From: Tissierellia bacterium
GTDB taxonomy: Bacteria; Bacillota; Clostridia; Tissierellales; Peptoniphilaceae
DNA length: 64,000 bases
Assembly (NCBI GenBank): GCA_030529425.1
Contig: JAUMWX010000005.1
Span: 1-64,000, forward strand
Direction: 5' to 3'
Shown here: positions 1-64,000 of the stretch, in pieces
How positions within the stretch are numbered: the stretch's first letter is position 1
Layout of the letters: each line of letters opens with the position of its first letter
Notes under the pieces: model-generated
Database searches by the model: none
Told to the model about the DNA's origin: nothing
What the model saw: only the letters and a program-made list of their open reading frames with translations
Position numbers and translations under genes: made by a program

Positions 1-50
1 AACGCTGATGGTACTTGGTTGGTAACGACCCGGGAGAGTAAGTAGTCGCC
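1..50 (+). rRNA. rrf: 5S ribosomal RNA, 3' end only
   Basis: The first 50 bases match the 3' third of bacterial 5S rRNA: a TACTTGG..GGTAACGACCCGGGAGAGTAAG block that normally forms helices IV/V and the closing strand. The 5' part lies outside the window. A tRNA cluster follows directly, as is common after rRNA operons in Firmicutes. The exact 3' end is uncertain by a few bases. Confidence 0.85.
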
Positions 51-59
51 AAATATATT

Positions 60-85
60 AGACTATATATTTATATAGTCTTTTA
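60..85 (+). terminator. Hairpin between 5S rRNA and tRNA-Asn
   Basis: GACTATATA and TATATAGTC form an AT-rich stem followed by TTTTATT. It could end rRNA transcription or act as a processing hairpin, because the tRNA genes directly downstream have no obvious promoter of their own. Confidence 0.5.
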
Positions 86-86
86 T

Positions 87-161
87 TCCTAGATAGCTCA
101 ATGGTGGAGCACCCGGCTGTTAACCGGTAGGTTGTGGGTTCGAGTCCCACTCTGGGAGCCA
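87..161 (+). tRNA. tRNA-Asn (anticodon GTT)
   Basis: A full cloverleaf can be read. The acceptor stem TCCTAGA pairs with TCTGGGA, the anticodon loop CTGTTAA carries GTT, the T arm contains GGTTCGAGTCC, and CCA is encoded. It is the first of three tRNAs behind the 5S gene. Confidence 0.97.
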
Positions 162-166
162 AATAT

Positions 167-255
167 GCCGGGGTGGCGGAACTGGCAGACGCACAGGACT
201 TAAAATCCTGCGATCCTTACCGATCGTACCGGTTCGATTCCGGTCCTCGGCACCA
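167..255 (+). tRNA. tRNA-Leu (anticodon TAA)
   Basis: This is a class II tRNA of 89 nt with a long variable arm. The acceptor stem GCCGGGG pairs with CCTCGGC. The anticodon stem CAGGA/TCCTG encloses loop CTTAAAA with anticodon TAA, which reads UUA, a preferred Leu codon in this AT-rich genome. CCA is encoded. Confidence 0.97.
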
Positions 256-274
256 TTTGGTTCAAACTCAATAT

Positions 275-335
<61 letters not shown>

Positions 336-351
<16 letters not shown>

Positions 352-388
352 AACACTTATAGAATGGCTAATTTTAGCCATTCTATTT
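336..388 (+). repeat. tRNA-fMet 3' end plus terminator, copy 1 of a direct repeat
   Basis: This segment, from the CCTG in the T arm through the terminator, is repeated in diverged form at 2138-2190. The block AAACACTTATAGAATGGCT is identical in both. Differences in the CCA-proximal part are mostly C/T transitions. The two copies bracket about 1.75 kb of accessory DNA, as an integration or duplication would leave. Confidence 0.7.
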
Positions 389-391
389 TTA
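359..391 (+). terminator. Rho-independent terminator of the rRNA/tRNA operon
   Basis: AGAATGGCTA and TAGCCATTCT form a 10-bp stem followed by a T-rich tail. Confidence 0.85.
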
Positions 392-483
392 TTTATTTAT
401 CTTTTTAGCAAAGTGTATATATTGAAAAAATAAGGATAAGGAATAATTTTAATAGAAAAACCGACTTCACGAAAACCTGATTT

Positions 484-759
484 AGTAATGAGATTGCGAT
501 TCAAACTTCAGGATATGATAATTTCAAGCTATATAAACTGGAAGATAATTCAAAGAAAGATGAAATTAAACATGGATTGGGATATAAAGATTTAAGTATT
601 CAAATTAAACCCGGTAAAAAGTTGGAGTAAAAGTTATCAATTTTTGAAATAACGCCTAAATTATCTAAGGGGAAATATCAAATTACTAAGGTTTTTATTG
701 ACAATAATGAACAAGAGTTTGAATTCAACATTATATTGATAGTAAAGCAGTTTTTTTTG
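484..759 (+). pseudogene. Decayed 3' fragment of an Ig-like (Big-type) domain protein, copy 1
   Basis: No intact gene lies between the tRNA terminator and 817. From about 517 one frame reads DNFKLYKLEDNSKKDE.., then GYKDLSIQIKPGKKLE, a TAA stop, and KLSIFEITPKLSKGKYQITK. This pattern (a statement on the state of the domain followed by a P-K-L-x-K-G-K-Y-x-I strand) resembles bacterial Ig-like domains found at the end of secreted Firmicutes proteins. The reading is broken by the in-frame TAA near 628. No start codon or ribosome site is apparent. The domain assignment is by eye and tentative; the fragment nature is clear from comparison with copy 2. Confidence 0.5.
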
Positions 760-766
760 ATAAATA

Positions 767-775
767 TGTTATAAT
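767..775 (+). promoter_or_regulatory. Extended -10 promoter of small membrane gene, copy 1
   Basis: TGTTATAAT is a TGn-extended -10 element about 40 bp ahead of the 817 start. The same sequence sits at 1522-1530 ahead of the second copy, so the promoter was duplicated with the gene. Confidence 0.5.
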
Positions 776-816
776 GAGGTATGTAAATTAATTGATAAGG
801 AGTTAAGTTAATTATT

Positions 817-1197
817 ATGTATGAATTATATCTTAAAGTTAATGGGTACCTACCTTTATTTGCAAGAATTATGCTTTGTATTTCATGCATAGTATTCTTG
901 TATAACATAGTTAAGAATACACAAAATACAAACGACTTTTTAATGAGAGTACTTGACTTTTTTATGGTAGTTGCTTTTGTGGCATACAATGTATCCGGAT
1001 CGGCATTGTTATTTGACAAAATTCTTGTAATGGGTATTTTTCCGGTACTTTTCATTGTGAAAGCATATCAAGTATATAAGTTTAACAAATTTAAATACAT
1101 GGATGAAGGTTTTGGAATTTATATTTTAAATTTGATTATGTTTGTAGTATCCGAATTACTGTATATGTTGTTTACGAGTAAAGATAGTCTTATCTAA
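817..1197 (+). CDS. Small multi-pass membrane protein, tandem copy 1
   Basis: This is a 126-aa protein of unknown function. Four hydrophobic segments are visible (about residues 10-32, 45-65, 68-84 and 102-122). The third runs into a polar motif KAYQVYKFNKFKYMDEGFG. The paralogue at 1574 shares this motif almost exactly and has the same N-terminus MYELYLK. An AAGGAG lies at 797-802, 14 nt before ATG, which is a long spacing but is conserved in both copies. I do not recognise the family. Its position behind a tRNA in a duplicated unit suggests accessory DNA. Confidence 0.65.
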   Translation: MYELYLKVNGYLPLFARIMLCISCIVFLYNIVKNTQNTNDFLMRVLDFFMVVAFVAYNVSGSALLFDKILVMGIFPVLFIVKAYQVYKFNKFKYMDEGFGIYILNLIMFVVSELLYMLFTSKDSLI

Positions 1198-1339
1198 GGT
1201 ATTTTAAATTAAAAGTAAGAAAAGGTAGATTTTTCTACCTTTTTTATTTTATATTTTCTGCAACAATGTATATACTGAAAGAAAACAAGGGAATGTTTAA
1301 AATTTTATGTAGTTGTAACTTAATATCGATCTAAGAAAT

Positions 1340-1506
1340 TTAAAATATCAAAATATTGAAATTAAACCCGGTAAAAAGTTGGATCAAAAGTTATCAATTT
1401 CAGAAATAATACCTAAATTACTTAGGGGAAATATCAAATTACTAAGGTTTTTACTGACAATAATGATAAAGAGTTTGAATTTAGCTTTATACTGATAGTA
1501 AAGTAG
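1340..1506 (+). pseudogene. Decayed Ig-like fragment, copy 2
   Basis: This stretch matches the 600-750 fragment. The codon that is TAA in copy 1 is CAA here, giving IEIKPGKKLDQKLSISEI. A one-base loss near 1430 then breaks the frame, and the original reading resumes as KYQITKVFTDNN and ends ILIVK at the TAG at 1504-1506. The two copies therefore carry different inactivating lesions. Together they let the ancestral C-terminus be reconstructed. Confidence 0.5.
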
Positions 1507-1960
1507 TTTTTTTGATAAATATGTTATAATAGGATGTGCCAAATTTAATTGATAAGGAGTTAAGTTAATTATTATGTATGAATTATATCTTAAAGGTATT
1601 GAGTATTTACCCTTACTTTCGAGAATTTTACTAATTTTTGCGAGTATAAGACTTTTGAAGTATATAGTTAAGAATAGAGAAAACACAAATGGTTTTTTGG
1701 CGACTGTACTTGATTTTTTTGTGGTACCCTTTTTCATAATACATAATATAGAGGGATCTTTATTATTATTTGAAAAAATTATTATGGTAATTTTTCCGGT
1801 ACTTTTTATTGTGAAAGCATATCAAGTATATAAGTTTAACAAATTTAAATACATGGATGAAGGTTTTGGAATTTTTATTTTGATACTGGTTATGTTTGTG
1901 ATAGTTTATGTATACTTATTCTTAAGGGTATTTATTTTGATAAACACTATATATCCTCGA
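1348..1960 (+). repeat. Tandem duplication unit 2
   Basis: This is the second unit of the about 757-bp tandem duplication. Identity is highest over the promoter, ribosome site and the region encoding the AYQVYKFNKFKYMDEGFG motif, and lowest over the membrane segments. Confidence 0.8.
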
Positions 1961-1963
1961 TAA
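1574..1963 (+). CDS. Small multi-pass membrane protein, tandem copy 2
   Basis: This 129-aa paralogue of the 817-1197 product has the same MYELYLK start and the same FPVLFIVKAYQVYKFNKF segment after the third membrane helix, but its C-terminal helix differs. The duplicated extended -10 (1522-1530) and AAGGAG lie upstream. Function is unknown. Divergence concentrated in the hydrophobic parts with a conserved cytoplasmic-looking motif suggests the motif is the constrained part, though this rests on only two sequences. Confidence 0.65.
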   Translation: MYELYLKGIEYLPLLSRILLIFASIRLLKYIVKNRENTNGFLATVLDFFVVPFFIIHNIEGSLLLFEKIIMVIFPVLFIVKAYQVYKFNKFKYMDEGFGIFILILVMFVIVYVYLFLRVFILINTIYPR

Positions 1964-2137
1964 TAATATCTATAATAATTAAAGTGAAAAGAATATTTTT
2001 TTGATTAATATTACTAAACAAATATTAAGTAAAAAAGTATATTGAAAGTGACTATGAATAGTACAACCAGATAGAATATGGATATTGATAATGTTTAAAA
2101 TACAGTATTATAATTAATTGGAAGGGGCTATCTACAG

Positions 2138-2190
2138 CCTGTCTCTGTAACTAAACACTTATAGAATGGCTTACTTTAGCCATTCTTTTT
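2138..2190 (+). repeat. Diverged tRNA-fMet 3' end plus terminator, copy 2
   Basis: This is the second copy of the 336-388 segment. The tRNA part is degenerate and upstream tRNA sequence is not recognisable. The hairpin AGAATGGCT..AGCCATTCT with a T run is intact and could still end transcription from the upstream pocket. Confidence 0.65.
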
Positions 2191-2350
2191 TATTTAGTTC
2201 TATAAAAATATCGTCAAAATTTATAATTTTTCCATTGGTGAAAATTTGGCGGTTTTTAGTTTGAAGTGAAATAATGAAATAGTTTTCATAATTTCTAATG
2301 TGTATAATATGTGGAAATAGTACGGATTGAAATGCTTAAATAAAAATAAT

Positions 2351-2379
2351 TTGAACCATTTTTTTATTTGTTATATACT
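2351..2379 (+). promoter_or_regulatory. Sigma-A type promoter of the EF-G paralogue
   Basis: TTGAAC (2351-2356) and TATACT (2374-2379) are separated by 17 bp, close to the vegetative consensus. It lies about 60 bp ahead of the gene. Confidence 0.7.
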
Positions 2380-2441
2380 AAAGTAGTAATCATTTATTTT
2401 TTAACATGAAATCATTTACATAATACATAAGGGAGGTACTA

Positions 2442-4499
2442 ATGAAAAAGTATACTACGGATAAGATTAGAAATTTAGCATTAATTGGGCATAGCGGAAG
2501 CGGAAAAACTTCTTTGGCAGAGGCAATGCTTTACAAAACTGGTGTTACAAAAAGACTTGGAAAAGTTGAAGACGGAAATACCGTAACAGATTTTGACAAG
2601 GAAGAAATTAAAAGGGGAGTTTCCATAGGATTGTCAGTTGCTCCGGTAGAGTGGAAGGATTATAAGATTAATTTATTGGACGCTCCGGGATATTTTGATT
2701 TCGAAGGAGAAGTAATGGGAGCTTTGCGTGCAAGTGAAGCGGCGTTATTTGTTGTTGATGCACAGGCGGGAATTGAAGTCGGCACCGAAAAGTATTGGGC
2801 ATATTGCGAAAAGATTGATTTGCCTAGAATTATTTTTGTAAACAAGATTGACAAAGAGAATGTCAACTTTAATAAATTAGTTGCGGATTTGCATGTGGAA
2901 TTCGGTAAAAAAGTTACTCCTTTGACATTGACAATAGGTGAAGGAGAAAATTTTGAAGGAATTATCGATATAATCGAGAAAAAAGCATATAAATATAACG
3001 GATTTGAAAGAACTGAAATAGAAATTCCGGAAATCAGAATGCTCGAAGTTGAAGAAGTTTACAATCAGCTTGAGGAAGTTGTTGCAATGACGGATGACGG
3101 TTTGATGGAAAAATTCTTCAATGGTGAGAAATTTACTCAGGAAGAATTTATGAAAGGAATTACTGCGGGAATGCTTAACGGAACCGTTGTTCCTCTTTTG
3201 GCGGGTTCGGCTACAGAAGGATTCGGAATAGATGAATTGATGGATATTGTTGTTAAATACATGCCTGCTCCGAATGATGAAAGAGCGAATATCGGATTTA
3301 GACCTGAAGAGGGAGTACACCATAAGGTTTCGGTTGATGAACCTTTCTCAGCGGTAGTGTTTAAAACCGTAGTTGACTCATTTGTTGGAAAGATATCCTT
3401 GTTTAAAGTTGTATCCGGAAAGTTTAAAAAAGATTCCGATATTTACAATTCAAGTAAGGATGTGCATGAAAAAGCGGCAGGCTTGTTCTATTTGAGAGGA
3501 AAAACTCAAATTGAAACGGATGAAGTCGTTGCCGGTGATATTGCGGCGTTTTCAAAATTGGAAGATACTCAAACCGGAGATACTTTATGTGATAAAAATA
3601 ATGTAATCAGATATAAGAGAATTAAGTATCCTCAACCGGCTTTGAAATTTGCTATTAAACCTCAAAGTAAAAATGATGAGGACAAAATAGGACATGCTTT
3701 AATGAAATTACATGAAGAAGATCCGAGCTTTACTTCAGAAAGAAATAAAGAAACTAAGCAGTTGACAATTTCGGGCTTGGGAAATGTACAATTGCAAATT
3801 GTTCTTGACAAACTTGTAAGTGCTTACGGTGTAAAAACTGATGTCATTCCTCTTAGAATTCCGTACAGAGAAACAATCAAAGGAAAGTCCGATGTTCAAG
3901 GCAGACATAAGAAACAGTCAGGAGGAGCCGGACAATTTGGTGATGTATTTATAAGATTTGAACCTATTGAAGACGGCTTTGAATTTGCAGAAGAAGTATT
4001 CGGAGGATCTGTTCCTAAAAACTATTTCCCTGCCGTAGAAAAAGGTTTACAGGAATCTCTTGAAAAAGGAGTTTTGGCGGGATATCCGGTTGTAGGTGTC
4101 AAAGCGACTCTTTATGACGGATCTTATCACCCTGTAGACTCAAATGAAATGGCATTTAAGCTTGCGGCGTCGATTGCATTTAAAAAAGGTATTGAGCAAG
4201 CCCAACCGATACTTCTTGAGCCTGTTATGAGCCTTGTTACAAATATTCCTGAAGCATATATGGGGGATGTAATGGGGGATATTAACAAGAAAAGAGGCAG
4301 AATACTTGGAATGGAACCTCAAGAAGACGGTACTCAAACAATTATTGCTGAAGCTCCATATTCCGAGTTGTTTGAATATGCGATTGACCTTAGATCTATG
4401 ACTCAAGGTAGAGGAAGCTTTACAATGGATTTTGTAAGATACGAAGAAGTACCGGCTATGTATGCTGAAAAAATAATAAAAGAAGCAAAAACTGAATAA
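2442..4499 (+). CDS. Elongation factor G paralogue (EF-G2-like GTPase)
   Basis: This 685-aa translation-factor GTPase has the full EF-G domain order: G domain, domain II, domain III, domain IV with the loop RHKKQSGGAGQFGDV, and a C-terminal domain V. GTP-binding signatures are G16-HSGSGKTS24 (P-loop), DAPGY (80-84) and NKID. Two features differ from housekeeping EF-G. The P-loop is HSGSGKT instead of HIDAGKT, and the DTPGH histidine that activates the hydrolytic water is Tyr84. Both fit the EF-G2 type paralogues, some of which are reported to bind the ribosome with little GTPase activity. It stands alone, away from rpsL/rpsG/tuf, so it is probably not the main EF-G. GGGAGGT precedes ATG by 4 nt. 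It could also act in ribosome protection or rescue. Confidence 0.9.
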   Translation: MKKYTTDKIRNLALIGHSGSGKTSLAEAMLYKTGVTKRLGKVEDGNTVTDFDKEEIKRGVSIGLSVAPVEWKDYKINLLDAPGYFDFEGEVMGALRASEAALFVVDAQAGIEVGTEKYWAYCEKIDLPRIIFVNKIDKENVNFNKLVADLHVEFGKKVTPLTLTIGEGENFEGIIDIIEKKAYKYNGFERTEIEIPEIRMLEVEEVYNQLEEVVAMTDDGLMEKFFNGEKFTQEEFMKGITAGMLNGTVVPLLAGSATEGFGIDELMDIVVKYMPAPNDERANIGFRPEEGVHHKVSVDEPFSAVVFKTVVDSFVGKISLFKVVSGKFKKDSDIYNSSKDVHEKAAGLFYLRGKTQIETDEVVAGDIAAFSKLEDTQTGDTLCDKNNVIRYKRIKYPQPALKFAIKPQSKNDEDKIGHALMKLHEEDPSFTSERNKETKQLTISGLGNVQLQIVLDKLVSAYGVKTDVIPLRIPYRETIKGKSDVQGRHKKQSGGAGQFGDVFIRFEPIEDGFEFAEEVFGGSVPKNYFPAVEKGLQESLEKGVLAGYPVVGVKATLYDGSYHPVDSNEMAFKLAASIAFKKGIEQAQPILLEPVMSLVTNIPEAYMGDVMGDINKKRGRILGMEPQEDGTQTIIAEAPYSELFEYAIDLRSMTQGRGSFTMDFVRYEEVPAMYAEKIIKEAKTE

Positions 4500-4508
4500 T
4501 ACAATATA

Positions 4509-4536
4509 AAAAACTCCGCTTTTGCGGAGTTTTTAT
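4509..4536. terminator. Bidirectional terminator, EF-G / Crp-Fnr
   Basis: AACTCCGC/GCGGAGTT stem with A-rich and T-rich flanks lies between two convergent genes and overlaps the stop of the minus-strand gene. Confidence 0.9.
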
Positions 4537-5237
4537 ATGCTGTATTCAGCAAGTTTTTTAATGTCGGTTATTAAAATTTGTTTTCTGGATAAAATTTTTA
4601 TAATTCCCATTTCTTCAAATTGTCTAAGTTTTCTACTCATAGTTTCTCGGGTAATTCCTGAGAAAGATCCGAGTTCTTCTTGATTTATATGGAGATTGAT
4701 TATTATTCCTTCATCTGTTTTTGTTCCGTGAAATTTTATCAGATTTAAGAGTACTTTTGCTACTTTCAAATCGGCATTTATAACTGAAAGCCTGTCGACA
4801 AGTGCTTCAGATCTCCTTATTCTTTCATATGACTTTTCCAATACGGATATAAGAAAGGCATTATTTTTCAAAAGTACATTGGTAAAATCGTGATGTGAAA
4901 TTGTAATTACTATCGAATCCTTCAAAGCTATTCCGTTGTAAACATAATGGTCTCCGGACAATAAGTTGAGGCCCCCTACAAAATCGCCTTTTTTATAAAG
5001 ATATAGAAGCTGTTCACGACCGTCTGAAAGATTCATCATTATTTTCATGAATCCGTCGTAGATTATAAACATTTTTTTAGCCGGATCGCCTGCTCTGAAG
5101 ATGTGTTCTCCTTTTTTGAAATTAAGAACCTCGAAATTTGAATTCATAAGAGAAAATTCCTCTTCCGTTAAATAAGTCAGGAGAGGAATTTTTTTATATT
5201 GTAATTTTCCGTTTTTATCATATAATTTATCGCTCAT
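4533..5237 (-). CDS. Crp/Fnr family transcription regulator without cysteines
   Basis: This is a 234-aa regulator. The N-terminal cyclic-nucleotide-binding beta-roll (about 20-130) contains KKGEHIFRAGDPAKKMFII. A dimer helix follows, then a winged helix with INQEELGSFSGITRETMSRKL (about 180-200), which is the typical Crp/Fnr recognition motif. The protein contains no cysteine, so it cannot hold an Fnr-type Fe-S cluster. The ligand or signal is therefore unknown. It is the last gene of the pflB-radical domain-pflA run, 30 bp behind pflA. A perfect palindrome of the kind Crp/Fnr proteins bind sits at the pflB promoter (8467-8480). A role in controlling pyruvate fermentation is inferred. Confidence 0.85.
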   Translation of the reverse strand: MSDKLYDKNGKLQYKKIPLLTYLTEEEFSLMNSNFEVLNFKKGEHIFRAGDPAKKMFIIYDGFMKIMMNLSDGREQLLYLYKKGDFVGGLNLLSGDHYVYNGIALKDSIVITISHHDFTNVLLKNNAFLISVLEKSYERIRRSEALVDRLSVINADLKVAKVLLNLIKFHGTKTDEGIIINLHINQEELGSFSGITRETMSRKLRQFEEMGIIKILSRKQILITDIKKLAEYSI

Positions 5238-5267
5238 ATTATCCCCTCAGTGATATTTTAACATAAA

Positions 5268-6029
5268 TCAGCCTTCAGTTCTTTTTTTCTTAATTGCAGC
5301 TAAAACTATTTTTCGAGCTAAAATGGCCTCACTTTCTCCCAAAGAAGGAGTTCCTGATAGAGGATAATCAATTCCCAGAGTTTTATATTTTACTTCACCC
5401 ATATTGTGATAAGGGAGAATATCAACAGCTTTTATACAATGGTATTTTGCAAGTTCAAAACCTAACTTTATAAGCAGGTTTTTATCGTAGGTTATCCCCG
5501 GTACGATTACATGTCTTATCCATACATCTTTTTTATTTTCATCCAGAAATTTAAGAAAATCCAAAATGTTTTCATTTTTGAAGCCCGTAAGCTCTTTATG
5601 CCCCATCGATTCGATGTGCTTAATATCCAAGAGGAATAAATCGGTTACGGAGATAAGTTTCTTGAATTTTTCAAAAGTATAATCCGAATTTCTGTTAAAT
5701 GTTACTCCGGAGGTATCCAGTGCGGTATGTATATTATTTTTTTTCGCTTCAGTGAATAGATCAATTACAAAATCAATTTGCAATAGAGCTTCTCCACCGG
5801 ATAAAGTAATCCCACCGCCCTTTAAGAATGGGCGGTAGGAATCATAGTCTGATAATATTTCTTCTACGGTCATCTCTTTACCATTTGAAAGTGACCAAGT
5901 GTCGGGATTGTGACAGTACTTACACCTCATAGGACATCCCTGTAAGAAAAGCACATATCTGACTCCCGGACCGTCAACTGTTCCAAATGTTTCCTTTGAA
6001 TGAATATAGCCGACGGTTTTAAGTGACAT
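5268..6029 (-). CDS. pflA: Pyruvate formate-lyase activating enzyme
   Basis: This 253-aa radical-SAM enzyme has the cluster motif C32-x3-C36-x2-C39 (GCPMRCKYCHNPDTW), followed by GGGITLSGGEALLQ, the SAM-binding GGE region. It uses a 4Fe-4S cluster and SAM to abstract a hydrogen from the radical glycine of pyruvate formate-lyase. In this genome that glycine is on a separate small protein encoded immediately upstream (6031-6270); the two reading frames are 1 nt apart. Length is normal for PflA. The N-terminal SKETFGTVDGPG is characteristic of the family. Confidence 0.96.
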   Translation of the reverse strand: MSLKTVGYIHSKETFGTVDGPGVRYVLFLQGCPMRCKYCHNPDTWSLSNGKEMTVEEILSDYDSYRPFLKGGGITLSGGEALLQIDFVIDLFTEAKKNNIHTALDTSGVTFNRNSDYTFEKFKKLISVTDLFLLDIKHIESMGHKELTGFKNENILDFLKFLDENKKDVWIRHVIVPGITYDKNLLIKLGFELAKYHCIKAVDILPYHNMGEVKYKTLGIDYPLSGTPSLGESEAILARKIVLAAIKKKRTEG

Positions 6030-6030
6030 A

Positions 6031-6270
6031 CTACATACCTTCGTGGAATGTACGAGAGATTACATCGTTTTGTTGTTCTTTTGTAAGCTTATTGAAGTTT
6101 ACAGCATAACCGGAAACTCTGACAGTAAGTTGAGGATATTTTTCAGGGTGAGCTTGTGCATCAAGCAAGGTTTCTTTTGTAAATACATTAATATTCAGGT
6201 GATGTCCACCTTTTTCCATATATCCGTCCAACATTGATACAAGGTTGTCTATTTGTGCGTTTTTATCCAT
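6031..6270 (-). CDS. Free-standing glycyl-radical domain of pyruvate formate-lyase (GrcA/YfiD-like)
   Basis: This 79-aa protein equals the C-terminal domain of ordinary PFL. It begins with [16 protein letters not shown], has [10 protein letters not shown], and carries the radical motif RVSGYAV with Gly54, ending ISRTFHEGM. The start at 6270 has a strong site, AAGGAG with 7 nt spacing; longer readings upstream run into the end of pflB in another frame and have no such site. It lies between pflB (17 nt away) and pflA (1 nt away). GrcA of E. coli is a repair version of this domain in species with full-length PFL. Here it appears to be the only radical domain, because the adjacent PflB lacks its own. 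Confidence 0.9.
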
Positions 6271-6286
6271 TTTTCTTCTCCTTAAA

Positions 6287-8410
6287 TTAAATATTTTCAT
6301 CAAGATTTGTTTGTAATGTAGGTATTCCACATGCCATATTTCTGCAATCATCAATTATTATGCCTGAAAGATCCAAGTCTATATCCTCCAAGTCAAGATC
6401 TCCGGTAAATACTCTAGGATTTTTACCAAGTGCATCAGGGATGATTGAGAATGTATTACTTATTCCGTCCATAGCATCTTTGTAAGGAATCTTGGCAACT
6501 GAAGCCAATGAAGCCAATGCGCCGGAAGTATCTCTTTTATGCATAGGGTTTGCACCCGGAGCAAAAGGTTCTCCAAGTCTTCTTCCGTCAGGAGTATTAC
6601 CTGTCTTTTTACCGTATACTACATTTGAAGTTATTGTCAATATTGACATTGTAGGGAATGAATGACGGTAAACATGGTGCTTTCTTATTTTGTCCATAAA
6701 TGATTCTACAACATACACCGCCAAATCATCCGCTCTGTCATCGTTATTTCCGTATTTAGGGAAATCTCCGTCTATCTCGTAGTCATATACCAGTCCGTTT
6801 TCATCACGAACGGTTTTTACTTTTGCATATTTAATTGCGGATAGGGAGTCGGCAACAACTGATAATCCCGCAATTCCCGTTGCAAAATATCTTTTAACTT
6901 CTCTGTCATGCAATGCCATTTGTAGACTTTCATATGAATACTTATCGTGCATGTAATGAATTATATTTAGAGTATTTACATAAAGTCTTGCCAACCAGTC
7001 CATCATATCTTCAAATCTTTCTTTTACAGATTCAAATTCTAAATAATCATCTGTAATAGGTCTGTATTTAGGACCGACTTGTTCGTTGCTCTTTTCATCA
7101 ACACCACCGTTTATAGCGTATAGAAGGCATTTTGCAAGATTTGCTCTCGCTCCGAAGAACTGCATTTCTTTACCGATTTTCATTGAGGATACACAACAAG
7201 CTATTCCGTAGTCATCGCCAACATTCTGTCTCATTATATCATCATTTTCGTATTGAATAGATGATGTTTGAATTGACATTTTTGCACAATACTTTTTAAA
7301 GTTCATAGGAAGATTTACAGACCACAACACTGTTAAATTCGGCTCAGGAGAAGTTCCCAAGTTTTGTAGTGTATGAAGATATCTGAAAGAAGTTTTAGTT
7401 ACCAAACTTTTTCCACAAGTGCTCATTCCGGCTATGGATTCAGTTACCCAAGTCGGATCCCCCGAGAACAACTCATTGTATTCAGGAGTTCTGGCGAATT
7501 TGATTAATCTAAGTTTCATTATAAAGTGGTCGATTAATTCCTGAGCTTCTTCTTCTGTCAAAACTCCGTTTTTTAAATCTCTTTCTATATATATATCAAG
7601 GAATGTTGAAGTTCTTCCCAAACTCATTGCGGCTCCGTTTTGTTCTTTAACGGCTGCAAGGTATCCAAAGTATAACCATTGAATTGCTTCCTGTGCCGTT
7701 TCGGCAGGGCGGGAAATGTCCAAACCATATATGTCTCCCAACTCTTTAAGTCTTCTAAGAGCCCTTATTTGTTCAGATAATTCTTCTCTTAATCTTATGT
7801 TTTCGCCGGTCATTCTTTCAAGACTTGTTTCTTTTTGATGTTGTTTATCCAATATTAAATAGTCTACACCGTAAAGGGCAACTCTTCTGTAGTCACCGAT
7901 AATTCTTCCTCGTCCGTAAGCGTCAGGCAAACCTGTAATAATTCCCGATTTTCTTGCTAATTTCATTTCTTTTGTGTATGCGTCAAATACACCTTGATTA
8001 TGTGTTTTACGGTATTTAGTAAATATTTCCATTACTTTTGGGGATATTTGGTATCCATTTTCTTCAAGAGCGGCTTCACTCATTCTTATTCCGCCAAATG
8101 GTTGAAGTGATCTTTTGAAAGGCTTGTCAGTTTGAAAACCGACGATTTTTTCAAGATCTTTGTCTAAATATCCCGCTTGGTGAGATGTTATGCTCGAAAT
8201 TACTTCCGTATCCATATCAAGAACGCCGCCGTTTGCAGCTTCCTGTTTGTTTAATTCCATAACTTGAGCCCATAGTTTTTTGGTTGATTCTGTAGGTTCA
8301 GCCAAGAAGCTGTCATCTCCTATGTATTCTGTATAGTTATTTTGTATAAATTCTCTTACATTTACTTCCTTTTTCCATAGGGTTCCAAGGAAACCTTCCC
8401 ATGCTTTCAT
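6287..8410 (-). CDS. pflB: Pyruvate formate-lyase catalytic chain lacking the glycyl-radical domain
   Basis: This 707-aa protein converts pyruvate and CoA to acetyl-CoA and formate. The ten-stranded barrel is complete, with the catalytic pair C405-C406 (GIACCVSSM) and the conserved [13 protein letters not shown] near residue 660. In usual PFL the radical domain follows that last motif directly. Here a 44-residue acidic tail follows instead, containing [14 protein letters not shown] and DDCRNMACG, and then a stop. The radical domain is made from the next gene. Known one-piece PFLs have about 740-760 residues. Upstream lie a strong GGAGG ribosome site, a promoter and a palindromic operator. The missing domain is not a sequencing slip, since the next gene has its own start signals. 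Confidence 0.95.
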
Positions 8411-8438
8411 AAAATCCTCCTTATGTTATGATATATAG

Positions 8439-8466
8439 AGTATATTACTTTGTTAATATATTTTCA
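8439..8466 (-). promoter_or_regulatory. Predicted pflB promoter
   Basis: On the minus strand TGAAAA and TATACT are spaced by 16 bp, with TATACT at 8444-8439. This puts the start of transcription near 8432. The -35 is weak, as expected for an activator-dependent promoter. Confidence 0.5.
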
Positions 8467-8480
8467 GTGATTCAAATCAC
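8467..8480 (-). promoter_or_regulatory. Crp/Fnr-type operator at pflB
   Basis: GTGATTCAAATCAC has perfect 6-bp arms (GTGATT/AATCAC). Its centre lies 41.5 bp from the predicted start site, the classical class II activator position. The likely ligand is the Crp/Fnr protein encoded at 4533-5237. Confidence 0.65.
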
Positions 8481-8577
8481 AATTATTAAAAAAAAATTAA
8501 AATATCATTATTTACATTTTTTTTTGTAAGTGTTAGAATATTAATACCTTAAACGGGGTATTTTTTTAATATAGAAA

Positions 8578-8594
8578 AGTCAAAGATGGTAAAG
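8578..8594 (+). promoter_or_regulatory. Putative CtsR operator
   Basis: AGTCAAA-GAT-GGTAAAG follows the CtsR heptad repeat RGTCAAA-N3-RGTCAAA with the first heptad perfect and 5 of 7 matches in the second. It overlaps the ribosome site of ctsR, consistent with autoregulation. Confidence 0.55.
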
Positions 8595-8603
8595 GAGAAT
8601 GTG

Positions 8604-9065
8604 ATGGGTCTTACATCTGAAATTGAAAAATTCTTATTAGATATGCTGGATCTTGTGGATACCGGACATATTGAAATAGGTAGAAATGAGTTAGCTGATA
8701 GATTCCAATGCGCGCCATCTCAAATAAATTATGTACTTACTACCAGATTTACTCCATATCAGGGATACTATGTGGAGAGCAGGCGTGGAGGAAGAGGATA
8801 TATAAAAATTGTAAAGTTGGATATGACTGAGGATGAGTTGGTGCACGAAATTTTGAGCAATACTATTTCCGATGAATTAACATTTGACAAGGTCAGACAT
8901 ATAACTGACAGTTTAGTAAAAGAAAAAGTTTTGACTGAAAAGGAAGGACTTTTGATAAAACACAGTGTTGATGATAATGCATTAAAAGATATAGATATGT
9001 CGAGTAGAAATTTTATAAGATCAAGTATTTTTAAAAATATTCTACTTGCATTGGTGAGAGAATAG
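8604..9065 (+). CDS. ctsR: Transcription repressor CtsR
   Basis: This 153-aa class III heat-shock repressor has the N-terminal winged helix-turn-helix GRNELADRFQCAPSQINYVLTTRF (about 27-50) followed by the glycine-rich wing ESRRGGRGYI that reads DNA and senses temperature. A C-terminal helical domain mediates dimerisation and McsA/ClpC contact. I chose the start at 8604, because AAAGGAG at 8591-8597 is spaced 6 nt from it, whereas the upstream ATG at 8586 overlaps the putative operator. It is the first gene of the ctsR-mcsA-clpC-radA operon. Confidence 0.95.
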   Translation: MGLTSEIEKFLLDMLDLVDTGHIEIGRNELADRFQCAPSQINYVLTTRFTPYQGYYVESRRGGRGYIKIVKLDMTEDELVHEILSNTISDELTFDKVRHITDSLVKEKVLTEKEGLLIKHSVDDNALKDIDMSSRNFIRSSIFKNILLALVRE

Positions 9066-9074
9066 GAGGTAACT

Positions 9075-9692
9075 ATGCAATGTTTTAATTGTGGCGAAGA
9101 TGCCGATATGGAAGTACTTATGATGGTTAACGGAAAGATGAAAAAGATGAGTATTTGTATGAAGTGCTATCAAGAACAAATGAAAGCCATGATGGATATG
9201 TTATCAGACGAAGAAGGAAATATTAATCCTGATGAAATACAAAAAAAGATGTTTGAATTTTTTAAGGAACATAAGGAGGAATTTGAAACATTTTTGGGGG
9301 AAGCCTTGAATAACAATAATTTTAAATTTGAAGATTTATCTGCCGAAAATTTACAGTTTACTTCAGTAAATCCGGAAGAAATCTCCGGAGAAAATATTTC
9401 GGATATTTTGAATAAATTTAATGATAAAGTTCTACAAAACAAAAAAGGTTTCGACTTTGAAGATTCAAATAAAATTAATTCAAAAATTGAAGATAAAATT
9501 TATGTTTCTGAGGATTTTGAGAATAAAGAGATAAACAATCTGATTAAGGCTGTCAAAACAAAGAGAATGAAATTAAATCAAAGTATTGAAAAAGAAGATT
9601 ATTTACAAGCGGCAAACTTGAGAGACGAGATTAGGGAAATGAATAAAAAGATCATGATTATTAAAGAGTTTGCAAAGGAAGGCGAGGCATAA
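9075..9692 (+). CDS. mcsA: McsA-like zinc-finger/UVR protein, CtsR-ClpC partner
   Basis: This 205-aa protein has two CxxC zinc-binding pairs at the N-terminus (CFNC and CMKC), an acidic middle, and a C-terminal UVR motif (LIKAVKTKRMKLNQSIEKED.. about 160-195). In Bacillus McsA activates the arginine kinase McsB and modulates CtsR. Here mcsB is missing between mcsA and clpC, whose start overlaps the end of mcsA. McsA may therefore act directly as a ClpC adaptor through its UVR segment, which is an inference. It is longer than typical McsA in the acidic linker. Confidence 0.85.
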   Translation: MQCFNCGEDADMEVLMMVNGKMKKMSICMKCYQEQMKAMMDMLSDEEGNINPDEIQKKMFEFFKEHKEEFETFLGEALNNNNFKFEDLSAENLQFTSVNPEEISGENISDILNKFNDKVLQNKKGFDFEDSNKINSKIEDKIYVSEDFENKEINNLIKAVKTKRMKLNQSIEKEDYLQAANLRDEIREMNKKIMIIKEFAKEGEA

Positions 9693-12085
9693 TGGATTTT
9701 AAAGAGATATTTAAAAAGGCTAGTGACGAAGCTTTGGCAATGCATCACTACTTTATAGATTTGGAGCATGTACTGTTGGCTCTTACAAAAACGGGGGGAT
9801 TGGAATCCAAAGCTCTTTTAGTGGCCGGAGCGGATTACCAGTTGATGAAAGAATACATTGAAAGAAACAGACCGAAGGATATTCCGAAACCGGGACCACC
9901 TTCAATGAGCGCAAAGTTAAGGGCTTTGGTAGAGGATGTAAATCATCAAGTAAAGAGAATGAAAAACAAAATGACCTATGCGGAATGCATGCTTTTCAAT
10001 ATTATCGCTGCGGATACATTTGCAAAATCCGTACTTACGGGAACAAATGTTGATTCCCAACAAGTATATATGATTTTGAATTACTATGTTGAAAACAAAA
10101 AAAGCGAGAGTTTCGTACTTAACTCTCCGAATTTGAAAAAATACGGAGAAAATTTGAACGAGAAGGCTCTTACAAAAATTGACGGAGTTATCGGAAGAGA
10201 AAAAGAAATAAATCGAATTATACAGGTAATTACAAGAAGAACGAAAAACAATCCCGTATTGATCGGTGAAGCGGGCGTCGGTAAAACAGCAATCGTAGAA
10301 GGTTTGGCGAAAAAAATAGCCCTGGGAGATGTTCCCGACATAATGAAAGACAAGATAATCATAAGCTTGGATATGACAAGTATGGTCGCAGGAACAAAGT
10401 ATAGAGGGGATTTTGAAAAGAGAATTTCAGACACTTTTAGAGAAATTAAAAACCTTGAAAATGTAATAATATTCATAGATGAAATTCACACAATTGTCGG
10501 AGCCGGAGGGTCAGAGGGCGGTCTGGATGCTTCAAATATCATGAAACCCTATTTAACAAAGGGAGATTTCAAGATAATAGGAGCAACGACTATTTCCGAA
10601 TATAGACAATTTATTGAGAAGGAAGCCGCATTGGAAAGAAGAATGCAGCCTATATATATTGATGAGCCTACTGTAGAGGAAGCGATTGAAATACTTAAAG
10701 GGATAAAAGAAAACTATCAAAAATTCCACAGAATAGAGATATCTGATGAAGTCATTGAAGAGGCTGTAAAACTTTCCGACAGATACCTGATGGACAGATT
10801 TTTACCTGATAAAGCTATTGACGTTATAGATGAAGCCGCATCCAAATTAAAAGTTAATTTGTTCAAGTTCTCCGAGGAGGAATCCAAACTTATAGAGGAT
10901 ATAAGGGCTCTGAACGAAGAAAAAGAGATTGCGGTAAATACTCAAAATTTTGAAAAGGCGGCATTTTTAAGGGATAAATTAATACAAAAAAATACAAAAC
11001 TTGATGAGTTGAGAGAAAGTGAAGAGAACAATTTTAAATTGGTTGGTAAGATAGAAATCGAGAGAGTTCGAGAAATTATCTCCGACTGGGCAAAAGTGCC
11101 CGTAACCCAACTGACTCAGGAAGAAAACGAAAAATATAGGGATCTGGACAAGAATCTGAAAGAAGTGATTATAGGTCAGGATAAGGCTATTGAAAGCGTA
11201 GCTAAGGCTATAAAGAGAGCTAGGGTAGGACTTAAGGGACCGGATAAACCGATAGGAACATTCATATTTGTAGGGCCGACGGGCGTAGGAAAAACATATT
11301 TGGCAAAATCAATCTCGGAAGAATTGTTCGGGACAAATGAAAATCTGATAAGATTAGACATGAGTGAATATATGGAAAAGCACAATGTTTCCAAGCTTAT
11401 AGGTTCACCTCCGGGATATGTAGGATATGAAGAGGGAGGACAGCTTACCGAAATGGTAAGAACTAAGCCGTACTCAGTTATATTGTTTGATGAAATTGAA
11501 AAAGCCCATCCGGATGTATTTAATATACTTTTACAAATTTTAGATGAGGGAAGACTGACAGACAGTCAGGGAACAGAGGTGGACTTCAAAAATACCATAA
11601 TTATAATGACATCCAACGCCGGAGCCTCCAAGCTTTCAAAAAAGAGATATATAGGATTTAGCGAAGATTCTGAAAGTGATACAAGTGATTATGAAAATAT
11701 AAAAGAAATAGTCAATGAGGAATTGAAGAACCTGTTCAAGCCGGAGTTTTTAAACAGAATTGATGATATAATCGTGTTTAACAGACTTTCCAAAGAAGAT
11801 ATCAAAAAAATAGTAATTTTGAAATTGGAAGATTTGATGGACAGGATTGAAGATATCGGATATACCGGAAAATTCAGTGATAAAGTTGTAGACTATATAG
11901 CCGAAAAAGGATTCGATGAAAACTATGGTGCAAGACCTTTGGATAGAGCAATAAAGACCGATATAGAAGATCTTCTGGCAAATGAGATTCTTGAGCAAAG
12001 AGTCAATAAGGGAGACAGGGTATCCATAGGTATGAGAAACGGTAAAATTCAAATTAATGTCAAAAAATCAGCGGATATAAAATGA
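9692..12085 (+). CDS. clpC: ATP-dependent Clp protease ATPase subunit ClpC
   Basis: This 797-aa AAA+ unfoldase delivers proteins to ClpP. Order: double Clp-N repeat (about 1-145), first ATPase module with Walker A GEAGVGKT and Walker B VIIFIDEIH, a middle domain with a UVR-like coiled coil (LNEEKEIAVNTQNFEKAAFL) that distinguishes ClpC from ClpA/ClpE, second ATPase module with Walker A GPTGVGKT, and the C-terminal D2-small domain. The start codon overlaps the last base of the mcsA stop. Expression is probably under CtsR control from the operator at 8578. Confidence 0.96.
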   Translation: MDFKEIFKKASDEALAMHHYFIDLEHVLLALTKTGGLESKALLVAGADYQLMKEYIERNRPKDIPKPGPPSMSAKLRALVEDVNHQVKRMKNKMTYAECMLFNIIAADTFAKSVLTGTNVDSQQVYMILNYYVENKKSESFVLNSPNLKKYGENLNEKALTKIDGVIGREKEINRIIQVITRRTKNNPVLIGEAGVGKTAIVEGLAKKIALGDVPDIMKDKIIISLDMTSMVAGTKYRGDFEKRISDTFREIKNLENVIIFIDEIHTIVGAGGSEGGLDASNIMKPYLTKGDFKIIGATTISEYRQFIEKEAALERRMQPIYIDEPTVEEAIEILKGIKENYQKFHRIEISDEVIEEAVKLSDRYLMDRFLPDKAIDVIDEAASKLKVNLFKFSEEESKLIEDIRALNEEKEIAVNTQNFEKAAFLRDKLIQKNTKLDELRESEENNFKLVGKIEIERVREIISDWAKVPVTQLTQEENEKYRDLDKNLKEVIIGQDKAIESVAKAIKRARVGLKGPDKPIGTFIFVGPTGVGKTYLAKSISEELFGTNENLIRLDMSEYMEKHNVSKLIGSPPGYVGYEEGGQLTEMVRTKPYSVILFDEIEKAHPDVFNILLQILDEGRLTDSQGTEVDFKNTIIIMTSNAGASKLSKKRYIGFSEDSESDTSDYENIKEIVNEELKNLFKPEFLNRIDDIIVFNRLSKEDIKKIVILKLEDLMDRIEDIGYTGKFSDKVVDYIAEKGFDENYGARPLDRAIKTDIEDLLANEILEQRVNKGDRVSIGMRNGKIQINVKKSADIK

Positions 12086-13458
12086 GATTGAAAAAGATAT
12101 ATAGATGCAGCAATTGTAAGGAAGAACATATAGCTTGGGCAGGAAAATGTCCAAGCTGCGGTTCGTGGAACACTCTTGAAGAGGAAGTGGTTGAAAAACA
12201 ACCGAAAAATAGAATAGAAAATCTTTCAAATTCCAAAACGGCGACCAGACTTAGAGATGTCAAAGTTGATATTTCGCAGCGTATAATTACGGGAATTGAA
12301 GAGTTTGACAGGACTATCGGAGGAGGAATTGTAAGGGATAGTGTAAGTATATTAACGGCAAAACCCGGAGCGGGAAAATCTACATTATTATTAATGCTTG
12401 CGGATAAATTGGCTAAAAATAAATACAGTATTCTTTATGCGTCGGGTGAAGAGTCTTCATCTCAAATCAAGCAAAGAGCCTTGAGGACTATGCGTGAGAT
12501 TCCGGAAAATATTTTTATCATCGCAACAAATTCAATGGATGTCATTGTTTCTGAAATTGAAAGAATTAATCCTGATATTATATTTTTAGATTCCATACAG
12601 ACAGTCGCGTTATCCGAATTTCCTCAAAGGGCAGGATCTCCCACTCAGACTGTGGAGTGCGCCAACAAAATAGTAGATATATGTAAAGATGAAAAAAGAC
12701 CAAGGGCGGCAATTATGGTCGGGCACATGACCAAGTCCGATCAGATGGCGGGTCTGATGACATTGGAACACCTAGTTGATACTGTTTTATATCTTGAGGC
12801 GGAGTCGGATTCTCAACTCAGGGTTTTGAGAAGTACAAAAAACAGATTCGGATTTACAGGAGAAATAGGACTTTTTAACATGTTGCAAGACGGATTGACG
12901 GAGGTTAAAAACCCTTCAGAATACTTTTTAACGCCAAGAAACTATTTGGTTGAAGGTTCGGCTGTTTCCGTAATAAAAGAGGGTTCCAGAATATTGACGG
13001 TGGAAGTGGAATCTCTCGTGTCTAACTCGTTTACCCCATATCCTGTGAGGATTGGCGACAGCTTGAGAAAAGATCAACTGAATACGCTTATTTCTATTTT
13101 GGAGCAGAGGGCAAATATAAAATTGTATGATAAAAATGTGATTTTAAAAACTACCGGTGGACTTAAGTTGTCCGAGCAATCCGTGAATTTGGCTATAATG
13201 ATGTCTATAGTTTCATCCATCATGGGACTTGGAATTTCAAGTAAGGATGTATTTATTGCTGAGGTCGGATTGACCGGAGAGCTAAAAAGAGTACCTGAAC
13301 TTGAAGTGAGATTGGCTGAACTTGACAGAATGGGCTTTGAAAGAGTTTATGTGGCCTCAGGAAATTATGATTTGAGAAAGATAAAGAATCTTGAGGTGAT
13401 AAAATTAAACAATGTCAAAGAAGTTATATCAAATGTATTTAAATACTATTCGAATTAA
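12082..13458 (+). CDS. radA: DNA repair protein RadA
   Basis: This 458-aa protein has an N-terminal zinc finger (YRCSNC and KCPSCGSW), a RecA-like ATPase with Walker A AKPGAGKST (about 95-103), the RadA signature KNRFG at residue 252 onward, and a C-terminal Lon-like domain. RadA promotes branch migration during recombination and, in relatives of Bacillus, natural transformation. It overlaps clpC by 4 nt (ATGA) and closes the operon. In Bacillus disA follows, but no disA is present here. Confidence 0.96.
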   Translation: MRLKKIYRCSNCKEEHIAWAGKCPSCGSWNTLEEEVVEKQPKNRIENLSNSKTATRLRDVKVDISQRIITGIEEFDRTIGGGIVRDSVSILTAKPGAGKSTLLLMLADKLAKNKYSILYASGEESSSQIKQRALRTMREIPENIFIIATNSMDVIVSEIERINPDIIFLDSIQTVALSEFPQRAGSPTQTVECANKIVDICKDEKRPRAAIMVGHMTKSDQMAGLMTLEHLVDTVLYLEAESDSQLRVLRSTKNRFGFTGEIGLFNMLQDGLTEVKNPSEYFLTPRNYLVEGSAVSVIKEGSRILTVEVESLVSNSFTPYPVRIGDSLRKDQLNTLISILEQRANIKLYDKNVILKTTGGLKLSEQSVNLAIMMSIVSSIMGLGISSKDVFIAEVGLTGELKRVPELEVRLAELDRMGFERVYVASGNYDLRKIKNLEVIKLNNVKEVISNVFKYYSN

Positions 13459-13498
13459 TCAAAAATAATTATATATTTTAATTTTTCGGTATGCTCTG

Positions 13499-13546
13499 AA
13501 ATATCTGTTTGAGTCAGTTATGCTGATTTTCAACAGATATTTTTTG
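13499..13546 (+). terminator. Terminator after radA
   Basis: AATATCTGTT pairs with AACAGATATT, with a 20-nt loop and a TTTTTT run. It ends the ctsR operon. Confidence 0.75.
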
Positions 13547-13670
13547 TATAAGATATTAAAAGTGGAATTTAACAGTTATCTAATTTTAGTTATTTACATA
13601 ATTGAACGCCCATATCATTATCTTGTAAATATCTATGCCGATATGATTTAATATAAAGGGGGGAATGAAA

Positions 13671-14528
13671 ATGATTTATAAAACAGTATATTTATCAGAA
13701 AATAAAAAATCGAGTCTCATTGTTATGGCTATGGAAGCCTCTGAAAAGAGTAGATGGTCAAATGAGAAAAAGCCTATTATGGTCGTTATACCCGGAGGAT
13801 CATATACTCATATAAGTGAAAGAGAATCAATCCCCATAGGTCTGTATTATTTATACAAGGGGTACCAAGTATTCGTATTGAATTATCATGTTAAAGATGA
13901 ATCCGCATATCCGCAACCTTTAATTGATTTGGCAAATGCGATTAAGTATATTAAGGAAAATTCCGGTGATTTAGGCGCAAATAAAGATGATATCACCGTT
14001 GCAGGCTTTTCAGCCGGAGGACATTTGGCTGCTTTATACGGTTCGTTGTTTGAAAAAGAAGAATTTCACAATTTGGTAGGTATGAATACGAAGGATTTGA
14101 GAATACATCAAATTATTTTGGGGTATCCGGCGGTGAACCTTAAACATATTTGTTCTTCAATAGAAAAATATAATGCGTTTGAGCTCGTTGGAAGTATGTT
14201 TACCAAATATGTAAAAGAAGCTGATCCCATATACAATATACATTCAAAAATTCCACCGGTATTTATCATTCAGGCTTTAGATGATAAGTTGATAAAGGCT
14301 GATCATGTAGTGGACTATGCAAATAAACTTATAAAAGAGGGAGTAAATGTAGAGTTACATTTATTCAACGAGGGGGGACATACATTTGCAACGGGAGATT
14401 CCCTTACAAATTTTAAAGTCGCATGTCCTGAGAGGATTCATAAATGGATGGATATTTCAATAGACTGGTTGGAGAATGTGAGAAGATTGGATTTAAAAAA
14501 TATAATCAAAGATAAATTAAATATGTAG
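13671..14528 (+). CDS. Alpha/beta-hydrolase (esterase/lipase type)
   Basis: This cytosolic alpha/beta hydrolase of 285 aa belongs to the acetyl-esterase/BD-FAE-like group. The oxyanion strand is VVIPGGSY, the nucleophile elbow is GFSAGGH, the acid is in ALDDKLI and the histidine in GGHTFA. The start at 13671 is preferred over the ATG at 13665, because AAGGGGGG at 13656-13663 is 7 nt from it. Substrate unknown; acyl or acetyl esters of sugars are typical of the family. It stands alone between radA and a surface lipoprotein. Confidence 0.85.
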   Translation: MIYKTVYLSENKKSSLIVMAMEASEKSRWSNEKKPIMVVIPGGSYTHISERESIPIGLYYLYKGYQVFVLNYHVKDESAYPQPLIDLANAIKYIKENSGDLGANKDDITVAGFSAGGHLAALYGSLFEKEEFHNLVGMNTKDLRIHQIILGYPAVNLKHICSSIEKYNAFELVGSMFTKYVKEADPIYNIHSKIPPVFIIQALDDKLIKADHVVDYANKLIKEGVNVELHLFNEGGHTFATGDSLTNFKVACPERIHKWMDISIDWLENVRRLDLKNIIKDKLNM

Positions 14529-14677
14529 GCATAATAAAAATCGCCTAAAAAGAGTCTATAATTCATTTTGAGGAATTTCTTGAAATCCGATTGATGGCGA
14601 AACTTTATTTATACCCTCGGAAAATATTAAGAAAATGTAAAGAAATAGCATTTTTTTATATCAAAAACTGTTAAAAA
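14529..14677 (+). other. Short gene-free stretch after the esterase
   Basis: I see no gene here. GGC..GCC directly behind the stop (14527-14547) could form a weak stem without a clear T run. Confidence 0.3.
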
Positions 14678-14705
14678 TTGCATTTGAGTTTGAAATATAT
14701 ATAAT
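14678..14705 (+). promoter_or_regulatory. Promoter of a possible small RNA
   Basis: TTGCAT and TATAAT with 16 bp spacing are followed, 75 nt later, by a terminator-like structure and no open frame. Confidence 0.4.
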
Positions 14706-14711
14706 TAAACA

Positions 14712-14787
14712 TGCCAGTTGTGTGGCACAATAATTTTTAGCCAATTATCGAAATAATAAAAGAAGCCAACTTGATTGGTTTTTTTTA
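14712..14787 (+). ncRNA. Candidate small RNA between esterase and lipoprotein genes
   Basis: The predicted transcript has a hairpin TGCCA..TGGCA, then two alternative pairings for ATTGGTT (14774-14780). One is with AGCCAAT at 14739-14745 and the other a shorter stem with CCAA at 14766-14769. It ends with TTTTTTTT. It could be an sRNA or the leader attenuator of the next gene, whose start lies about 130 nt further on. Confidence 0.25.
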
Positions 14788-14918
14788 TTTTAAATAAAAT
14801 ATCTTCAATAGAAAAAAGTCATGTAAAGTATTATACTTTTATTAAGGAAAATATGTGCATTTAATTCTAATGTAAATAATAAACACAAGTATGATATTGA
14901 GAGAGATTGGAGGAAGAT

Positions 14919-16388
14919 ATGAAAGTAAAAAGCTATGTTTACGGAATATTATTTACTTCATTAATTTTAGTACTATTTGGATGTAATTCAAATGAGAATA
15001 TCCGTCAAAATGAGAAAAAAACTGATAAAGGACATATAGAAAACAAGGTTGAGAAGGCGGACAAAAAAGAAGACTCAAAATCTGAAAAAGATTTTACCAA
15101 AAACTTGAAATCATTGAATACAGATAATCAAAAAATTGGGATGACGGAAAATAAAAATTCGAAAGTTATAGACCTTTCAGATTTATCATCTATAAAATTG
15201 AACGGATTAAAGTATGAAGGAGACAAGTTAACAATAAAAAAATCCGGAACTTATGAATTTAAAGGTAAAGTATCGGAAAAACAGATTTTTATTGATGCAT
15301 CAGATGATGATGAGATTAAAATAATTTTAAAAGGAGTTAAAATCAGCAACTCCGATTTTTCGGCGATTCATATAAACAGGGCTAAAAGTATAGTTGTTAA
15401 TTTGGACAAAAATACAAAAAATGATTTAACAGTTTCAGGAGAATTTTCCGATGAAGATTTTGATTCGGTAATTTTTTCAGAGGTAAGTTTAATTTTTGAG
15501 GGTGAAGGAAAACTTGATATTTCCTCTGAAAACGGGACAGGAATTGAAACGAAAGACATTTTAACAGTTAAGGGCGGAAACTATAACATAAATTCATCTA
15601 ATCATGCTTTTAAGGGAAAAAATTCAGTAATTATTGAAAATGGAAAACTTAATCTTAAGACAGGAAAAGACGGGATTAATTGTGAAAATTCATCAGATTT
15701 TACAAAGGGGAGTATAATTATTAAAAATGGAGATTTTAGTATAGTATCCGGAGAAGAGGCTTTTGATGCCGTCAATAATGTTACAATTTCAGGCGGTTTG
15801 ATTAATGTATTGAACAGTAATGAGGGAATAGAGGCTGAAAGTATAGATATAAAGGGAGGAAAGATTAACATAACTTCTATAGATGACGGAATAAATGCTT
15901 CAAGTATAGATAAAATGGAGATAGAACTGGGAGAAAGAGTTTCAAAAAAAACCGCTCAGGAGAGCGCGTATATTAGTGTAAGCGGAGGGAAAACGGTCAT
16001 TAATTCGGGAACGGACGGAGTCGATTCAAACGGTTATTTCTATATGAGCGGCGGAAAACTTAATATACTCGGACCTTCTGAGGAAGGAAATTCGGCGATT
16101 GATTATGATGAAAGAGCTGAAATTACGGGTGGAAAGATTATTGCAACAGGTAGCGTAAAAAAGGCTCAGGGATTCAGTTCCGGATCATCACAGGCAAGCA
16201 TATTTGTAATTTTTTCCGACATTAACAGAGGTAAAATAGAAGTGATTGATCAGGATAGGAATGTTTTGTTGAAGGAAGATCATGATAAAGATTTTCAATC
16301 CGCTGTAATAAGTATTGATTCTATGATTAAAGATGCTATATACAAAGTTGTTACGGATGATGAGATTATAGAAGTTGTCGCCGAATAG
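14919..16388 (+). CDS. Surface lipoprotein with carbohydrate-binding beta-helix (DUF4353/Cthe_2159-like)
   Basis: This 489-aa lipoprotein has a signal peptide ending in the lipobox LFGC, so lipid is expected on the Cys at about residue 22. A charged linker of about 60 residues follows. The rest (about 80-480) is a right-handed parallel beta-helix with repeated G-G-x-I/L-x-I/V turns such as SGGLINV, KGGKINITS, SGGKTVINSG and TGGKIIATGS, and repeats of the phrase DGIN/DGVDS. This matches the family of the Clostridium thermocellum polygalacturonate-binding protein Cthe_2159. Acidic turns suggest Ca2+ binding. GGAGGA lies 4 nt before the chosen start. The ligand here is unknown; adhesion to host or biofilm polysaccharide is an inference. 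Confidence 0.85.
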   Translation: MKVKSYVYGILFTSLILVLFGCNSNENIRQNEKKTDKGHIENKVEKADKKEDSKSEKDFTKNLKSLNTDNQKIGMTENKNSKVIDLSDLSSIKLNGLKYEGDKLTIKKSGTYEFKGKVSEKQIFIDASDDDEIKIILKGVKISNSDFSAIHINRAKSIVVNLDKNTKNDLTVSGEFSDEDFDSVIFSEVSLIFEGEGKLDISSENGTGIETKDILTVKGGNYNINSSNHAFKGKNSVIIENGKLNLKTGKDGINCENSSDFTKGSIIIKNGDFSIVSGEEAFDAVNNVTISGGLINVLNSNEGIEAESIDIKGGKINITSIDDGINASSIDKMEIELGERVSKKTAQESAYISVSGGKTVINSGTDGVDSNGYFYMSGGKLNILGPSEEGNSAIDYDERAEITGGKIIATGSVKKAQGFSSGSSQASIFVIFSDINRGKIEVIDQDRNVLLKEDHDKDFQSAVISIDSMIKDAIYKVVTDDEIIEVVAE

Positions 16389-16428
16389 AAAATTAAATTT
16401 GATACAGGAGATGCAAATGCGGTAAAAA

Positions 16429-16492
16429 ACGGCTCTCTCGGCAAATATTGATAAAAATTTTATTTATCAATATTCCCGATTAAGAGCCGTAA
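16429..16492. terminator. Long bidirectional terminator
   Basis: ACGGCTCT pairs with AGAGCCGT, and inside it AATATTGATAAA pairs with TTTATCAATATT. It separates the convergent lipoprotein genes. Confidence 0.8.
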
Positions 16493-16502
16493 AAGTTTAA
16501 CA

Positions 16503-16811
16503 TTATTTCCATTCTTTAAGTACAGTTTCTACATTTTTCTCTAAAATTACAATTTTCTTGGGATGTTCATCATAAGATAGTCCCACTAACAATAACTCTG
16601 CATTTTTCAGTCTATACTTGATTACTATATTTCCCGAGCCGACATCTTCGTGCTCCAAATGATTAAAATCGCTCCAAGTTATATTGTCAATTCCTTTTTC
16701 CTCAACAAGTTTAAGAACGTATTCTTTAGTGTCTTTAGAGTCATTATGACCTGTGCAAGCTGCAAAAACCAGAGAGGCTGAAATTAAAATCAAGTAAAAA
16801 ATTTTTTTCAT
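16503..16811 (-). CDS. Small lipoprotein of unknown function
   Basis: This 102-aa protein has a signal peptide and lipobox LVFAAC (Cys at about residue 19). The mature part has the pattern of a short alpha/beta fold, with a strand pair IVIKYRLK and LLLVGLSYDEHPKKIVILEKN. A GGAGGT site lies upstream. I do not recognise the family. It is convergent with the beta-helix lipoprotein and is probably a single-gene unit with its own promoter near 16850. Confidence 0.7.
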   Translation of the reverse strand: MKKIFYLILISASLVFAACTGHNDSKDTKEYVLKLVEEKGIDNITWSDFNHLEHEDVGSGNIVIKYRLKNAELLLVGLSYDEHPKKIVILEKNVETVLKEWK

Positions 16812-16937
16812 AAAGACCTCCTACAATTTTATTTTGATTATATCATAGAACTCAAGCACTTTAAACAGATAAAATATATCATGAAAACGATTGATATGAT
16901 ATAATTAAACGGTAAATGTATTTTAAAGGGGAATACT

Positions 16938-17447
16938 ATGGATAAAGAAGATTGCAAATTCGATTTGGAAAAGCTATCCACCAATATCGTCGGTCTTTTT
17001 CATCCTAACGAGAATGGAAGAATCAGGTATGAAGTTATAACGGATTATCTCGAAGAAAATGTGGATGAAAAAGATAGGTATTCAGGATATACCGATGATA
17101 TGATGACTGCGGAAGGATATATATACTTTGATAGAGTATATGAATTTGATTATGCTGAAATAGGAACGGTCTATTTAAAATGTGAAGGGGAAAATGTTTT
17201 TGATAAAGATCCTATAAAAGTATATCACAATGAAATTGGAGATTTGGGTTATGTTCCGTTTATAGACAAATTGAAGGTAAAAGAAATAATGGATAATCAT
17301 TGCCTTTTTTTGACTGAAATTGTATTTGAGGGTGGAAATTACAAGGAATTAAACGAGATAACCAAGAAAATAGTACATGTCATAGATAATTTTAAAATAA
17401 GATTAAATTTGTATTATGAGAAAAACAAAAAAAGAGATTGCCGATAA
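16938..17447 (+). CDS. Hypothetical protein, possibly HIRAN-like
   Basis: This 169-aa soluble protein has no signal peptide. The segment KDPIKVYHNEIGDLGYVPF (about 94-112) resembles the core of HIRAN-type domains (D-x-N-A-I-x-V..G-x-x-G-Y-V-P), which bind DNA or DNA ends. The preceding part, YLKCEGENVFDKDPI, fits too. The resemblance is by eye and modest. The gene stands alone behind AAAGGGG and a promoter region near 16890-16915. Confidence 0.55.
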   Translation: MDKEDCKFDLEKLSTNIVGLFHPNENGRIRYEVITDYLEENVDEKDRYSGYTDDMMTAEGYIYFDRVYEFDYAEIGTVYLKCEGENVFDKDPIKVYHNEIGDLGYVPFIDKLKVKEIMDNHCLFLTEIVFEGGNYKELNEITKKIVHVIDNFKIRLNLYYEKNKKRDCR

Positions 17448-17507
17448 TATTTTAAAATTGCGGTAAATCGAAGATTTTGTGACGGAATAAAAGTATATAT
17501 CGGGAAA

Positions 17508-17552
17508 GGAGTGTGTAGGAATGAAATATTTCAGGCATACTCCTATATTTTT
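17508..17552 (+). terminator. Hairpin after the 16938 gene
   Basis: AGGAGTGTG pairs imperfectly with CATACTCCT and is followed by TATATTTTTATCC. It may end the upstream transcript. It also covers the ribosome site of the small frame at 17521. Confidence 0.4.
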
Positions 17553-17610
17553 ATCCTTTTTGAAGTTCATTTTATTCAACTTAGAGCTTCATGTAAACTA
17601 TAAAAAATAA
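17521..17610 (+). CDS. Possible 29-residue peptide
   Basis: ATG at 17521 is preceded by AAAGGAG with 9 nt spacing. The product begins MKYFRHTPIFLSFLKF and has a hydrophobic stretch. The ribosome site lies in the hairpin described above, so translation may be blocked unless that opens. It may equally be chance. Confidence 0.2.
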   Translation: MKYFRHTPIFLSFLKFILFNLELHVNYKK

Positions 17611-17632
17611 ACCACCCTTTTGGCGGGTGGTA
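17601..17632 (-). terminator. Terminator of the metallo-hydrolase gene
   Basis: Read on the minus strand, ACCACCC..GGGTGGT forms a 7-bp stem followed by TTATTTTTT. Confidence 0.8.
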
Positions 17633-17668
17633 ATGATTCAGCTATTTCGCCTAGAATTTTAATTTCTT

Positions 17669-18661
17669 TTATTCAACAACTCTGTCCTTTAATTTTTTAA
17701 ACATCAGGGTTCCGTCTGAGTCGTTTACCTGTAAATGCCCCGAATGAACAAGACAATCGGCATGTGACATGGTCTCTCCCGTAGCGAACCACTTTTGAGG
17801 CTTAGGGAAATCATCCCAACTGTCAGCTTTAATTTTCCAAGTTATCTTTGAGGACAGATCTCTGATTGTATACTCCTTATCGTATTCCATGGAATCGAGA
17901 ATTTCCTGCATTCTTAAATAATGATGGTGAATTAAGGTATCAATTCTCTCAATGTGATTGGTGATTATTTTTCTGTGTGAAGGGAAGACATAATCCAAAT
18001 CCCATTCTCTAATCATTCTTAAAGTATCCATATATGTTCCGAGAATATTTTCATGATTATTTCCCCAGAAAGTGATATTCGGAGTAATCGGATCGAGTAT
18101 TGTATCGGCACCGAACAGTATTTTTTTTTCTCTGTCCAATAATCCTATATGACCCGGAGTGTGTCCCTTTAAATCTACAATTTCAAAGTTGAAATCTCCA
18201 ACTTTAAATATTGATCCTATTTCCAGAACTTCATATTTAACAGGTCGACTCAATTTAAAATTAAATCCCGGATTATCTTCAATTACAAACTCTCCTTCCT
18301 GAATCCCATAAAGAGTGATGAAACTTTTTAATAAATTCCAATATTCTCCCGTCGCCATTGTATTAAATAAATCACCATCGACTTTTCCGGCATATATTTT
18401 GCTACCCGCATCGGCAAATATGTTTACCAAACCGGTATGATCGGCATGTAAATGAGTGATAACAACATCCACATCTTTCGGCTCGAGACCCAAAGATTTT
18501 AATCCGTCCAAAAGGGCTTCTTCGGATTCAGGTCTATTGTATCCTGTATCAATCAGTATATGCCTGTCACCATTTAATATTACATAAGAATTTATTTCTC
18601 TTAACGGACTTTTGGGCAATACAACAGGAAATGTGTATACATTTTTAAAAACTTCTTGCAT
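17669..18661 (-). CDS. MBL-fold metallo-hydrolase
   Basis: This 330-aa protein has the beta-lactamase-like metal motif THLHADHTG (about 76-84), a second His in GHTPGHIG and an Asp in FGADT, so a dinuclear metal site is complete. Residues past about 230 form an extra helical C-terminal domain with HHHYLRMQEILDSM, typical of the glyoxalase-II-like/YflN group. The start at 18661 has AAAGGAG 5 nt upstream. Substrate unknown; thioesters, lactones or phosphodiesters are all possible. It is divergent from the HAD gene at 18761. Confidence 0.9.
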   Translation of the reverse strand: MQEVFKNVYTFPVVLPKSPLREINSYVILNGDRHILIDTGYNRPESEEALLDGLKSLGLEPKDVDVVITHLHADHTGLVNIFADAGSKIYAGKVDGDLFNTMATGEYWNLLKSFITLYGIQEGEFVIEDNPGFNFKLSRPVKYEVLEIGSIFKVGDFNFEIVDLKGHTPGHIGLLDREKKILFGADTILDPITPNITFWGNNHENILGTYMDTLRMIREWDLDYVFPSHRKIITNHIERIDTLIHHHYLRMQEILDSMEYDKEYTIRDLSSKITWKIKADSWDDFPKPQKWFATGETMSHADCLVHSGHLQVNDSDGTLMFKKLKDRVVE

Positions 18662-18760
18662 GAAAACTCCTTTCAATCTCAAATAGATAAGCTATTCATA
18701 CCCAAGAAAATTTCCTAGTATCAACTATTTTAATGTAATATAATGTATTCGAGGTGTGAT

Positions 18761-19501
18761 ATGTATAGAAATATTATTTTTGATTTGGATATGACTTTGA
18801 TTGAAACAAGCGACTCAATTTTTAATTTGCTTGATAAAACTTGTAAAATATTGCCGGATGGAATTACAAAAGAAAATTTGAAATCCGCCTTGGTTAATGA
18901 GATAAGAAAATACATGACAAAATATCAAAATTGTCAATTTGTGAGATATGGGATAGGAGATTTGGATATTTTCTTTGATACAGGTTTTGATAGACATGTC
19001 GGAAAGAAAGAGGCGGATATCGCCAGAAAATACATTGTAAAAAAGACATTGGAGAAATTAAGAGTAAGAGATTTAAATAAGGTTGATGAAGTTATAGATT
19101 TTTTGATGAAAAACTGGTTAAATTTCAATTTAATTGATAATGTTGAAGAAATGTTGAACAAAATGAAAGGTTATAGAGTTTTTTTGCTGACGGACGGGAT
19201 GACTGAAACGCAATTATCAAGGGCATTTTCTCTGAAATTGGATAAATACTTCGAAAAGATGTATGCATCCGAGTATTTTGGAATGAGCAAAAAATATTGT
19301 ATTCCTTTTGAGATGCTTTTACGGGAAAACGGTCTAAAAGCCGATGAAACGCTTATGATTGGAGACAATTATGTATCAGATATCTTGGGCTCCAAAAATG
19401 CGGGAATAACTCCGATATATTTTAATAGGAACGGCGATTATATGGATGGAGTCGTAAATGTGAAATCTGTTAAAGAATTGATGGATTTTTTGGAAATTTA
19501 A
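18761..19501 (+). CDS. HAD-superfamily hydrolase
   Basis: This 246-aa protein has motif I FDLDMTLIE, with the nucleophile Asp and acid Asp present but Met in place of the usual Gly. Motif II is LLTDG, a Lys lies in the cap-to-core region (GMSKKYC), and motif IV is MIGDNYVSDILGSKNAG. The helical cap after motif I places it in subfamily I (phosphoglycolate-phosphatase-like). GAGGTG lies 4 nt before ATG at 18761, so I prefer it over the ATG at 18743. Substrate unknown. Confidence 0.85.
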   Translation: MYRNIIFDLDMTLIETSDSIFNLLDKTCKILPDGITKENLKSALVNEIRKYMTKYQNCQFVRYGIGDLDIFFDTGFDRHVGKKEADIARKYIVKKTLEKLRVRDLNKVDEVIDFLMKNWLNFNLIDNVEEMLNKMKGYRVFLLTDGMTETQLSRAFSLKLDKYFEKMYASEYFGMSKKYCIPFEMLLRENGLKADETLMIGDNYVSDILGSKNAGITPIYFNRNGDYMDGVVNVKSVKELMDFLEI

Positions 19502-19517
19502 TGAAGCTTAATTATAA

Positions 19518-19556
19518 AAATAGCCCTTATCCGAATCGGATAAGGGCTATTTAAGT
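19518..19556. terminator. Bidirectional terminator, HAD / thiT
   Basis: AAATAGCCCTTATCCG pairs perfectly with CGGATAAGGGCTATTT. Confidence 0.9.
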
Positions 19557-19582
19557 TTCTATCTATATAATTTTACGGAGAT

Positions 19583-20104
19583 TTACTTATTATTTCTTAT
19601 TATTTTCTGTAAAGGTTGCCATAATATAGCTAACATAAAAATACATATAACAAAATCAGGCAACAGGAATGAATTGTATTTTGCAGATCCTGCAAAATCA
19701 ACATTAAAGAACAACATTCCGGAAAGTACATGTGAAAAGTATCTTAAAATGAAAGCAAGTACAATTGACGGAATATAAGTAAGTATATTACCCTTGTTCT
19801 TTCCTAACGGAAGACCTGAAAGTCCCATTAATGAAAAAGCAAGGATGTAATCAAGCATTACTTGAGGGACGCTGTACATATGTCCTGTCAACATGTCCAA
19901 TATTCCAAAAGCTAATCCTACTACAATTCCGTTTTTAGCGCCCCATCTAATTGAAAAAACAATTATTGGAAGCATTGAACCTAGAGTAACAGATCCGCCT
20001 TGAGGCATCTTGTATATCTTTAGGTATTCGTTTAATATGTATGCCAAAGCGATCATAACACCGGCTTCAACCAACATCAAAACATTATTTCTTTTATTAT
20101 TCAT
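19583..20104 (-). CDS. thiT: Thiamine transporter S-component ThiT
   Basis: This 173-aa membrane protein of the energy-coupling-factor family has six hydrophobic helices. It contains GSVTLGSMLPIIVFSIRWGAKNG and the stretch LDYILAFSLMGLSGL, both typical of ThiT. It binds thiamine and uses a shared EcfAA'T module, not encoded in this window. GGAGGAAAT precedes the ATG at 20104; longer readings would pass through the riboswitch terminator. A TPP riboswitch directly upstream confirms the substrate. Confidence 0.93.
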   Translation of the reverse strand: MNNKRNNVLMLVEAGVMIALAYILNEYLKIYKMPQGGSVTLGSMLPIIVFSIRWGAKNGIVVGLAFGILDMLTGHMYSVPQVMLDYILAFSLMGLSGLPLGKNKGNILTYIPSIVLAFILRYFSHVLSGMLFFNVDFAGSAKYNSFLLPDFVICIFMLAILWQPLQKIIRNNK

Positions 20105-20114
20105 ATTTCCTCCA

Positions 20115-20156
20115 TAAAAAAACCACCACAAAATGGCATACCAATTTGAGATGGTT
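20115..20156 (-). terminator. Expression-platform terminator of the TPP riboswitch
   Basis: On the minus strand AACCATC (20156-20150) pairs with GGTGGTT (20127-20121), extended inward by about 4 more pairs, and is followed by seven U. It ends just before the thiT ribosome site, so TPP binding should stop transcription. Confidence 0.8.
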
Positions 20157-20236
20157 ACCACTTTCCTCCGCTATCATTATATAGATCAGGTATGAGGGTC
20201 AGATTAATCTTCTCAGCTTTCGCTCCCCTAGTGTGT
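20157..20236 (-). promoter_or_regulatory. TPP (THI-box) riboswitch upstream of thiT
   Basis: The minus strand reads ACTAGGGGAGC, then GCTGAGA, GACCCTCATACCTGATC, TAATGATAGCGGAGGAAAGTGGT. These are the conserved THI-box segments GGGG-GC, CUGAGA, ACCC-, ACCUGAUC and GCG-AGGGAA in the correct order. Confidence 0.93.
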
Positions 20237-20462
20237 AAATAAGTTACAAGACAATCATACTACAAAATTGTCGTGTAGACAATATCAAAATAACAATTTA
20301 GTAAATTATCGATAGACACATATTTTAAACATATAATTGTTTATAATGTTAATTATAGATGTGAAAAATTATAATGTATTGACATCAAGGAAATACTATT
20401 ATATAATTAATATTTTTTACAAAAACTTTTTAATGCTATATAATAGCATTAGGAGGGATATT

Positions 20463-20942
20463 ATGTATAATGTAGGAGATAAAATAGTTTATTCGGTTCA
20501 TGGTGCCGGAATAATAGTAGATATCGAAGAGATAGAGATTTTGGGGGAAACCAAGTCATACTATATACTAAAACTTCCAATAAATAATATAAGGGTTTCA
20601 ATTCCCGTTGACGGCATAGATGAAGCTGATATCAGACCTGTTATCACCAAAGAAGAAGGCAAAAAGGTTGTTGAAGTTTTAAAATCCGAGATGAGTGAGA
20701 TGTCCGATAATTGGGGAAAAAGATATAGACATAATTTAGCGACTATTAAAACAGGAGATATTTTTGAAATAGCGGATGTTGTTAAAAATCTTACTTTATT
20801 GGAGTTGGAGAAGGGCTTGTCTGCATCGGAAAAAAAAATGTTGACAAATTGTAAGAGGATATTGGTATCTGAATTGGTTATTATCGGAGCTATGGACAAG
20901 GAGGATGCGTCTGAATTAATAGATGAAATTATTACGCTATAG
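20463..20942 (+). CDS. CarD/CdnL-family transcription factor
   Basis: This 159-aa protein has an N-terminal Tudor-like RNA-polymerase-interacting domain with the characteristic GDKIVYSVHGAGIIVDIEE and a C-terminal helical DNA-binding domain (about 65-159). CarD proteins bind the RNAP beta subunit and stabilise open complexes, often at rRNA promoters. AGGAGG lies 6 nt before ATG at 20463; upstream reading lacks a site. It heads a run of five genes up to 24624 and is 8 nt from yacL. Confidence 0.92.
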   Translation: MYNVGDKIVYSVHGAGIIVDIEEIEILGETKSYYILKLPINNIRVSIPVDGIDEADIRPVITKEEGKKVVEVLKSEMSEMSDNWGKRYRHNLATIKTGDIFEIADVVKNLTLLELEKGLSASEKKMLTNCKRILVSELVIIGAMDKEDASELIDEIITL

Positions 20943-20950
20943 GAGGAAAT

Positions 20951-22075
20951 ATGATTAGAAAAACTATAAGAATACTTTTCTCTTTAGCCGGAATTGCAAT
21001 CGGATATGGAGTATCATATACACTAAACTACACAAAGATATTGGAGTTATCAAGTGCATTGACGATAGCATCATATTCAATAATTATGGTGCTATTCGGT
21101 TTGGTGTTTTATGTAGCTGCACCGAAGATATTTCAGCAAATAGAGAAGTTTTTAGAAAAAATTGAAGGAATGTTGCAAAATAAATCAGCTGCAGATATCA
21201 TTATCGGTACAATTGGGTTATTATTAGGACTTATTATTTCATTTTTTATCAGCTTGCCGATTTCCACAATTAAATTGCCAGCAGGACTAGATTTTTTACA
21301 ATTAATATTAACGATAGCAATCTATTTTATATTCGGTACAATCGGATTGAGGGTAGCTTTGAAAAATAAAGATGATATTACCCAATATTTTTCAAATAAA
21401 GATGTTAAAAAAGCTGAAAAGGTAAAGAAAAAAGATAAAATTGAAAAAAATATGTCGCCTGAAATGGCATATCCGAAATTATTGGATACTTCTGTTATAA
21501 TAGACGGAAGAATATTTCCCATTACTCAAACAGGATTTGTTGAAGGAGTTTATATAATTCCAAATTTCGTGCTTCAGGAACTGCAATTTATTGCAGATTC
21601 CGCAGATGAAGTTAAGAGGGAAAGAGGAAGAAGAGGGCTTGACATAGTAAAAGAATTGCAAAATAGCAATATGATAAAAGTTGAAATTGTTGATCAGGAG
21701 TATGACTTCACTACTGAAGTCGACTTGAAATTATTGAGATTGGCTAAAGATATGGACGCTTGTGTTGTTACAAATGACTATAATTTAAATAAGCTTGCTA
21801 TTTTACAGGAAATCAAAGTTCTAAATGTAAATGATTTGGCAAATGCGATAAAAACCATTGTAATTCCTGGAGAAGAAATGCTGGTGAGCATCATTAAAGA
21901 AGGAAGAGAAAAGAAGCAGGGGCTTGCGTACTTGGATGACGGGACAATGATTGTAGTCGAGGAAGGGAAAAATTTAATCGGAGAACAGGTTCATGTAGTT
22001 GTAACAACGGTTCTTCAGACAGCGGCAGGCAAGATGATATTTGCCAAGCCCAAAGACTTAAAGGAGAAAGAATGA
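20951..22075 (+). CDS. yacL: PIN/TRAM-domain membrane protein (YacL-like)
   Basis: This 374-aa protein has four N-terminal membrane helices (about 7-26, 35-58, 80-100, 110-132), a charged linker, a PIN nuclease domain (LLDTSVIIDGRI with acidic residues, and DACVVTNDYNLNKLA), and a C-terminal TRAM RNA-binding domain (LIGEQVHVVVTTV..AGKMIFAKP). The architecture equals Bacillus YacL, which is also linked to carD-type and stress genes. RNA cleavage is likely but not shown for the family here. Confidence 0.93.
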   Translation: MIRKTIRILFSLAGIAIGYGVSYTLNYTKILELSSALTIASYSIIMVLFGLVFYVAAPKIFQQIEKFLEKIEGMLQNKSAADIIIGTIGLLLGLIISFFISLPISTIKLPAGLDFLQLILTIAIYFIFGTIGLRVALKNKDDITQYFSNKDVKKAEKVKKKDKIEKNMSPEMAYPKLLDTSVIIDGRIFPITQTGFVEGVYIIPNFVLQELQFIADSADEVKRERGRRGLDIVKELQNSNMIKVEIVDQEYDFTTEVDLKLLRLAKDMDACVVTNDYNLNKLAILQEIKVLNVNDLANAIKTIVIPGEEMLVSIIKEGREKKQGLAYLDDGTMIVVEEGKNLIGEQVHVVVTTVLQTAAGKMIFAKPKDLKEKE

Positions 22076-23067
22076 AAAAAGGATTTAGAATTGTAGCGCT
22101 TTTATTGGCGATATTAATGGTGTTGGGAGTATTTGTTTCCGCATTTGCACATGCACAAGAGCTTGGAGAAGGGATATATGCGTACGGTGCGGGCTTGGAT
22201 GAAGAAGATATTAGAATAACTGCAAAATTATTGGAAATTAAAGATTTGGACAAGGTTACCAAAATTCGAGTTGGCAGTAAGGATTTACTGAAATATGTTA
22301 ATGAAGTAGATTCGGATGAAAATATGCTTTCTTCAGTTTATGTTGTTAAAAATAAAGATGTAGAGGGAATAAGGGTTAAAATCACTACTCCTAAAAATAT
22401 CACGCAGGTAAATGAGGGACAATATATTAATGCAGCTATTACCGCAGGTGTAAAGAATGTAGATATATTTGTGGGAGCTTATGAACCTGTTACGGGGACA
22501 TCGGCTTTGACGGGAGTATATAAGGTTTTTGAAGTATCCGGAAACAAACTTGATGAAGATAGAGTAAAGGCGGCAAATGACGAAATAATTGTCGTGAATG
22601 AAATAAATCAGGAGCATAAGGGTAAAGAAGGATTCAACGAAGACCAATTGAACAAGGTTGTGATTGAAGTCAAAGAAAAATTGGTGGAACTGAAAAAATC
22701 TACCGGTGAATTGGCGGATAAAACCAAAATTGAATCCTTGATAAAAGATTCGTTGAATAATAACAATATTCAAAATATAATTAACAATATAAATATCGAA
22801 AAACTGTCAAATTATTTCTATAATTTTCAGAATACTTCCGCCATTGATTCAAAGGAGATTTTAGATCAACTGAATAAATTTGGAAAAGATTTGACTGAAA
22901 AAGCCGGAGATTTGTTCAATAAAGTAAAAGAGAATGTAAGTACTGAAAAAATACAAGAGGCGTTAAACTCCGAAAAGACAAAAGGATTTTTTAAATCTAT
23001 AGCGGATTTTTTTGTTGGAATATTTAATTCCATAAGGGACTTTTTCTCTTCTATTGTTAAAAACTGA
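22072..23067 (+). CDS. Secreted DUF1002-family protein
   Basis: This 331-aa protein has a signal peptide with a hydrophobic core VALLLAILMVLGVFVSAFAHA. The part up to about 190 matches DUF1002: GIYAYGAGLDEEDI, a segment ITQVNEGQYINAAITAG, and DIFVGAYEPVTGTSALTGVYKVFE. A helical tail follows, with Asn-rich spacing NNNNIQNIINNIN and a C-terminal hydrophobic segment ADFFVGIFNSIRDFF. The ATG overlaps the yacL stop by 4 nt, so translational coupling is likely. Function of DUF1002 is unknown; it is found in sporeformers and relatives. Confidence 0.85.
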   Translation: MKKGFRIVALLLAILMVLGVFVSAFAHAQELGEGIYAYGAGLDEEDIRITAKLLEIKDLDKVTKIRVGSKDLLKYVNEVDSDENMLSSVYVVKNKDVEGIRVKITTPKNITQVNEGQYINAAITAGVKNVDIFVGAYEPVTGTSALTGVYKVFEVSGNKLDEDRVKAANDEIIVVNEINQEHKGKEGFNEDQLNKVVIEVKEKLVELKKSTGELADKTKIESLIKDSLNNNNIQNIINNINIEKLSNYFYNFQNTSAIDSKEILDQLNKFGKDLTEKAGDLFNKVKENVSTEKIQEALNSEKTKGFFKSIADFFVGIFNSIRDFFSSIVKN

Positions 23068-23114
23068 GAATTTATGATATACTTATTCGGTAATAAATTA
23101 GAATAGGAGACGAA

Positions 23115-23969
23115 ATGAAGGAAATTAAGATTTTTACTGATAGCAGTATAGATTTACCGGGAGAAGTCTTAAAAGATTTGGACCTATCGATAGTGTCAAT
23201 GAACATTAATTTAGATAATAAAGAATATGTTGATTTGGTGGATATAGATTCGGATTTTATTCTGGATTATGGAGACAAACATAAAAAGACTCCTAAAACT
23301 TCGTGTCCGACATTCCAACAAGTTGAAGAGATATTGAGTGAATTGGGTGAGGATGATTACGGTTTATTTTTACTGATATCTTCAAAATCTTCATCAAGCA
23401 CGCATTTGGTGATTAATAATGTTTTGGCGTCAAAGGGATTGGAAGATAGGGTTGCGATTATTGATTCAAAAAGTCTTTCCGGAGGTTTGGGATTATTGGC
23501 GATAAAAGCCAGAGAATTGGTAGATTGCGGATATAAATTTAAAAAAGTAGTAAAATTGCTTAACGAGTATACTGAAAAAATAAGCACCAGCTTTGTAATA
23601 GATACTTTGGATTATTTATACTACGGCGGCAGGTGTTCCCAAATGACTTTACTATTTGCGGGAAGTCTTAAGATCAAGCCAATGGTAAGTTTGGTCGAAG
23701 GTGATATGAAAGTAGTAAAAAAATACAGGGGAAACTTGACAAAGGTATTGAGTAAATATGTCGATGATATGATATCCAATATCGAAAATATCGATTCTAA
23801 ATATTTGGTAATAGCACATACCAGGATAGATCAAGGATATTTGGATTTGGTTCTAAACAAAATAAAGCAACAGGAATATTTTGAAAACATATATGTAACA
23901 AAAGCTTCGGCGACAATTACAAGTCATGCAGGGGCAAATACTGTTGGATTATTTTATTCATTTAAATAA
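23115..23969 (+). CDS. DegV-family fatty-acid-binding protein
   Basis: This 284-aa protein has the DegV start IKIFTDSSIDLPGEV, then PKTSCPTFQQVEEI and SSKSSSSTHL, the segment that binds the acyl carboxylate, and the C-terminal HAGANTVGLFY. Such proteins (FakB type) present fatty acids to the kinase FakA for phospholipid synthesis. No fakA is present in this window. A ribosome site TAGGAGACG lies upstream. Confidence 0.92.
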   Translation: MKEIKIFTDSSIDLPGEVLKDLDLSIVSMNINLDNKEYVDLVDIDSDFILDYGDKHKKTPKTSCPTFQQVEEILSELGEDDYGLFLLISSKSSSSTHLVINNVLASKGLEDRVAIIDSKSLSGGLGLLAIKARELVDCGYKFKKVVKLLNEYTEKISTSFVIDTLDYLYYGGRCSQMTLLFAGSLKIKPMVSLVEGDMKVVKKYRGNLTKVLSKYVDDMISNIENIDSKYLVIAHTRIDQGYLDLVLNKIKQQEYFENIYVTKASATITSHAGANTVGLFYSFK

Positions 23970-23991
23970 TATAGATGGTTAGGGAGGAAAA

Positions 23992-24624
23992 ATGAAAAAA
24001 GTTGTATTAAAAGCTGAATTGAGAGAAAAAACAGGATCTAACTCAGCTAGAAAATTAAGAGCGCAAGAACTTATAACAGCGGAAGTTTACCAAAGAGGTG
24101 AAGAAAACCTGAGTGTGGTTATTTCTGCAAGAGAGTTTGACAAAGTTATTGAAAAGGCGGGTACTACTTCAATAATTACGCTAACAGTTGACGGGAAAGA
24201 AAGAAATGTATTGATTAAGGAATATCAAAGACATCCATACAAAAATATGTTCTTACATGTTGATTTCTTAGGAGTTAAGATGGATGAACCTATCAGGGTA
24301 ATGGTTCCGGTTGTATTATTGAACAGAGATTCTATTTATGTTCAACCGTCAGTATTGTTGCAAAATTTGGAAGAAGTTGAAGTTGAATCTTTACCTGCAT
24401 TTATACCGGCTCACGCTGAAATAAATGTACAAAACATGCAATACAATGATGTATTCCATGTAAAAGATTTAGATATTTTCAATGATGAAAATGTAACTGT
24501 TCATACTGATGCTGAAGAAGTGGTTTGTTCATTGGTTGAACCTAGAGAAGAAGTAATCAACGAAGATGTGGAATTTGATCCGTCCAATGTCGAAGTAATC
24601 GGCGCAAAGAAAGAAGAAGAATAA
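23992..24624 (+). CDS. ctc: 50S ribosomal protein L25 / general stress protein Ctc
   Basis: This 210-aa two-domain L25 has an N-terminal 5S-rRNA-binding domain (AELREKTGSNSARKLRAQEL at about 5-25, to about 90) and a C-terminal TL5-type beta domain (about 95-185), followed by an acidic tail. Two-domain L25 is the Ctc form. GGGAGG lies upstream. It ends the carD-yacL run and is followed by a strong terminator. Confidence 0.95.
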   Translation: MKKVVLKAELREKTGSNSARKLRAQELITAEVYQRGEENLSVVISAREFDKVIEKAGTTSIITLTVDGKERNVLIKEYQRHPYKNMFLHVDFLGVKMDEPIRVMVPVVLLNRDSIYVQPSVLLQNLEEVEVESLPAFIPAHAEINVQNMQYNDVFHVKDLDIFNDENVTVHTDAEEVVCSLVEPREEVINEDVEFDPSNVEVIGAKKEEE

Positions 24625-24629
24625 TATTA

Positions 24630-24727
24630 AAACCATGCTGATTTAATGCTCAATTGCGAATTATTGGATGAAGTGAGTATGAAACTGCATTTATTTGTGC
24701 AGTTCAATTGGCATGGTTTTATTTTTT
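24630..24727 (+). terminator. Long terminator hairpin after ctc
   Basis: AACCATGC at 24631 pairs with GCATGGTT at 24711, enclosing further arms CAATTG/CAATTG and ACTGCA/TGCAGT, and is followed by TTATTTTTT. At over 80 nt the structure is unusually large. Confidence 0.7.
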
Positions 24728-24792
24728 AACACATATTTGAGACATATATTAAAATATGATAAAATACATACAGGAATTAAATAGGGGGAGTC

Positions 24793-25272
24793 ATGAGCGA
24801 CATTATTAGGATGAAGAAATCGATATTTGAAAATGTAGTTGAAAAGATATCATTAATTTCACAAATAAAAGATGCCAATAAGCATGAGGTTGCAAAATCA
24901 ATGTACAATGCTTATAAAAACGCAATTGAATACGAGAATGATACTGTTGAAGACTTCCTTGAAGAAATTACCAATGTGGAAAACGGATTGTATGGTACCT
25001 ATTTGGATAAACCTTCGCTTTGCATAAAAAAGGGAGAGGAAGTTTTAGCCGGATTATTCGTTACGGATTTCAAAGGGGATGCGACACTTACATATACTTT
25101 TACGAAGGAAGAATACCAAAATTTGGGAATGGCGATAGACCTGATTAAGACCAGTGAAAACATACTTGTAAAATTGGGTTACAGCGAGCTTTATCTATAC
25201 CTGAACTTAGCTAATATTCCCGCATTTAATTTATTTGAAAGTTTGGGATTTGAAGAAGTTTCAATTGATTGA
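24793..25272 (+). CDS. GNAT-family N-acetyltransferase
   Basis: This 159-aa protein has the GNAT order in its C-terminal half: a strand TLTYTFTKEEYQNLGMAIDLIK carrying the acetyl-CoA pyrophosphate loop (Q-x-x-G-M-A) and the final ELYLYLNLANIPAFNLFESLGFEE, typical of the Asn-x-x-A-x-x-L/F-Y-x-x-x-G-F motif. GGGGG site upstream. Substrate unknown. Confidence 0.85.
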   Translation: MSDIIRMKKSIFENVVEKISLISQIKDANKHEVAKSMYNAYKNAIEYENDTVEDFLEEITNVENGLYGTYLDKPSLCIKKGEEVLAGLFVTDFKGDATLTYTFTKEEYQNLGMAIDLIKTSENILVKLGYSELYLYLNLANIPAFNLFESLGFEEVSID

Positions 25273-25287
25273 TGATTAATTTATTTG

Positions 25288-25314
25288 ACAGAGTGGAAAA
25301 CTCTGTTTTTTTGT
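25288..25314 (+). terminator. Terminator of the GNAT gene
   Basis: ACAGAGT..ACTCTGT stem with loop GGAAA and a TTTTTTT run. Confidence 0.85.
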
Positions 25315-25339
25315 GCTTGAAAAATTCACAGCAGAGTAT

Positions 25340-25376
25340 AAAAAAGGATGATCGGAATATATCCGATACATCCTCT
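25340..25376 (-). terminator. Terminator of the purine permease gene
   Basis: Read on the minus strand, AGGATGTATCGGA..TTCCGATCATCCT is followed by TTTTTATA. Confidence 0.8.
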
Positions 25377-25382
25377 AATTTT

Positions 25383-26684
25383 TTATAGCGGTAAAAATAT
25401 ATATCTAACTAAGAATATAAGTGATAATACAAGTACCAACGGAGATACATCCTTAAATTTACCTGTTCCCAATTTTAATATTGTGTATGAAATCATACCG
25501 AAAACAATACCTTCAGCTATCGAGAATGCAAAAGGCATCATAATGATAGTTAGGAAAGACGGAATTGCAACGGTAAAATCGTCCCATTCGATATTTTTAA
25601 CCGGGGACATCATAAATAAACCGACAATTACCAATGCCGGTGCGGTTGCTGATGCAGGCACTATAGCAAATAATGGGGCGAAAAATACTGCCAAGATGAA
25701 CAGAATACCTGTTGTAATTGCTGTCAAGCCTGTTCTTCCGCCTTCAGCAACTCCAGCTGAAGATTCAACATATGTGGTTACAGTTGAAGTACCAAGTAAA
25801 GCTCCTATAGTTGTACCTATTGCATCAGATAAAAGGGCCCTTTCAACTCTCGGAAGTTTTCCGTCCTTATCCAACATATCGGTTTTGGAAGCAACTCCAG
25901 CCAATGTGCCGACAGTGTCAAACATATCTACGAATAGAAATGTAAATAGAGCTATAAAGAAAGGTCCATTAAATATATTGCTTGGAAAATCCAATTTGAA
26001 TGCTACATTAGATAGACCTGTAGGCAATTGGAACAATTTGATATTTTCAACATTTGTTACCTCCATAGGAATACCTATAACAGTTGTTAAAACAATACCT
26101 ATCAAGATTGCGCCTCTTACATTTTTTGCAACGAGAATACCTGTCAAAATAATTCCTATAATTGCCAAAAGTGAGGTGTTTTGTGTTATTTTTCCTAATG
26201 TCAAAATGGTTCCTTCACCGTTGGTAACTATGCCGGAATTGTTCAAACCGATTAGGGCTATAAATAATCCTATGCCTACAGATACCGCATTTTTAAGATC
26301 GCGAGGTATTGAGTTAAAAATCAATTCTCTGACTTTTACAAATGAAAGAATAATGAATATGATACCTTCTAAAAAAATTAAAGCTAATGCCTGTTGCCAA
26401 GTGAAGTTATATTTTAAAACTACAACATAAGCAAAATAAGCATTAAGTCCCATTCCCGGTGCAAGTGCAAAAGGATATCTTGCGTATAATCCCATAAAAA
26501 TAGTGGAAATTGCAGCGGATAAAGCTGTAGCAATAAATACACCTTGGGGATCCATTCCGGCTTTTCCCAAGAATAGCGGATTTACAGCCAGGATATAAGC
26601 CATGGTCATAAAAGTGGTGATACCTGCCAAAATTTCAGTTTTAACAGATGTTTTGTTCTCCTTAAGTTTAAAAAACTTTTCCAA
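25383..26684 (-). CDS. NCS2-family purine permease (AzgA/PbuG-like)
   Basis: This membrane transporter of 433 aa has about 12 helices. Family marks are LAGITTFMTMAYILAVNP near the start, APGMGLNAYFAY, DMFDTVGTLAGVA and TYVESSAGVAEGGRTGLTA. These fit the hypoxanthine/guanine/adenine group of NCS2 (COG2252). A TTG start at 26684 with AGGAGG 7 nt upstream is preferred; the longer frame has no site. It is a single-gene unit between two terminators. No purine riboswitch was recognised upstream. Confidence 0.92.
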   Translation of the reverse strand: MEKFFKLKENKTSVKTEILAGITTFMTMAYILAVNPLFLGKAGMDPQGVFIATALSAAISTIFMGLYARYPFALAPGMGLNAYFAYVVVLKYNFTWQQALALIFLEGIIFIILSFVKVRELIFNSIPRDLKNAVSVGIGLFIALIGLNNSGIVTNGEGTILTLGKITQNTSLLAIIGIILTGILVAKNVRGAILIGIVLTTVIGIPMEVTNVENIKLFQLPTGLSNVAFKLDFPSNIFNGPFFIALFTFLFVDMFDTVGTLAGVASKTDMLDKDGKLPRVERALLSDAIGTTIGALLGTSTVTTYVESSAGVAEGGRTGLTAITTGILFILAVFFAPLFAIVPASATAPALVIVGLFMMSPVKNIEWDDFTVAIPSFLTIIMMPFAFSIAEGIVFGMISYTILKLGTGKFKDVSPLVLVLSLIFLVRYIFLPL

Positions 26685-26849
26685 AATAATTCCTCCTCTT
26701 ATATTTTGATATAAATATTTTATCAATATAAAAATCAATGTCAAATTAAAGAAAAAAGTTGGAAAAAATGTTTGAAAACCAACAAAAAAGTATTCGAAAA
26801 AGAAATAATATCGGACAAAGAGAATATATTAACAGTTATTTAAAATAAA

Positions 26850-26889
26850 AAATGCTTTGATATTAAATTCAATTAATATCAAAGCATAA
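26850..26889. terminator. Terminator between the SOR gene and the permease promoter
   Basis: AATGCTTTGATATTAA pairs with TTAATATCAAAGCAT, just beyond the superoxide reductase stop on the minus strand. Confidence 0.8.
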
Positions 26890-26899
26890 TCATCAGCAA

Positions 26900-27265
26900 T
26901 TAGTCTTCCAATACCAAGTCTAATTCATTTTCCCATAGACCGTGGATATTGCAATAGCTTTGAGCAAACAATTTACCGTCTTTTTCAGCTTTAAAAGTTA
27001 CTATTGTTTGAGGATCGGTAAATGATTCTCCTTCACCGTGAGCTGAGAAGTTAACATTTGCAACTTCTACCGGAAGTTTTGCACCCTTAGGTAAATAGAA
27101 TAATTTAATCCAAGAAATATGATGTTCATAAGTATTAGGATGAGCAATCTCTTCTCCTACTCTTAACCTAACAACAACATCTCCCTTTTTAGCTTTTTCT
27201 ATTATAACGGCAGGTACATGCTTTTCACCTTTCCAGTCTCCTGATTGAACTGTATCTTTTAACAT
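26900..27265 (-). CDS. Superoxide reductase (neelaredoxin, class II)
   Basis: This 121-aa iron enzyme reduces superoxide to peroxide without making oxygen, which suits an anaerobe. The mononuclear Fe(His)4Cys site is visible: EKHVP (His16), HPNTYEHH (His42, His48) and YCNIHG (Cys, His). The N-terminal desulforedoxin domain is absent, so this is the one-iron form. GGAGGA precedes the start. Electrons likely come from rubredoxin, not encoded here. Confidence 0.93.
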   Translation of the reverse strand: MLKDTVQSGDWKGEKHVPAVIIEKAKKGDVVVRLRVGEEIAHPNTYEHHISWIKLFYLPKGAKLPVEVANVNFSAHGEGESFTDPQTIVTFKAEKDGKLFAQSYCNIHGLWENELDLVLED

Positions 27266-27367
27266 AAAATCCTCCTAAATATATTATTTGCTATTACTTT
27301 ATACCCAAAAGAAAAAAAAGATAACAAAATTTTTTTTATTGATATAATTATACTTGAGGAGTAAAAC

Positions 27368-28510
27368 ATGAAGGACACAAAATTTAACTTGATAGCTACA
27401 ACTGTATTCGGATTGGAAAGTGTAGTTAAGGATGAATGTATTAAATTGGGATTTAAGGACATATCGGTTTCAAATGGTAAAGTAGAATTTACCGGAGATA
27501 TGAGAGATATAGTTCGGGCAAATTTATGGCTTAGATCTTCGGAAAGAGTCCTAATAAAAATAGCTCAATTCAATGCTATAACATTTGAGGATATATATGA
27601 CAATATATCCGAAATCCCTTGGGAAAAATACCTTTCTGAAAACGGCAAATATATAGTGACCGGAAAATCTGTAAAATCAAAACTATATAGTATTTCAGAC
27701 AATCAATCCATTTCCAAAAAAGCTATTATTGACAGAATGTCAAAAAAATTTAATAAGTCTTGGTTCGACGAATCCGGCGAGAGATATCATATTGATGTGG
27801 CGATTCTTAAAAATCTTGCAACGGTTACTCTTGACACTTCGGGCAACGGCTTGCACAAGAGAGGATATCGACAAAAGCAAAATGAGGCGCCTATGAAGGA
27901 AACATTGGCGGCGGCATTGGTACAAATATCAAATTGGAATGGAGAGAGACCTCTGGTGGATTTGTTTTGCGGTTCTGGCACTATTTTGATAGAGGCATGT
28001 TTAATTGCGAAAAATATAGCTCCGGGAATTTCGAGAGATTTTGATTTCAACAAATGGGATTGGTTTGATAAAAATATTTATAAAGAAGAAAAAACTAATG
28101 CGTATAAAGCGATTAAGGACAAGAAACTTGATATAAAGGGTTTTGATATTGACAAAAATTCCATAGAAATTGCGAAGCTGAATGCCATAAATGCAGGTGT
28201 GGATGAAGATATAGAGTTCGTTGCCAAAGATATGAGCAAGGTCGGGCTGCTTAATAATTTCGGTGTTTTAATCAGCAATCCTCCATATGGTGAAAGGATT
28301 GGAAATCAAAGTGAAATTATGAAAATTTACAGATCAATCGGAAAATTGTTGGATAAACTTACAACATGGTCATTCTTTATTATCACAGCGGATAAGGAGT
28401 TTGAAGAAAGTGTAAACAGATTGGCTATAAAAAAGAGAAAATTGTATAACGGAAGAATAGAGGTAGATTATTATCAGTATCCGGGGCCGGATCCGATGGG
28501 ATTATTTTGA
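27368..28510 (+). CDS. THUMP-domain RNA methyltransferase (RlmL/YpsC-like)
   Basis: This 380-aa protein starts with a ferredoxin-like part and THUMP domain (about 1-155, with GLESVVKDE and RANLWLRSSERVLIKI). A Rossmann methyltransferase follows, with SAM motif DLFCGSGTILIEA and catalytic NPPYGER. This is the YpsC/RlmL-N group, which makes m2G in 23S rRNA; a C-terminal RlmK part is absent, as usual in Firmicutes. A GAGGAG site lies 7 nt before ATG. It is followed at 10 nt by a SpoIIE-type phosphatase. Confidence 0.92.
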   Translation: MKDTKFNLIATTVFGLESVVKDECIKLGFKDISVSNGKVEFTGDMRDIVRANLWLRSSERVLIKIAQFNAITFEDIYDNISEIPWEKYLSENGKYIVTGKSVKSKLYSISDNQSISKKAIIDRMSKKFNKSWFDESGERYHIDVAILKNLATVTLDTSGNGLHKRGYRQKQNEAPMKETLAAALVQISNWNGERPLVDLFCGSGTILIEACLIAKNIAPGISRDFDFNKWDWFDKNIYKEEKTNAYKAIKDKKLDIKGFDIDKNSIEIAKLNAINAGVDEDIEFVAKDMSKVGLLNNFGVLISNPPYGERIGNQSEIMKIYRSIGKLLDKLTTWSFFIITADKEFEESVNRLAIKKRKLYNGRIEVDYYQYPGPDPMGLF

Positions 28511-28520
28511 GAGGAGTGCT

Positions 28521-29615
28521 ATGCAAGAGCTGACAAGTCTATATAAAAGTTTTAATGTTTTTGATTCAATGGAAGATTTGGTTAGAATAAGAAATCAAAA
28601 CGGAACGGTTTTGTTTGAAAACAAGGCCATGAAAAGTTTGATACAGGAACTTTATAGAGATGGAAAAAGCAATTACAATATAGTCAGATTATTTTATAAT
28701 TTGTCTAATCCGACCACTCTAAATAAGTCTACCATTAAAAGAGATATAGAAATTCAGGATAAGATATATTCGGTAAAGGTGTCACCGGTTTTTGAGAAAG
28801 ATGAAATCATCGGGTATATAGAAGTTTTTAGGGATGTAACTACGGAAACAAGGATCAGTGAAGAGTTATTTAATGCACACAAAAAGATTAATGATGATAT
28901 AATATTGGCTAGGACAATCCAAAAGAGTATTCTTCCCAGAAGACTTAATTTTAAAAATATCCACTTTCAATATGGTCATATACCTTCCGACAATTTGTCC
29001 GGAGATATTTTTGATGTGGTGGAGATCGATGAGGACAGGATAGGTGTATATATTGCCGATGTTGTGGGGCATGGAATATCCGCATCCATAATGACTATGT
29101 TTATACGCCAAACTATGAAAAACATACTTATAGAATTTCCGAATATTCAGCCGTCTGATACATTGAATGAACTTAAAAGAAGATTTTCAATGTTGATGTT
29201 GGATGAAAGTCAATATTTTACTATTGTTTATATGTTGATAGATACAAAAAAAGGAAAATTGACATATGTAAATGCCGGACATAATTGCATGCCTTTATTG
29301 TTCAATGACCATAAGGTTGCATTTATGCGAAATAGAGGATTGTTTATTTCTAGTATCTTCCCGGAAGTTAAATATAACGAAAAATCAATTGATTTACATG
29401 CGGGAAATAAAATTTTACTATATACTGACGGATTGCTTGAAACAACGGATAGAAACGGAGTTCGTTTCGGGGAAGAAAGTTTGAAAAAATGGATTATTAA
29501 GAACAGCAATAATCCAAGATTAGTCACAAGTTTACAAAAGCACTTAAATACATACAGGTGGTTGGAACAGAAAGATGATGTCGCCATGCTGTTCATGGAT
29601 ATAAGGGCTAAATAG
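28521..29615 (+). CDS. SpoIIE/RsbU-type PP2C phosphatase with PAS-like sensor domain
   Basis: In this 364-aa protein residues about 10-115 look like a PAS fold (MEDLVRIRNQNGTVLFENKAMKSL, ending YIEVFRDVT), then a linker helix. The rest is a SpoIIE phosphatase: ILARTIQKSILP, the Asp-bearing LSGDIFDVVEI, IADVVGHGISASI, and the end DDVAMLFMDI. Such enzymes dephosphorylate anti-anti-sigma proteins in partner-switch pathways. No anti-sigma or STAS gene is nearby, so the target is unknown. It sits between an rRNA methylase and pgi, both within about 10 nt. Confidence 0.9.
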   Translation: MQELTSLYKSFNVFDSMEDLVRIRNQNGTVLFENKAMKSLIQELYRDGKSNYNIVRLFYNLSNPTTLNKSTIKRDIEIQDKIYSVKVSPVFEKDEIIGYIEVFRDVTTETRISEELFNAHKKINDDIILARTIQKSILPRRLNFKNIHFQYGHIPSDNLSGDIFDVVEIDEDRIGVYIADVVGHGISASIMTMFIRQTMKNILIEFPNIQPSDTLNELKRRFSMLMLDESQYFTIVYMLIDTKKGKLTYVNAGHNCMPLLFNDHKVAFMRNRGLFISSIFPEVKYNEKSIDLHAGNKILLYTDGLLETTDRNGVRFGEESLKKWIIKNSNNPRLVTSLQKHLNTYRWLEQKDDVAMLFMDIRAK

Positions 29616-29624
29616 GGGGAAATT

Positions 29625-30899
29625 ATGAAAATTAATTTAGAAAACAGCTTTTTTTACGAAAGTCTAAATTACATTAAAGGAGAAGTGCTAAAAGCTGATG
29701 AACTGTTAAAAAACAGAGAAGGAAAGGGAAGTGATTTTTTAGGATGGATAGATCTTCCCGAAAATTACGATAAAGATGAGTTTGAGAGAATATTAAAGGC
29801 TGCGGAAAAGATAAGAAATAATTCAGATGTTTTGATTGCAATAGGTATAGGAGGTTCCTATTTAGGAGCTAAGGCAATTAATGACGCATTACTTAACAGC
29901 TATGAAAAGGCAAAACCGGAAGTTATATTTGTAGGTAATCATCTATCTTCTTTAGAGATGTATGAATTGTTGGAATATGTAAAAGACAAAGATTTTTCGA
30001 TAAATGTAATTTCAAAATCGGGAACTACTACCGAACCGGCAATTGCCTTTAGAATTTTCAAAGAAGCTCTTGAAAATAAATATTCAAAAGAAGAGGCCAG
30101 AGAAAGAATATTTGCAACTACCGACAGAGGGAAAGGGGCTTTAAAAACATTGGCAACAAATATGGAATATGAGACATTTGTCGTTCCGGATGATGTAGGG
30201 GGGAGATTTTCCGTATTAACTGCCGTTGGATTGCTTCCGCTTGCAGTAGCGGGAGTTGATATCAGAAAATTAATGGAGGGGGCGAAGTTTGAGAGAAAAC
30301 TTGCTCTTGAAAGAGAATTTGAAGAAAATGCCGAGCTACAGTATGCTGCTATCAGGAATATTCTGTACAGGAAAGGTAAAGAAATTGAAATATTGGTAAA
30401 CTATGAACCTAAGTTGAGAAATGTGGCTGAATGGTGGAAACAATTGTACGGAGAGTCCGAAGGAAAGGGGGAAAAGGGATTATTCCCGGTTAGTGTTGGA
30501 TTTACAACCGACTTGCATTCTTTGGGACAAATGATTCAGGATGGATCTAAAAATATATTTGAAACCGTAATTAGTGTTAAACAACCTAAGATTGATATAG
30601 AAATAAAAAAAGACGAAGAAGATTTAGACGGGCTTAATTATCTGGCAGGAAAAACAGTTGATTATGTAAATAAAAAAGCCTGTGAAGCTACAATAGAAGC
30701 GCATGTTACCGGAAGGGTTCCGAATATAGTATTGGAAATTGAAAAAATTGACGAATACAACCTTGGAAGATTACTATATTTCTTCGAATATGCGGTAGGT
30801 GTTTCGGGATATGTACTTGGAGTAAATCCGTTTGATCAACCCGGAGTTGAAGAATACAAGAAAAATATGTTCAGACTTCTTGAGAAACCGGGATTTTAA
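29625..30899 (+). CDS. pgi: Glucose-6-phosphate isomerase
   Basis: This 424-aa glycolytic enzyme interconverts glucose-6-P and fructose-6-P. It shows the SIS motifs [12 protein letters not shown] and [15 protein letters not shown], the signature [18 protein letters not shown], and the C-terminal [14 protein letters not shown] with the catalytic Lys region. Length is of the short bacterial type. GGGGGAAATT site upstream; pgpA follows after 9 nt. Confidence 0.96.
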
Positions 30900-30908
30900 G
30901 GAGAAAAT

Positions 30909-31418
30909 ATGAAGGGAAATTTGAAAGAAAAATATAAGTATCCGATGGAACAATTGACTGAAATGACAAAACTTTCATTGAAGGAAAGAGGCGTAGAATT
31001 GGAAGATATTGCGGATATAGTATATATTTTGCAAGAAAAGTATTATGAAGGATTAACTCATGAATTCTGCCTTCACAATGTAAACAAAGTTCTTGAAAAA
31101 AGAGAAGTTGTTCATGCGGTTCTGACAGGAATAGAAATAGATAAATTGGTGGAAGAAGGGAAGTTTATTGAACCTATTTCAAGTATAATCAAGTCGGATG
31201 AGGGGCTTTACGGAATTGATGAAATTCTTCCTCTTTCGATAGTAAATCTTTACGGCTCTATCGGTCTTACGAATTACGGTTTTTTGGATAAGGAAAAGAT
31301 TGGAATTATAAAGAAACTTGATGAGGCGAAAAACGGTACGGTAAATACCTTTTTGGATGACATAGTAGCTGCGATCGCGGCAGCTGCCGCATCAAGAATG
31401 GCACACAGAAGAGTTTAA
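30909..31418 (+). CDS. Phosphatidylglycerophosphatase A-like protein (YutG-like)
   Basis: This 169-aa protein has the PgpA/YutG end motif: NLYGSIGLTNYG, then NTFLDDIVAAIAAAAASRMAHRR, with the acidic pair used for Mg2+-dependent phosphatase activity. In contrast to proteobacterial PgpA it has no long membrane anchor, as is typical for Gram-positive YutG. It probably makes phosphatidylglycerol from its phosphate, or acts on another lipid phosphate. 1 nt separates it from rnhA. Confidence 0.85.
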   Translation: MKGNLKEKYKYPMEQLTEMTKLSLKERGVELEDIADIVYILQEKYYEGLTHEFCLHNVNKVLEKREVVHAVLTGIEIDKLVEEGKFIEPISSIIKSDEGLYGIDEILPLSIVNLYGSIGLTNYGFLDKEKIGIIKKLDEAKNGTVNTFLDDIVAAIAAAAASRMAHRRV

Positions 31419-31419
31419 A

Positions 31420-32016
31420 ATGAAAAAAAACTTTTATGCGGTAAAGGTCGGAAGAAATCCTGGAGTTTATAAAACTTGGGACGAGTGCAATATTCAGGTA
31501 AAAGGTTTCAAAGGGGCAGTTTATAAAAAATTTCCAACCGAAGAAGAAGCTTTAAAATTTATTTCTGAAAGTGAGGAAAAATGTGATGAGCTGAAAGACG
31601 ATGAGATTATAGCTTATGTCGACGGATCATATAACATCACTACTTATCGCTTCGGTTACGGAATAGTTTTAATAGACGGTGAAAAAGAAGAGTATATGAA
31701 GGACTCTTTCTTTCATGAGGAGCTTAAAAATCAAAGGAATGTTGCGGGTGAAGTTTATGGTTCGGTTTTTGCAATAAAAGAGGCTTTAAGAAGGAATAAG
31801 AAAAAAATATATCTGTATTTTGACTACATGGGTATAAGAGAATGGGCATTGGGAAATTGGAAGACTAATATTGAATTAACTCAAAAATACAAGAGTTTCT
31901 ATGATGAAATCAAGGATAAAATAGATGTGGTCTTCGTTAAGGTAAAAGCTCATTCGAATGATAAGTATAACGATATGGCGGATAATTTAGCGAAAGAGGC
32001 GGTTGGAATAAAGTAA
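31420..32016 (+). CDS. rnhA: Ribonuclease HI with N-terminal RNA/DNA-hybrid-binding domain
   Basis: In this 198-aa protein the first 50 residues form the viroplasmin/HBD fold (KNFYAVKVGRNPGVYKTWDECN and FPTEEEALKFI), which binds RNA-DNA hybrids. The catalytic domain follows, with the DEDD residues present: YVDGSYN, GEVYG, YFDYMG and NDMADNLA. It removes RNA from hybrids at replication forks and R-loops. It is coupled to the pgpA gene. Confidence 0.93.
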   Translation: MKKNFYAVKVGRNPGVYKTWDECNIQVKGFKGAVYKKFPTEEEALKFISESEEKCDELKDDEIIAYVDGSYNITTYRFGYGIVLIDGEKEEYMKDSFFHEELKNQRNVAGEVYGSVFAIKEALRRNKKKIYLYFDYMGIREWALGNWKTNIELTQKYKSFYDEIKDKIDVVFVKVKAHSNDKYNDMADNLAKEAVGIK

Positions 32017-32120
32017 AAATCGGCTAATGAAAAATAATGTTTGTAAATTTTATTTTATTCTGTTCAGATTGTATATCTCTAAGTAATATAAAAGTTAATA
32101 GCTTGCATATCAACCATATA

Positions 32121-32156
32121 AAAAACGGCTAACTCCCAAGGATTTAGCCGTTTTAA
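32121..32156. terminator. Bidirectional terminator, rnhA / mscL
   Basis: AAAACGGCTAA pairs with TTAGCCGTTTT. Confidence 0.9.
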
Positions 32157-32182
32157 GCTATTTTACAAAAACTGCTTTAATA

Positions 32183-32581
32183 CTATTTAAGTTCAGATGT
32201 ACAATGTGGACATCTTGTAGCATCAATGTGTATTTCCGTTTTACAAAAATCACATTCTTTTGTAGTAGGTTCTTCAACAACTTCAACTTTCGGTTTTTCC
32301 ATTTTTTCCTTAGCTTTATTCATAGCCTTAACAACCAGGAATAATACAAAAGCAACTATTAGGAAATTTACAATAGCATTTATGAAAAGCCCAAGTTTAA
32401 CAGCACCAAATAATACAATTCCGGAAAAATCAGGTTGGTTAAAAATTAATCCTATCAAGGGCATCATAACATCTTCAACCAATGAGCTTACTATTTTACC
32501 AAAAACCCCACCGATTATAACGGCGATGGCAAGATCCAATATATTACCTTTTAACGCGAATTCTTTAAATTCTTTAATCAT
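32183..32581 (-). CDS. mscL: Large-conductance mechanosensitive channel with C-terminal zinc ribbon
   Basis: This 132-aa protein has the MscL N-terminus MIKEFKEFALKGNILDLAIAV, the pore helix IGGVFGKIVSSLVEDVMMP and TM2 (about 65-90). After the usual cytoplasmic helix region it ends in CDFCKTEIHIDATRCPHC, a four-cysteine zinc ribbon absent from E. coli MscL. It releases solutes on sudden osmotic downshock. The ribbon might sense redox or metal state, or bind a partner. Single gene between terminators, GGAGGAG upstream. Confidence 0.95.
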   Translation of the reverse strand: MIKEFKEFALKGNILDLAIAVIIGGVFGKIVSSLVEDVMMPLIGLIFNQPDFSGIVLFGAVKLGLFINAIVNFLIVAFVLFLVVKAMNKAKEKMEKPKVEVVEEPTTKECDFCKTEIHIDATRCPHCTSELK

Positions 32582-32675
32582 ACGCTCCTCCTTTTATATA
32601 TCTTGTACTATAAGTATAAATTGCTTAAATTTAATTGTCAATTTTGATATAATAATTGTTTAGAAAGGTGAGTTT

Positions 32676-33512
32676 ATGAAAAAAGAATTATTAAAGAGCT
32701 TAAAAGAGAAAATTGCCAATATAGATAATATAAGATTGGCAATTAATATAGAAAAAAGAAATCAGGTTATTTCCGTTAAAGAGTCATCAAGTATAGTGGA
32801 ACTGATAATAGGACTTGAAGAGGTCGGAAACATTAAATTGCTTTCCTCCATGTTTTACAAGGAACAGGATTTGGTGCTTATCACAGAGGAAAAATATCAA
32901 CATAAAAATGTGGAGTGTCAAATCGCAAAGATTGTGCTTAAGAGCAAGGTTTTGTTCAAGATAATATTTGTAGACAGAGATGAAGTATTAAATTTAATGG
33001 ACGGATTTTCAAACTATGAAGTAATAGTTGATAAAGATAGAGTTATTTCAAAAAAAGATGTACAAAAAAACAGGATTGATCTTCCGAGTCCTGAAGAATT
33101 TAATAACAGTTCAAAAAATTTTTATTTCAAATTGGCTGAATTGTCAATTATGTTGGAAAATAAGAATTTGGTAAGAGCTAACTATTTTTATGACAATTTG
33201 AAGAAAGATTTACTTGCCCTTGCAAATATTTATATATCGATTAAATATTCTCAAAATATACAAAATTCAGTATATGGAGAAGGTTTGAATATATATTTGG
33301 ACAAGGAACTTTATGGAGATTATCAAGAAATATTTTCAACAAATGATGTTGAAAACTTTTGGACTTCCTTATTTTTACTGGCGGGCTTGTATAGAAAAAT
33401 GGGATTGGAGATTTCAAGAAAAATGAGTTTCGAATATCCGAAACTTGAAGACAGAGAGACAATGAGTTTTATAAGACAGATTTATCTAAACAGGGATGGA
33501 GAAAGACGATGA
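32676..33512 (+). CDS. AadE/AadK-like protein, probably without adenylyltransferase activity
   Basis: In this 278-aa protein the C-terminal half (about 135-275) follows the helical domain of streptomycin 6-adenylyltransferases: LPSPEEFNNSSKNFYFKLAE, ANYFYDNLKKDLLALANIYI, YGEGLNIYLDKELY, FSTNDVENFWTSLFLLAGLYR and FEYPKLEDRET. The N-terminal nucleotidyltransferase core is reduced. I find neither the G-S-R-x-N loop nor the D-Y-D metal acidic pair, and the third acidic strand reads KVLFKIIFVD. It therefore looks like a pseudoenzyme or a very diverged relative. Its end overlaps the start of the D-Ala-D-Ala carboxypeptidase gene by 4 nt, so the two are co-translated. Confidence 0.6.
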   Translation: MKKELLKSLKEKIANIDNIRLAINIEKRNQVISVKESSSIVELIIGLEEVGNIKLLSSMFYKEQDLVLITEEKYQHKNVECQIAKIVLKSKVLFKIIFVDRDEVLNLMDGFSNYEVIVDKDRVISKKDVQKNRIDLPSPEEFNNSSKNFYFKLAELSIMLENKNLVRANYFYDNLKKDLLALANIYISIKYSQNIQNSVYGEGLNIYLDKELYGDYQEIFSTNDVENFWTSLFLLAGLYRKMGLEISRKMSFEYPKLEDRETMSFIRQIYLNRDGERR

Positions 33513-34723
33513 AAAAGATCAGTATTTTAACGGCGTTAATCTTAATATTTTCATTTTTGCCGATTTCAAATGCTCAATCTGAGCATTTCACATATGAAAG
33601 TGAAATAGAAGTAATGTTTGCGGGTGATTTGGAAAGCGGAATGAGTTTTTATAAGAAAAACGATGAAAGACCCTATCCCGTAGCTTCAATGTCAAAATTG
33701 ATGTCATATCTTGTGGTTAAAGATTATATAAAAGAAGGCAAATTAAAAATGACGGATCAGGTTGAAATCGACTCTGAGGTGGCATCTTATAATACTTATG
33801 AATATTCAAATTTTGGAACACAAAAGGGTGAAAAAATAAAGGTGGAAGATTTGTTAAAAGCATTGATGGTTGTTTCAGGAAATGATGCAACTGTGGCTTT
33901 AGCAAAAAAAGTAGCAAAAACTGAGAAGAATTTCGTCGATATGATGAACAGAAAAGCTGGAGAATTGGGCTTGAAAAATTCAAGTTTTGTAAATTCGTCG
34001 GGAATAACGGAATATATAACAGGGGAAAACGGAAAAAAAATTCCTAAATATAATCAGATGTCGGCAAGAGATCTATTTGTACTTTCTAGGCATATTTTAA
34101 AAACTTATCCTGAAACTGTTGATTATGGAAAAATCCAAGTTTTGGAGTATCCTGAGAGAGGATATACGGGGCATGCTACCCATCCGACCCTTGAACATGA
34201 TAAATCATCCGAAGGACTTAAAACCGGATTTACGGAAGAGGCGGGATACGGATTTGTAGGTCTATTCGATATGAATAAGATTAAATCCGGTCAAGGATAT
34301 AAAATAATAACGATTGTAAACGGTGCGGAAACCGTTGAACAAAGAGCGAAGACAACCGATGAATTGGTTGATTTCGTAAAAAATAATTACAAATATGAAA
34401 TGATCATTAATTCCGATTTGGCGGTAATTGATAAAAAAGATATAACTTCCAAAGAAGGATTCATTAAATTGTATCCGGAAAAAAGTGTTTACAAAGTTAT
34501 CGGAATGTATGATGATGTTGAAATAAGCTACAAGATAAAAGAAGGAATGAACACACCTCACGAAGACGGAGAAGCATTGGGAGAGCTTCTTGTAAAAATG
34601 GGGGATAAGGAAATCGAAACTTTAAATCTGGTGAATAGAGGATATGTCGAAAGGGCAAATTTCTTTACCATTTTGGGACAAAAACTTAAAGAGTTTTTTG
34701 ACAATATAATGATGCTGTTTTAA
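33509..34723 (+). CDS. D-alanyl-D-alanine carboxypeptidase (PBP5/DacA type)
   Basis: This 404-aa exported enzyme trims the pentapeptide of peptidoglycan. It has a signal peptide (about 1-22) and the penicillin-binding motifs S-M-S-K (ASMSKLMSY), S-G-N-D and K-T-G (LKTGFTEEAGYG). A C-terminal beta domain (about 290-380) and a final amphipathic helix (FTILGQKLKEFFDNIMMLF) anchor it to the membrane. A shorter paralogue is encoded at 35663, with a HAD phosphatase gene between. Confidence 0.94.
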   Translation: MKKISILTALILIFSFLPISNAQSEHFTYESEIEVMFAGDLESGMSFYKKNDERPYPVASMSKLMSYLVVKDYIKEGKLKMTDQVEIDSEVASYNTYEYSNFGTQKGEKIKVEDLLKALMVVSGNDATVALAKKVAKTEKNFVDMMNRKAGELGLKNSSFVNSSGITEYITGENGKKIPKYNQMSARDLFVLSRHILKTYPETVDYGKIQVLEYPERGYTGHATHPTLEHDKSSEGLKTGFTEEAGYGFVGLFDMNKIKSGQGYKIITIVNGAETVEQRAKTTDELVDFVKNNYKYEMIINSDLAVIDKKDITSKEGFIKLYPEKSVYKVIGMYDDVEISYKIKEGMNTPHEDGEALGELLVKMGDKEIETLNLVNRGYVERANFFTILGQKLKEFFDNIMMLF

Positions 34724-34733
34724 TGGAGAAAAG

Positions 34734-35555
34734 ATGAAATATATTTTTATAGATATAGACGGAACAATACTTAGCCATAGTCAGGGAATAATACCGAGTA
34801 CAGTTGAGGGATTAAGGAAACTGAAGGAAAGAGGACATAAGATTTTTTTAAGCACGGGCAGATCGTTGGCGGAAATTTCAAAGGATTTTGAGAGCTTTAA
34901 ATTTGACGGTTATATATGTGCGGCCGGATCCTATGTTTTCGTTGACAACAAAGCGATTTACAAAGAGTTTATTCCGGAAGATTTGGTTTTAAAATTGATT
35001 GACAAATTCAAAAAAACTGATATAAAGTTCGGTTTGGAAGGTGAAACCAAGGTATATTTCGGAGAGTTTGAATACCAAAAATATTTGGACAGCATTAAAT
35101 CAATGTATGAATTGAAGGGAGATAACAGATACTCAGCTTATGATTTTTACATTCCTAAAGACTGTATAGTAAAATTGGAGAATTATTTGGAAGAGAAGAC
35201 CAATATAAGCAAATTGATACTTTATAGAATGAATACCGAGGTTTATAAAGTGGTGGAATCGTTTTTGGATGAGAGAGTGGAGCTTATAAAATACGAGAAT
35301 TATGCCGAATTGGTTTTGAAAGGAAACAATAAATTTACGGGGATTCAAAAACTCCTTGATTATTATGAAATTCCGATATCGGAAAGTGTTGCAATAGGAG
35401 ACAGTATGAATGATTTGGAGATGATCAGAGACTGTGGATTGGGAATTGCAATGGGTAATTCCAGCGATCCCGTAAAGGCTGTTGCGGATTATGTCACCGA
35501 CACATTATCAAATGACGGATTTTATAAAGCTTTGGAAAAGTTTAATTTGATTTAA
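34734..35555 (+). CDS. Cof-type HAD phosphatase
   Basis: This 273-aa protein has motif I FIDIDGTILSHS, motif II LSTGRS, the IIB alpha/beta cap (about 85-190), a Lys in LVLKGNNKFTGI and motif IV IGDSMNDLEMI. It is of the Cof/YidA group acting on sugar phosphates or cofactors such as FMN. Ten nt separate it from the carboxypeptidase gene, so it is co-transcribed. Confidence 0.92.
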   Translation: MKYIFIDIDGTILSHSQGIIPSTVEGLRKLKERGHKIFLSTGRSLAEISKDFESFKFDGYICAAGSYVFVDNKAIYKEFIPEDLVLKLIDKFKKTDIKFGLEGETKVYFGEFEYQKYLDSIKSMYELKGDNRYSAYDFYIPKDCIVKLENYLEEKTNISKLILYRMNTEVYKVVESFLDERVELIKYENYAELVLKGNNKFTGIQKLLDYYEIPISESVAIGDSMNDLEMIRDCGLGIAMGNSSDPVKAVADYVTDTLSNDGFYKALEKFNLI

Positions 35556-35597
35556 AAAAACTGTATCGGAAAATAAAAATTCTGATACAGTTTTTTA
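35556..35597 (+). terminator. Terminator after the Cof phosphatase
   Basis: AAACTGTATCGGA pairs with TCTGATACAGTTT, followed by TTTTTT. Confidence 0.85.
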
Positions 35598-35662
35598 CAG
35601 ATTTGTTATTATATAGTAATATTGATGTTAAAAATATAAGCTATAATAATTTAGGGGCGAAG

Positions 35663-36529
35663 ATGAAGAAAAAATTATTTATACTTATGATTATATTTGG
35701 AGTTTTATATTTTTTTGTAAAAGACAAATCTTTATTCAATTCGGATGAAACATTTAAAAATAAAATTGTCTTACTGGCAAATCTTGATTCCGGGGAGATA
35801 CTTTATGAAAACAACTCCAAGCAGAGTTATCCGGTTGCTTCAATGTCGAAACTTATGACATACTATGTCGTTATGGATAAGATTGAAAACTCGGAGTTTG
35901 GGTTGGATGACTATATTACAATCGAAGAAGAAGATACATTTTACAACAACTCGGAATATTCAAATTTTAAAACAACGGTCGGTGAAGAATTAAGTATCGA
36001 GGAATTGCTTAACGGATTAATGATAGTATCGGGAAATGATGCCGCAAGCATTTTGGCGAGGTATTCTTCGGGAACCGAAGAAGAATTTGTAGAGGAAATG
36101 AATAACAAAGCCTCCGAACTGAAATTAAAAAACAGTAAATTTGTAAATCCTACGGGGATAACTAAAGATAGCGGAGAATACAACAGGATGTCCGCAAGAG
36201 ATTTATTTAACTTGGCAAAAAATATTTTTGAAAAATATCCGAGTGTAAGCGCTTATGCTAAAACGAGGGTTTTACACATGGAGGAAAGAGATTTTTACGG
36301 AGAGTCGACTCTTCCGATTACGAAATACTATGATGAAATGATCGGCTTGAAAACCGGATATACAGAGGAAGCCGGATACGGATTTGTAGGCGTGTTTGAA
36401 ATCTATTCGGATGAGAAAGATGAAATTCAGAGATATGTTACCGTTATAAATGGTGCAAAAACTCCGGAAGAGCGAATCCATCTTACAGAAAAACTGATTG
36501 ATAAAGTAAAGAAAGCAGATAATCGTTAG
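35663..36529 (+). CDS. Second D-Ala-D-Ala carboxypeptidase-like enzyme (short form)
   Basis: This 288-aa paralogue of the 33509 product has an uncleaved-looking N-terminal anchor (FILMIIFGVLYFFV). All three motifs are present: ASMSKLMTYY, S-G-N-D and LKTGYTEEAGYG. The C-terminal beta domain and amphipathic anchor of PBP5 are missing; the N-terminal helix probably does the anchoring. AGGGG lies 6 nt before ATG at 35663. Two such genes within 3 kb suggest local duplication and division of tasks. Confidence 0.9.
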   Translation: MKKKLFILMIIFGVLYFFVKDKSLFNSDETFKNKIVLLANLDSGEILYENNSKQSYPVASMSKLMTYYVVMDKIENSEFGLDDYITIEEEDTFYNNSEYSNFKTTVGEELSIEELLNGLMIVSGNDAASILARYSSGTEEEFVEEMNNKASELKLKNSKFVNPTGITKDSGEYNRMSARDLFNLAKNIFEKYPSVSAYAKTRVLHMEERDFYGESTLPITKYYDEMIGLKTGYTEEAGYGFVGVFEIYSDEKDEIQRYVTVINGAKTPEERIHLTEKLIDKVKKADNR

Positions 36530-36546
36530 AGATTATCTGCTTTCTC
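36512..36546. terminator. Terminator overlapping the end of the short carboxypeptidase gene
   Basis: AAAGCAGATAATC pairs with GATTATCTGCTTT; the stem includes the stop codon. Confidence 0.75.
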
Positions 36547-36550
36547 AATA

Positions 36551-36625
36551 TGGCACCCCCTGCGAGAATCGAACTCACAACTAGCCCTTAGGAGGGGCTT
36601 GTTATATCCATTTAACTAAGAGGGC
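36551..36625 (-). tRNA. tRNA-Arg (anticodon CCT)
   Basis: Acceptor GCCCTCT against AGGGGGT, anticodon stem AGCCC/GGGCT with loop CTCCTAA (anticodon CCT, reading AGG), T arm GAGTTCGATTCTC and encoded CCA. The first pair is G-U. Confidence 0.95.
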
Positions 36626-36669
36626 AAGGCGCAATCTAATTATATAGTTTTGAAGAGAAATAGTCAAAA

Positions 36670-37494
36670 TCATTTGATTTTGACTATTTTTCTGTCGGTT
36701 ATTAAAAATACGGTTGTTGCAATAAGCAGCCCCGCAGAAACATCACTAAGAAAGTGTGCTCCGTCTAAAATCCTTGAAAAATATACAAGAATTGTCCAAA
36801 TTACAGGAAGAAAAATTAATAATTTTTCAAATTTTTTAAATTTGTAAAATCTTGGCAGGTACATAAGTATCAAAGTTGAAGCGGCAGCCGATGTATGACC
36901 TGACGGAAATGATTTAAAAGTATCCGTATGAGGATTTGAATTCATCGTCCACCAATTGGTAAATTTATCAAAAGAACCCGACTTAAGCATTTCGTTAAAT
37001 CTAATTCTTCCCCACTGAAGTTTCATTATTTCCGTAAGTACCACCACGATTGAAACGGCAATTATGACATTTAATGCATAGATTGAAAACTGAGCTTTGT
37101 TCTCAATTTTCATTTTTATCGATATCAAATATCCGAACAAAAAATACAGAATCATCATTGAAATTTTTATATATATACTGTGGATGTCGAAATATTTAGG
37201 TATTCCCATCCCTGAAATCAAGGGGAATAACACAAGTGCCATAATGGACAAAACAATGCTTATATCATTTTTATTTCTGTTGATTTTTAAGTAATTTATA
37301 CTGAAAGCAACTATAAAAAGCACCATCGGAATCTCACCGAAAATCCTGAAAAATGTAGGGTATATATTCCCACGGCTATATAGTTTCATATTGATATCCA
37401 GATCGTAAATTGAACCCAAAATCAAGCCCGCTATCCCGATTGAAGTAAGTGCAATCAAGATATTTCTTTCAATATTATTTCTTTGAATTCTCAT
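36670..37494 (-). CDS. PAP2-family membrane phosphatase
   Basis: This 274-aa protein has about six membrane helices and the phosphatidic-acid-phosphatase signature in three parts: KLQWGRIRF (the usual RP is RF), SFPSGHTSAAA, and SRILDGAHFLSDVSAG. It likely dephosphorylates undecaprenyl pyrophosphate or a lipid phosphate at the outer membrane face. Its start overlaps the pyrophosphatase gene by 20 nt. Confidence 0.9.
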   Translation of the reverse strand: MRIQRNNIERNILIALTSIGIAGLILGSIYDLDINMKLYSRGNIYPTFFRIFGEIPMVLFIVAFSINYLKINRNKNDISIVLSIMALVLFPLISGMGIPKYFDIHSIYIKISMMILYFLFGYLISIKMKIENKAQFSIYALNVIIAVSIVVVLTEIMKLQWGRIRFNEMLKSGSFDKFTNWWTMNSNPHTDTFKSFPSGHTSAAASTLILMYLPRFYKFKKFEKLLIFLPVIWTILVYFSRILDGAHFLSDVSAGLLIATTVFLITDRKIVKIK

Positions 37495-37999
37495 ATCTTA
37501 ACCTGGCTTCATCCAAAGCTATTTTTGCATCTCCTACATTTCTCCAACCGCCTACCTCAACATTTTTACCCTCAAGAGTTTTGTAATTTTCAAAAAAGTA
37601 TTCGAATTCCTTTTCTATATGAATATTAAGATCTTCCAGAGAATAAACATCGTCAAATCTCGGGTCGGTTGTAGGAACGGCAATCAATTTTTCGTCTTTA
37701 CCTTTATCATCTCTCATTTCAAACATTCCGATAACTCTGGCTTGAATTGTACACCCCGGAAAAGTGGGATTGGTTATAAGCACCAATATATCGATAGGAT
37801 CCCCGTCTTCGGACAAAGTATCGGGAACAAATCCGTAATCTGTGGGATAGTACATTGGAGAGTAAAGAACTCTGTCCAAAACAATTCTATGTTTTTCATG
37901 ATCAAATTCATATTTATTTGAACTTCCTTTTGGAATTTCTATAAAAGCATCAACAATTATTTCATCATTGGTTTCGTAAAACTCATGTTTTCTTTTCAT
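37475..37999 (-). CDS. ppa: Inorganic diphosphatase (family I)
   Basis: This 174-aa soluble enzyme has IEIPKGSSNKYEFD, the signature DGDPIDILVL with the metal aspartates, and a C-terminal helix. It hydrolyses pyrophosphate released by synthesis reactions. Family I enzymes are less usual than family II in Firmicutes. It is translationally overlapped with the PAP2 gene. Confidence 0.95.
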   Translation of the reverse strand: MKRKHEFYETNDEIIVDAFIEIPKGSSNKYEFDHEKHRIVLDRVLYSPMYYPTDYGFVPDTLSEDGDPIDILVLITNPTFPGCTIQARVIGMFEMRDDKGKDEKLIAVPTTDPRFDDVYSLEDLNIHIEKEFEYFFENYKTLEGKNVEVGGWRNVGDAKIALDEARLRYENSKK

Positions 38000-38200
38000 T
38001 TCTTTCCTCGCTTTCTTAATTTAATTCTATCACAAAAGATTGATATATTGGCAAAAAAGGTGAAATACGCTTAATTAATTGAAAAAATTTTTGCTATCGA
38101 TTCAATCAAAATTTAGAAAATTGTAAATAGGGAGAGTTTTTATCAGTAAAAAATATAAATAATTCTATTTTTTGATATAATTGACTTGTTAGGAGTAATG

Positions 38201-39139
38201 ATGAACATAAAATATTTAAACTTTTATAATAAATCGGAGAGTTATTATGCCCAGGGAAAACTGAACTTGGCGCTGATATATGCCAGAAAAGCTGAAGAAT
38301 ATGCCTCAGACGAAAAGGAACTCATAGAAATTTTATATATTCAGGGGCTGATTTTGGATGAAACCGAAGAGGATGATTTGGCACTTGAAAAATTTTATAA
38401 GATATATGATCTGGATAATACTCAGAGTCCTGCAGTCTATGCAATTGCTATGATTAAAGAAAAACAGGGGTTGAAAGATGAGGCGGAAAGTCTATATAAA
38501 AAATGCATAGATATAAATCCTGAATATGACAGGTCCTACTTTTTCTTAGCAAATCTATTGGACAATGATGAAAGGTATGAAGAGGCTTTATACTATTATC
38601 AAAAGACGGTAGAATTAGTAGAAGATGATTTTATGGCGTATAACAATATGGGAGCTATATATGAAAATCTTGACAGATTTGATGAAGCGCTTAAGGTATT
38701 GGATAAATCCATAGATCTAAATCCGAATTATTTCAGACCATATTTTAATAAAGGGGTCGTTTACGGAAGACTCAAAAATATTGCGAAAGCTGTTGAACAA
38801 TATGAGCTTTCTATTGAAAAAAATATTGAATATGGGTATAATTATCTGAATTTATCAGCACTTTATATAGATAATGACATGTTGACAAATGCTTTGGAAA
38901 TATTAAATAGAGGAATAGAGTATTCATCCGATATATCGTCTGATTTATATTACAACAGAGCTTGTGTTTATGCAATTATGGGGATGAAAAACTGTGCCTA
39001 TACTAATTTGGAAAAGGCTGTTGAATTGGACAAAGGTTTGATAGAATATGCAAGAAAAGACAATGACTTTTCCGGCATGTATAATGATGACAGATTTAAA
39101 AAAATCTTAGGAGAAAAGAATGATATATTTAAAAACTGA
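38201..39139 (+). CDS. Tetratricopeptide-repeat protein
   Basis: This 312-aa protein is built of about eight 34-residue TPR units. Typical helices are AVYAIAMIKEKQGLKDEAESLYKK, YNNMGAIYENLDRFDEALKVLD and FNKGVVYGRLKNIAKAVEQYE. There is no signal peptide, so it is a cytosolic scaffold. I chose the start at 38201, 5 nt behind AGGAG. The end overlaps map by 20 nt. Confidence 0.9.
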   Translation: MNIKYLNFYNKSESYYAQGKLNLALIYARKAEEYASDEKELIEILYIQGLILDETEEDDLALEKFYKIYDLDNTQSPAVYAIAMIKEKQGLKDEAESLYKKCIDINPEYDRSYFFLANLLDNDERYEEALYYYQKTVELVEDDFMAYNNMGAIYENLDRFDEALKVLDKSIDLNPNYFRPYFNKGVVYGRLKNIAKAVEQYELSIEKNIEYGYNYLNLSALYIDNDMLTNALEILNRGIEYSSDISSDLYYNRACVYAIMGMKNCAYTNLEKAVELDKGLIEYARKDNDFSGMYNDDRFKKILGEKNDIFKN

Positions 39140-39923
39140 AGAAGAGATTCAGGGGATGAAAAAAGCCGGTGAAATACTATGTAAAACACATTTGGCGATA
39201 AAAAAAATAATCAGACCCGGACTTACAACTATGCAGATAAACGATTTTGCTGAAAAATTTATGCTGTATAAGGATTCAAAACCTGAACAAAAGGGATATA
39301 GCGGATTTCCGTTTGCGTTATGTACCTCGTTAAATGACGAAATTTGTCACGGATTTCCGAGAAATGATGTGATTTTGAAAGAAGGAGACATACTTTCGAT
39401 AGATAATGTTGTAAATTACAAAGGGTACTTGGCTGATTCATGTTGGTCGTATGCAGTTGGAGAACTTTCCGAGCAGGATCGTAAACTTATGGAAGTAACG
39501 GAAAAATCTATGTACTTGGGAATTGAGCAGGCCGTATCCGGCAAGAGACTTGGAGATATAGGGCATGCCATACAATCATATGTAGAGGAAAATGGTTTTT
39601 CGGTAGTAAGAGATTTTGTAGGACATGGCATAGGAAAAGAAATGCATGAAGATCCTCAAGTGCTTCATTATGGAGAACCCGGAAGAGGAAAGCGACTTAT
39701 CGAGAATATGGTAATTACGATAGAACCCATGGTAAATATAGGAGCATATCAAATGAAACTGGATGATAACGGATGGGTGGCCAGAACGAGAGACGGATCC
39801 AAATCATGTCAATTTGAACATACATTAGTAGTTAGAAAAGATAAGGCTGAAATCTTGACTTTACAGGATGATTATGAGCTTAGTGAAGACGAACTAAAAT
39901 GGATAGAAGATTACAAGTTTTAG
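39120..39923 (+). CDS. map: Type I methionine aminopeptidase
   Basis: This 267-aa enzyme removes the initiator Met. The metal ligands are present: Asp in SIDNVVNYKG and Asp in YLADSC (11 apart), His in GHGIGKEMHED, Glu in ITIEPMV and Glu in CQFEHTLVV. It lacks the N-terminal SH3-like zinc domain and has a short acidic C-terminal extension. It overlaps the TPR gene. Confidence 0.94.
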   Translation: MIYLKTEEEIQGMKKAGEILCKTHLAIKKIIRPGLTTMQINDFAEKFMLYKDSKPEQKGYSGFPFALCTSLNDEICHGFPRNDVILKEGDILSIDNVVNYKGYLADSCWSYAVGELSEQDRKLMEVTEKSMYLGIEQAVSGKRLGDIGHAIQSYVEENGFSVVRDFVGHGIGKEMHEDPQVLHYGEPGRGKRLIENMVITIEPMVNIGAYQMKLDDNGWVARTRDGSKSCQFEHTLVVRKDKAEILTLQDDYELSEDELKWIEDYKF

Positions 39924-39932
39924 GAGGAAGAA

Positions 39933-40442
39933 ATGAAAAGTATATTTCAATTATTGGGAAAATATAAAAGTGATATAACGATAGTTCCGATTTTTGCAAT
40001 CATTGCAATTGTGGTAACGGTGTTTTTATACATTTTTATAAAGAAAAAATATGTAAAGTATATATTGCATATATTGGCGATTATTGTAGGTTTTGTTCTT
40101 CTTTTCAGAGGATATCAGGACATATTGGAAGACAGCGGAATAAACAGTATTAAAACGGCTATAAAAATATTGGCGTTCGGAGGAGTCGGATTTTTGTTTT
40201 CTGCGGTATTGGACCTTTTAGATTCATTATCAGGAATGTTCAGAAAAAACAAAGTTCAAAAAAGAGATAAAAAAACAAATATCAAATCGAACGAAGTTAA
40301 GGAAAACGAGGAAGCGGACGAAAAAATGACTGTGAAGGTATCCAAGAAAATTGAAGAAAATACCATTTCTCAGAAATCTGAGGATAAAAAGGACAGTCTA
40401 AAGGAAACTAGAATTATAAAAGCACAAAAAAAGGATAAATAA
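39933..40442 (+). CDS. Membrane protein of unknown function
   Basis: This 169-aa protein has three hydrophobic helices (about 17-38, 42-62 and 82-100), followed by a tail of 70 very charged residues rich in Lys and Glu (KKTNIKSNEVKENEEADEKM). GGAGGAAGA precedes the start, 9 nt after map. I do not recognise it. The tail is probably cytosolic and disordered. Confidence 0.7.
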   Translation: MKSIFQLLGKYKSDITIVPIFAIIAIVVTVFLYIFIKKKYVKYILHILAIIVGFVLLFRGYQDILEDSGINSIKTAIKILAFGGVGFLFSAVLDLLDSLSGMFRKNKVQKRDKKTNIKSNEVKENEEADEKMTVKVSKKIEENTISQKSEDKKDSLKETRIIKAQKKDK

Positions 40443-40499
40443 ATTGTTTCAAGCATGAAAGTATAAGTAATTGAAAATTATTTAGAAGGGAGATGAGGG

Positions 40500-41240
40500 A
40501 TGAAACAAGTAGGAGCATTTTTTGACATAGACGGAACTTTTGTAAGAGAATCAATATTGATTAAGCATTTTAAAAAATTGGTTAAATATGGAATTATTGA
40601 TGAAGCTTATTGGGTGAACAATATCAAACCTAAATATGAACAGTTTGAAAGAAGGTATGGTGATTTTGATACTTATCTTCACGAAGTAAGCGATGTATAT
40701 AGAGAAAAATTGATGGGGATAAACAAGTCACTTATTGACTTTACCGCTCAACAAGTTATTGATGAAGGTGGTGAAATGGTTTATCGATATACGAGAGACA
40801 GGATAAAATATCATCAATCAATGGGACATAAAGTATTTTTTATATCCGGTTCGCCTACTTTTCTTGTAAAGAGACTCGCAGCAAAGTATGGAATTGATGA
40901 TTATAGGGGAACAAAATATATATTTGATGAAGAAGATAATTTTTCAGGGGATATAATCCAAATGTGGGACAGTGATTCTAAACAGAGAGAAATAGAGAAT
41001 ATAGTGAAGGAATTCAACATTGATGTCGATAAATCCTATGCTTATGGAGATACCAACGGAGATTTCTCGATGTTAAGGAAAATGAAGAATGCCACGGCTA
41101 TAAATCCTTCCCGAAAATTACTGGAAATGATAAAAGCGGAAGATGATTTGAGAGAAAGAGCCAATATAATTGTTGAAAGAAAAGATGTAATTTATAAGGT
41201 AAAATCAAGTGTTAATCTGTATGAAATAGATTCATTCTAA
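40500..41240 (+). CDS. HAD-IB family phosphatase (SerB-like)
   Basis: This 246-aa protein has motif I FFDIDGTFVRES, motif II FISGSPTFLV, and motif IV AYGDTNGDFSMLR. The small helical cap directly behind motif I (about 20-95) and the SGSP motif mark the HAD-IB (phosphoserine-phosphatase-like/CicA) group. GGGAG site upstream. Substrate unknown. Confidence 0.88.
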   Translation: MKQVGAFFDIDGTFVRESILIKHFKKLVKYGIIDEAYWVNNIKPKYEQFERRYGDFDTYLHEVSDVYREKLMGINKSLIDFTAQQVIDEGGEMVYRYTRDRIKYHQSMGHKVFFISGSPTFLVKRLAAKYGIDDYRGTKYIFDEEDNFSGDIIQMWDSDSKQREIENIVKEFNIDVDKSYAYGDTNGDFSMLRKMKNATAINPSRKLLEMIKAEDDLRERANIIVERKDVIYKVKSSVNLYEIDSF

Positions 41241-41248
41241 AGTTTAGC

Positions 41249-41275
41249 GGTAATAACCATTGTGTTATTACTGTT
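41249..41275 (+). terminator. Hairpin after the HAD-IB gene
   Basis: CGGTAATAAC pairs with GTTATTACTG, a 10-bp stem. The T run is poor, so termination is only likely. Confidence 0.45.
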
Positions 41276-41363
41276 TATAAATAAAGATTGAATTTTCTAC
41301 GAAACAAGAAAATAGTTAAATTTAAGCTATGGTATAATAATAAAAAATAATGTGTGAAGGATT

Positions 41364-42656
41364 ATGAAAAAAATTAGTCAATTAGGATTGACCGGCAGAC
41401 AGTTACTTTTAAAAGGAATAATTTATTTAGTATTGGGAGCATTCTTGATGCTAACCGGAAGTTTTCTTCCTGTTGTCGGGCTTAAATTTATTTTGTTAAT
41501 TTGGCAATTGCTTGCGATATTTGACTTTGTATCTGCAATTTTCGGGAAAAAGAGATCACCGGATAATTTTCTTGTATTATTATTTAAGATTCTAATTCTG
41601 GGGTATCTTTTAACTTCAAATTTTACAACCAATGTTCCAATTTTTTTAACGGCAATTTTAGTAGGGGTATATTTGATATTTGCATCTTTTATAAATTTAG
41701 TGACATACTATCTTTACTTAAAAGATAATATCCGTCCCAGAAGTCGTTATCTTATAGACGGAGTATGGCTTGTTTTATTGGGGATTGCAAGCTTTTTATC
41801 CACAACGGGAGATTCCGAAATGCAATTTTTAGTTGTCGGAATTTATCTATTTATGTATGGGTTGACAAATATCAGGGATGGGATTTTTTTTGAAAGTGAA
41901 ATAGGTAAAAATAATTTAAAACGAAGGACAAGGATTCCTCTACCTCTGGCTATAGCGGCATTAATACCCAGAAGAACCTTACAAAAAATAAATGACTATT
42001 TATTGGAAAATTCCGAAGAGAATATAGAAAAACATTACAATGTACAAAAAATCTCCGCAATTCCTGATCTGGAAATTTTTATACATGTTACAAAAGACGG
42101 ATTTGGAGCGATTGGACATGTAGATTTATGTTATGAAGACGTGGTTATATCTTACGGAAATTATGACGAAACATCGCAGAGGTTTTTCAATATGATGGGA
42201 GACGGAGTGTTGCTGAAAGCCGGGCGTGAATCATATATTGAATTTTGCAAGGAAGAAAGCCATAAGACTCTGTTGGGATATGGAATAATTCTAACAAAGG
42301 AGCAGAGGTTTGCGGTGGAAGAAAGGCTATCACAACTTGATAAACTTACCGTGCCATGGATTCCAAGTAATGAACCTGTTTCAAAGGATACTGACGGAAA
42401 AAAAGATGTAATGTATGCCTATAAGATGACTGAACGTCTTGGAGCAAGATTCTTTAAATTTAAAGAGTCCAAATTTAAGACATATTTTGTACTTTCTACA
42501 AATTGTGTTCTATTGGCTGATTCAATTATAGGAAAGGCGGGAACGGATATTTTGAGTGCAAAAGGATTTATTTCACCCGGCACATATCAAAATTATTTGG
42601 ATAGAGAATTTGAAAAACCACACAGTATTGTGATTTCAAAATCTATATATCAATAG
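41364..42656 (+). CDS. HdeD/DUF308-type membrane protein fused to a soluble domain
   Basis: In this 430-aa protein residues 1-175 carry six hydrophobic helices with the DUF308 look (GAFLMLTGSFLPVVGLKFIL, DGVWLVLLGIASFLSTTG). The soluble part (about 215-430) holds IGHVDLCYEDVVISYGNYDE and later YFVLSTNCVLLADSIIG. A conserved-looking Gly-His near a strand and a later Asn-Cys at a helix start resemble circularly permuted papain/NlpC folds. This is only an eye-level resemblance. If true, the protein would be a membrane-bound hydrolase or acyltransferase. No signal peptide; single gene with a weak upstream site. Confidence 0.65.
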   Translation: MKKISQLGLTGRQLLLKGIIYLVLGAFLMLTGSFLPVVGLKFILLIWQLLAIFDFVSAIFGKKRSPDNFLVLLFKILILGYLLTSNFTTNVPIFLTAILVGVYLIFASFINLVTYYLYLKDNIRPRSRYLIDGVWLVLLGIASFLSTTGDSEMQFLVVGIYLFMYGLTNIRDGIFFESEIGKNNLKRRTRIPLPLAIAALIPRRTLQKINDYLLENSEENIEKHYNVQKISAIPDLEIFIHVTKDGFGAIGHVDLCYEDVVISYGNYDETSQRFFNMMGDGVLLKAGRESYIEFCKEESHKTLLGYGIILTKEQRFAVEERLSQLDKLTVPWIPSNEPVSKDTDGKKDVMYAYKMTERLGARFFKFKESKFKTYFVLSTNCVLLADSIIGKAGTDILSAKGFISPGTYQNYLDREFEKPHSIVISKSIYQ

Positions 42657-42682
42657 ATAAAATACTTTTCAAAGGAGACGAT

Positions 42683-43054
42683 ATGGAAAAGAATAAAAAA
42701 GTACTTTTAACAAGTATGATATTGGCGATTTTGCCTTTATTGACATTATTTTTAACATGGGCGGGACCCTCAGGAGTAAAAACATATACCGGAGAGTACT
42801 TTGTAACTGTAAATAGATTTTCAAGTGTACTTGGATATATGCTTGTACTGGTTGCTATTTTTATAGAAATGAGAAAAATAAATAAATTATTAATGGTTGC
42901 CATTGGAAATATCATATTTTGGCTTCCTCTTATAATTAAAGTATTTAAAGAGTTTTCATTAGTGCATATAAGCAAAGGATTTTATTTCAGCATGGTAATC
43001 GTGATATTTTTATTTCTAATACAAGTGTTTTATATACACAAAAATAAAGAATAA
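42683..43054 (+). CDS. Small four-helix membrane protein
   Basis: This 123-aa protein has helices at about 8-27, 45-62, 68-86 and 96-115, and short loops. AAAGGAG lies 8 nt before ATG. Unknown family. It is 26 nt behind the DUF308 gene and probably in the same transcript. Confidence 0.7.
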   Translation: MEKNKKVLLTSMILAILPLLTLFLTWAGPSGVKTYTGEYFVTVNRFSSVLGYMLVLVAIFIEMRKINKLLMVAIGNIIFWLPLIIKVFKEFSLVHISKGFYFSMVIVIFLFLIQVFYIHKNKE

Positions 43055-43125
43055 AAATTAAAAATTTTCTAATATAAATGAATGAATTATAAATTAGAAA
43101 TCAGCAATTAATTAAAATATATTTA

Positions 43126-43158
43126 AATCCCCTTGTTAAAAGGGGATTAATTTTTTGT
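43126..43158. terminator. Terminator between convergent genes
   Basis: AATCCCCTT pairs with AAGGGGATT, followed by AATTTTTT. Confidence 0.85.
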
Positions 43159-43203
43159 AATTAAATTGACAGTTTGAAATATCAAATTTATCATATAATC
43201 TAA

Positions 43204-43818
43204 TTAATTTGAATAATTGAAAATAATACCATTATTGGCAAAATAATAGGAATCTATTTTGAAATTGAAAATTTCGGAAATATTTGAAAGGTGGGGAGCG
43301 ATAAATTCACCGTCATAAATTCCATCAATCAAAACTTTGCCCTCATCAGAGTCTTTTACATCCAAAGCAAAACCTATATAAATATTAATTACTTTTTCCA
43401 ATATTGATTTAATATCTTCAGCTTGATTTTTGAAAAAGATATTATTTATCTGAAATGAAGATATTTTTGGAGAGGTTGAAAAGTTTATGGCGGAAAGATT
43501 CATATATTTCTTCAAAGCGCTTTGAATTAAGTATCTTGAAGTCAGAGACTTAAGAATTTGAATTCTCTTTTCATAATCCGCTTCCATCACAACTAAATCA
43601 GATTCCGGCTTTGTGCCTATTACATAAACTCTTCCGATGCTGGATTCATAATTACTGTTTACAGCTGAACCGTTTATTGTTATATCTTCTCCCTCAATAT
43701 TGTATTTTTTTCTATCTATTTCAATACTCTTTGTTATCACGATATGCGTTGAATCATTTACATATTTTCTTTTGATAATACTTGATTTTATTTTAGTAAT
43801 ATAAGGATTCACATTCAT
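43204..43818 (-). CDS. Hypothetical protein, possibly a degenerate AlaX-like protein
   Basis: This 204-aa protein has no signal peptide. The middle, KSLTSRYLIQSALKKYMNLSAINFSTSPKISSFQIN (about 89-124), resembles the HTAQHLLSA..F-H-x-G-x-x-x-S-T-I-D core of alanyl-tRNA editing proteins, and LEKVINIYI follows as in that family. The zinc ligands H-x-x-x-H are replaced by S-x-x-x-I and no Cys-His pair is seen later, so an editing activity is unlikely. The resemblance may be accidental. It is divergent from comEC. Confidence 0.45.
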   Translation of the reverse strand: MNVNPYITKIKSSIIKRKYVNDSTHIVITKSIEIDRKKYNIEGEDITINGSAVNSNYESSIGRVYVIGTKPESDLVVMEADYEKRIQILKSLTSRYLIQSALKKYMNLSAINFSTSPKISSFQINNIFFKNQAEDIKSILEKVINIYIGFALDVKDSDEGKVLIDGIYDGEFIAPHLSNISEIFNFKIDSYYFANNGIIFNYSN

Positions 43819-43858
43819 TTAATCACCTCGTTTATATTATACCAATGGAGAATGTAAA

Positions 43859-46054
43859 ATGAAAAGACCAATTTTAATTATTTTATTATTTTATTTATTT
43901 GGCATTTTATTATTTGAGATATTTTATTTTGACCTGGCATTGGTTTTTGTACTAATAATTATTTTCGGATTTATCGTAAAAGAAAACAGTGTTAAATATT
44001 CAATGATTTTTATTTTTGTGACCGTATTAGGATATTTGATTACGGGGATACACTCAAAAAGTGAAAATTTTTTTGAAGAAAAATATAAAAAAATAGAGGT
44101 TAAAATATATCATAAAAAAGTATTTTTGAGATTCAACCGGTATTTTGTAAAAGTAAGAAGTATTGACGGTAGAAAGATGTCTTTTAATTCTGTGTTGAAT
44201 ACTAAAAAAGATTTTGAGATAGATGATGTGCTTGAGATTGACGGAGTTTTTAAAAAAGTATTTGGCGTACAAAATTTTAAAGTTTTCAATTATAGGAATT
44301 ATCTGAAGTCCAAGGAGATATTCACTGAACTTGATGCAAAAAAAATATCTAAACTTGGATTGGAAAAAGAAATAAAGAACAAAATTTATTCAGCTCTTCT
44401 CAAATCTTTGGAAAAAGGTGGAAGTAAAGGAAAAGAATTTTTAAAAGCAATTATTTTAAATGATTCCAATTCCGAATTGGACTATGAATCTTTCAGGTCT
44501 GTGGGACTGGCGCATATATTGGCAATATCGGGTCTTCATATAAATGTTTTGATTACTTTTCTTGAAAAAATAGGAGAGAATCTAAGAGTAAAAAAGAAGT
44601 ATTTCAGTATACTTTTAATAATATTTCTTTTTTCTTACGGATATTTGGTGGGATTTCCGGTCTCAATATTGCGAGCATTGGTATCTTATTTGTTGCAATA
44701 TGTAATCATTTATAAAAATAAAATCCATGACAAGATTAATGTTTTTGTTTTAACTGCATTTATAGTATTGATAATAAATCCTTATTACATATATTCTCCC
44801 GGCTTTTATTTCAGCTTTGCGTCAATTTTTGGGATAAATTATGTGTACACCAAATTGAAAACGAGATTTTTAAATACAAATAAACAATTGCTCTTACTTT
44901 TTTCCATACAAATTTCAGTATTGCCGATTCAAATTTATTATTATAACGAAATTAATCTTGTATCTTTTATTGCCAATATCGTCATCGTTCCGTTTATAGA
45001 AATTTATCTGATACTCGGGATGATTTCTTTGGGTGTGGTAAATGTCTTTATTACAAGTATTTTAGACGGTATATATACATTCATAATTACAACGACCGCA
45101 ATTCTTAAAAACATAGAAATTTTCAGACTTTTTTTCAGATCTCCAAACATATCGGAGATTGTCCTTTACTATTTACTTTTGGTTCTTGTTTTAGAGTACA
45201 AGAAGATTATAAGATTTGTGAAAAATAACATGAGACGAACTCTTCAATTTATAACGGTTTTACTCCTAATGATATTTTTTGATTTCTTCAATCCAAAGGT
45301 TTATATAAACTTTGTCGATATAGGTCAGGGAGACGGAATCTTACTCAGAAGTAACGGTAAAAGCGTAATGATTGACACAGGAGGAAATCCTCTAAATTTT
45401 AATGACAGTGGAAAAAAACTCAAGAAATATCTTCTTAAAAATGGAATTTATTCATTAGATTCAGTGTTTGTTTCACATGGAGACTTGGATCATATGGGTA
45501 ATCTTATATATTTGCAGGACAATTTCCAAATAGGAAGAATTTACTATAATCAGGACGACAAAAGGATAAAAAGAAAAGAGAAGCTCAAAAAGCATGATAT
45601 CTATGAGCTGGAAAATATATTGTTGGAAGTGATTGAAGATGGAGAAAAAGGACAAACAAGCAATGATTCTTCAATGGTATTGAAAGGAGAGTTTTTCGGA
45701 AAAATATTTCTGTTTACGGGAGATATAGAAAAAGGAGAGGATGATATAATTTTGAATGAAAAAATAGATTTTCTAAAGGTTGCACATCACGGATCCAAGC
45801 ATTCAACACGAGATATTTTCCTGGATAACAACGAAATCGACAATGCGGTAATATCCGTTGGGAAGAATCGTTACGGTCATCCGACAAAAGAAGTTTTGGA
45901 AAGATTGAAAAATAGAAAAATAAAGATATACAGAACCGACATAGACGGAAATACAGAAGTAATAATAAGCAGGTTCGGATTTGCCGTTAACAGATACAAT
46001 GAAAAGATTAAAATTGGAGATTTGATTAAAAAATTGATATACTTCGGAATATGA
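43859..46054 (+). CDS. comEC: ComEC/Rec2-family DNA uptake channel with metallo-hydrolase domain
   Basis: This 731-aa protein has three N-terminal helices and a short OB-like domain (about 70-165). The Competence membrane domain (about 190-450) contains LAHILAISGLHINVL and FPVSILRALVSYLLQ. The C-terminal beta-lactamase-like domain contains FVDIGQGDGILLRS, FVSHGDLDHMGNL (HxDxDH) and VAHHGSKHSTRD. ComEC transports single-stranded DNA inward during transformation. With radA present, natural competence is possible, though other com genes lie outside the window. Confidence 0.95.
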   Translation: MKRPILIILLFYLFGILLFEIFYFDLALVFVLIIIFGFIVKENSVKYSMIFIFVTVLGYLITGIHSKSENFFEEKYKKIEVKIYHKKVFLRFNRYFVKVRSIDGRKMSFNSVLNTKKDFEIDDVLEIDGVFKKVFGVQNFKVFNYRNYLKSKEIFTELDAKKISKLGLEKEIKNKIYSALLKSLEKGGSKGKEFLKAIILNDSNSELDYESFRSVGLAHILAISGLHINVLITFLEKIGENLRVKKKYFSILLIIFLFSYGYLVGFPVSILRALVSYLLQYVIIYKNKIHDKINVFVLTAFIVLIINPYYIYSPGFYFSFASIFGINYVYTKLKTRFLNTNKQLLLLFSIQISVLPIQIYYYNEINLVSFIANIVIVPFIEIYLILGMISLGVVNVFITSILDGIYTFIITTTAILKNIEIFRLFFRSPNISEIVLYYLLLVLVLEYKKIIRFVKNNMRRTLQFITVLLLMIFFDFFNPKVYINFVDIGQGDGILLRSNGKSVMIDTGGNPLNFNDSGKKLKKYLLKNGIYSLDSVFVSHGDLDHMGNLIYLQDNFQIGRIYYNQDDKRIKRKEKLKKHDIYELENILLEVIEDGEKGQTSNDSSMVLKGEFFGKIFLFTGDIEKGEDDIILNEKIDFLKVAHHGSKHSTRDIFLDNNEIDNAVISVGKNRYGHPTKEVLERLKNRKIKIYRTDIDGNTEVIISRFGFAVNRYNEKIKIGDLIKKLIYFGI

Positions 46055-46234
46055 AGTTTTCCGATTAATCAAATTGTCGGATTTATAAAGTTGAACATAT
46101 GGTTCTTCTTTGTTTGAATGTAGATACTTTAACTTTAGAGGAGAAAAAGCAATATGTCTTTTAACTTTTTAATAAAACAAAGGTGCCGATGAAGATTATT
46201 ATTAAAAAATACTATTTATTGTAGAGCATTTATT
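46055..46234 (+). other. Gene-free AT-rich stretch after comEC
   Basis: I see no gene. A stretch TTTAACTTTAGAGGAGAAAAAGCAATATG (46128-46154) looks like a ribosome site and start, but the frame stops after three codons. Confidence 0.3.
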
Positions 46235-46405
46235 GTGGAGGTATATTGTATAAAATTTAATCGATATTGGATAATTTATTCAATCTTCGGAATTGTATCA
46301 TATGTATTTATATCAGAGAATTTGATTTGCTATTTTTTAACAAGTAACTATGTAATTGTAAAAGATGCGTTAGAAACATCTAAAACTTCAATATACAAAT
46401 TTTAA
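46235..46405 (+). CDS. Possible small membrane protein
   Basis: A frame of 56 codons from a GTG runs VEVYCIKFNRYWIIYSIFGIV and has one or two hydrophobic segments. The GGAGG at 46237-46241 lies inside the first codons and would suit an ATA codon at 46250, which is not a standard start. The frame may be a decayed gene. Confidence 0.2.
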   Translation: MEVYCIKFNRYWIIYSIFGIVSYVFISENLICYFLTSNYVIVKDALETSKTSIYKF

Positions 46406-46444
46406 ATCTGGATAATAATAGATTGAAGGGGGAGAGCAATTTAG

Positions 46445-46630
46445 ATGAAAATATTTGAAAAATTTTTGTTTTACTATTTTGTAATACTTATATTTTTTTC
46501 ATCATTTACATTTCTATTTTATAAAAGTTTTGATGATTTAACTGGAAGAATAACAGTTATTGTAAATATAGCAATAGCATTATTATTTGTAGTATTATTA
46601 TTAATGTTTGATTGGATGAAAAGAAAGTAG
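46445..46630 (+). CDS. Small two-helix membrane protein
   Basis: This 61-aa protein has helices at about 9-27 and 36-55 and ends MFDWMKRK (positive-inside). GGGGGAG lies about 10 nt before ATG. Unknown function; it belongs to a cluster of very short genes from 46.2 to 48.1 kb. Confidence 0.55.
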   Translation: MKIFEKFLFYYFVILIFFSSFTFLFYKSFDDLTGRITVIVNIAIALLFVVLLLMFDWMKRK

Positions 46631-46888
46631 GTGTTAAGTTTTATAAATAATTAAAGTTGTAAATAAGACCATTAGTAATTTTATGTTTTATATAAAGAAT
46701 TAAATTAAAAATATATTTTCAATTGCGAAAATCAAATACATTTTATTCCATTGTATCATTTCTTTAGAATTCATTATCAATTTTGAACGGATTAATATTT
46801 CATATATCATTTTTATAAGATTGTTTTATGATACAATGAGAAAGTCAAAATTTAAGATGTTGCTACATCAAGTAAGGAGATAAACAAG

Positions 46889-47365
46889 ATGGATATTTCT
46901 TATGTTTCAGGTAAAGATAAGTTTAATTACCGAGTGTGTGCCGTTATTATAAATGAAAATAAAATACTCGCAATGAAGGATGAAAGGTCTCCATATTTTT
47001 ACTTGCCGGGAGGTAGGGTACAAATTGGAGAAACGGCAGAGCATGCAGTGATAAGAGAGGTTGAAGAAGAACTAAATATAAAATCTGAAATTATACGCCC
47101 TTTGTGGATAAATCAAAGTTTTTTTACAGAAGATGTTAGTAAGTTGAATTATCACGAAATATGTATCTATTTTCTAATTGATATTTCAAAAACCGATCTA
47201 TTGGAAAGGGGAGAGAAATTTACAATTAATGAGTTTTACCATACTAATAAGTTTGAGTGGTTAAAATTTGACAGATTAAAGGATGAATATTTTTATCCCT
47301 TATTTTTGAAAAAAGATATATTTAATATTCCTGAACACCTTCAAATCAGAACTGAAATTGAATAG
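46889..47365 (+). CDS. Nudix hydrolase
   Basis: This 158-aa protein has the Nudix box GRVQIGETAEHAVIREVEEELNI, which keeps G-x5-E-x7-R-E-x2-E-E. Length and the N-terminal strand VCAVIINENKILAMKD fit small ADP-ribose/NTP-type hydrolases. AGGAG site upstream. Substrate unknown. It has its own terminator and no partner gene. Confidence 0.9.
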   Translation: MDISYVSGKDKFNYRVCAVIINENKILAMKDERSPYFYLPGGRVQIGETAEHAVIREVEEELNIKSEIIRPLWINQSFFTEDVSKLNYHEICIYFLIDISKTDLLERGEKFTINEFYHTNKFEWLKFDRLKDEYFYPLFLKKDIFNIPEHLQIRTEIE

Positions 47366-47436
47366 AAAGATTCAGTTATGATTTATATTTAGAATACTTT
47401 AGTCTAAAAAGTTTTCAAGTATGAAAAATTAAAAAT

Positions 47437-47484
47437 AAAAATCCTCTTTACTAAACAAATGTAAAGAGGATTTTTATTTTTTTA
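47437..47484. terminator. Terminator after the Nudix gene
   Basis: AAAAATCCTCTTTAC pairs perfectly with GTAAAGAGGATTTTT, followed by ATTTTTTT. Confidence 0.92.
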
Positions 47485-47592
47485 AAAGAAAAAATTTATT
47501 TTTACTTGCAAATAATTTTTATATATTTCTATGTCAAAAATTACATGGCTCTCTATGGAAAAATCCAAATTTAATTTACGGGAGGGCAAAAT

Positions 47593-47949
47593 ATGAAATC
47601 CGAAGAGAAATATTCATGGAATTTTTCATCTAATAAATTCTGCGATAGATTTGTAGAATATGAGTTAGAAGGGGAGGGAGCAAACGAGGGGATAGAGTGT
47701 TTTAACGACATTTATAAGGAGTTATGTTATTTAATCGGATAGCAAAACATGAAGAAAATCTATGATCGATTTAGGGGAGTATCAGTTGAATTTCCTCAAA
47801 AACTTTATTCAAAGGAATATATCAGGAAATTTGTATACGAAAATAGAGTACAGATGCATCCAAAAGATATCGCTATGAAATTTGGTCTTACAGAGAGAAG
47901 GATTCGTCAAATTCTTCAAGAAATTAAGAAAAAAGAAGGAGAAATTTAG
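47593..47949 (+). pseudogene. Mor-family transcription activator interrupted by an in-frame TAG
   Basis: A single frame from ATG 47593 (GGAGGG 7 nt upstream) to the stop at 47949 codes for 118 residues, with one amber codon at 47740-47742. Before it the product ends NDIYKELCYLIG; after it, in frame, QNMKKIYDRFRGVSVEFPQKLYSKE and a helix-turn-helix AMKFGLTERRIRQILQEIKKK. The joined sequence has the layout of Mor/C-type activators of Mu-like phages and their Firmicutes relatives, in which the stop falls in the linker. An ATG at 47749 could restart translation of the 66-aa DNA-binding part, but it has no clear ribosome site. So this is a nonsense mutant, a restart pair, or a readthrough gene. 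Confidence 0.7.
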
Positions 47950-47950
47950 A

Positions 47951-48097
47951 ATGAAAAACAATTTAAAAAAATTATCTTTAATTTTATTATTATTTACACT
48001 TGTAATATCAGCGTGTTCAAATATTGAAAAATCTCAATCTTTGAAAGATAGAGAAAAAACTGAAGATAAAACTCAAGAAACACGAAAAAAACAGTGA
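47951..48097 (+). CDS. Very short lipoprotein
   Basis: This 48-aa product has a signal peptide with lipobox LVISAC (Cys about 22) followed by only 26 charged residues (SLKDREKTEDKTQETRKKQ). AAGGAG lies 9 nt upstream and the gene is 1 nt behind the Mor-like frame. The mature part is too short for a fold; it may be a truncated lipoprotein or a secreted lipopeptide. Confidence 0.55.
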   Translation: MKNNLKKLSLILLLFTLVISACSNIEKSQSLKDREKTEDKTQETRKKQ

Positions 48098-48098
48098 T

Positions 48099-48146
48099 CC
48101 TACTTAAAGATTATAAAAAAACTCTTAAGTAGGGTTCTTTTTATAT
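48099..48146 (+). terminator. Terminator after the short lipoprotein
   Basis: CCTACTTAA pairs with TTAAGTAGG, followed by GTTCTTTTTATAT. Confidence 0.85.
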
Positions 48147-48235
48147 TTGAGAATATATGTGATTAATACAAAAACTGAGATATTTCGGAATATAAAGTGT
48201 TATAATAGCTTTAATAAATAGATTTTGAGGTTAAT

Positions 48236-48919
48236 ATGAAAAAGATATTATTGATTGAAGACGACAAATCTTTGAGTATCGGATTGGTATATTATTTCAA
48301 CAAAGAAGATTTTTTTGTTAAACATGTTGTAAATATTGCAGATGCGAGGGTTGCATTTGAGAATGACGAGTTTGATATTGTATTATTGGATGTGACACTT
48401 CCTGACGGAGAAGGATTCAGTTTTGGTGAGGAAATAAGAAAAAAATCAAATATTCCGATAATTTTTTTGACGGCAAAAGATGAGGAATCTGATATTTTGA
48501 AGGGGTTTGAAGTGGGCGGTGACGATTATATTACCAAGCCTTTCAGCCTGAAAGAACTTTATGCAAGGATAAAGTCTTTGCTGAAAAGATCTTCCACAAA
48601 CAATGTCATAATAAGAAAATCCGGGGAAATAACGGTTGATATTCAGGCTATAAAAGTCTATAAAGGAGAAAAGATTGTTGATTTGACCAGCTCGGAATAT
48701 AAGCTTTTAAATTATTTTATGGACAATTATAATATAGCGCTGTCAAGAGAAAAAATTCTTGAATTTTTATGGGATTCCGATGCGAATTTTTCAGCATATT
48801 CAACGATATCGGTATACATAAACAGACTTAGGGAGAAAATAGAGGACAATCCCGGTGAACCGAAATATATCCTTACCAAAAGAAGCGTGGGCTATATTTG
48901 GGGCGTGGAGGTTCAGTAA
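48236..48919 (+). CDS. OmpR-family response regulator
   Basis: This 227-aa protein has a receiver domain (about 2-115) with the acidic pair EDD, phospho-acceptor Asp in VLLDVTLPDGEG and Lys in ITKPFSLKEL. A winged-helix output domain (about 130-225) contains TSSEYKLLNYFMDN and RSVGYIWGVEV. It forms a system with the kinase that starts at its stop codon (TAATG) and is followed by an ABC module. It likely senses cell-envelope-active compounds, by analogy with Bce/VirR systems. Confidence 0.93.
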   Translation: MKKILLIEDDKSLSIGLVYYFNKEDFFVKHVVNIADARVAFENDEFDIVLLDVTLPDGEGFSFGEEIRKKSNIPIIFLTAKDEESDILKGFEVGGDDYITKPFSLKELYARIKSLLKRSSTNNVIIRKSGEITVDIQAIKVYKGEKIVDLTSSEYKLLNYFMDNYNIALSREKILEFLWDSDANFSAYSTISVYINRLREKIEDNPGEPKYILTKRSVGYIWGVEVQ

Positions 48920-50112
48920 TGTTTTTACTTAAGGGGAAAAATTACCTTAGGATTGTCTTGTTAAATATCGTTTTGATAATTGTGATGACCTTTCTTGTGT
49001 CATATGAAATTGATAATAGAGTTTTGAAAAACAGGAAAGAAATAGAAAAGAATTTACTAAGAAAAGTAATTACAACAAAATCTCTTGAGGGATTGGAAAA
49101 CGATATTGAAAAGGCTTTGAATGACCATGATTTAGAAGAACTGCTGGCGAAAACGGAGCAGTTGAATGCCGGAAAAGTCAAAAAATCAATATTAAGAGTA
49201 AAAGTACTAAAGACATTTACTTTGGTTTTTACGGTTGTAATATTTATTTACATTTTGAACTATATATTTATAAGATTGGCGCAAAAAAAATATATTAAAT
49301 CGATAGATAAATACATTGATTCATTGCAAGGATACAAATTTGATTATGCATTGCCTGAAAAGGACGGTTCCATTATATCAAAGCTGAACAACAGATTTAA
49401 TAAGTTGGGAATATCCATAAAGCGAAATCACTATGGTATTGAACAGGAAAATGAGAGAATAAAAACCATTTTAGCGGATATATCACATCAGATAAAAACG
49501 CCTTTGGCGGCACTTTCAATGTATAACGAAATATTGATAGATTCCCAAATAGATGAAAATCAGAGTGAGTTTTTGGACCTAAGTCAGAAACAAATAAGCA
49601 GACTTAAATGGCTTATAGAATCTCTGTTAAAAATTTCAAGACTTGATTCAAATATGATTAAAATGAATAAAGACGAGTTCATAATATCGGAGCTTTCCTA
49701 TAACTTTGATAAAGTTTTTATTAATAAACTGAAGGACTCAAACTTGAAAATTTTAATAAGGGGATCGGTCGATGAAAAAGTAAATCTTGATTACGATTGG
49801 ACCAGAGAGGCTCTGCTTAATTTAGTGAAGAATGCGACAGAGCATGCAAAACCCAATTCTGAGATAATTATAGATTATTATGTAAATATTCAAATGATAA
49901 AAATTGATGTTATAAACGAAGGAAAAAATATAAGTTCCGAAGAGTTGACCAAGGTATTCAGCAGATTCTATAAAACAAAAGACAATAAAAATCCTGAATC
50001 TGTGGGGATAGGTTTAAATCTTTCGAAGAAAATAGTTGAACTTCAAGGAGGAACCATTTCAATCGAGAATATTGAAGGTGGGGTAAAGTTCAGCCTGATA
50101 TTTTTGAAATAA
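48919..50112 (+). CDS. Sensor histidine kinase
   Basis: This 397-aa protein has two membrane helices (about 8-28 and 98-118) enclosing an extracellular part of about 70 charged residues, then the phospho-His ISHQIKTPLAALSM (about 197) and the ATPase with LLNLVKNATEHA (N box) and SVGIGLNLSKKIVELQGG. The start at 48919 overlaps the regulator by 1 nt. A GTGGAGG lies inside the end of the regulator gene. The signal is unknown. Confidence 0.92.
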   Translation: MFLLKGKNYLRIVLLNIVLIIVMTFLVSYEIDNRVLKNRKEIEKNLLRKVITTKSLEGLENDIEKALNDHDLEELLAKTEQLNAGKVKKSILRVKVLKTFTLVFTVVIFIYILNYIFIRLAQKKYIKSIDKYIDSLQGYKFDYALPEKDGSIISKLNNRFNKLGISIKRNHYGIEQENERIKTILADISHQIKTPLAALSMYNEILIDSQIDENQSEFLDLSQKQISRLKWLIESLLKISRLDSNMIKMNKDEFIISELSYNFDKVFINKLKDSNLKILIRGSVDEKVNLDYDWTREALLNLVKNATEHAKPNSEIIIDYYVNIQMIKIDVINEGKNISSEELTKVFSRFYKTKDNKNPESVGIGLNLSKKIVELQGGTISIENIEGGVKFSLIFLK

Positions 50113-50137
50113 AGAAGCGTAAAGCTTCTTTTTTTAT
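50112..50137 (+). terminator. Small terminator between kinase and ABC genes
   Basis: AAGAAGC..GCTTCTT stem with loop GTAAA and a T run. It may reduce read-through to the ABC genes, which may then have an own regulated promoter. Confidence 0.75.
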
Positions 50138-50214
50138 ATCTTTTACAATATTGTAATGTTAAAGTAATATTAATGTTAATAAGCTTTGATAAACTAAAAA
50201 AAACGGAGGGTGAA

Positions 50215-50898
50215 ATGGAAATAATAAGAGCAGTAAATTTAAATAAAACTTATGGGAAGAATAATACTTTGGTACATGCTGTCAATGATGTAAATTTGAG
50301 AATATTTGAGGGAGAATTTGTTGCAATTGTGGGTGCAAGCGGTGGAGGAAAGTCTACATTATTGCATTTGCTGGGAGGCTTGGATGAACCTACATCCGGA
50401 AAGGTTTATATAAACGGAAAAGATATATATGCCATGGGAAATGATCAAAGGGCAATATTTAGGCGTAGAAATATCGGGTTCATATTTCAATTTTTTAACT
50501 TGATACCCGTTTTGAATGTAAAGGAAAATATTGAACTTCCGGCAAGTTTGGACGGGGAGATACTTGAGGATAAAGCTGTAGATGAGTTGGCTCAACAGTT
50601 AGGATTGTCTCACAGATTAAACCATTATCCAAATCAACTTTCAGGAGGAGAACAACAAAGAGTTTCTATCGGGAGAGCATTGGCTTACAAGCCTTCAATC
50701 ATCATGGCTGATGAACCTACGGGGAATCTGGATAAAAAGAATTCTTTGGAGATTTTGAATTTGCTGAAACTGTTTTCCAATAAATACGGTATTACGGTGG
50801 TAATGATTACGCATGATCTTAATCTTGCCGCTTCAGCCGACAGAATTATAAAGATTGAAGACGGAAGAATTTTGGAGGAAAAAGATGAAAGTAATTAA
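50215..50898 (+). CDS. ABC transporter ATP-binding protein (MacB/BceA type)
   Basis: This 227-aa ATPase has Walker A GASGGGKST, Q-loop FQFFNLIP, signature LSGGEQQR, Walker B IIMADEPTG and the H-loop THD. It is of the 3.A.1.122/134 (MacB, LolD, BceA) class. The start at 50215 has GGAGGG 5 nt upstream. The permease start lies within its last codons. With the two-component system in front, a peptide or antibiotic response module is likely. Confidence 0.93.
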   Translation: MEIIRAVNLNKTYGKNNTLVHAVNDVNLRIFEGEFVAIVGASGGGKSTLLHLLGGLDEPTSGKVYINGKDIYAMGNDQRAIFRRRNIGFIFQFFNLIPVLNVKENIELPASLDGEILEDKAVDELAQQLGLSHRLNHYPNQLSGGEQQRVSIGRALAYKPSIIMADEPTGNLDKKNSLEILNLLKLFSNKYGITVVMITHDLNLAASADRIIKIEDGRILEEKDESN

Positions 50899-53362
50899 TA
50901 AAATGACCTTTAGATATATTCTAAAGAGCAAACTTAGGACATTACTTACTCTTTTGGGAATAATTATTTCAATCTCAATGATTACTTCAATCGGAAATAT
51001 TTTGGTTACATTGACATCATTTTTTAAGGAAGAAAGAATTGCTATTTCCGGTAAATATGATTTTGAAATAAAGGATATAAATAAAGATGACTTGGCAAAT
51101 ATTTTGGCTTACGAAAATCTTTCAGATTATTATGTGACCAAAAAGGATAAATCCATAAGAAATGTATATGAAAAAGGCGGACATAGTGATTTTTCATTCA
51201 TTGATATAATTGAGGGAGATGCGAGGTATTATAACGGTAATTTCTCTTTAGAAATAATTGAAGGTAGAAAGCCCGAAAATGAGGGAGAGGTTATCGTTCC
51301 GTATGCTTCAAAAGATATTATACCCGGATTTAATAAAATTGGTAATTCGGTTAAGTTTAATATTTACGATATAGATGAATCGATTTTTAAGGATGTATTT
51401 GAAACGGAAACGCCGAATGACTTTAAAGAAAAATATTTAGTTAATTCCAATCATGATGAAACCTTAAAAATTGTAGGATATTATAGTTCAAATGAGATTT
51501 ATAGATCATGGTTTTCGAAAGAAAATAATGCCGATGTGAGTTTTTTGAGGTTTAATATATATAAGTTTTCTAAAATAGCCGACGATAAATTTGATTTTAA
51601 AGGTTTTTTTAACGACTATGGTAACCTCGAAGAAAAAAGAGAGCAAGTCGAAAAGATTGTCGGTAAAAATGTCAAGTTGAATGATTACTACATCCAAACG
51701 AATGATTTCAGATATCATGATTTTGGAGAAATTATAAATGGATTTTTAACAATATTGTTGGTCATAATTTTGGTTGCAATAGTGGTTTTTATCTACAACA
51801 TTTTTACTACAAATTATGTCGAGAGAATTAGAGATTTAGGATTGCTGAAAGTTGTAGGATTTACAAATAAACAATTGTTTTCAATGGTGTGTTTGGATTC
51901 ATTATTTTATTTTCTGGTATCTATCCCGTTGGGATATTTATCCGGAGTGATAGCTATGAAAATAGTTTTTTCTTATATAAACAGTATTTTGGCGTCTAAT
52001 TTGGAGGGAATATATTATCTGATTGAGGCTAAGACGGATTCCATGATATTTACGGTTGCGGCTATTTTGGGATTCATAGTGATTTTTACATCAAATATTT
52101 TAGCTTCAAATTTTGTTTTCAGAAAAAGCCCTATCTCCGCACTTCAAGGCAATGTAGAAGATAATCGGAAGATAAAGATTGACAATAGAAAAAAGAGAAG
52201 GTTGACCAAAGCAATATTCGGATATGACGGTTTTTTGGCATTTAGAAATATAGACAGAAATAAAAAGAGATTTATAATGACAACCATATCCGTTTCGATG
52301 AGTATCATACTTTTCGTAGTGGTATCAAATTTTACTAAAACCTTTGAAAACGGACTTTTCAGGATTAAAGAAGATTCTGAAAAAATATCGGGATATATAC
52401 GAATTGAAAGCGAATCAAGAGATTCTCTGATGGAAGATTTAGATAAAATCAAGGGATTAAAAGTAAGGGATGAATTGAAATTTTATACGGTTGATAATAT
52501 AGTAAGAGTTCAGGATCTTCTTTCATCAAGAACCGGAATACTTGTTTTGAGTGATGACGAGTACAGGGAAAAGATTGATAAGGATATCGATAAAATCCAG
52601 GTATATTACGAAGAAACAGGAGAGTTTATAAAGGGAACGGGTGTATTGTCTTTGGCCGATAGGGTCGACACTGAAGCCGAGTCGGAATATGAAACAAAAA
52701 GGGCGATAAATGTGAGATTCAGCGACAGTGAAAATATTGAATTTAAAAACGACATATATGGAGGACTTCTAAAAATAATGATGAGTAAAAGCAAGTTTGA
52801 TGAAATCAAAATAGCAGATAAATCGTATTCCGTATTTTCGTTGCAAAGAGTTGGCGGGGATAAGAGATTAAAAGACCAATTAAACTTAATTAAGTTTAAC
52901 CATCCCAAAATGATTGTAGAAGCAAGTCCTTTGCCTACGATAAAAATAATGAAATTGTTTGTTTACGGATTTATAACGCTAATTGCATCAATAGGAGCTC
53001 TTAATATTATTAACTCCACTTATAATAATATACTGACCAGAAGAAGAGAATTGGCATTGATAAAAGCAATAGGAATCGAAGAAAAAAGATTGAGGAGAAT
53101 AATTCTTCTTGAGAGTATGATTTCCGCATTTATTTCATCAATACTCGCATTTATTTTTTCTCTATTATTCACATATTGGCAATATAGAGTTCAGGTCGAC
53201 GCTATACCGAAAGGAATTGTACAGATTTTAATAGGATCATATATATTCCCTATGGGCTATTGGGCAATGGGAGTTGCAATATCATTTGTTTTGATATATA
53301 TATCCGCCATTATTCCTTACAATAGAATGAGCAAAGATAATATTACTAATATACTGAAATAA
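50885..53362 (+). CDS. FtsX-like ABC transporter permease
   Basis: This 825-aa protein is a type VII (MacB-like) permease, with an N-terminal helix (LKSKLRTLLTLLGIIISISM), a large extracellular domain (about 45-285) and three helices (FLTILLVIILVAIVV..). A second set follows, with a helix at about 465 (RFIMTTISVSMSII), an extracellular domain of about 210 residues, and three C-terminal helices with FtsX motifs (RRELALIKAIGIEEKRLRRI). It overlaps the ATPase by 14 nt. Extracytoplasmic domains probably bind substrate or the kinase. Not a Bce permease of 10 helices, but related. Confidence 0.9.
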   Translation: MKVINKMTFRYILKSKLRTLLTLLGIIISISMITSIGNILVTLTSFFKEERIAISGKYDFEIKDINKDDLANILAYENLSDYYVTKKDKSIRNVYEKGGHSDFSFIDIIEGDARYYNGNFSLEIIEGRKPENEGEVIVPYASKDIIPGFNKIGNSVKFNIYDIDESIFKDVFETETPNDFKEKYLVNSNHDETLKIVGYYSSNEIYRSWFSKENNADVSFLRFNIYKFSKIADDKFDFKGFFNDYGNLEEKREQVEKIVGKNVKLNDYYIQTNDFRYHDFGEIINGFLTILLVIILVAIVVFIYNIFTTNYVERIRDLGLLKVVGFTNKQLFSMVCLDSLFYFLVSIPLGYLSGVIAMKIVFSYINSILASNLEGIYYLIEAKTDSMIFTVAAILGFIVIFTSNILASNFVFRKSPISALQGNVEDNRKIKIDNRKKRRLTKAIFGYDGFLAFRNIDRNKKRFIMTTISVSMSIILFVVVSNFTKTFENGLFRIKEDSEKISGYIRIESESRDSLMEDLDKIKGLKVRDELKFYTVDNIVRVQDLLSSRTGILVLSDDEYREKIDKDIDKIQVYYEETGEFIKGTGVLSLADRVDTEAESEYETKRAINVRFSDSENIEFKNDIYGGLLKIMMSKSKFDEIKIADKSYSVFSLQRVGGDKRLKDQLNLIKFNHPKMIVEASPLPTIKIMKLFVYGFITLIASIGALNIINSTYNNILTRRRELALIKAIGIEEKRLRRIILLESMISAFISSILAFIFSLLFTYWQYRVQVDAIPKGIVQILIGSYIFPMGYWAMGVAISFVLIYISAIIPYNRMSKDNITNILK

Positions 53363-53418
53363 TTGTTATTTTACTTTTTAAGTGGTATAGTTTATTCATA
53401 TATATTTCAGGAGTTTAT

Positions 53419-54804
53419 ATGAATAGAATATTAGAAATTAACGGCATTATCAGCAAAATTGTTTGGGGCTGGCCAATGATTATATTATTGTTGGGAACGG
53501 GAGTTCTCCTTACAATAATTACAAAGGGGATCATAATAACTAAAACTAAAATAATTTTCAAAAATACCATAATGCAGGTATTTGGGAGAGGAAATGCTGG
53601 AAAGGGAGAATTGACACCGTTTCAAGCAGTTTCAACAGCTCTTGCGGCGACTGTAGGAACGGGAAATATTGCAGGTGTGGCTCTTGCGATAGCTGTAGGC
53701 GGGCCCGGAGCGGTTTTTTGGATATGGGTTTCAGCGATACTGGGGATGGTTACCAAGTTTAGCGAGGTAATTTTATCAATTGCTTATAGAATAAAAAATG
53801 AAAAAAACGGAACATATTCAGGCGGCCCTATGTACTATATATCAAGAGGGGCAAAGATGAAGTGGTTGGCTACTCTATTTGCGTTATTCGCATCTTTAGC
53901 GGCATTCGGAATAGGAAATATGACACAATCAAATTCAATTGCACAAGCTTTGAAGACTCAGTTTAATACTGATGAATATATTGTCGGAATAGTTATTACT
54001 TTATTAACTGCGGTTGTAGTTGTGGGTGGAATCAAGAGAATAGGTACATTTACGGAAAAATTGGTTCCGATAATGGCTCTGTTTTATATCATGGGGTCTT
54101 TGGCTGTAATATTTATTAAATTTAACCAGTTGGGAAATGCTTTCGGGTTAATTTTTTCAAGTGCATTTTCAGGGACCGCTGCGGTCGGAGGATTTGCAGG
54201 ATCATCCTTTATAATTGCAATTGAAGCCGGAATTTCAAGAGGAGTGTTCACTAATGAAGCCGGCCTTGGATCCGGACCGATAGCTCATGCGGCGGCAAAG
54301 ACGGATCATCCTGTAAGACAGGGAATGTGGGGAATTTTTGAAGTCTTTGTAGATACTATCGTAATATGTACAATGACGGCTCTGGTTGTAATAGTTTCAG
54401 GAAAATGGGATAGTGGAATAAAGGGGGCCGCACTTACAACGGAAGCCTTTAATTCGGTAATATCCGGTGGAGGTATAATCGTTTCCGTAGGGCTTACCCT
54501 ATTTGCTTTTTCAACGATAATCGGTTGGTACTACTACGGAGAAAGAAGCTTTGAGTTCCTGGTGGGCGAAAAATACTCAAAATACTACAAATATGTATAT
54601 ATTCCATTTATATTCGTGGGGGCAATCGGCGGATTGAAAGAAATATGGGAAATTACGGATACTCTTAACGGACTTATGGCAATACCTAACTTGATAGGAG
54701 TTGTTTTACTTTCAGGTGTGGTTGTAAGATTGGTTAAAGATTTTTTTAAAAATCCGGATAGAATTAGAGAATCAGAGGATGAATACAAGCATTTATTGAA
54801 ATAA
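53419..54804 (+). CDS. Alanine/glycine:cation symporter (AGCS family)
   Basis: This 461-aa transporter of about 11 helices has the signature AAVSTALAATVGTGNIAGVALAIAVGGPGAVFWIW-like segment near residues 75-105, and later GISRGVFTNEAGLGSGPIAHAAAKT. It is Na+ or H+ coupled and takes up Ala, Gly or D-Ala. AGGAG upstream. It probably forms its own unit. Confidence 0.94.
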   Translation: MNRILEINGIISKIVWGWPMIILLLGTGVLLTIITKGIIITKTKIIFKNTIMQVFGRGNAGKGELTPFQAVSTALAATVGTGNIAGVALAIAVGGPGAVFWIWVSAILGMVTKFSEVILSIAYRIKNEKNGTYSGGPMYYISRGAKMKWLATLFALFASLAAFGIGNMTQSNSIAQALKTQFNTDEYIVGIVITLLTAVVVVGGIKRIGTFTEKLVPIMALFYIMGSLAVIFIKFNQLGNAFGLIFSSAFSGTAAVGGFAGSSFIIAIEAGISRGVFTNEAGLGSGPIAHAAAKTDHPVRQGMWGIFEVFVDTIVICTMTALVVIVSGKWDSGIKGAALTTEAFNSVISGGGIIVSVGLTLFAFSTIIGWYYYGERSFEFLVGEKYSKYYKYVYIPFIFVGAIGGLKEIWEITDTLNGLMAIPNLIGVVLLSGVVVRLVKDFFKNPDRIRESEDEYKHLLK

Positions 54805-54872
54805 TATTTGAAAAACATCAAAAAAGAGAATATAATTACTAAAGCAATTTTATTATCGTGAAGAAGGAAATT

Positions 54873-56351
54873 ATGGATAAATATATCAGAGATACACAAC
54901 CCATAGAAAAGGTTGAGGACAAAAAGTCCGGATTGTTTTATGTTCTATACTTTTTGAATATAGCAGTATTCCTTTTTGGAATATATATATTGTTTAGAAA
55001 GAATATATTACCCTTAAAGTATAGAGTGATACTGACACTTGTATTTGTAATAATCTATATGGTTATTGGAAAAATATTGTTTGGAAAGAATTCAAAAAGA
55101 ATCTTAAAGTTTACAGCGGTTTTAATTTTAGTAAACATATTGCTTATTAACAGTTATGTTATTTACGGATTAAATAGGGGACTTTCAGTTTTTAAAAATA
55201 TATCTTCCGGGAGCAATGCAAAAGCTGAATATTCTTTGGTGGTAATGAAGAATTCAAAGTATAATACGGTCAAAGATTTAGAGGGAATAAAACTTGGTGT
55301 TCCGGACAATATTCAGGATGACAAGTTGGAAAAGGTTCTAAATCAGATAAAAGAAGAGACGAAAGTAGATTTTGAAACTGAAAAAAATATGGATTTGATA
55401 AGATTGGCAAAAAACTTACTTGACAGAGATAGTGAGGTAATTTTGCTAAATGAAAGTTATAGAGAATTCGTTGTAGGGAAATATAAAGATTTTTCAAAGA
55501 GGACGAGAGTTATCCAGAAGTTCAAAGTAGAAATCGGCAAGAAAAACTCTGTGCCCAGCAAGGATGTTAAATACAAAGAGTCCTTCAATATTTATATAAG
55601 CGGTATAGACACGTATGGTGATTTATCTACGGTTTCAAGATCGGATGTAAACTTAATTTTGACAGTGAATCCTAGAACTCATAAAACTTTGATTACATCA
55701 GTACCCAGAGATTCTTATGTGAGAATTGCGGGAGACGGAGATGACGAATATGATAAACTTACTCATGCGGGAATTTATGGAATAGACAGTTCAATTGAGA
55801 CTTTGGAAAACTTTTTGGACATCAATATTAACTACTATGTAAAAATAAACTTTTCTTCAATGGAAAAGATAATCGATATTCTGGGAGGAGTTGAGGTGGA
55901 TAATATAGAAGAATTTACCTCATTTGATGGACATTATTTTCCAAAAGGAAAAATAATATTGGACGGGAAAAAGGCATTGTCATTTTCGAGAGAAAGATAT
56001 GCTCTTGAAGAAGGAGAAATTGGACGAGGAAAGAACCAGGAAAGAGTTATGGTGGGAATAATAAACAAATTGACATCGTCTTCGATTCTTCTTAACTACG
56101 GTTCTCTGTTAGAGGTAATATCCAATTCGGTTGAAACTAATTTCAACGAGTCAAAAATTGTTGAATTGGTAAACGATCAAATAGAGACAAATGTGCCTTG
56201 GAAAGTAAAGACGACATATGTAAAAGGCGAGGATAGAATGGATTTGACATCTTATGCCATGCCGGATTATGACCTGTATATGTTGTTGCCGTATGAAGAA
56301 AGTGTAAAGGAAACTCAAAATTTAATCAAAGATACTTTGAATGAAAAATAG
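54873..56351 (+). CDS. LytR-CpsA-Psr family cell-wall glycopolymer ligase
   Basis: This 492-aa protein has a short cytoplasmic head, three helices (about 21-42, 46-66 and 73-92), an accessory domain (about 115-225, like pneumococcal Cps2A), and the LCP catalytic domain (about 235-400). The LCP domain contains NLILTVNPRTHKTLITSVPRDSYV, the Arg/Asp residues for pyrophosphate, LTHAGIYG and DILGGVEVD, then SFSRERYAL. It attaches wall teichoic acid or capsule to peptidoglycan. I prefer the ATG at 54873, as the GTG at 54858 lacks a site. Confidence 0.93.
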   Translation: MDKYIRDTQPIEKVEDKKSGLFYVLYFLNIAVFLFGIYILFRKNILPLKYRVILTLVFVIIYMVIGKILFGKNSKRILKFTAVLILVNILLINSYVIYGLNRGLSVFKNISSGSNAKAEYSLVVMKNSKYNTVKDLEGIKLGVPDNIQDDKLEKVLNQIKEETKVDFETEKNMDLIRLAKNLLDRDSEVILLNESYREFVVGKYKDFSKRTRVIQKFKVEIGKKNSVPSKDVKYKESFNIYISGIDTYGDLSTVSRSDVNLILTVNPRTHKTLITSVPRDSYVRIAGDGDDEYDKLTHAGIYGIDSSIETLENFLDININYYVKINFSSMEKIIDILGGVEVDNIEEFTSFDGHYFPKGKIILDGKKALSFSRERYALEEGEIGRGKNQERVMVGIINKLTSSSILLNYGSLLEVISNSVETNFNESKIVELVNDQIETNVPWKVKTTYVKGEDRMDLTSYAMPDYDLYMLLPYEESVKETQNLIKDTLNEK

Positions 56352-56378
56352 TACAAATCAAGTTAAAAAATAATTATG

Positions 56379-56418
56379 AGGAAGTAAAAGCCAATGAGCT
56401 GATACTTCCTTTTTATTT
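56379..56418 (+). terminator. Terminator after the LCP gene
   Basis: AGGAAGTA pairs with TACTTCCT, followed by TTTTTATTT. Confidence 0.8.
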
Positions 56419-56486
56419 AAATGATAAAGGTATAAATTTAAAAAGGATAAAGTAATCAAAAACAAGAGCGTTAGAAATAAAAATTG

Positions 56487-56526
56487 GCAGAATGTCGGAA
56501 ATTTTATTCCGGCATTCTGCCTTTAT
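56487..56526 (-). terminator. Terminator of rodA
   Basis: GCAGAATGTCGGAA pairs with TTCCGGCATTCTGC (one G-U). On the minus strand it is followed by CAATTTTTATTT. Confidence 0.85.
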
Positions 56527-56587
56527 ATTCGATGATTTTTAATTTTTTCAAATATATAAAATAACACTCCGAAATAATTTTTTAGTA

Positions 56588-57700
56588 TTAAAAGTCCAGA
56601 GCTTTTCTTTCGACATTTATTGAAAATATAAGCGCTATACATATGATGTTAACCATTTGAAAAGTTCCTCCATGGCTGAAGAAAGGTAGGGGGATTCCGG
56701 TTACGGGCATCAACCTCATAGTCATTCCGATATTTTCAAAAATATGGATAAATATGAGTGAAAATATTCCCACTGACATGGTTGAGTGAAAAAGCTGGGT
56801 AGAATCCGATGCGATTTTTAAGATTCTCCAAAGCAATAACAAGAACAAAACTATAGTTACCGCTCCACCTAAAAATCCCAATTCTTCAACCAATACGGGA
56901 AATATAAAATCTGTGTGGGACTCCGGAATATATCTATTCTGTGAAAACGGTCCCTGCATATATCCTCTTCCTCTCAACTGACCTGATCCCAAGGCAATTA
57001 TACCCTGCTCGGTTTGATAACCTGATCCGGACAGATTTCTTTCGGTATTTCCAAAGTCAAGTATTCTGTTTTTTTGGTATTCATCCATTCGGCTCCAAAT
57101 GATTGGAATCGAGATTGCCAATACTATTGTCGCCAATCCGATTGATATCGCTATATTTTTCCAACTGAATCCCGCTATAAAAAGCATTGTGATAACGATA
57201 AATACGAAAACCATACTCGTGCCGAAGTCTGGTTGTCGCATGATGAGAAATATAGGAACTCCCGAAAAAAACAAGTATTTTATAACAAACCAAATTGTGT
57301 TTATTTTGTTTCTGTTTTCATCCAAATAAATCGCCAAAAATACTATAAGGGCAACCTTAACTAATTCGGAAGGTTGTATATTTATAGGTCCGAATTTTAG
57401 CCAGGATCTGCCGCCCCAATCTTCCAAACCGAACCCGAAAAATAATGTGGCTGCGAGAGAGACAACTATAAGTGCGTAGATTACCCATTTGAACCTTTTC
57501 AAAAAATCCAAATCCATAAAAAGTATTAAAATCAACATGATAAAACCCGACACTGTTGATATCAATTGAGATTTAATTGTCGCTCTTGACGGACTGATAG
57601 CTGAATTCAGAACAATAAGCCCGAAAACTACCAATGAAATAAAAGAAAAGAGAAGAACTTTATCAATCTTTCTGAACTCTTTTTTCGATAAATTGAACAT
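56588..57700 (-). CDS. rodA: Peptidoglycan glycosyltransferase RodA
   Basis: This 370-aa SEDS polymerase has about ten helices. SEDS marks are WLKFGPINIQPSELVKVALIVFLA, the essential Asp in RQPDFGTSMV, and the C-terminal GIPLPFFSHGGT. Length and absence of FtsW-type extensions suggest RodA; the PBP2 partner is not in the window. It works in sidewall or peripheral growth. It is divergent from nth. Confidence 0.92.
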   Translation of the reverse strand: MFNLSKKEFRKIDKVLLFSFISLVVFGLIVLNSAISPSRATIKSQLISTVSGFIMLILILFMDLDFLKRFKWVIYALIVVSLAATLFFGFGLEDWGGRSWLKFGPINIQPSELVKVALIVFLAIYLDENRNKINTIWFVIKYLFFSGVPIFLIMRQPDFGTSMVFVFIVITMLFIAGFSWKNIAISIGLATIVLAISIPIIWSRMDEYQKNRILDFGNTERNLSGSGYQTEQGIIALGSGQLRGRGYMQGPFSQNRYIPESHTDFIFPVLVEELGFLGGAVTIVLFLLLLWRILKIASDSTQLFHSTMSVGIFSLIFIHIFENIGMTMRLMPVTGIPLPFFSHGGTFQMVNIICIALIFSINVERKALDF

Positions 57701-57773
57701 TAATAACTCCTAAATTTTTGTGCTATAATACATTATAGACTATTTAAAGAGATTAATAAAGTAAGGAAAAAAG

Positions 57774-58424
57774 ATGAAACGAAAGTATCGCCTGAACAAA
57801 AACGAAAAATTAGATGCTATCAACATAATACTTAAAACATATCCGGATGCAAAGGCGGAGTTGAATCACAGCAATGCATTTGAATTGTTGATTGCAACTA
57901 TATTATCGGCACAATGCACAGATGTAAGAGTAAATATAATTACAGAGGAATTGTTCAAAAAATATAAGAATCCTGAGGATTATGTTGATGTATTGACCGA
58001 GGAACTTGAGAATGATATAAAATCTTGCGGTTTATATAAGAGTAAAGCAAAAAATATAAAACTTTGCTGTGCCTCAATTATAAATGAATACGGTGGAGAA
58101 GTTCCGAATACTGTTGAAGAGCTTGTGAAACTTGCAGGAGTGGGGAAGAAAACCGCAAATGTAGTAGCATCAAACGCATTCGGGATACCTGCAATAGCGG
58201 TAGATACACATGTTTTCAGAGTGTCCAACAGAATAGGCCTCGCAAGAGCTAAAAATGTTGAAGAAACGGAAAGACAATTACAAAAGGCGATTCCCAAAAA
58301 GGATTGGACACAAGCGCATCATGCTTTGATTTTTCATGGCAGGAGAATATGTGATGCAAGAAAACCGAAATGTGATATCTGTCCGGTAAATCAAATATGT
58401 TTAGAATATGGGAAGATGAAATGA
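57774..58424 (+). CDS. nth: Endonuclease III
   Basis: This 216-aa base-excision glycosylase/AP lyase has a helix-hairpin-helix LAGVGKKTANVV with the catalytic Lys, the catalytic Asp in AVDTHVFRVSNR, and the 4Fe-4S cysteines C-x6-C-x2-C-x5-C (ICDARKPKCDICPVNQIC). It removes oxidised pyrimidines. It overlaps the next gene by 4 nt. Confidence 0.95.
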   Translation: MKRKYRLNKNEKLDAINIILKTYPDAKAELNHSNAFELLIATILSAQCTDVRVNIITEELFKKYKNPEDYVDVLTEELENDIKSCGLYKSKAKNIKLCCASIINEYGGEVPNTVEELVKLAGVGKKTANVVASNAFGIPAIAVDTHVFRVSNRIGLARAKNVEETERQLQKAIPKKDWTQAHHALIFHGRRICDARKPKCDICPVNQICLEYGKMK

Positions 58425-59644
58425 AAAGAATTGCTATAATTGGAGCCGGCGCATCCGGAATGTTTCTTGCAAATCTGTTAACTGATAAAAATGTAGAAGC
58501 GCAAGTGTTTGAAACGGAAGAAAAACCTTTAAAAAAATTGCTTGCATCAGGGAACGGGAGATGTAATTTTACAAATACAAAACTGAACTTATCAAATTAT
58601 TACGGCAAGGACAAAGCTTTGACGGAAAATATACTGAAAAAATTTGATAACTTTTCCGTTATAAGTTTTTTTGAAAAAATGGGAATGCCTTCTAAAGATT
58701 TGGAAAGCGGAAGGGTCTATCCTTCAACATTCTCTTCAAAAACAGTCTTTTCTGTAATGAATGAAAGATTGGGAGAAAATATCAAAATCAAACCGGGAAC
58801 TAAAATTGAAAATATAGTAAAAAATAAGGACGAATATAAGCTGACCGATTCTCGTGGGAATGCGTATAATTTTGACATTGTGATTCTTGCTATGGGAGGG
58901 ATTAGAAATGTAAAGAATGAATTTATAAACAGCAAAGAAATTCTTAAATGTTTGGGTCATTCCCAAACAAAAATGTTTCCGGGAATTGTACAAATATCAA
59001 CTTTTGGAAATTTTTCCAAGATGAAAAATCAAAAATTCACTGCAAAAGTCGACATTATTCAAAAAAATGAGGTGTTGAGAACTTATGTCGGAGATACATT
59101 ATTTACAGACTACGGAATTTCAGGACTTTCAATATTGCAATTGTCAAATGACATTATGTATGCTCTGCAAAATGGAGAAGTATTTTTGAAACTTGATATT
59201 TTGCACGAAACAAGATTTGAAAATGTAAAGAAATTTATATATGAAATAAGGGAAAGAAAACCTAAGATTGAAGTTGAAAAAGCCTTTGAGGGATATGTGC
59301 ACAGAGAAATTATAGAGTATATTTTAGATGAATTGGGAATTTCAAGGAGGCTTTATTTATACAAGTTGAGAGATAGCGAAATAGAGTCCATAATTAAAAA
59401 ATTAAAAGAATTCATCATTAAGGTCAAAGGTGCAAAATCTGATAAAGACGGACAAATTACATTGGGCGGAGTTCCTCTTACAGAAGTAAACATTGAAACA
59501 CTTGAATCCATTTTGGTACCGAATATTTATTTTACGGGGGAAATATTGGATGTACAGGGGGAGAGCGGAGGATATAATTTACAGTGGGCGTTTTCAAGTG
59601 CCTATGCCGTTTATTCCGACATTAAAAACAGATATATGATATGA
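58421..59644 (+). CDS. NAD(P)/FAD-dependent oxidoreductase (HI0933/BaiN-like)
   Basis: This 407-aa flavoprotein has an N-terminal dinucleotide fold GAGASGMFLANLL, the family motif KKLLASGNGRCNFTN, VILAMGGI, and the C-terminal TGEILDVQGESGGYNLQWAFSSAY that closes the FAD site. The start at 58421 is inside ATGA shared with nth. The family includes the bile-acid enzyme BaiN but most members have unknown substrate. Confidence 0.9.
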   Translation: MKRIAIIGAGASGMFLANLLTDKNVEAQVFETEEKPLKKLLASGNGRCNFTNTKLNLSNYYGKDKALTENILKKFDNFSVISFFEKMGMPSKDLESGRVYPSTFSSKTVFSVMNERLGENIKIKPGTKIENIVKNKDEYKLTDSRGNAYNFDIVILAMGGIRNVKNEFINSKEILKCLGHSQTKMFPGIVQISTFGNFSKMKNQKFTAKVDIIQKNEVLRTYVGDTLFTDYGISGLSILQLSNDIMYALQNGEVFLKLDILHETRFENVKKFIYEIRERKPKIEVEKAFEGYVHREIIEYILDELGISRRLYLYKLRDSEIESIIKKLKEFIIKVKGAKSDKDGQITLGGVPLTEVNIETLESILVPNIYFTGEILDVQGESGGYNLQWAFSSAYAVYSDIKNRYMI

Positions 59645-59734
59645 CGAAAGCAAATAATGCATCTTTCGTAAAATATCGACTTTATTATATAAATGGCTAA
59701 AAAACTTGTTTTTAAAAGAGCTTTACTTTATAAT

Positions 59735-59962
59735 ATCAATGTAAAATCTATGATTAAGAGAGTAGTCTAGATGAATTCTACAGAGAGGTTTTGGTTGGTG
59801 CGAAAAATCGATGAAGTATAGATGAAAATCACTTATGAGATGATTTGCTGAAATGGTAGGCAAATCCGTTAAATGCTGCGTTAAGCTAAGAGGCTACTTT
59901 ATGTAGTGAATTTGGGTGGTAACACGGATATTCGTCCCTGCTTTTGCAGGGGCTTTTTTTAT
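59735..59962 (+). promoter_or_regulatory. Ile-specific T-box leader of ileS
   Basis: Visible parts are the lower stem I with AGAGAGTAG, the distal GGTTTTGGTTGGTGCG region, a candidate specifier ATC (59828-59830, Ile) before the closing strand of stem I, GCTGAAAT, GCGTTAAGCTAAGAGG, and the T-box sequence GGGTGGTAACACGG (59914-59927). UGGU can pair with the ACCA end of uncharged tRNA-Ile. A terminator follows. Low Ile charging should permit ileS transcription. Confidence 0.92.
59935..59960 (+). terminator. T-box-controlled terminator
   Basis: CCCTGC-TTTT-GCAGGG is followed by a seven-T run, in competition with the antiterminator that includes GGGTGGTAACACGG. Confidence 0.9.
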
Positions 59963-59990
59963 TTATCCTTTAGGATGGAAAGGTGATGAA

Positions 59991-62900
59991 ATGAAATTTA
60001 AACAATTATCAAAAGAGAGTGTAAAAAATAGAGAGATGAAGACTTCCGAATATTGGAAGAAACTTAATCTTCTTGAAAGATCGGTAAAAGATAGAGAAGA
60101 CGGTCCAAGCTATGTATTTTATGACGGACCGCCGACAGCGAACGGGATGCCGGGGATTCACCATGTCATTTCAAGAACGCTTAAAGATATGACTGTTAGA
60201 TATAAGACAATGAGAGGGTTCCATGTTGAAAGAAAAGCGGGATGGGATACTCACGGACTTCCTGTTGAAATTGAAGCGGAGAGAAAATTAGGGCTTCATT
60301 CAAAAAAAGAAATAGAAGAATATGGAGTTGCCGAATTTAATAAGGTATGTAGAGAGTCGGTGTTCAAGTACAGCGGTATGTGGAAAGATATGTCTGACAG
60401 AATGGCATTTTTGGCTGATATGGACAACCCATATATCACATTGGATAATAATTATATTGAAACGTCATGGCATTTATTGGACGATTTTTTCAAAAAAGGA
60501 TTGATATACGAGGGGGCAAAAATTCTTCCTTATTGTCCAAGATGCGGAACAGGACTTGCATCTCACGAAGTAGCTCAAGGCTACAAGAATATCAAATCGG
60601 AAACGGCTGTCGCAAAATTCAAGCTTAAGGGCAAAGAAGAATACTTTTTGGCATGGACAACAACGCCTTGGACACTTCCTTCAAATGTGGCACTTACAGT
60701 CGGTCCCGACATTGATTATGTGAAAGTTAGATTCAACGAAGAAATATTTTACCTGGCTGAAAAGCTTGTAGACACGGTATTGGGAGAAGGCTATGAAGTT
60801 TTGGAGAGATTTAAGGGGAAAGATCTTGAATATATTGAATATGAACAGTTACTTCCATTCCTTGAGGTCGATAAAAAGGCATTTTATGTAACGGTTGCGG
60901 ACTATGTAACTGTAGAAGACGGGACCGGAATTGTTCACTCTGCACCGGCATTCGGGGAAGATGACTATCAAACGGGAAGAAAATATGACTTGCCTCTTGT
61001 TAATCCGGTTAATGAAGAGGGGAAATTTTCGGATACTCCTTGGAAGGGGCAATTCGTAATGGATGCCGACCACGAGATCATACACTATTTGAGAGAGAAT
61101 AATAAACTTTTCTCAAAACAAAAAATGGAACATAATTACCCGCATTGTTGGAGATGTAATACTCCTTTGATATATTATTCAAAGCCGTCTTGGTATATTG
61201 AAGTAACTAAACATAAAGACAAGTTGATCGAAAACAATAAAGGAGTAAATTGGTATCCGGCATTTACCGGCGAAAAAAGATTTGGAAATTGGTTGGAGAA
61301 TTTAAATGATTGGGCAATTTCCAGATCGAGATATTGGGGAACTCCTTTAAACATTTGGAAATGTGATGACTGTAAGCATACAACTTCCGTAGGTTCAAGA
61401 AAAGAGCTTGTCGAAAGGGCGAAGGAAGACATAGACGAGTCTATAGAATTGCACAGACCTTATGTAGATGATGTACATCTTACTTGTGAAAAATGTGGTG
61501 GAAACATGACTAGAGAAAAGGATGTTATAGATGTTTGGTTCGACTCGGGGGCAATGCCTTTTGCACAACATCATTATCCTTTTGAAAACAGAGATAAATT
61601 CGAGAGATTGTTCCCTGCCGACTTTATATCTGAAGGAATTGACCAAACTCGCGGATGGTTCTATACATTGATGGCAATTTCAACATTGTACAAAGGAATT
61701 GCTCCATATAAAAATGTATTGGTAAATGATTTGATTTTGGATAAAAACGGACAAAAAATGTCTAAATCAAAGGGCAACACTCTTGATCCTTTTGAAATGT
61801 TTGATAAATACGGTGCAGATGTTGTGAGATTTTATTCAGTTTATGTTTCTCCGCCATGGATACCGACAAAATTTGATGAAGACGGACTTAAAGAAGTTGA
61901 TTCCAAATTATTCAGATCATATAAGAATATATATAGTTTCTTCCAGCTATATGCGGATACCGACAATATAGATCCGAGAGAATTCTTTGTTGATTATGAC
62001 AAGAGACCTGAAATAGACAGATGGTTATTGTCAAAGTATAATTCATTGATCAAACTATATGACAGAGAGATGGATATATTCGAATACACCAAGGTTGCAA
62101 GAGCAATTTCGGACTTTTTGATTGAAGATTTTTCTAATTGGTATATCAGAAGAAACAGAAGAAGATTTTGGTCAACCGAGGTAACAGAAGATAAAAAAGC
62201 CGTATATAACACGACTTATGAAGTTTTATTGGGTGTAACAAAGTTATTATCTCCAATAGTTCCTTTCCTTACAGAGGAAATTTTCAATAACCTGACAGGA
62301 GAAGAGTCAGTCCACTTACAAATGCTTCCTTCGTTAAATGAAGAACTTATCAGTCCGGAATTGGAAGAAAAGATGGATTTGGTAAGAAAAGTTGTAACTC
62401 TTGGAAGGGCATCCAGAGAGGATGCTAAAATTAAAGTAAGACAGCCTCTTCAAGAAATCTTGTTGGATAACAAGTTGGAAAGCAAGATCGGAGATTTAGT
62501 TGATTTGGTTAAGGAAGAGCTTAATATAAAGGAAGTTGTATTCACTGAAGATTTATCCGAATTCATGAATTATGAATTGAAACCTGATTTCAAAGTTGCG
62601 GGGAAAATTCTGGGCTCAAAGATAAAAGAGTTCGGCAATAAACTTAGACAAATAAATCCTAAGGATTTTGTTGAACAACTTGATAAGGGTTCCGTATTTG
62701 TAGAATTAAACGGAGAAGACACTGAAATCTTGAGAGAGTATGTCGAAGTCAGAATATCCGCCAAAGAAGGTTTTGATATTTCTATGGATTCCGGAGTATT
62801 TGTAATCTTGGATACGGCTCTAAATCCGGATCTGATCAAGGAAGGATATATGAGGGAGTTTATTTCCAAGATTCAACAGCTTAGAAAATCCAGCGGATTT

Positions 62901-63089
62901 GAAGTAATTGATGAAATTCATATCCAATATGAAACTTGTGATGAAGTAAATTCCGCCATTGAATTTTTTAGAGAAGAAATAATGTCCGAAACTTTGGCAA
63001 AGACTATGGATCGAAAGGAACTTACAGATATTGAAGAAATAGAATTAAATGACAAAAATATCAAAATAAAGTTAACTTTAGTTAAATAG
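59991..63089 (+). CDS. ileS: Isoleucine-tRNA ligase
   Basis: This 1032-aa class I synthetase has the HIGH-type motif GMPGIHHVISRTLKD (about 45-60), an editing (CP1) domain with WTTTPWTLPSNVAL and GTGIVHSAPAFGEDDY, KMSKSKGN at about 593-600, and an anticodon-binding domain to the end. Zinc-type cysteines occur in CDDCK..CEKCGG in the CP1 insertion. The C-terminal part and size suggest the eukaryal-like IleRS2 type, which is often mupirocin-resistant; this is inference. AAAGGTGATG site before 59991; the longer frame would begin in the T-box terminator. Confidence 0.95.
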   Translation: MKFKQLSKESVKNREMKTSEYWKKLNLLERSVKDREDGPSYVFYDGPPTANGMPGIHHVISRTLKDMTVRYKTMRGFHVERKAGWDTHGLPVEIEAERKLGLHSKKEIEEYGVAEFNKVCRESVFKYSGMWKDMSDRMAFLADMDNPYITLDNNYIETSWHLLDDFFKKGLIYEGAKILPYCPRCGTGLASHEVAQGYKNIKSETAVAKFKLKGKEEYFLAWTTTPWTLPSNVALTVGPDIDYVKVRFNEEIFYLAEKLVDTVLGEGYEVLERFKGKDLEYIEYEQLLPFLEVDKKAFYVTVADYVTVEDGTGIVHSAPAFGEDDYQTGRKYDLPLVNPVNEEGKFSDTPWKGQFVMDADHEIIHYLRENNKLFSKQKMEHNYPHCWRCNTPLIYYSKPSWYIEVTKHKDKLIENNKGVNWYPAFTGEKRFGNWLENLNDWAISRSRYWGTPLNIWKCDDCKHTTSVGSRKELVERAKEDIDESIELHRPYVDDVHLTCEKCGGNMTREKDVIDVWFDSGAMPFAQHHYPFENRDKFERLFPADFISEGIDQTRGWFYTLMAISTLYKGIAPYKNVLVNDLILDKNGQKMSKSKGNTLDPFEMFDKYGADVVRFYSVYVSPPWIPTKFDEDGLKEVDSKLFRSYKNIYSFFQLYADTDNIDPREFFVDYDKRPEIDRWLLSKYNSLIKLYDREMDIFEYTKVARAISDFLIEDFSNWYIRRNRRRFWSTEVTEDKKAVYNTTYEVLLGVTKLLSPIVPFLTEEIFNNLTGEESVHLQMLPSLNEELISPELEEKMDLVRKVVTLGRASREDAKIKVRQPLQEILLDNKLESKIGDLVDLVKEELNIKEVVFTEDLSEFMNYELKPDFKVAGKILGSKIKEFGNKLRQINPKDFVEQLDKGSVFVELNGEDTEILREYVEVRISAKEGFDISMDSGVFVILDTALNPDLIKEGYMREFISKIQQLRKSSGFEVIDEIHIQYETCDEVNSAIEFFREEIMSETLAKTMDRKELTDIEEIELNDKNIKIKLTLVK

Positions 63090-63130
63090 TGTGTTATACT
63101 TTTATTGACTAATTTAAGAAAGGAGATGCC

Positions 63131-63502
63131 ATGAGAGTTACGGAATCAGAAGAGAATTACCTGGAGTCTATCTTGATGATAAAAGAAAAAAAGGACAGGG
63201 TAAAAGCGGTAGATATCGCAAGAAAGTTAGATTTTTCCAAACCTAGTGTCAGCTATGCACTTAAGAAATTATCCGAAAAGGGATTGATTGAAGTTCAAGA
63301 CAACAACGACATTGAACTTACTCTTGAGGGATTTGAAATAGCTAGCGAAATTTATGAAAGGCATAATACAATTGCGCGTGTTTTTATGCTTCTTGGAGTA
63401 GACGAAGAAACGGCTTACCAAGATGCTTGTGAAATTGAACACAGAATTAGTCAACAAAGTTTTGATAAGATTAAGGAACATTTGGCTAAGCATGAAAAAT
63501 AA
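63131..63502 (+). CDS. DtxR/MntR-family metal-dependent repressor
   Basis: This 123-aa protein has an N-terminal winged helix (EENYLESILMIKEKKDRVKAVDIARKLDFSKPSVSYALKKL-like, about 6-45) and a dimerisation/metal domain with ERHNTIARVFMLLGVDEETAYQDACEIEH, in which the usual metal residues (Glu, His, Cys, Glu, His) are present. It lacks the SH3 domain, as in MntR. It likely controls Mn or Fe uptake genes outside this window. AAAGGAG upstream. Confidence 0.9.
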   Translation: MRVTESEENYLESILMIKEKKDRVKAVDIARKLDFSKPSVSYALKKLSEKGLIEVQDNNDIELTLEGFEIASEIYERHNTIARVFMLLGVDEETAYQDACEIEHRISQQSFDKIKEHLAKHEK

Positions 63503-63506
63503 AGAG

Positions 63507-63537
63507 TATCCAACCCGTTCGGGTTGGATATTTTTAG
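63507..63537 (+). terminator. Terminator of the metal regulator gene
   Basis: ATCCAACCC and GGGTTGGAT form a 9-bp stem with loop GTTC, then ATTTTTAG. Confidence 0.92.
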
Positions 63538-63567
63538 ATTTTAAATAATATTTATTAGGAGGATCAT

Positions 63568-64000
63568 ATGTTATCGGATATTAAGATTGCACAATCAATC
63601 AGACTGAAAAAAATTAAAGAAATAGCTGCTTCGTACGGTGTTTCCGAAGATTCAATCGAGCTTTACGGGGATTATAAAGCTAAAATAAAAACTGAAAGTA
63701 TAAAGCAGGACAAAAAAGGTAAAATAGTACTTGTTACCGCAATTTCTCCAACTCCTGCCGGAGAAGGAAAGACAACCGTAAATGTGGGATTGTCTCAAGC
63801 GTTGAATAAATTGGGATACAATGCGGTTTCAGCACTTAGAGAACCGTCGTTGGGGCCAAGTTTCGGTATGAAAGGAGGAGCTGCCGGAGGAGGATATTCC
63901 CAAGTTCTTCCGATGGAAGATATAAATCTGCATTTTACGGGAGACATGCATGCGATTACCTACGCAAATAATTTAATTGCGGCATTGTTGGACAACCATA
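63568..64000 (+). CDS. fhs: Formate-tetrahydrofolate ligase, N-terminal part (cut by window end)
   Basis: The first 144 residues are visible. They include [20 protein letters not shown], the ATP loop [23 protein letters not shown], and [24 protein letters not shown] followed by the IxLHFTGDxHA motif of the family. It makes 10-formyl-THF from formate, ATP and THF. Formate could come from the pyruvate formate-lyase encoded at 6-8 kb. TAGGAGG lies upstream. Confidence 0.97.

Follow-up and report, generated by a model that had tools for sequence, protein, structure and literature searches.

We suggest that a small Mor-type gene in the 64,000-nt stretch of DNA analysed here (the window), which heads a two-gene unit, is a copy broken by a nonsense codon, and that it is young in that state, because the rest of its frame still looks intact; we put the probability of this reading at roughly 0.7. 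The gene would encode a small transcription activator and lead a unit whose other member is a short lipoprotein. The codon that opens the second predicted dimerisation helix is now TAG, and translation from 47593 stops after 49 residues, short of the DNA-binding part. The intact form would activate its own unit; the 49-aa product is probably inactive, and the unit may be silent or misregulated in this genome. The shortness of the lipoprotein could be a further mark of decay. The stop codon most likely shows nothing new about decoding and represents ordinary gene breakage, the cause of which may be a fresh mutation, a polymorphism or an error. The two-gene pattern is more interesting than the stop codon itself.

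The frame at 47593-47949 translates into 49 codons, an internal TAG, 68 codons and a final TAG (MKSEEKYSW...ELCYLIG, TAG, QNMKKIYDRF...KKEGEI, TAG). The first-pass annotation had described the frame as open on both sides of the TAG at 47740-47742, with an ATG two codons past it, and translation confirms both points, the first ATG 3' of the internal stop being at 47749. A Mor family member would be expected to have an uninterrupted single coding frame for a dimeric activator, and it is this frame that the TAG at 47740-47742 breaks. In the same register, the opposite strand of 47593-47949 holds seven stops. The Shine-Dalgarno sequence ahead of the start at 47593 is strong (duplex energy -10.8 kcal/mol; median of the best start in sampled genes, -8.2). 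The features of the unit and its flanks are as follows.

47431-47481 (no strand assigned): imperfect palindrome separating the NUDIX and Mor-type genes, an 82% match to its own reverse complement and likely a terminator.
47580-47586 (+): Shine-Dalgarno sequence GGGAGGG of the Mor-type gene, from the sequence and the duplex energy given above.
47593-47742 (+): opening section of the Mor-type frame, made up of 49 codons plus the internal TAG, from translation, tblastn homology and alignment.
47707-47736 (+): predicted dimerisation helix 1, residues 39-48, from the AlphaFold2 model.
47740-47742 (+): in-frame amber stop, residue 50, the first of predicted helix 2, in a column that varies among relatives.
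47749-47949 (+): possible restart frame of 66 aa, with the remainder of helix 2, the linker and the helix-turn-helix; its Shine-Dalgarno is weak (-3.3 kcal/mol).
47812-47940 (+): predicted DNA-binding helices, residues 74-84, 90-97 and 101-116, from the model and from the Pfam Mor match of the after-stop half (18.2 bits).
47951-48097 (+): second gene of the unit, a 48-aa lipoprotein frame with a signal sequence, Cys22 and a charged tail, from the sequence.
48098-48145 (+): hairpin with a T-run that probably terminates the unit (-10 kcal/mol for the hairpin; z -1.73, with equal stability reached in 7 of 200 shuffles).

The window product is predicted from its sequence to be a Mor-type, DNA-binding promoter activator. 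With the TAG read as X, it scored 21.6 bits against Pfam Mor (PF08765) over residues 40-115, under the curated cut-off of 24.9 bits; the half after the stop scored 18.2 bits alone, and the half before it had no match in the Pfam scan. All eight relatives tested exceeded the cut-off, the closest (L011) at 28.3 bits, and the window gene is the sole PF08765 match in its own genome. Homology to accepted members of the family runs along both the dimerisation and the DNA-binding parts. PHROG 836 (late transcriptional activator) is matched by the product at 4.9e-7, and tblastn aligned it to an annotated Mor-family gene on the Butyrivibrio plasmid pCY186 at 43% identity (E 9e-19); as this match spans residues 7-112, homology crosses the stop. 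All five residues that are invariant in 30 aligned sequences (Y41, G49, G62, P68 and A94) are kept in the window product. In line with the earlier statement, both sides of the stop match Mor-type activators. The column of the stop (residue 50) holds D, I, L, F, Y, S or M in relatives, with I, L, F and M the most frequent.

An AlphaFold2 model built on 27 sequences (mean pLDDT 78, pTM 0.54) places helices at residues 39-48, 50-60, 74-84, 90-97 and 101-116. The first two correspond to the helices that reportedly form the dimer in the Mu Mor structure (Kumaraswami 2004). The first-pass annotation had put the stop at the boundary between the dimerisation and DNA-binding parts; it lies instead within the dimerisation half, because residue 50 falls between the predicted helices 39-48 and 50-60. 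Fold comparison and sequence together weakly back the Mor layout of two dimerisation helices, an extended linker and a helix-turn-helix: a profile of 30 relatives found 1rr7 at E 0.046, Foldseek with the model ranked 1rr7 second at a weak E of 0.38, and 86 residues of the model could be superimposed on 9l0x_I (Z 5.8, rmsd 5.2). Weak or absent fold matches were not counted against any reading. PMC4287176 lists Kumaraswami 2004 among its references.

It was proposed earlier that the TAG could be a fresh nonsense mutation, a point of restart or a site of readthrough, and of these the nonsense mutation fits best. Readthrough, in which TAG would sometimes be read as an amino acid and yield a regulated amount of a 118-aa activator, appears very improbable. 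Recoding would be expected where TAG is not an ordinary stop or RF1 is missing; here, RF1 is present in the genome (517.7 bits, above the cut-off), and TAG is in ordinary use. The window and a further 20 stretches, each 20 kb long, served as a sample covering 464 kb of the 1.565 Mb; among its 381 non-overlapping ORFs with a length of 100 aa or more, the stop was TAG in 112, TAA in 205 and TGA in 64. Open frames of at least 50 codons beyond the stop were commoner after TAG (22 of 110 assessable genes) than after TAA (18 of 205) or TGA (1 of 63), which taken alone speaks for readthrough, as does the variable stop column, where several residues might be tolerated. However, in 17 of the 22 long extensions a strong Shine-Dalgarno marks a start no more than 25 codons in, and in the remaining five an ATG has a weaker site, so all 22 can be accounted for by a following gene that happens to share the frame. 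Termination at a TAG with C as the next base is often considered leaky. This context ends only 6 of the 112 TAG-ended sampled genes, a rarity that can be counted in favour of readthrough and that allows for a small measure of leaky termination. The RNA around and after the stop shows no folding beyond that of shuffled sequences (z -0.49 and 0.69). No CTA anticodon was among those read by ARAGORN; the draft shows 17 tRNA matches, an incomplete set, and a suppressor tRNA may lie outside it. With TAG an ordinary stop, RF1 present and no structure signal, we reject recoding or suppression of TAG. Separately, on the minus strand of L151, a gene from 11607 (179 aa) has a TAG between two copies of the repeat VGEVHQKDEVVK, followed by 56 further open codons; this may be a repeat region or one more gene interrupted by TAG.

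Restart, the remaining biological alternative, would have ribosomes that end at 47742 begin again at ATG 47749, 6 nt beyond the stop, giving a DNA-binding fragment that might act as a repressor or competitor. We consider it unlikely, even though the 66-codon frame has an intact helix-turn-helix. The Shine-Dalgarno of ATG 47749 is weak (-3.3 against -10.8 kcal/mol at the true start), and a site at least as strong is found at 33% of 2282 internal ATGs and at 93% of gene starts. Furthermore, the 66-aa product would be without the predicted helix 1 and without the invariant Y41 and G49. The 68 codons past the stop show no further damage, which fits a young break and is also what selection for a product of restart or readthrough would leave. 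Relatives offer some parallel: among 80 of them, five have an in-frame stop within the matched stretch, and in three of these five a possible start codon stands directly 3' of the stop (L061, TAA then Met; L076, TGA then Met; L092, TGA then Val). The Mor family does include stop-start arrangements, located in the leader region ahead of helix 1. However, all five stops lie upstream of helix 1 and none from helix 1 onward, so they set no precedent for its loss, and among the copies examined only the window copy has a stop after helix 1. A similarly small chance attaches to an artefact of sequencing, assembly or strain, in which the gene would usually be intact in the species and the base would be an error or a single-colony change; the genome is one draft in 34 contigs and the only one that its genus contains.

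Of the 104 loci that a contig scan with eight aligned class relatives turned up, 80 were kept; when the 68-aa second half served as the query instead, the contigs yielded no relative. Counting its own genome, the window protein had matches in 3 of 61 near genomes, 24 of 391 genomes of the class and 7 of 398 of the phylum; within the family, 6 of 130 genomes including its own matched at E 0.01, and four of the other five matches are weak (the near, family, class and phylum sets overlap). No match to the window protein better than the Butyrivibrio gene turned up in these 61, 130, 391 and 398 genomes. The Butyrivibrio protein found nothing over 35% in 51 genomes of another order. Viral contigs gave no match to this protein and none to a pattern in which the stop codon was left open. 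Several loci were rejected as precedents for an internal stop: the flagged stops of L023, L027 and L039 are natural ends, the stop of L015 and L018 lies just ahead of a GTG start after GGGGAGGG, and in L036/L061 a TAA lies just ahead of an ATG that GAGGTG precedes. Another Mor subfamily (L036/L061, L076 and L092 in their N-terminal region; L031, L039, L058-L067) carries a conserved leader, MDKxKDxGI, with a GAGGTG site ahead of a second start; in three loci a stop divides leader from Mor. The DNA of this leader is strongly conserved as well: after dereplication of the upstream stretches, its best word pairs recur in as many as 34 of 72. A shared upstream Mor-binding motif, for which a shuffle of two-base blocks served as control, was likewise rejected: the strongest word pairs sit in this coding leader and are therefore uninformative on binding sites.

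At the window, the lipoprotein frame begins 1 nt past the end of the Mor frame and has its own Shine-Dalgarno at 47937-47941 (-9.3 kcal/mol). The 48-aa lipoprotein matches lipoprotein families weakly, always below cut-off. The closest known counterpart is the Mor gene of Butyrivibrio proteoclasticus pCY186 (WP_013283162.1; L011:5007-5363), which likewise has a lipoprotein gene directly 3', with a 1-nt overlap; there, however, the Mor frame is intact and the lipoprotein is 263 aa long. Mu Mor and Mu C (PDB 1rr7 and 9l0x), the phage middle and late activators, match the window protein weakly in the comparisons given above and are very remote from it in sequence. Phage-type Mor genes from other Bacillota (L175, L178 and L179) belong to the same family and are matched by the window protein, but differ in having the linker type Y[FL]xKLD and a next frame that is short, with a hydrophobic stretch, and farther downstream in two of the three.

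With its lipoprotein frame at 1 nt, the window fits a pattern seen across Clostridia, which we define as a second frame on the same strand whose start lies between -30 and +60 nt relative to the Mor stop. Such a frame was near in 28 of 31 relatives of a first set, from which L007-L010 (weak matches) and L037 (no Mor frame) were left out. In a second set, reduced from 80 to 79 loci by omitting L077, where the sequence ends with nothing downstream, it was near in 64 of 79 loci, against 137 of 295 for control genes taken from these loci (Fisher p 1.7e-8), and it was both near and equipped with a membrane segment, a lipobox or two CxxC motifs in 43 of 79 compared to 43 of 295 controls (p 2.6e-12), p values that overstate the case because related loci are treated as independent. 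The two sets share twelve loci; gene starts were picked mechanically, and a handful of the neighbours (e.g. L080, L106 and L108) have the look of frames open by chance. BLAST clustering placed the 64 Mor proteins in one cluster and their neighbours in 40. These second genes are rich in lipoproteins, membrane proteins and zinc-ribbon proteins. Among 20 neighbours scanned with Pfam at E 0.001, matches were to GTPase/dynamin, AIM24, SPFH with zinc ribbons, SHOCT, DUF6591, TPR and beta-helix, and eight had no match. Partner lengths range from 42 to 750 aa and only 2 of 64 are as short as the 48 aa of the window, so the lipoprotein there may be truncated. A defence role of the partners was rejected: of nine given to PADLOC, only two GTPases match with any strength (LeoA/LeoBC).

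We tentatively propose, at somewhat less than even odds, that Clostridia harbour a broad range of two-gene units joining phage-type (Mor) activators of a single family to interchangeable, mostly envelope partners, that the activator switches on its own unit, that the units are exchanged as cassettes, and that the window copy is a cassette silenced by a nonsense codon. The envelope partners could comprise, with the same reserve, lipoproteins, small membrane proteins, zinc-ribbon, AIM24, SPFH and SHOCT proteins and GTPases. A family known mainly from phage middle and late activators heads small units with very diverse envelope proteins in Clostridia; should the activator govern the gene next to it, gut bacteria would possess a regulatory module for surface proteins that can be used again and again, and many unnamed small proteins would gain a testable function. 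The titles and abstract openings of open-access literature yielded no description of Mor-led units with envelope partners. Passages of two papers deal with Mor in a Mu-like prophage (PMC11318856) and with the SHOCT domain (PMC3581485), those of the latter leaving the Mor activator unmentioned.

No phage genes were recognised among the scanned neighbours in the window. At 25348-26430 (+), a 360-aa open frame without a Pfam match faces the gene of a 453-aa xanthine/uracil permease (25383-26744, -; PF00860) and is probably due to chance. Directly downstream of the Mor-led unit, Pfam matches at 48236-53362 identify a response regulator, a histidine kinase, an ABC ATPase and an FtsX-type permease, a set which we take to resemble peptide-antibiotic sensing and export systems.
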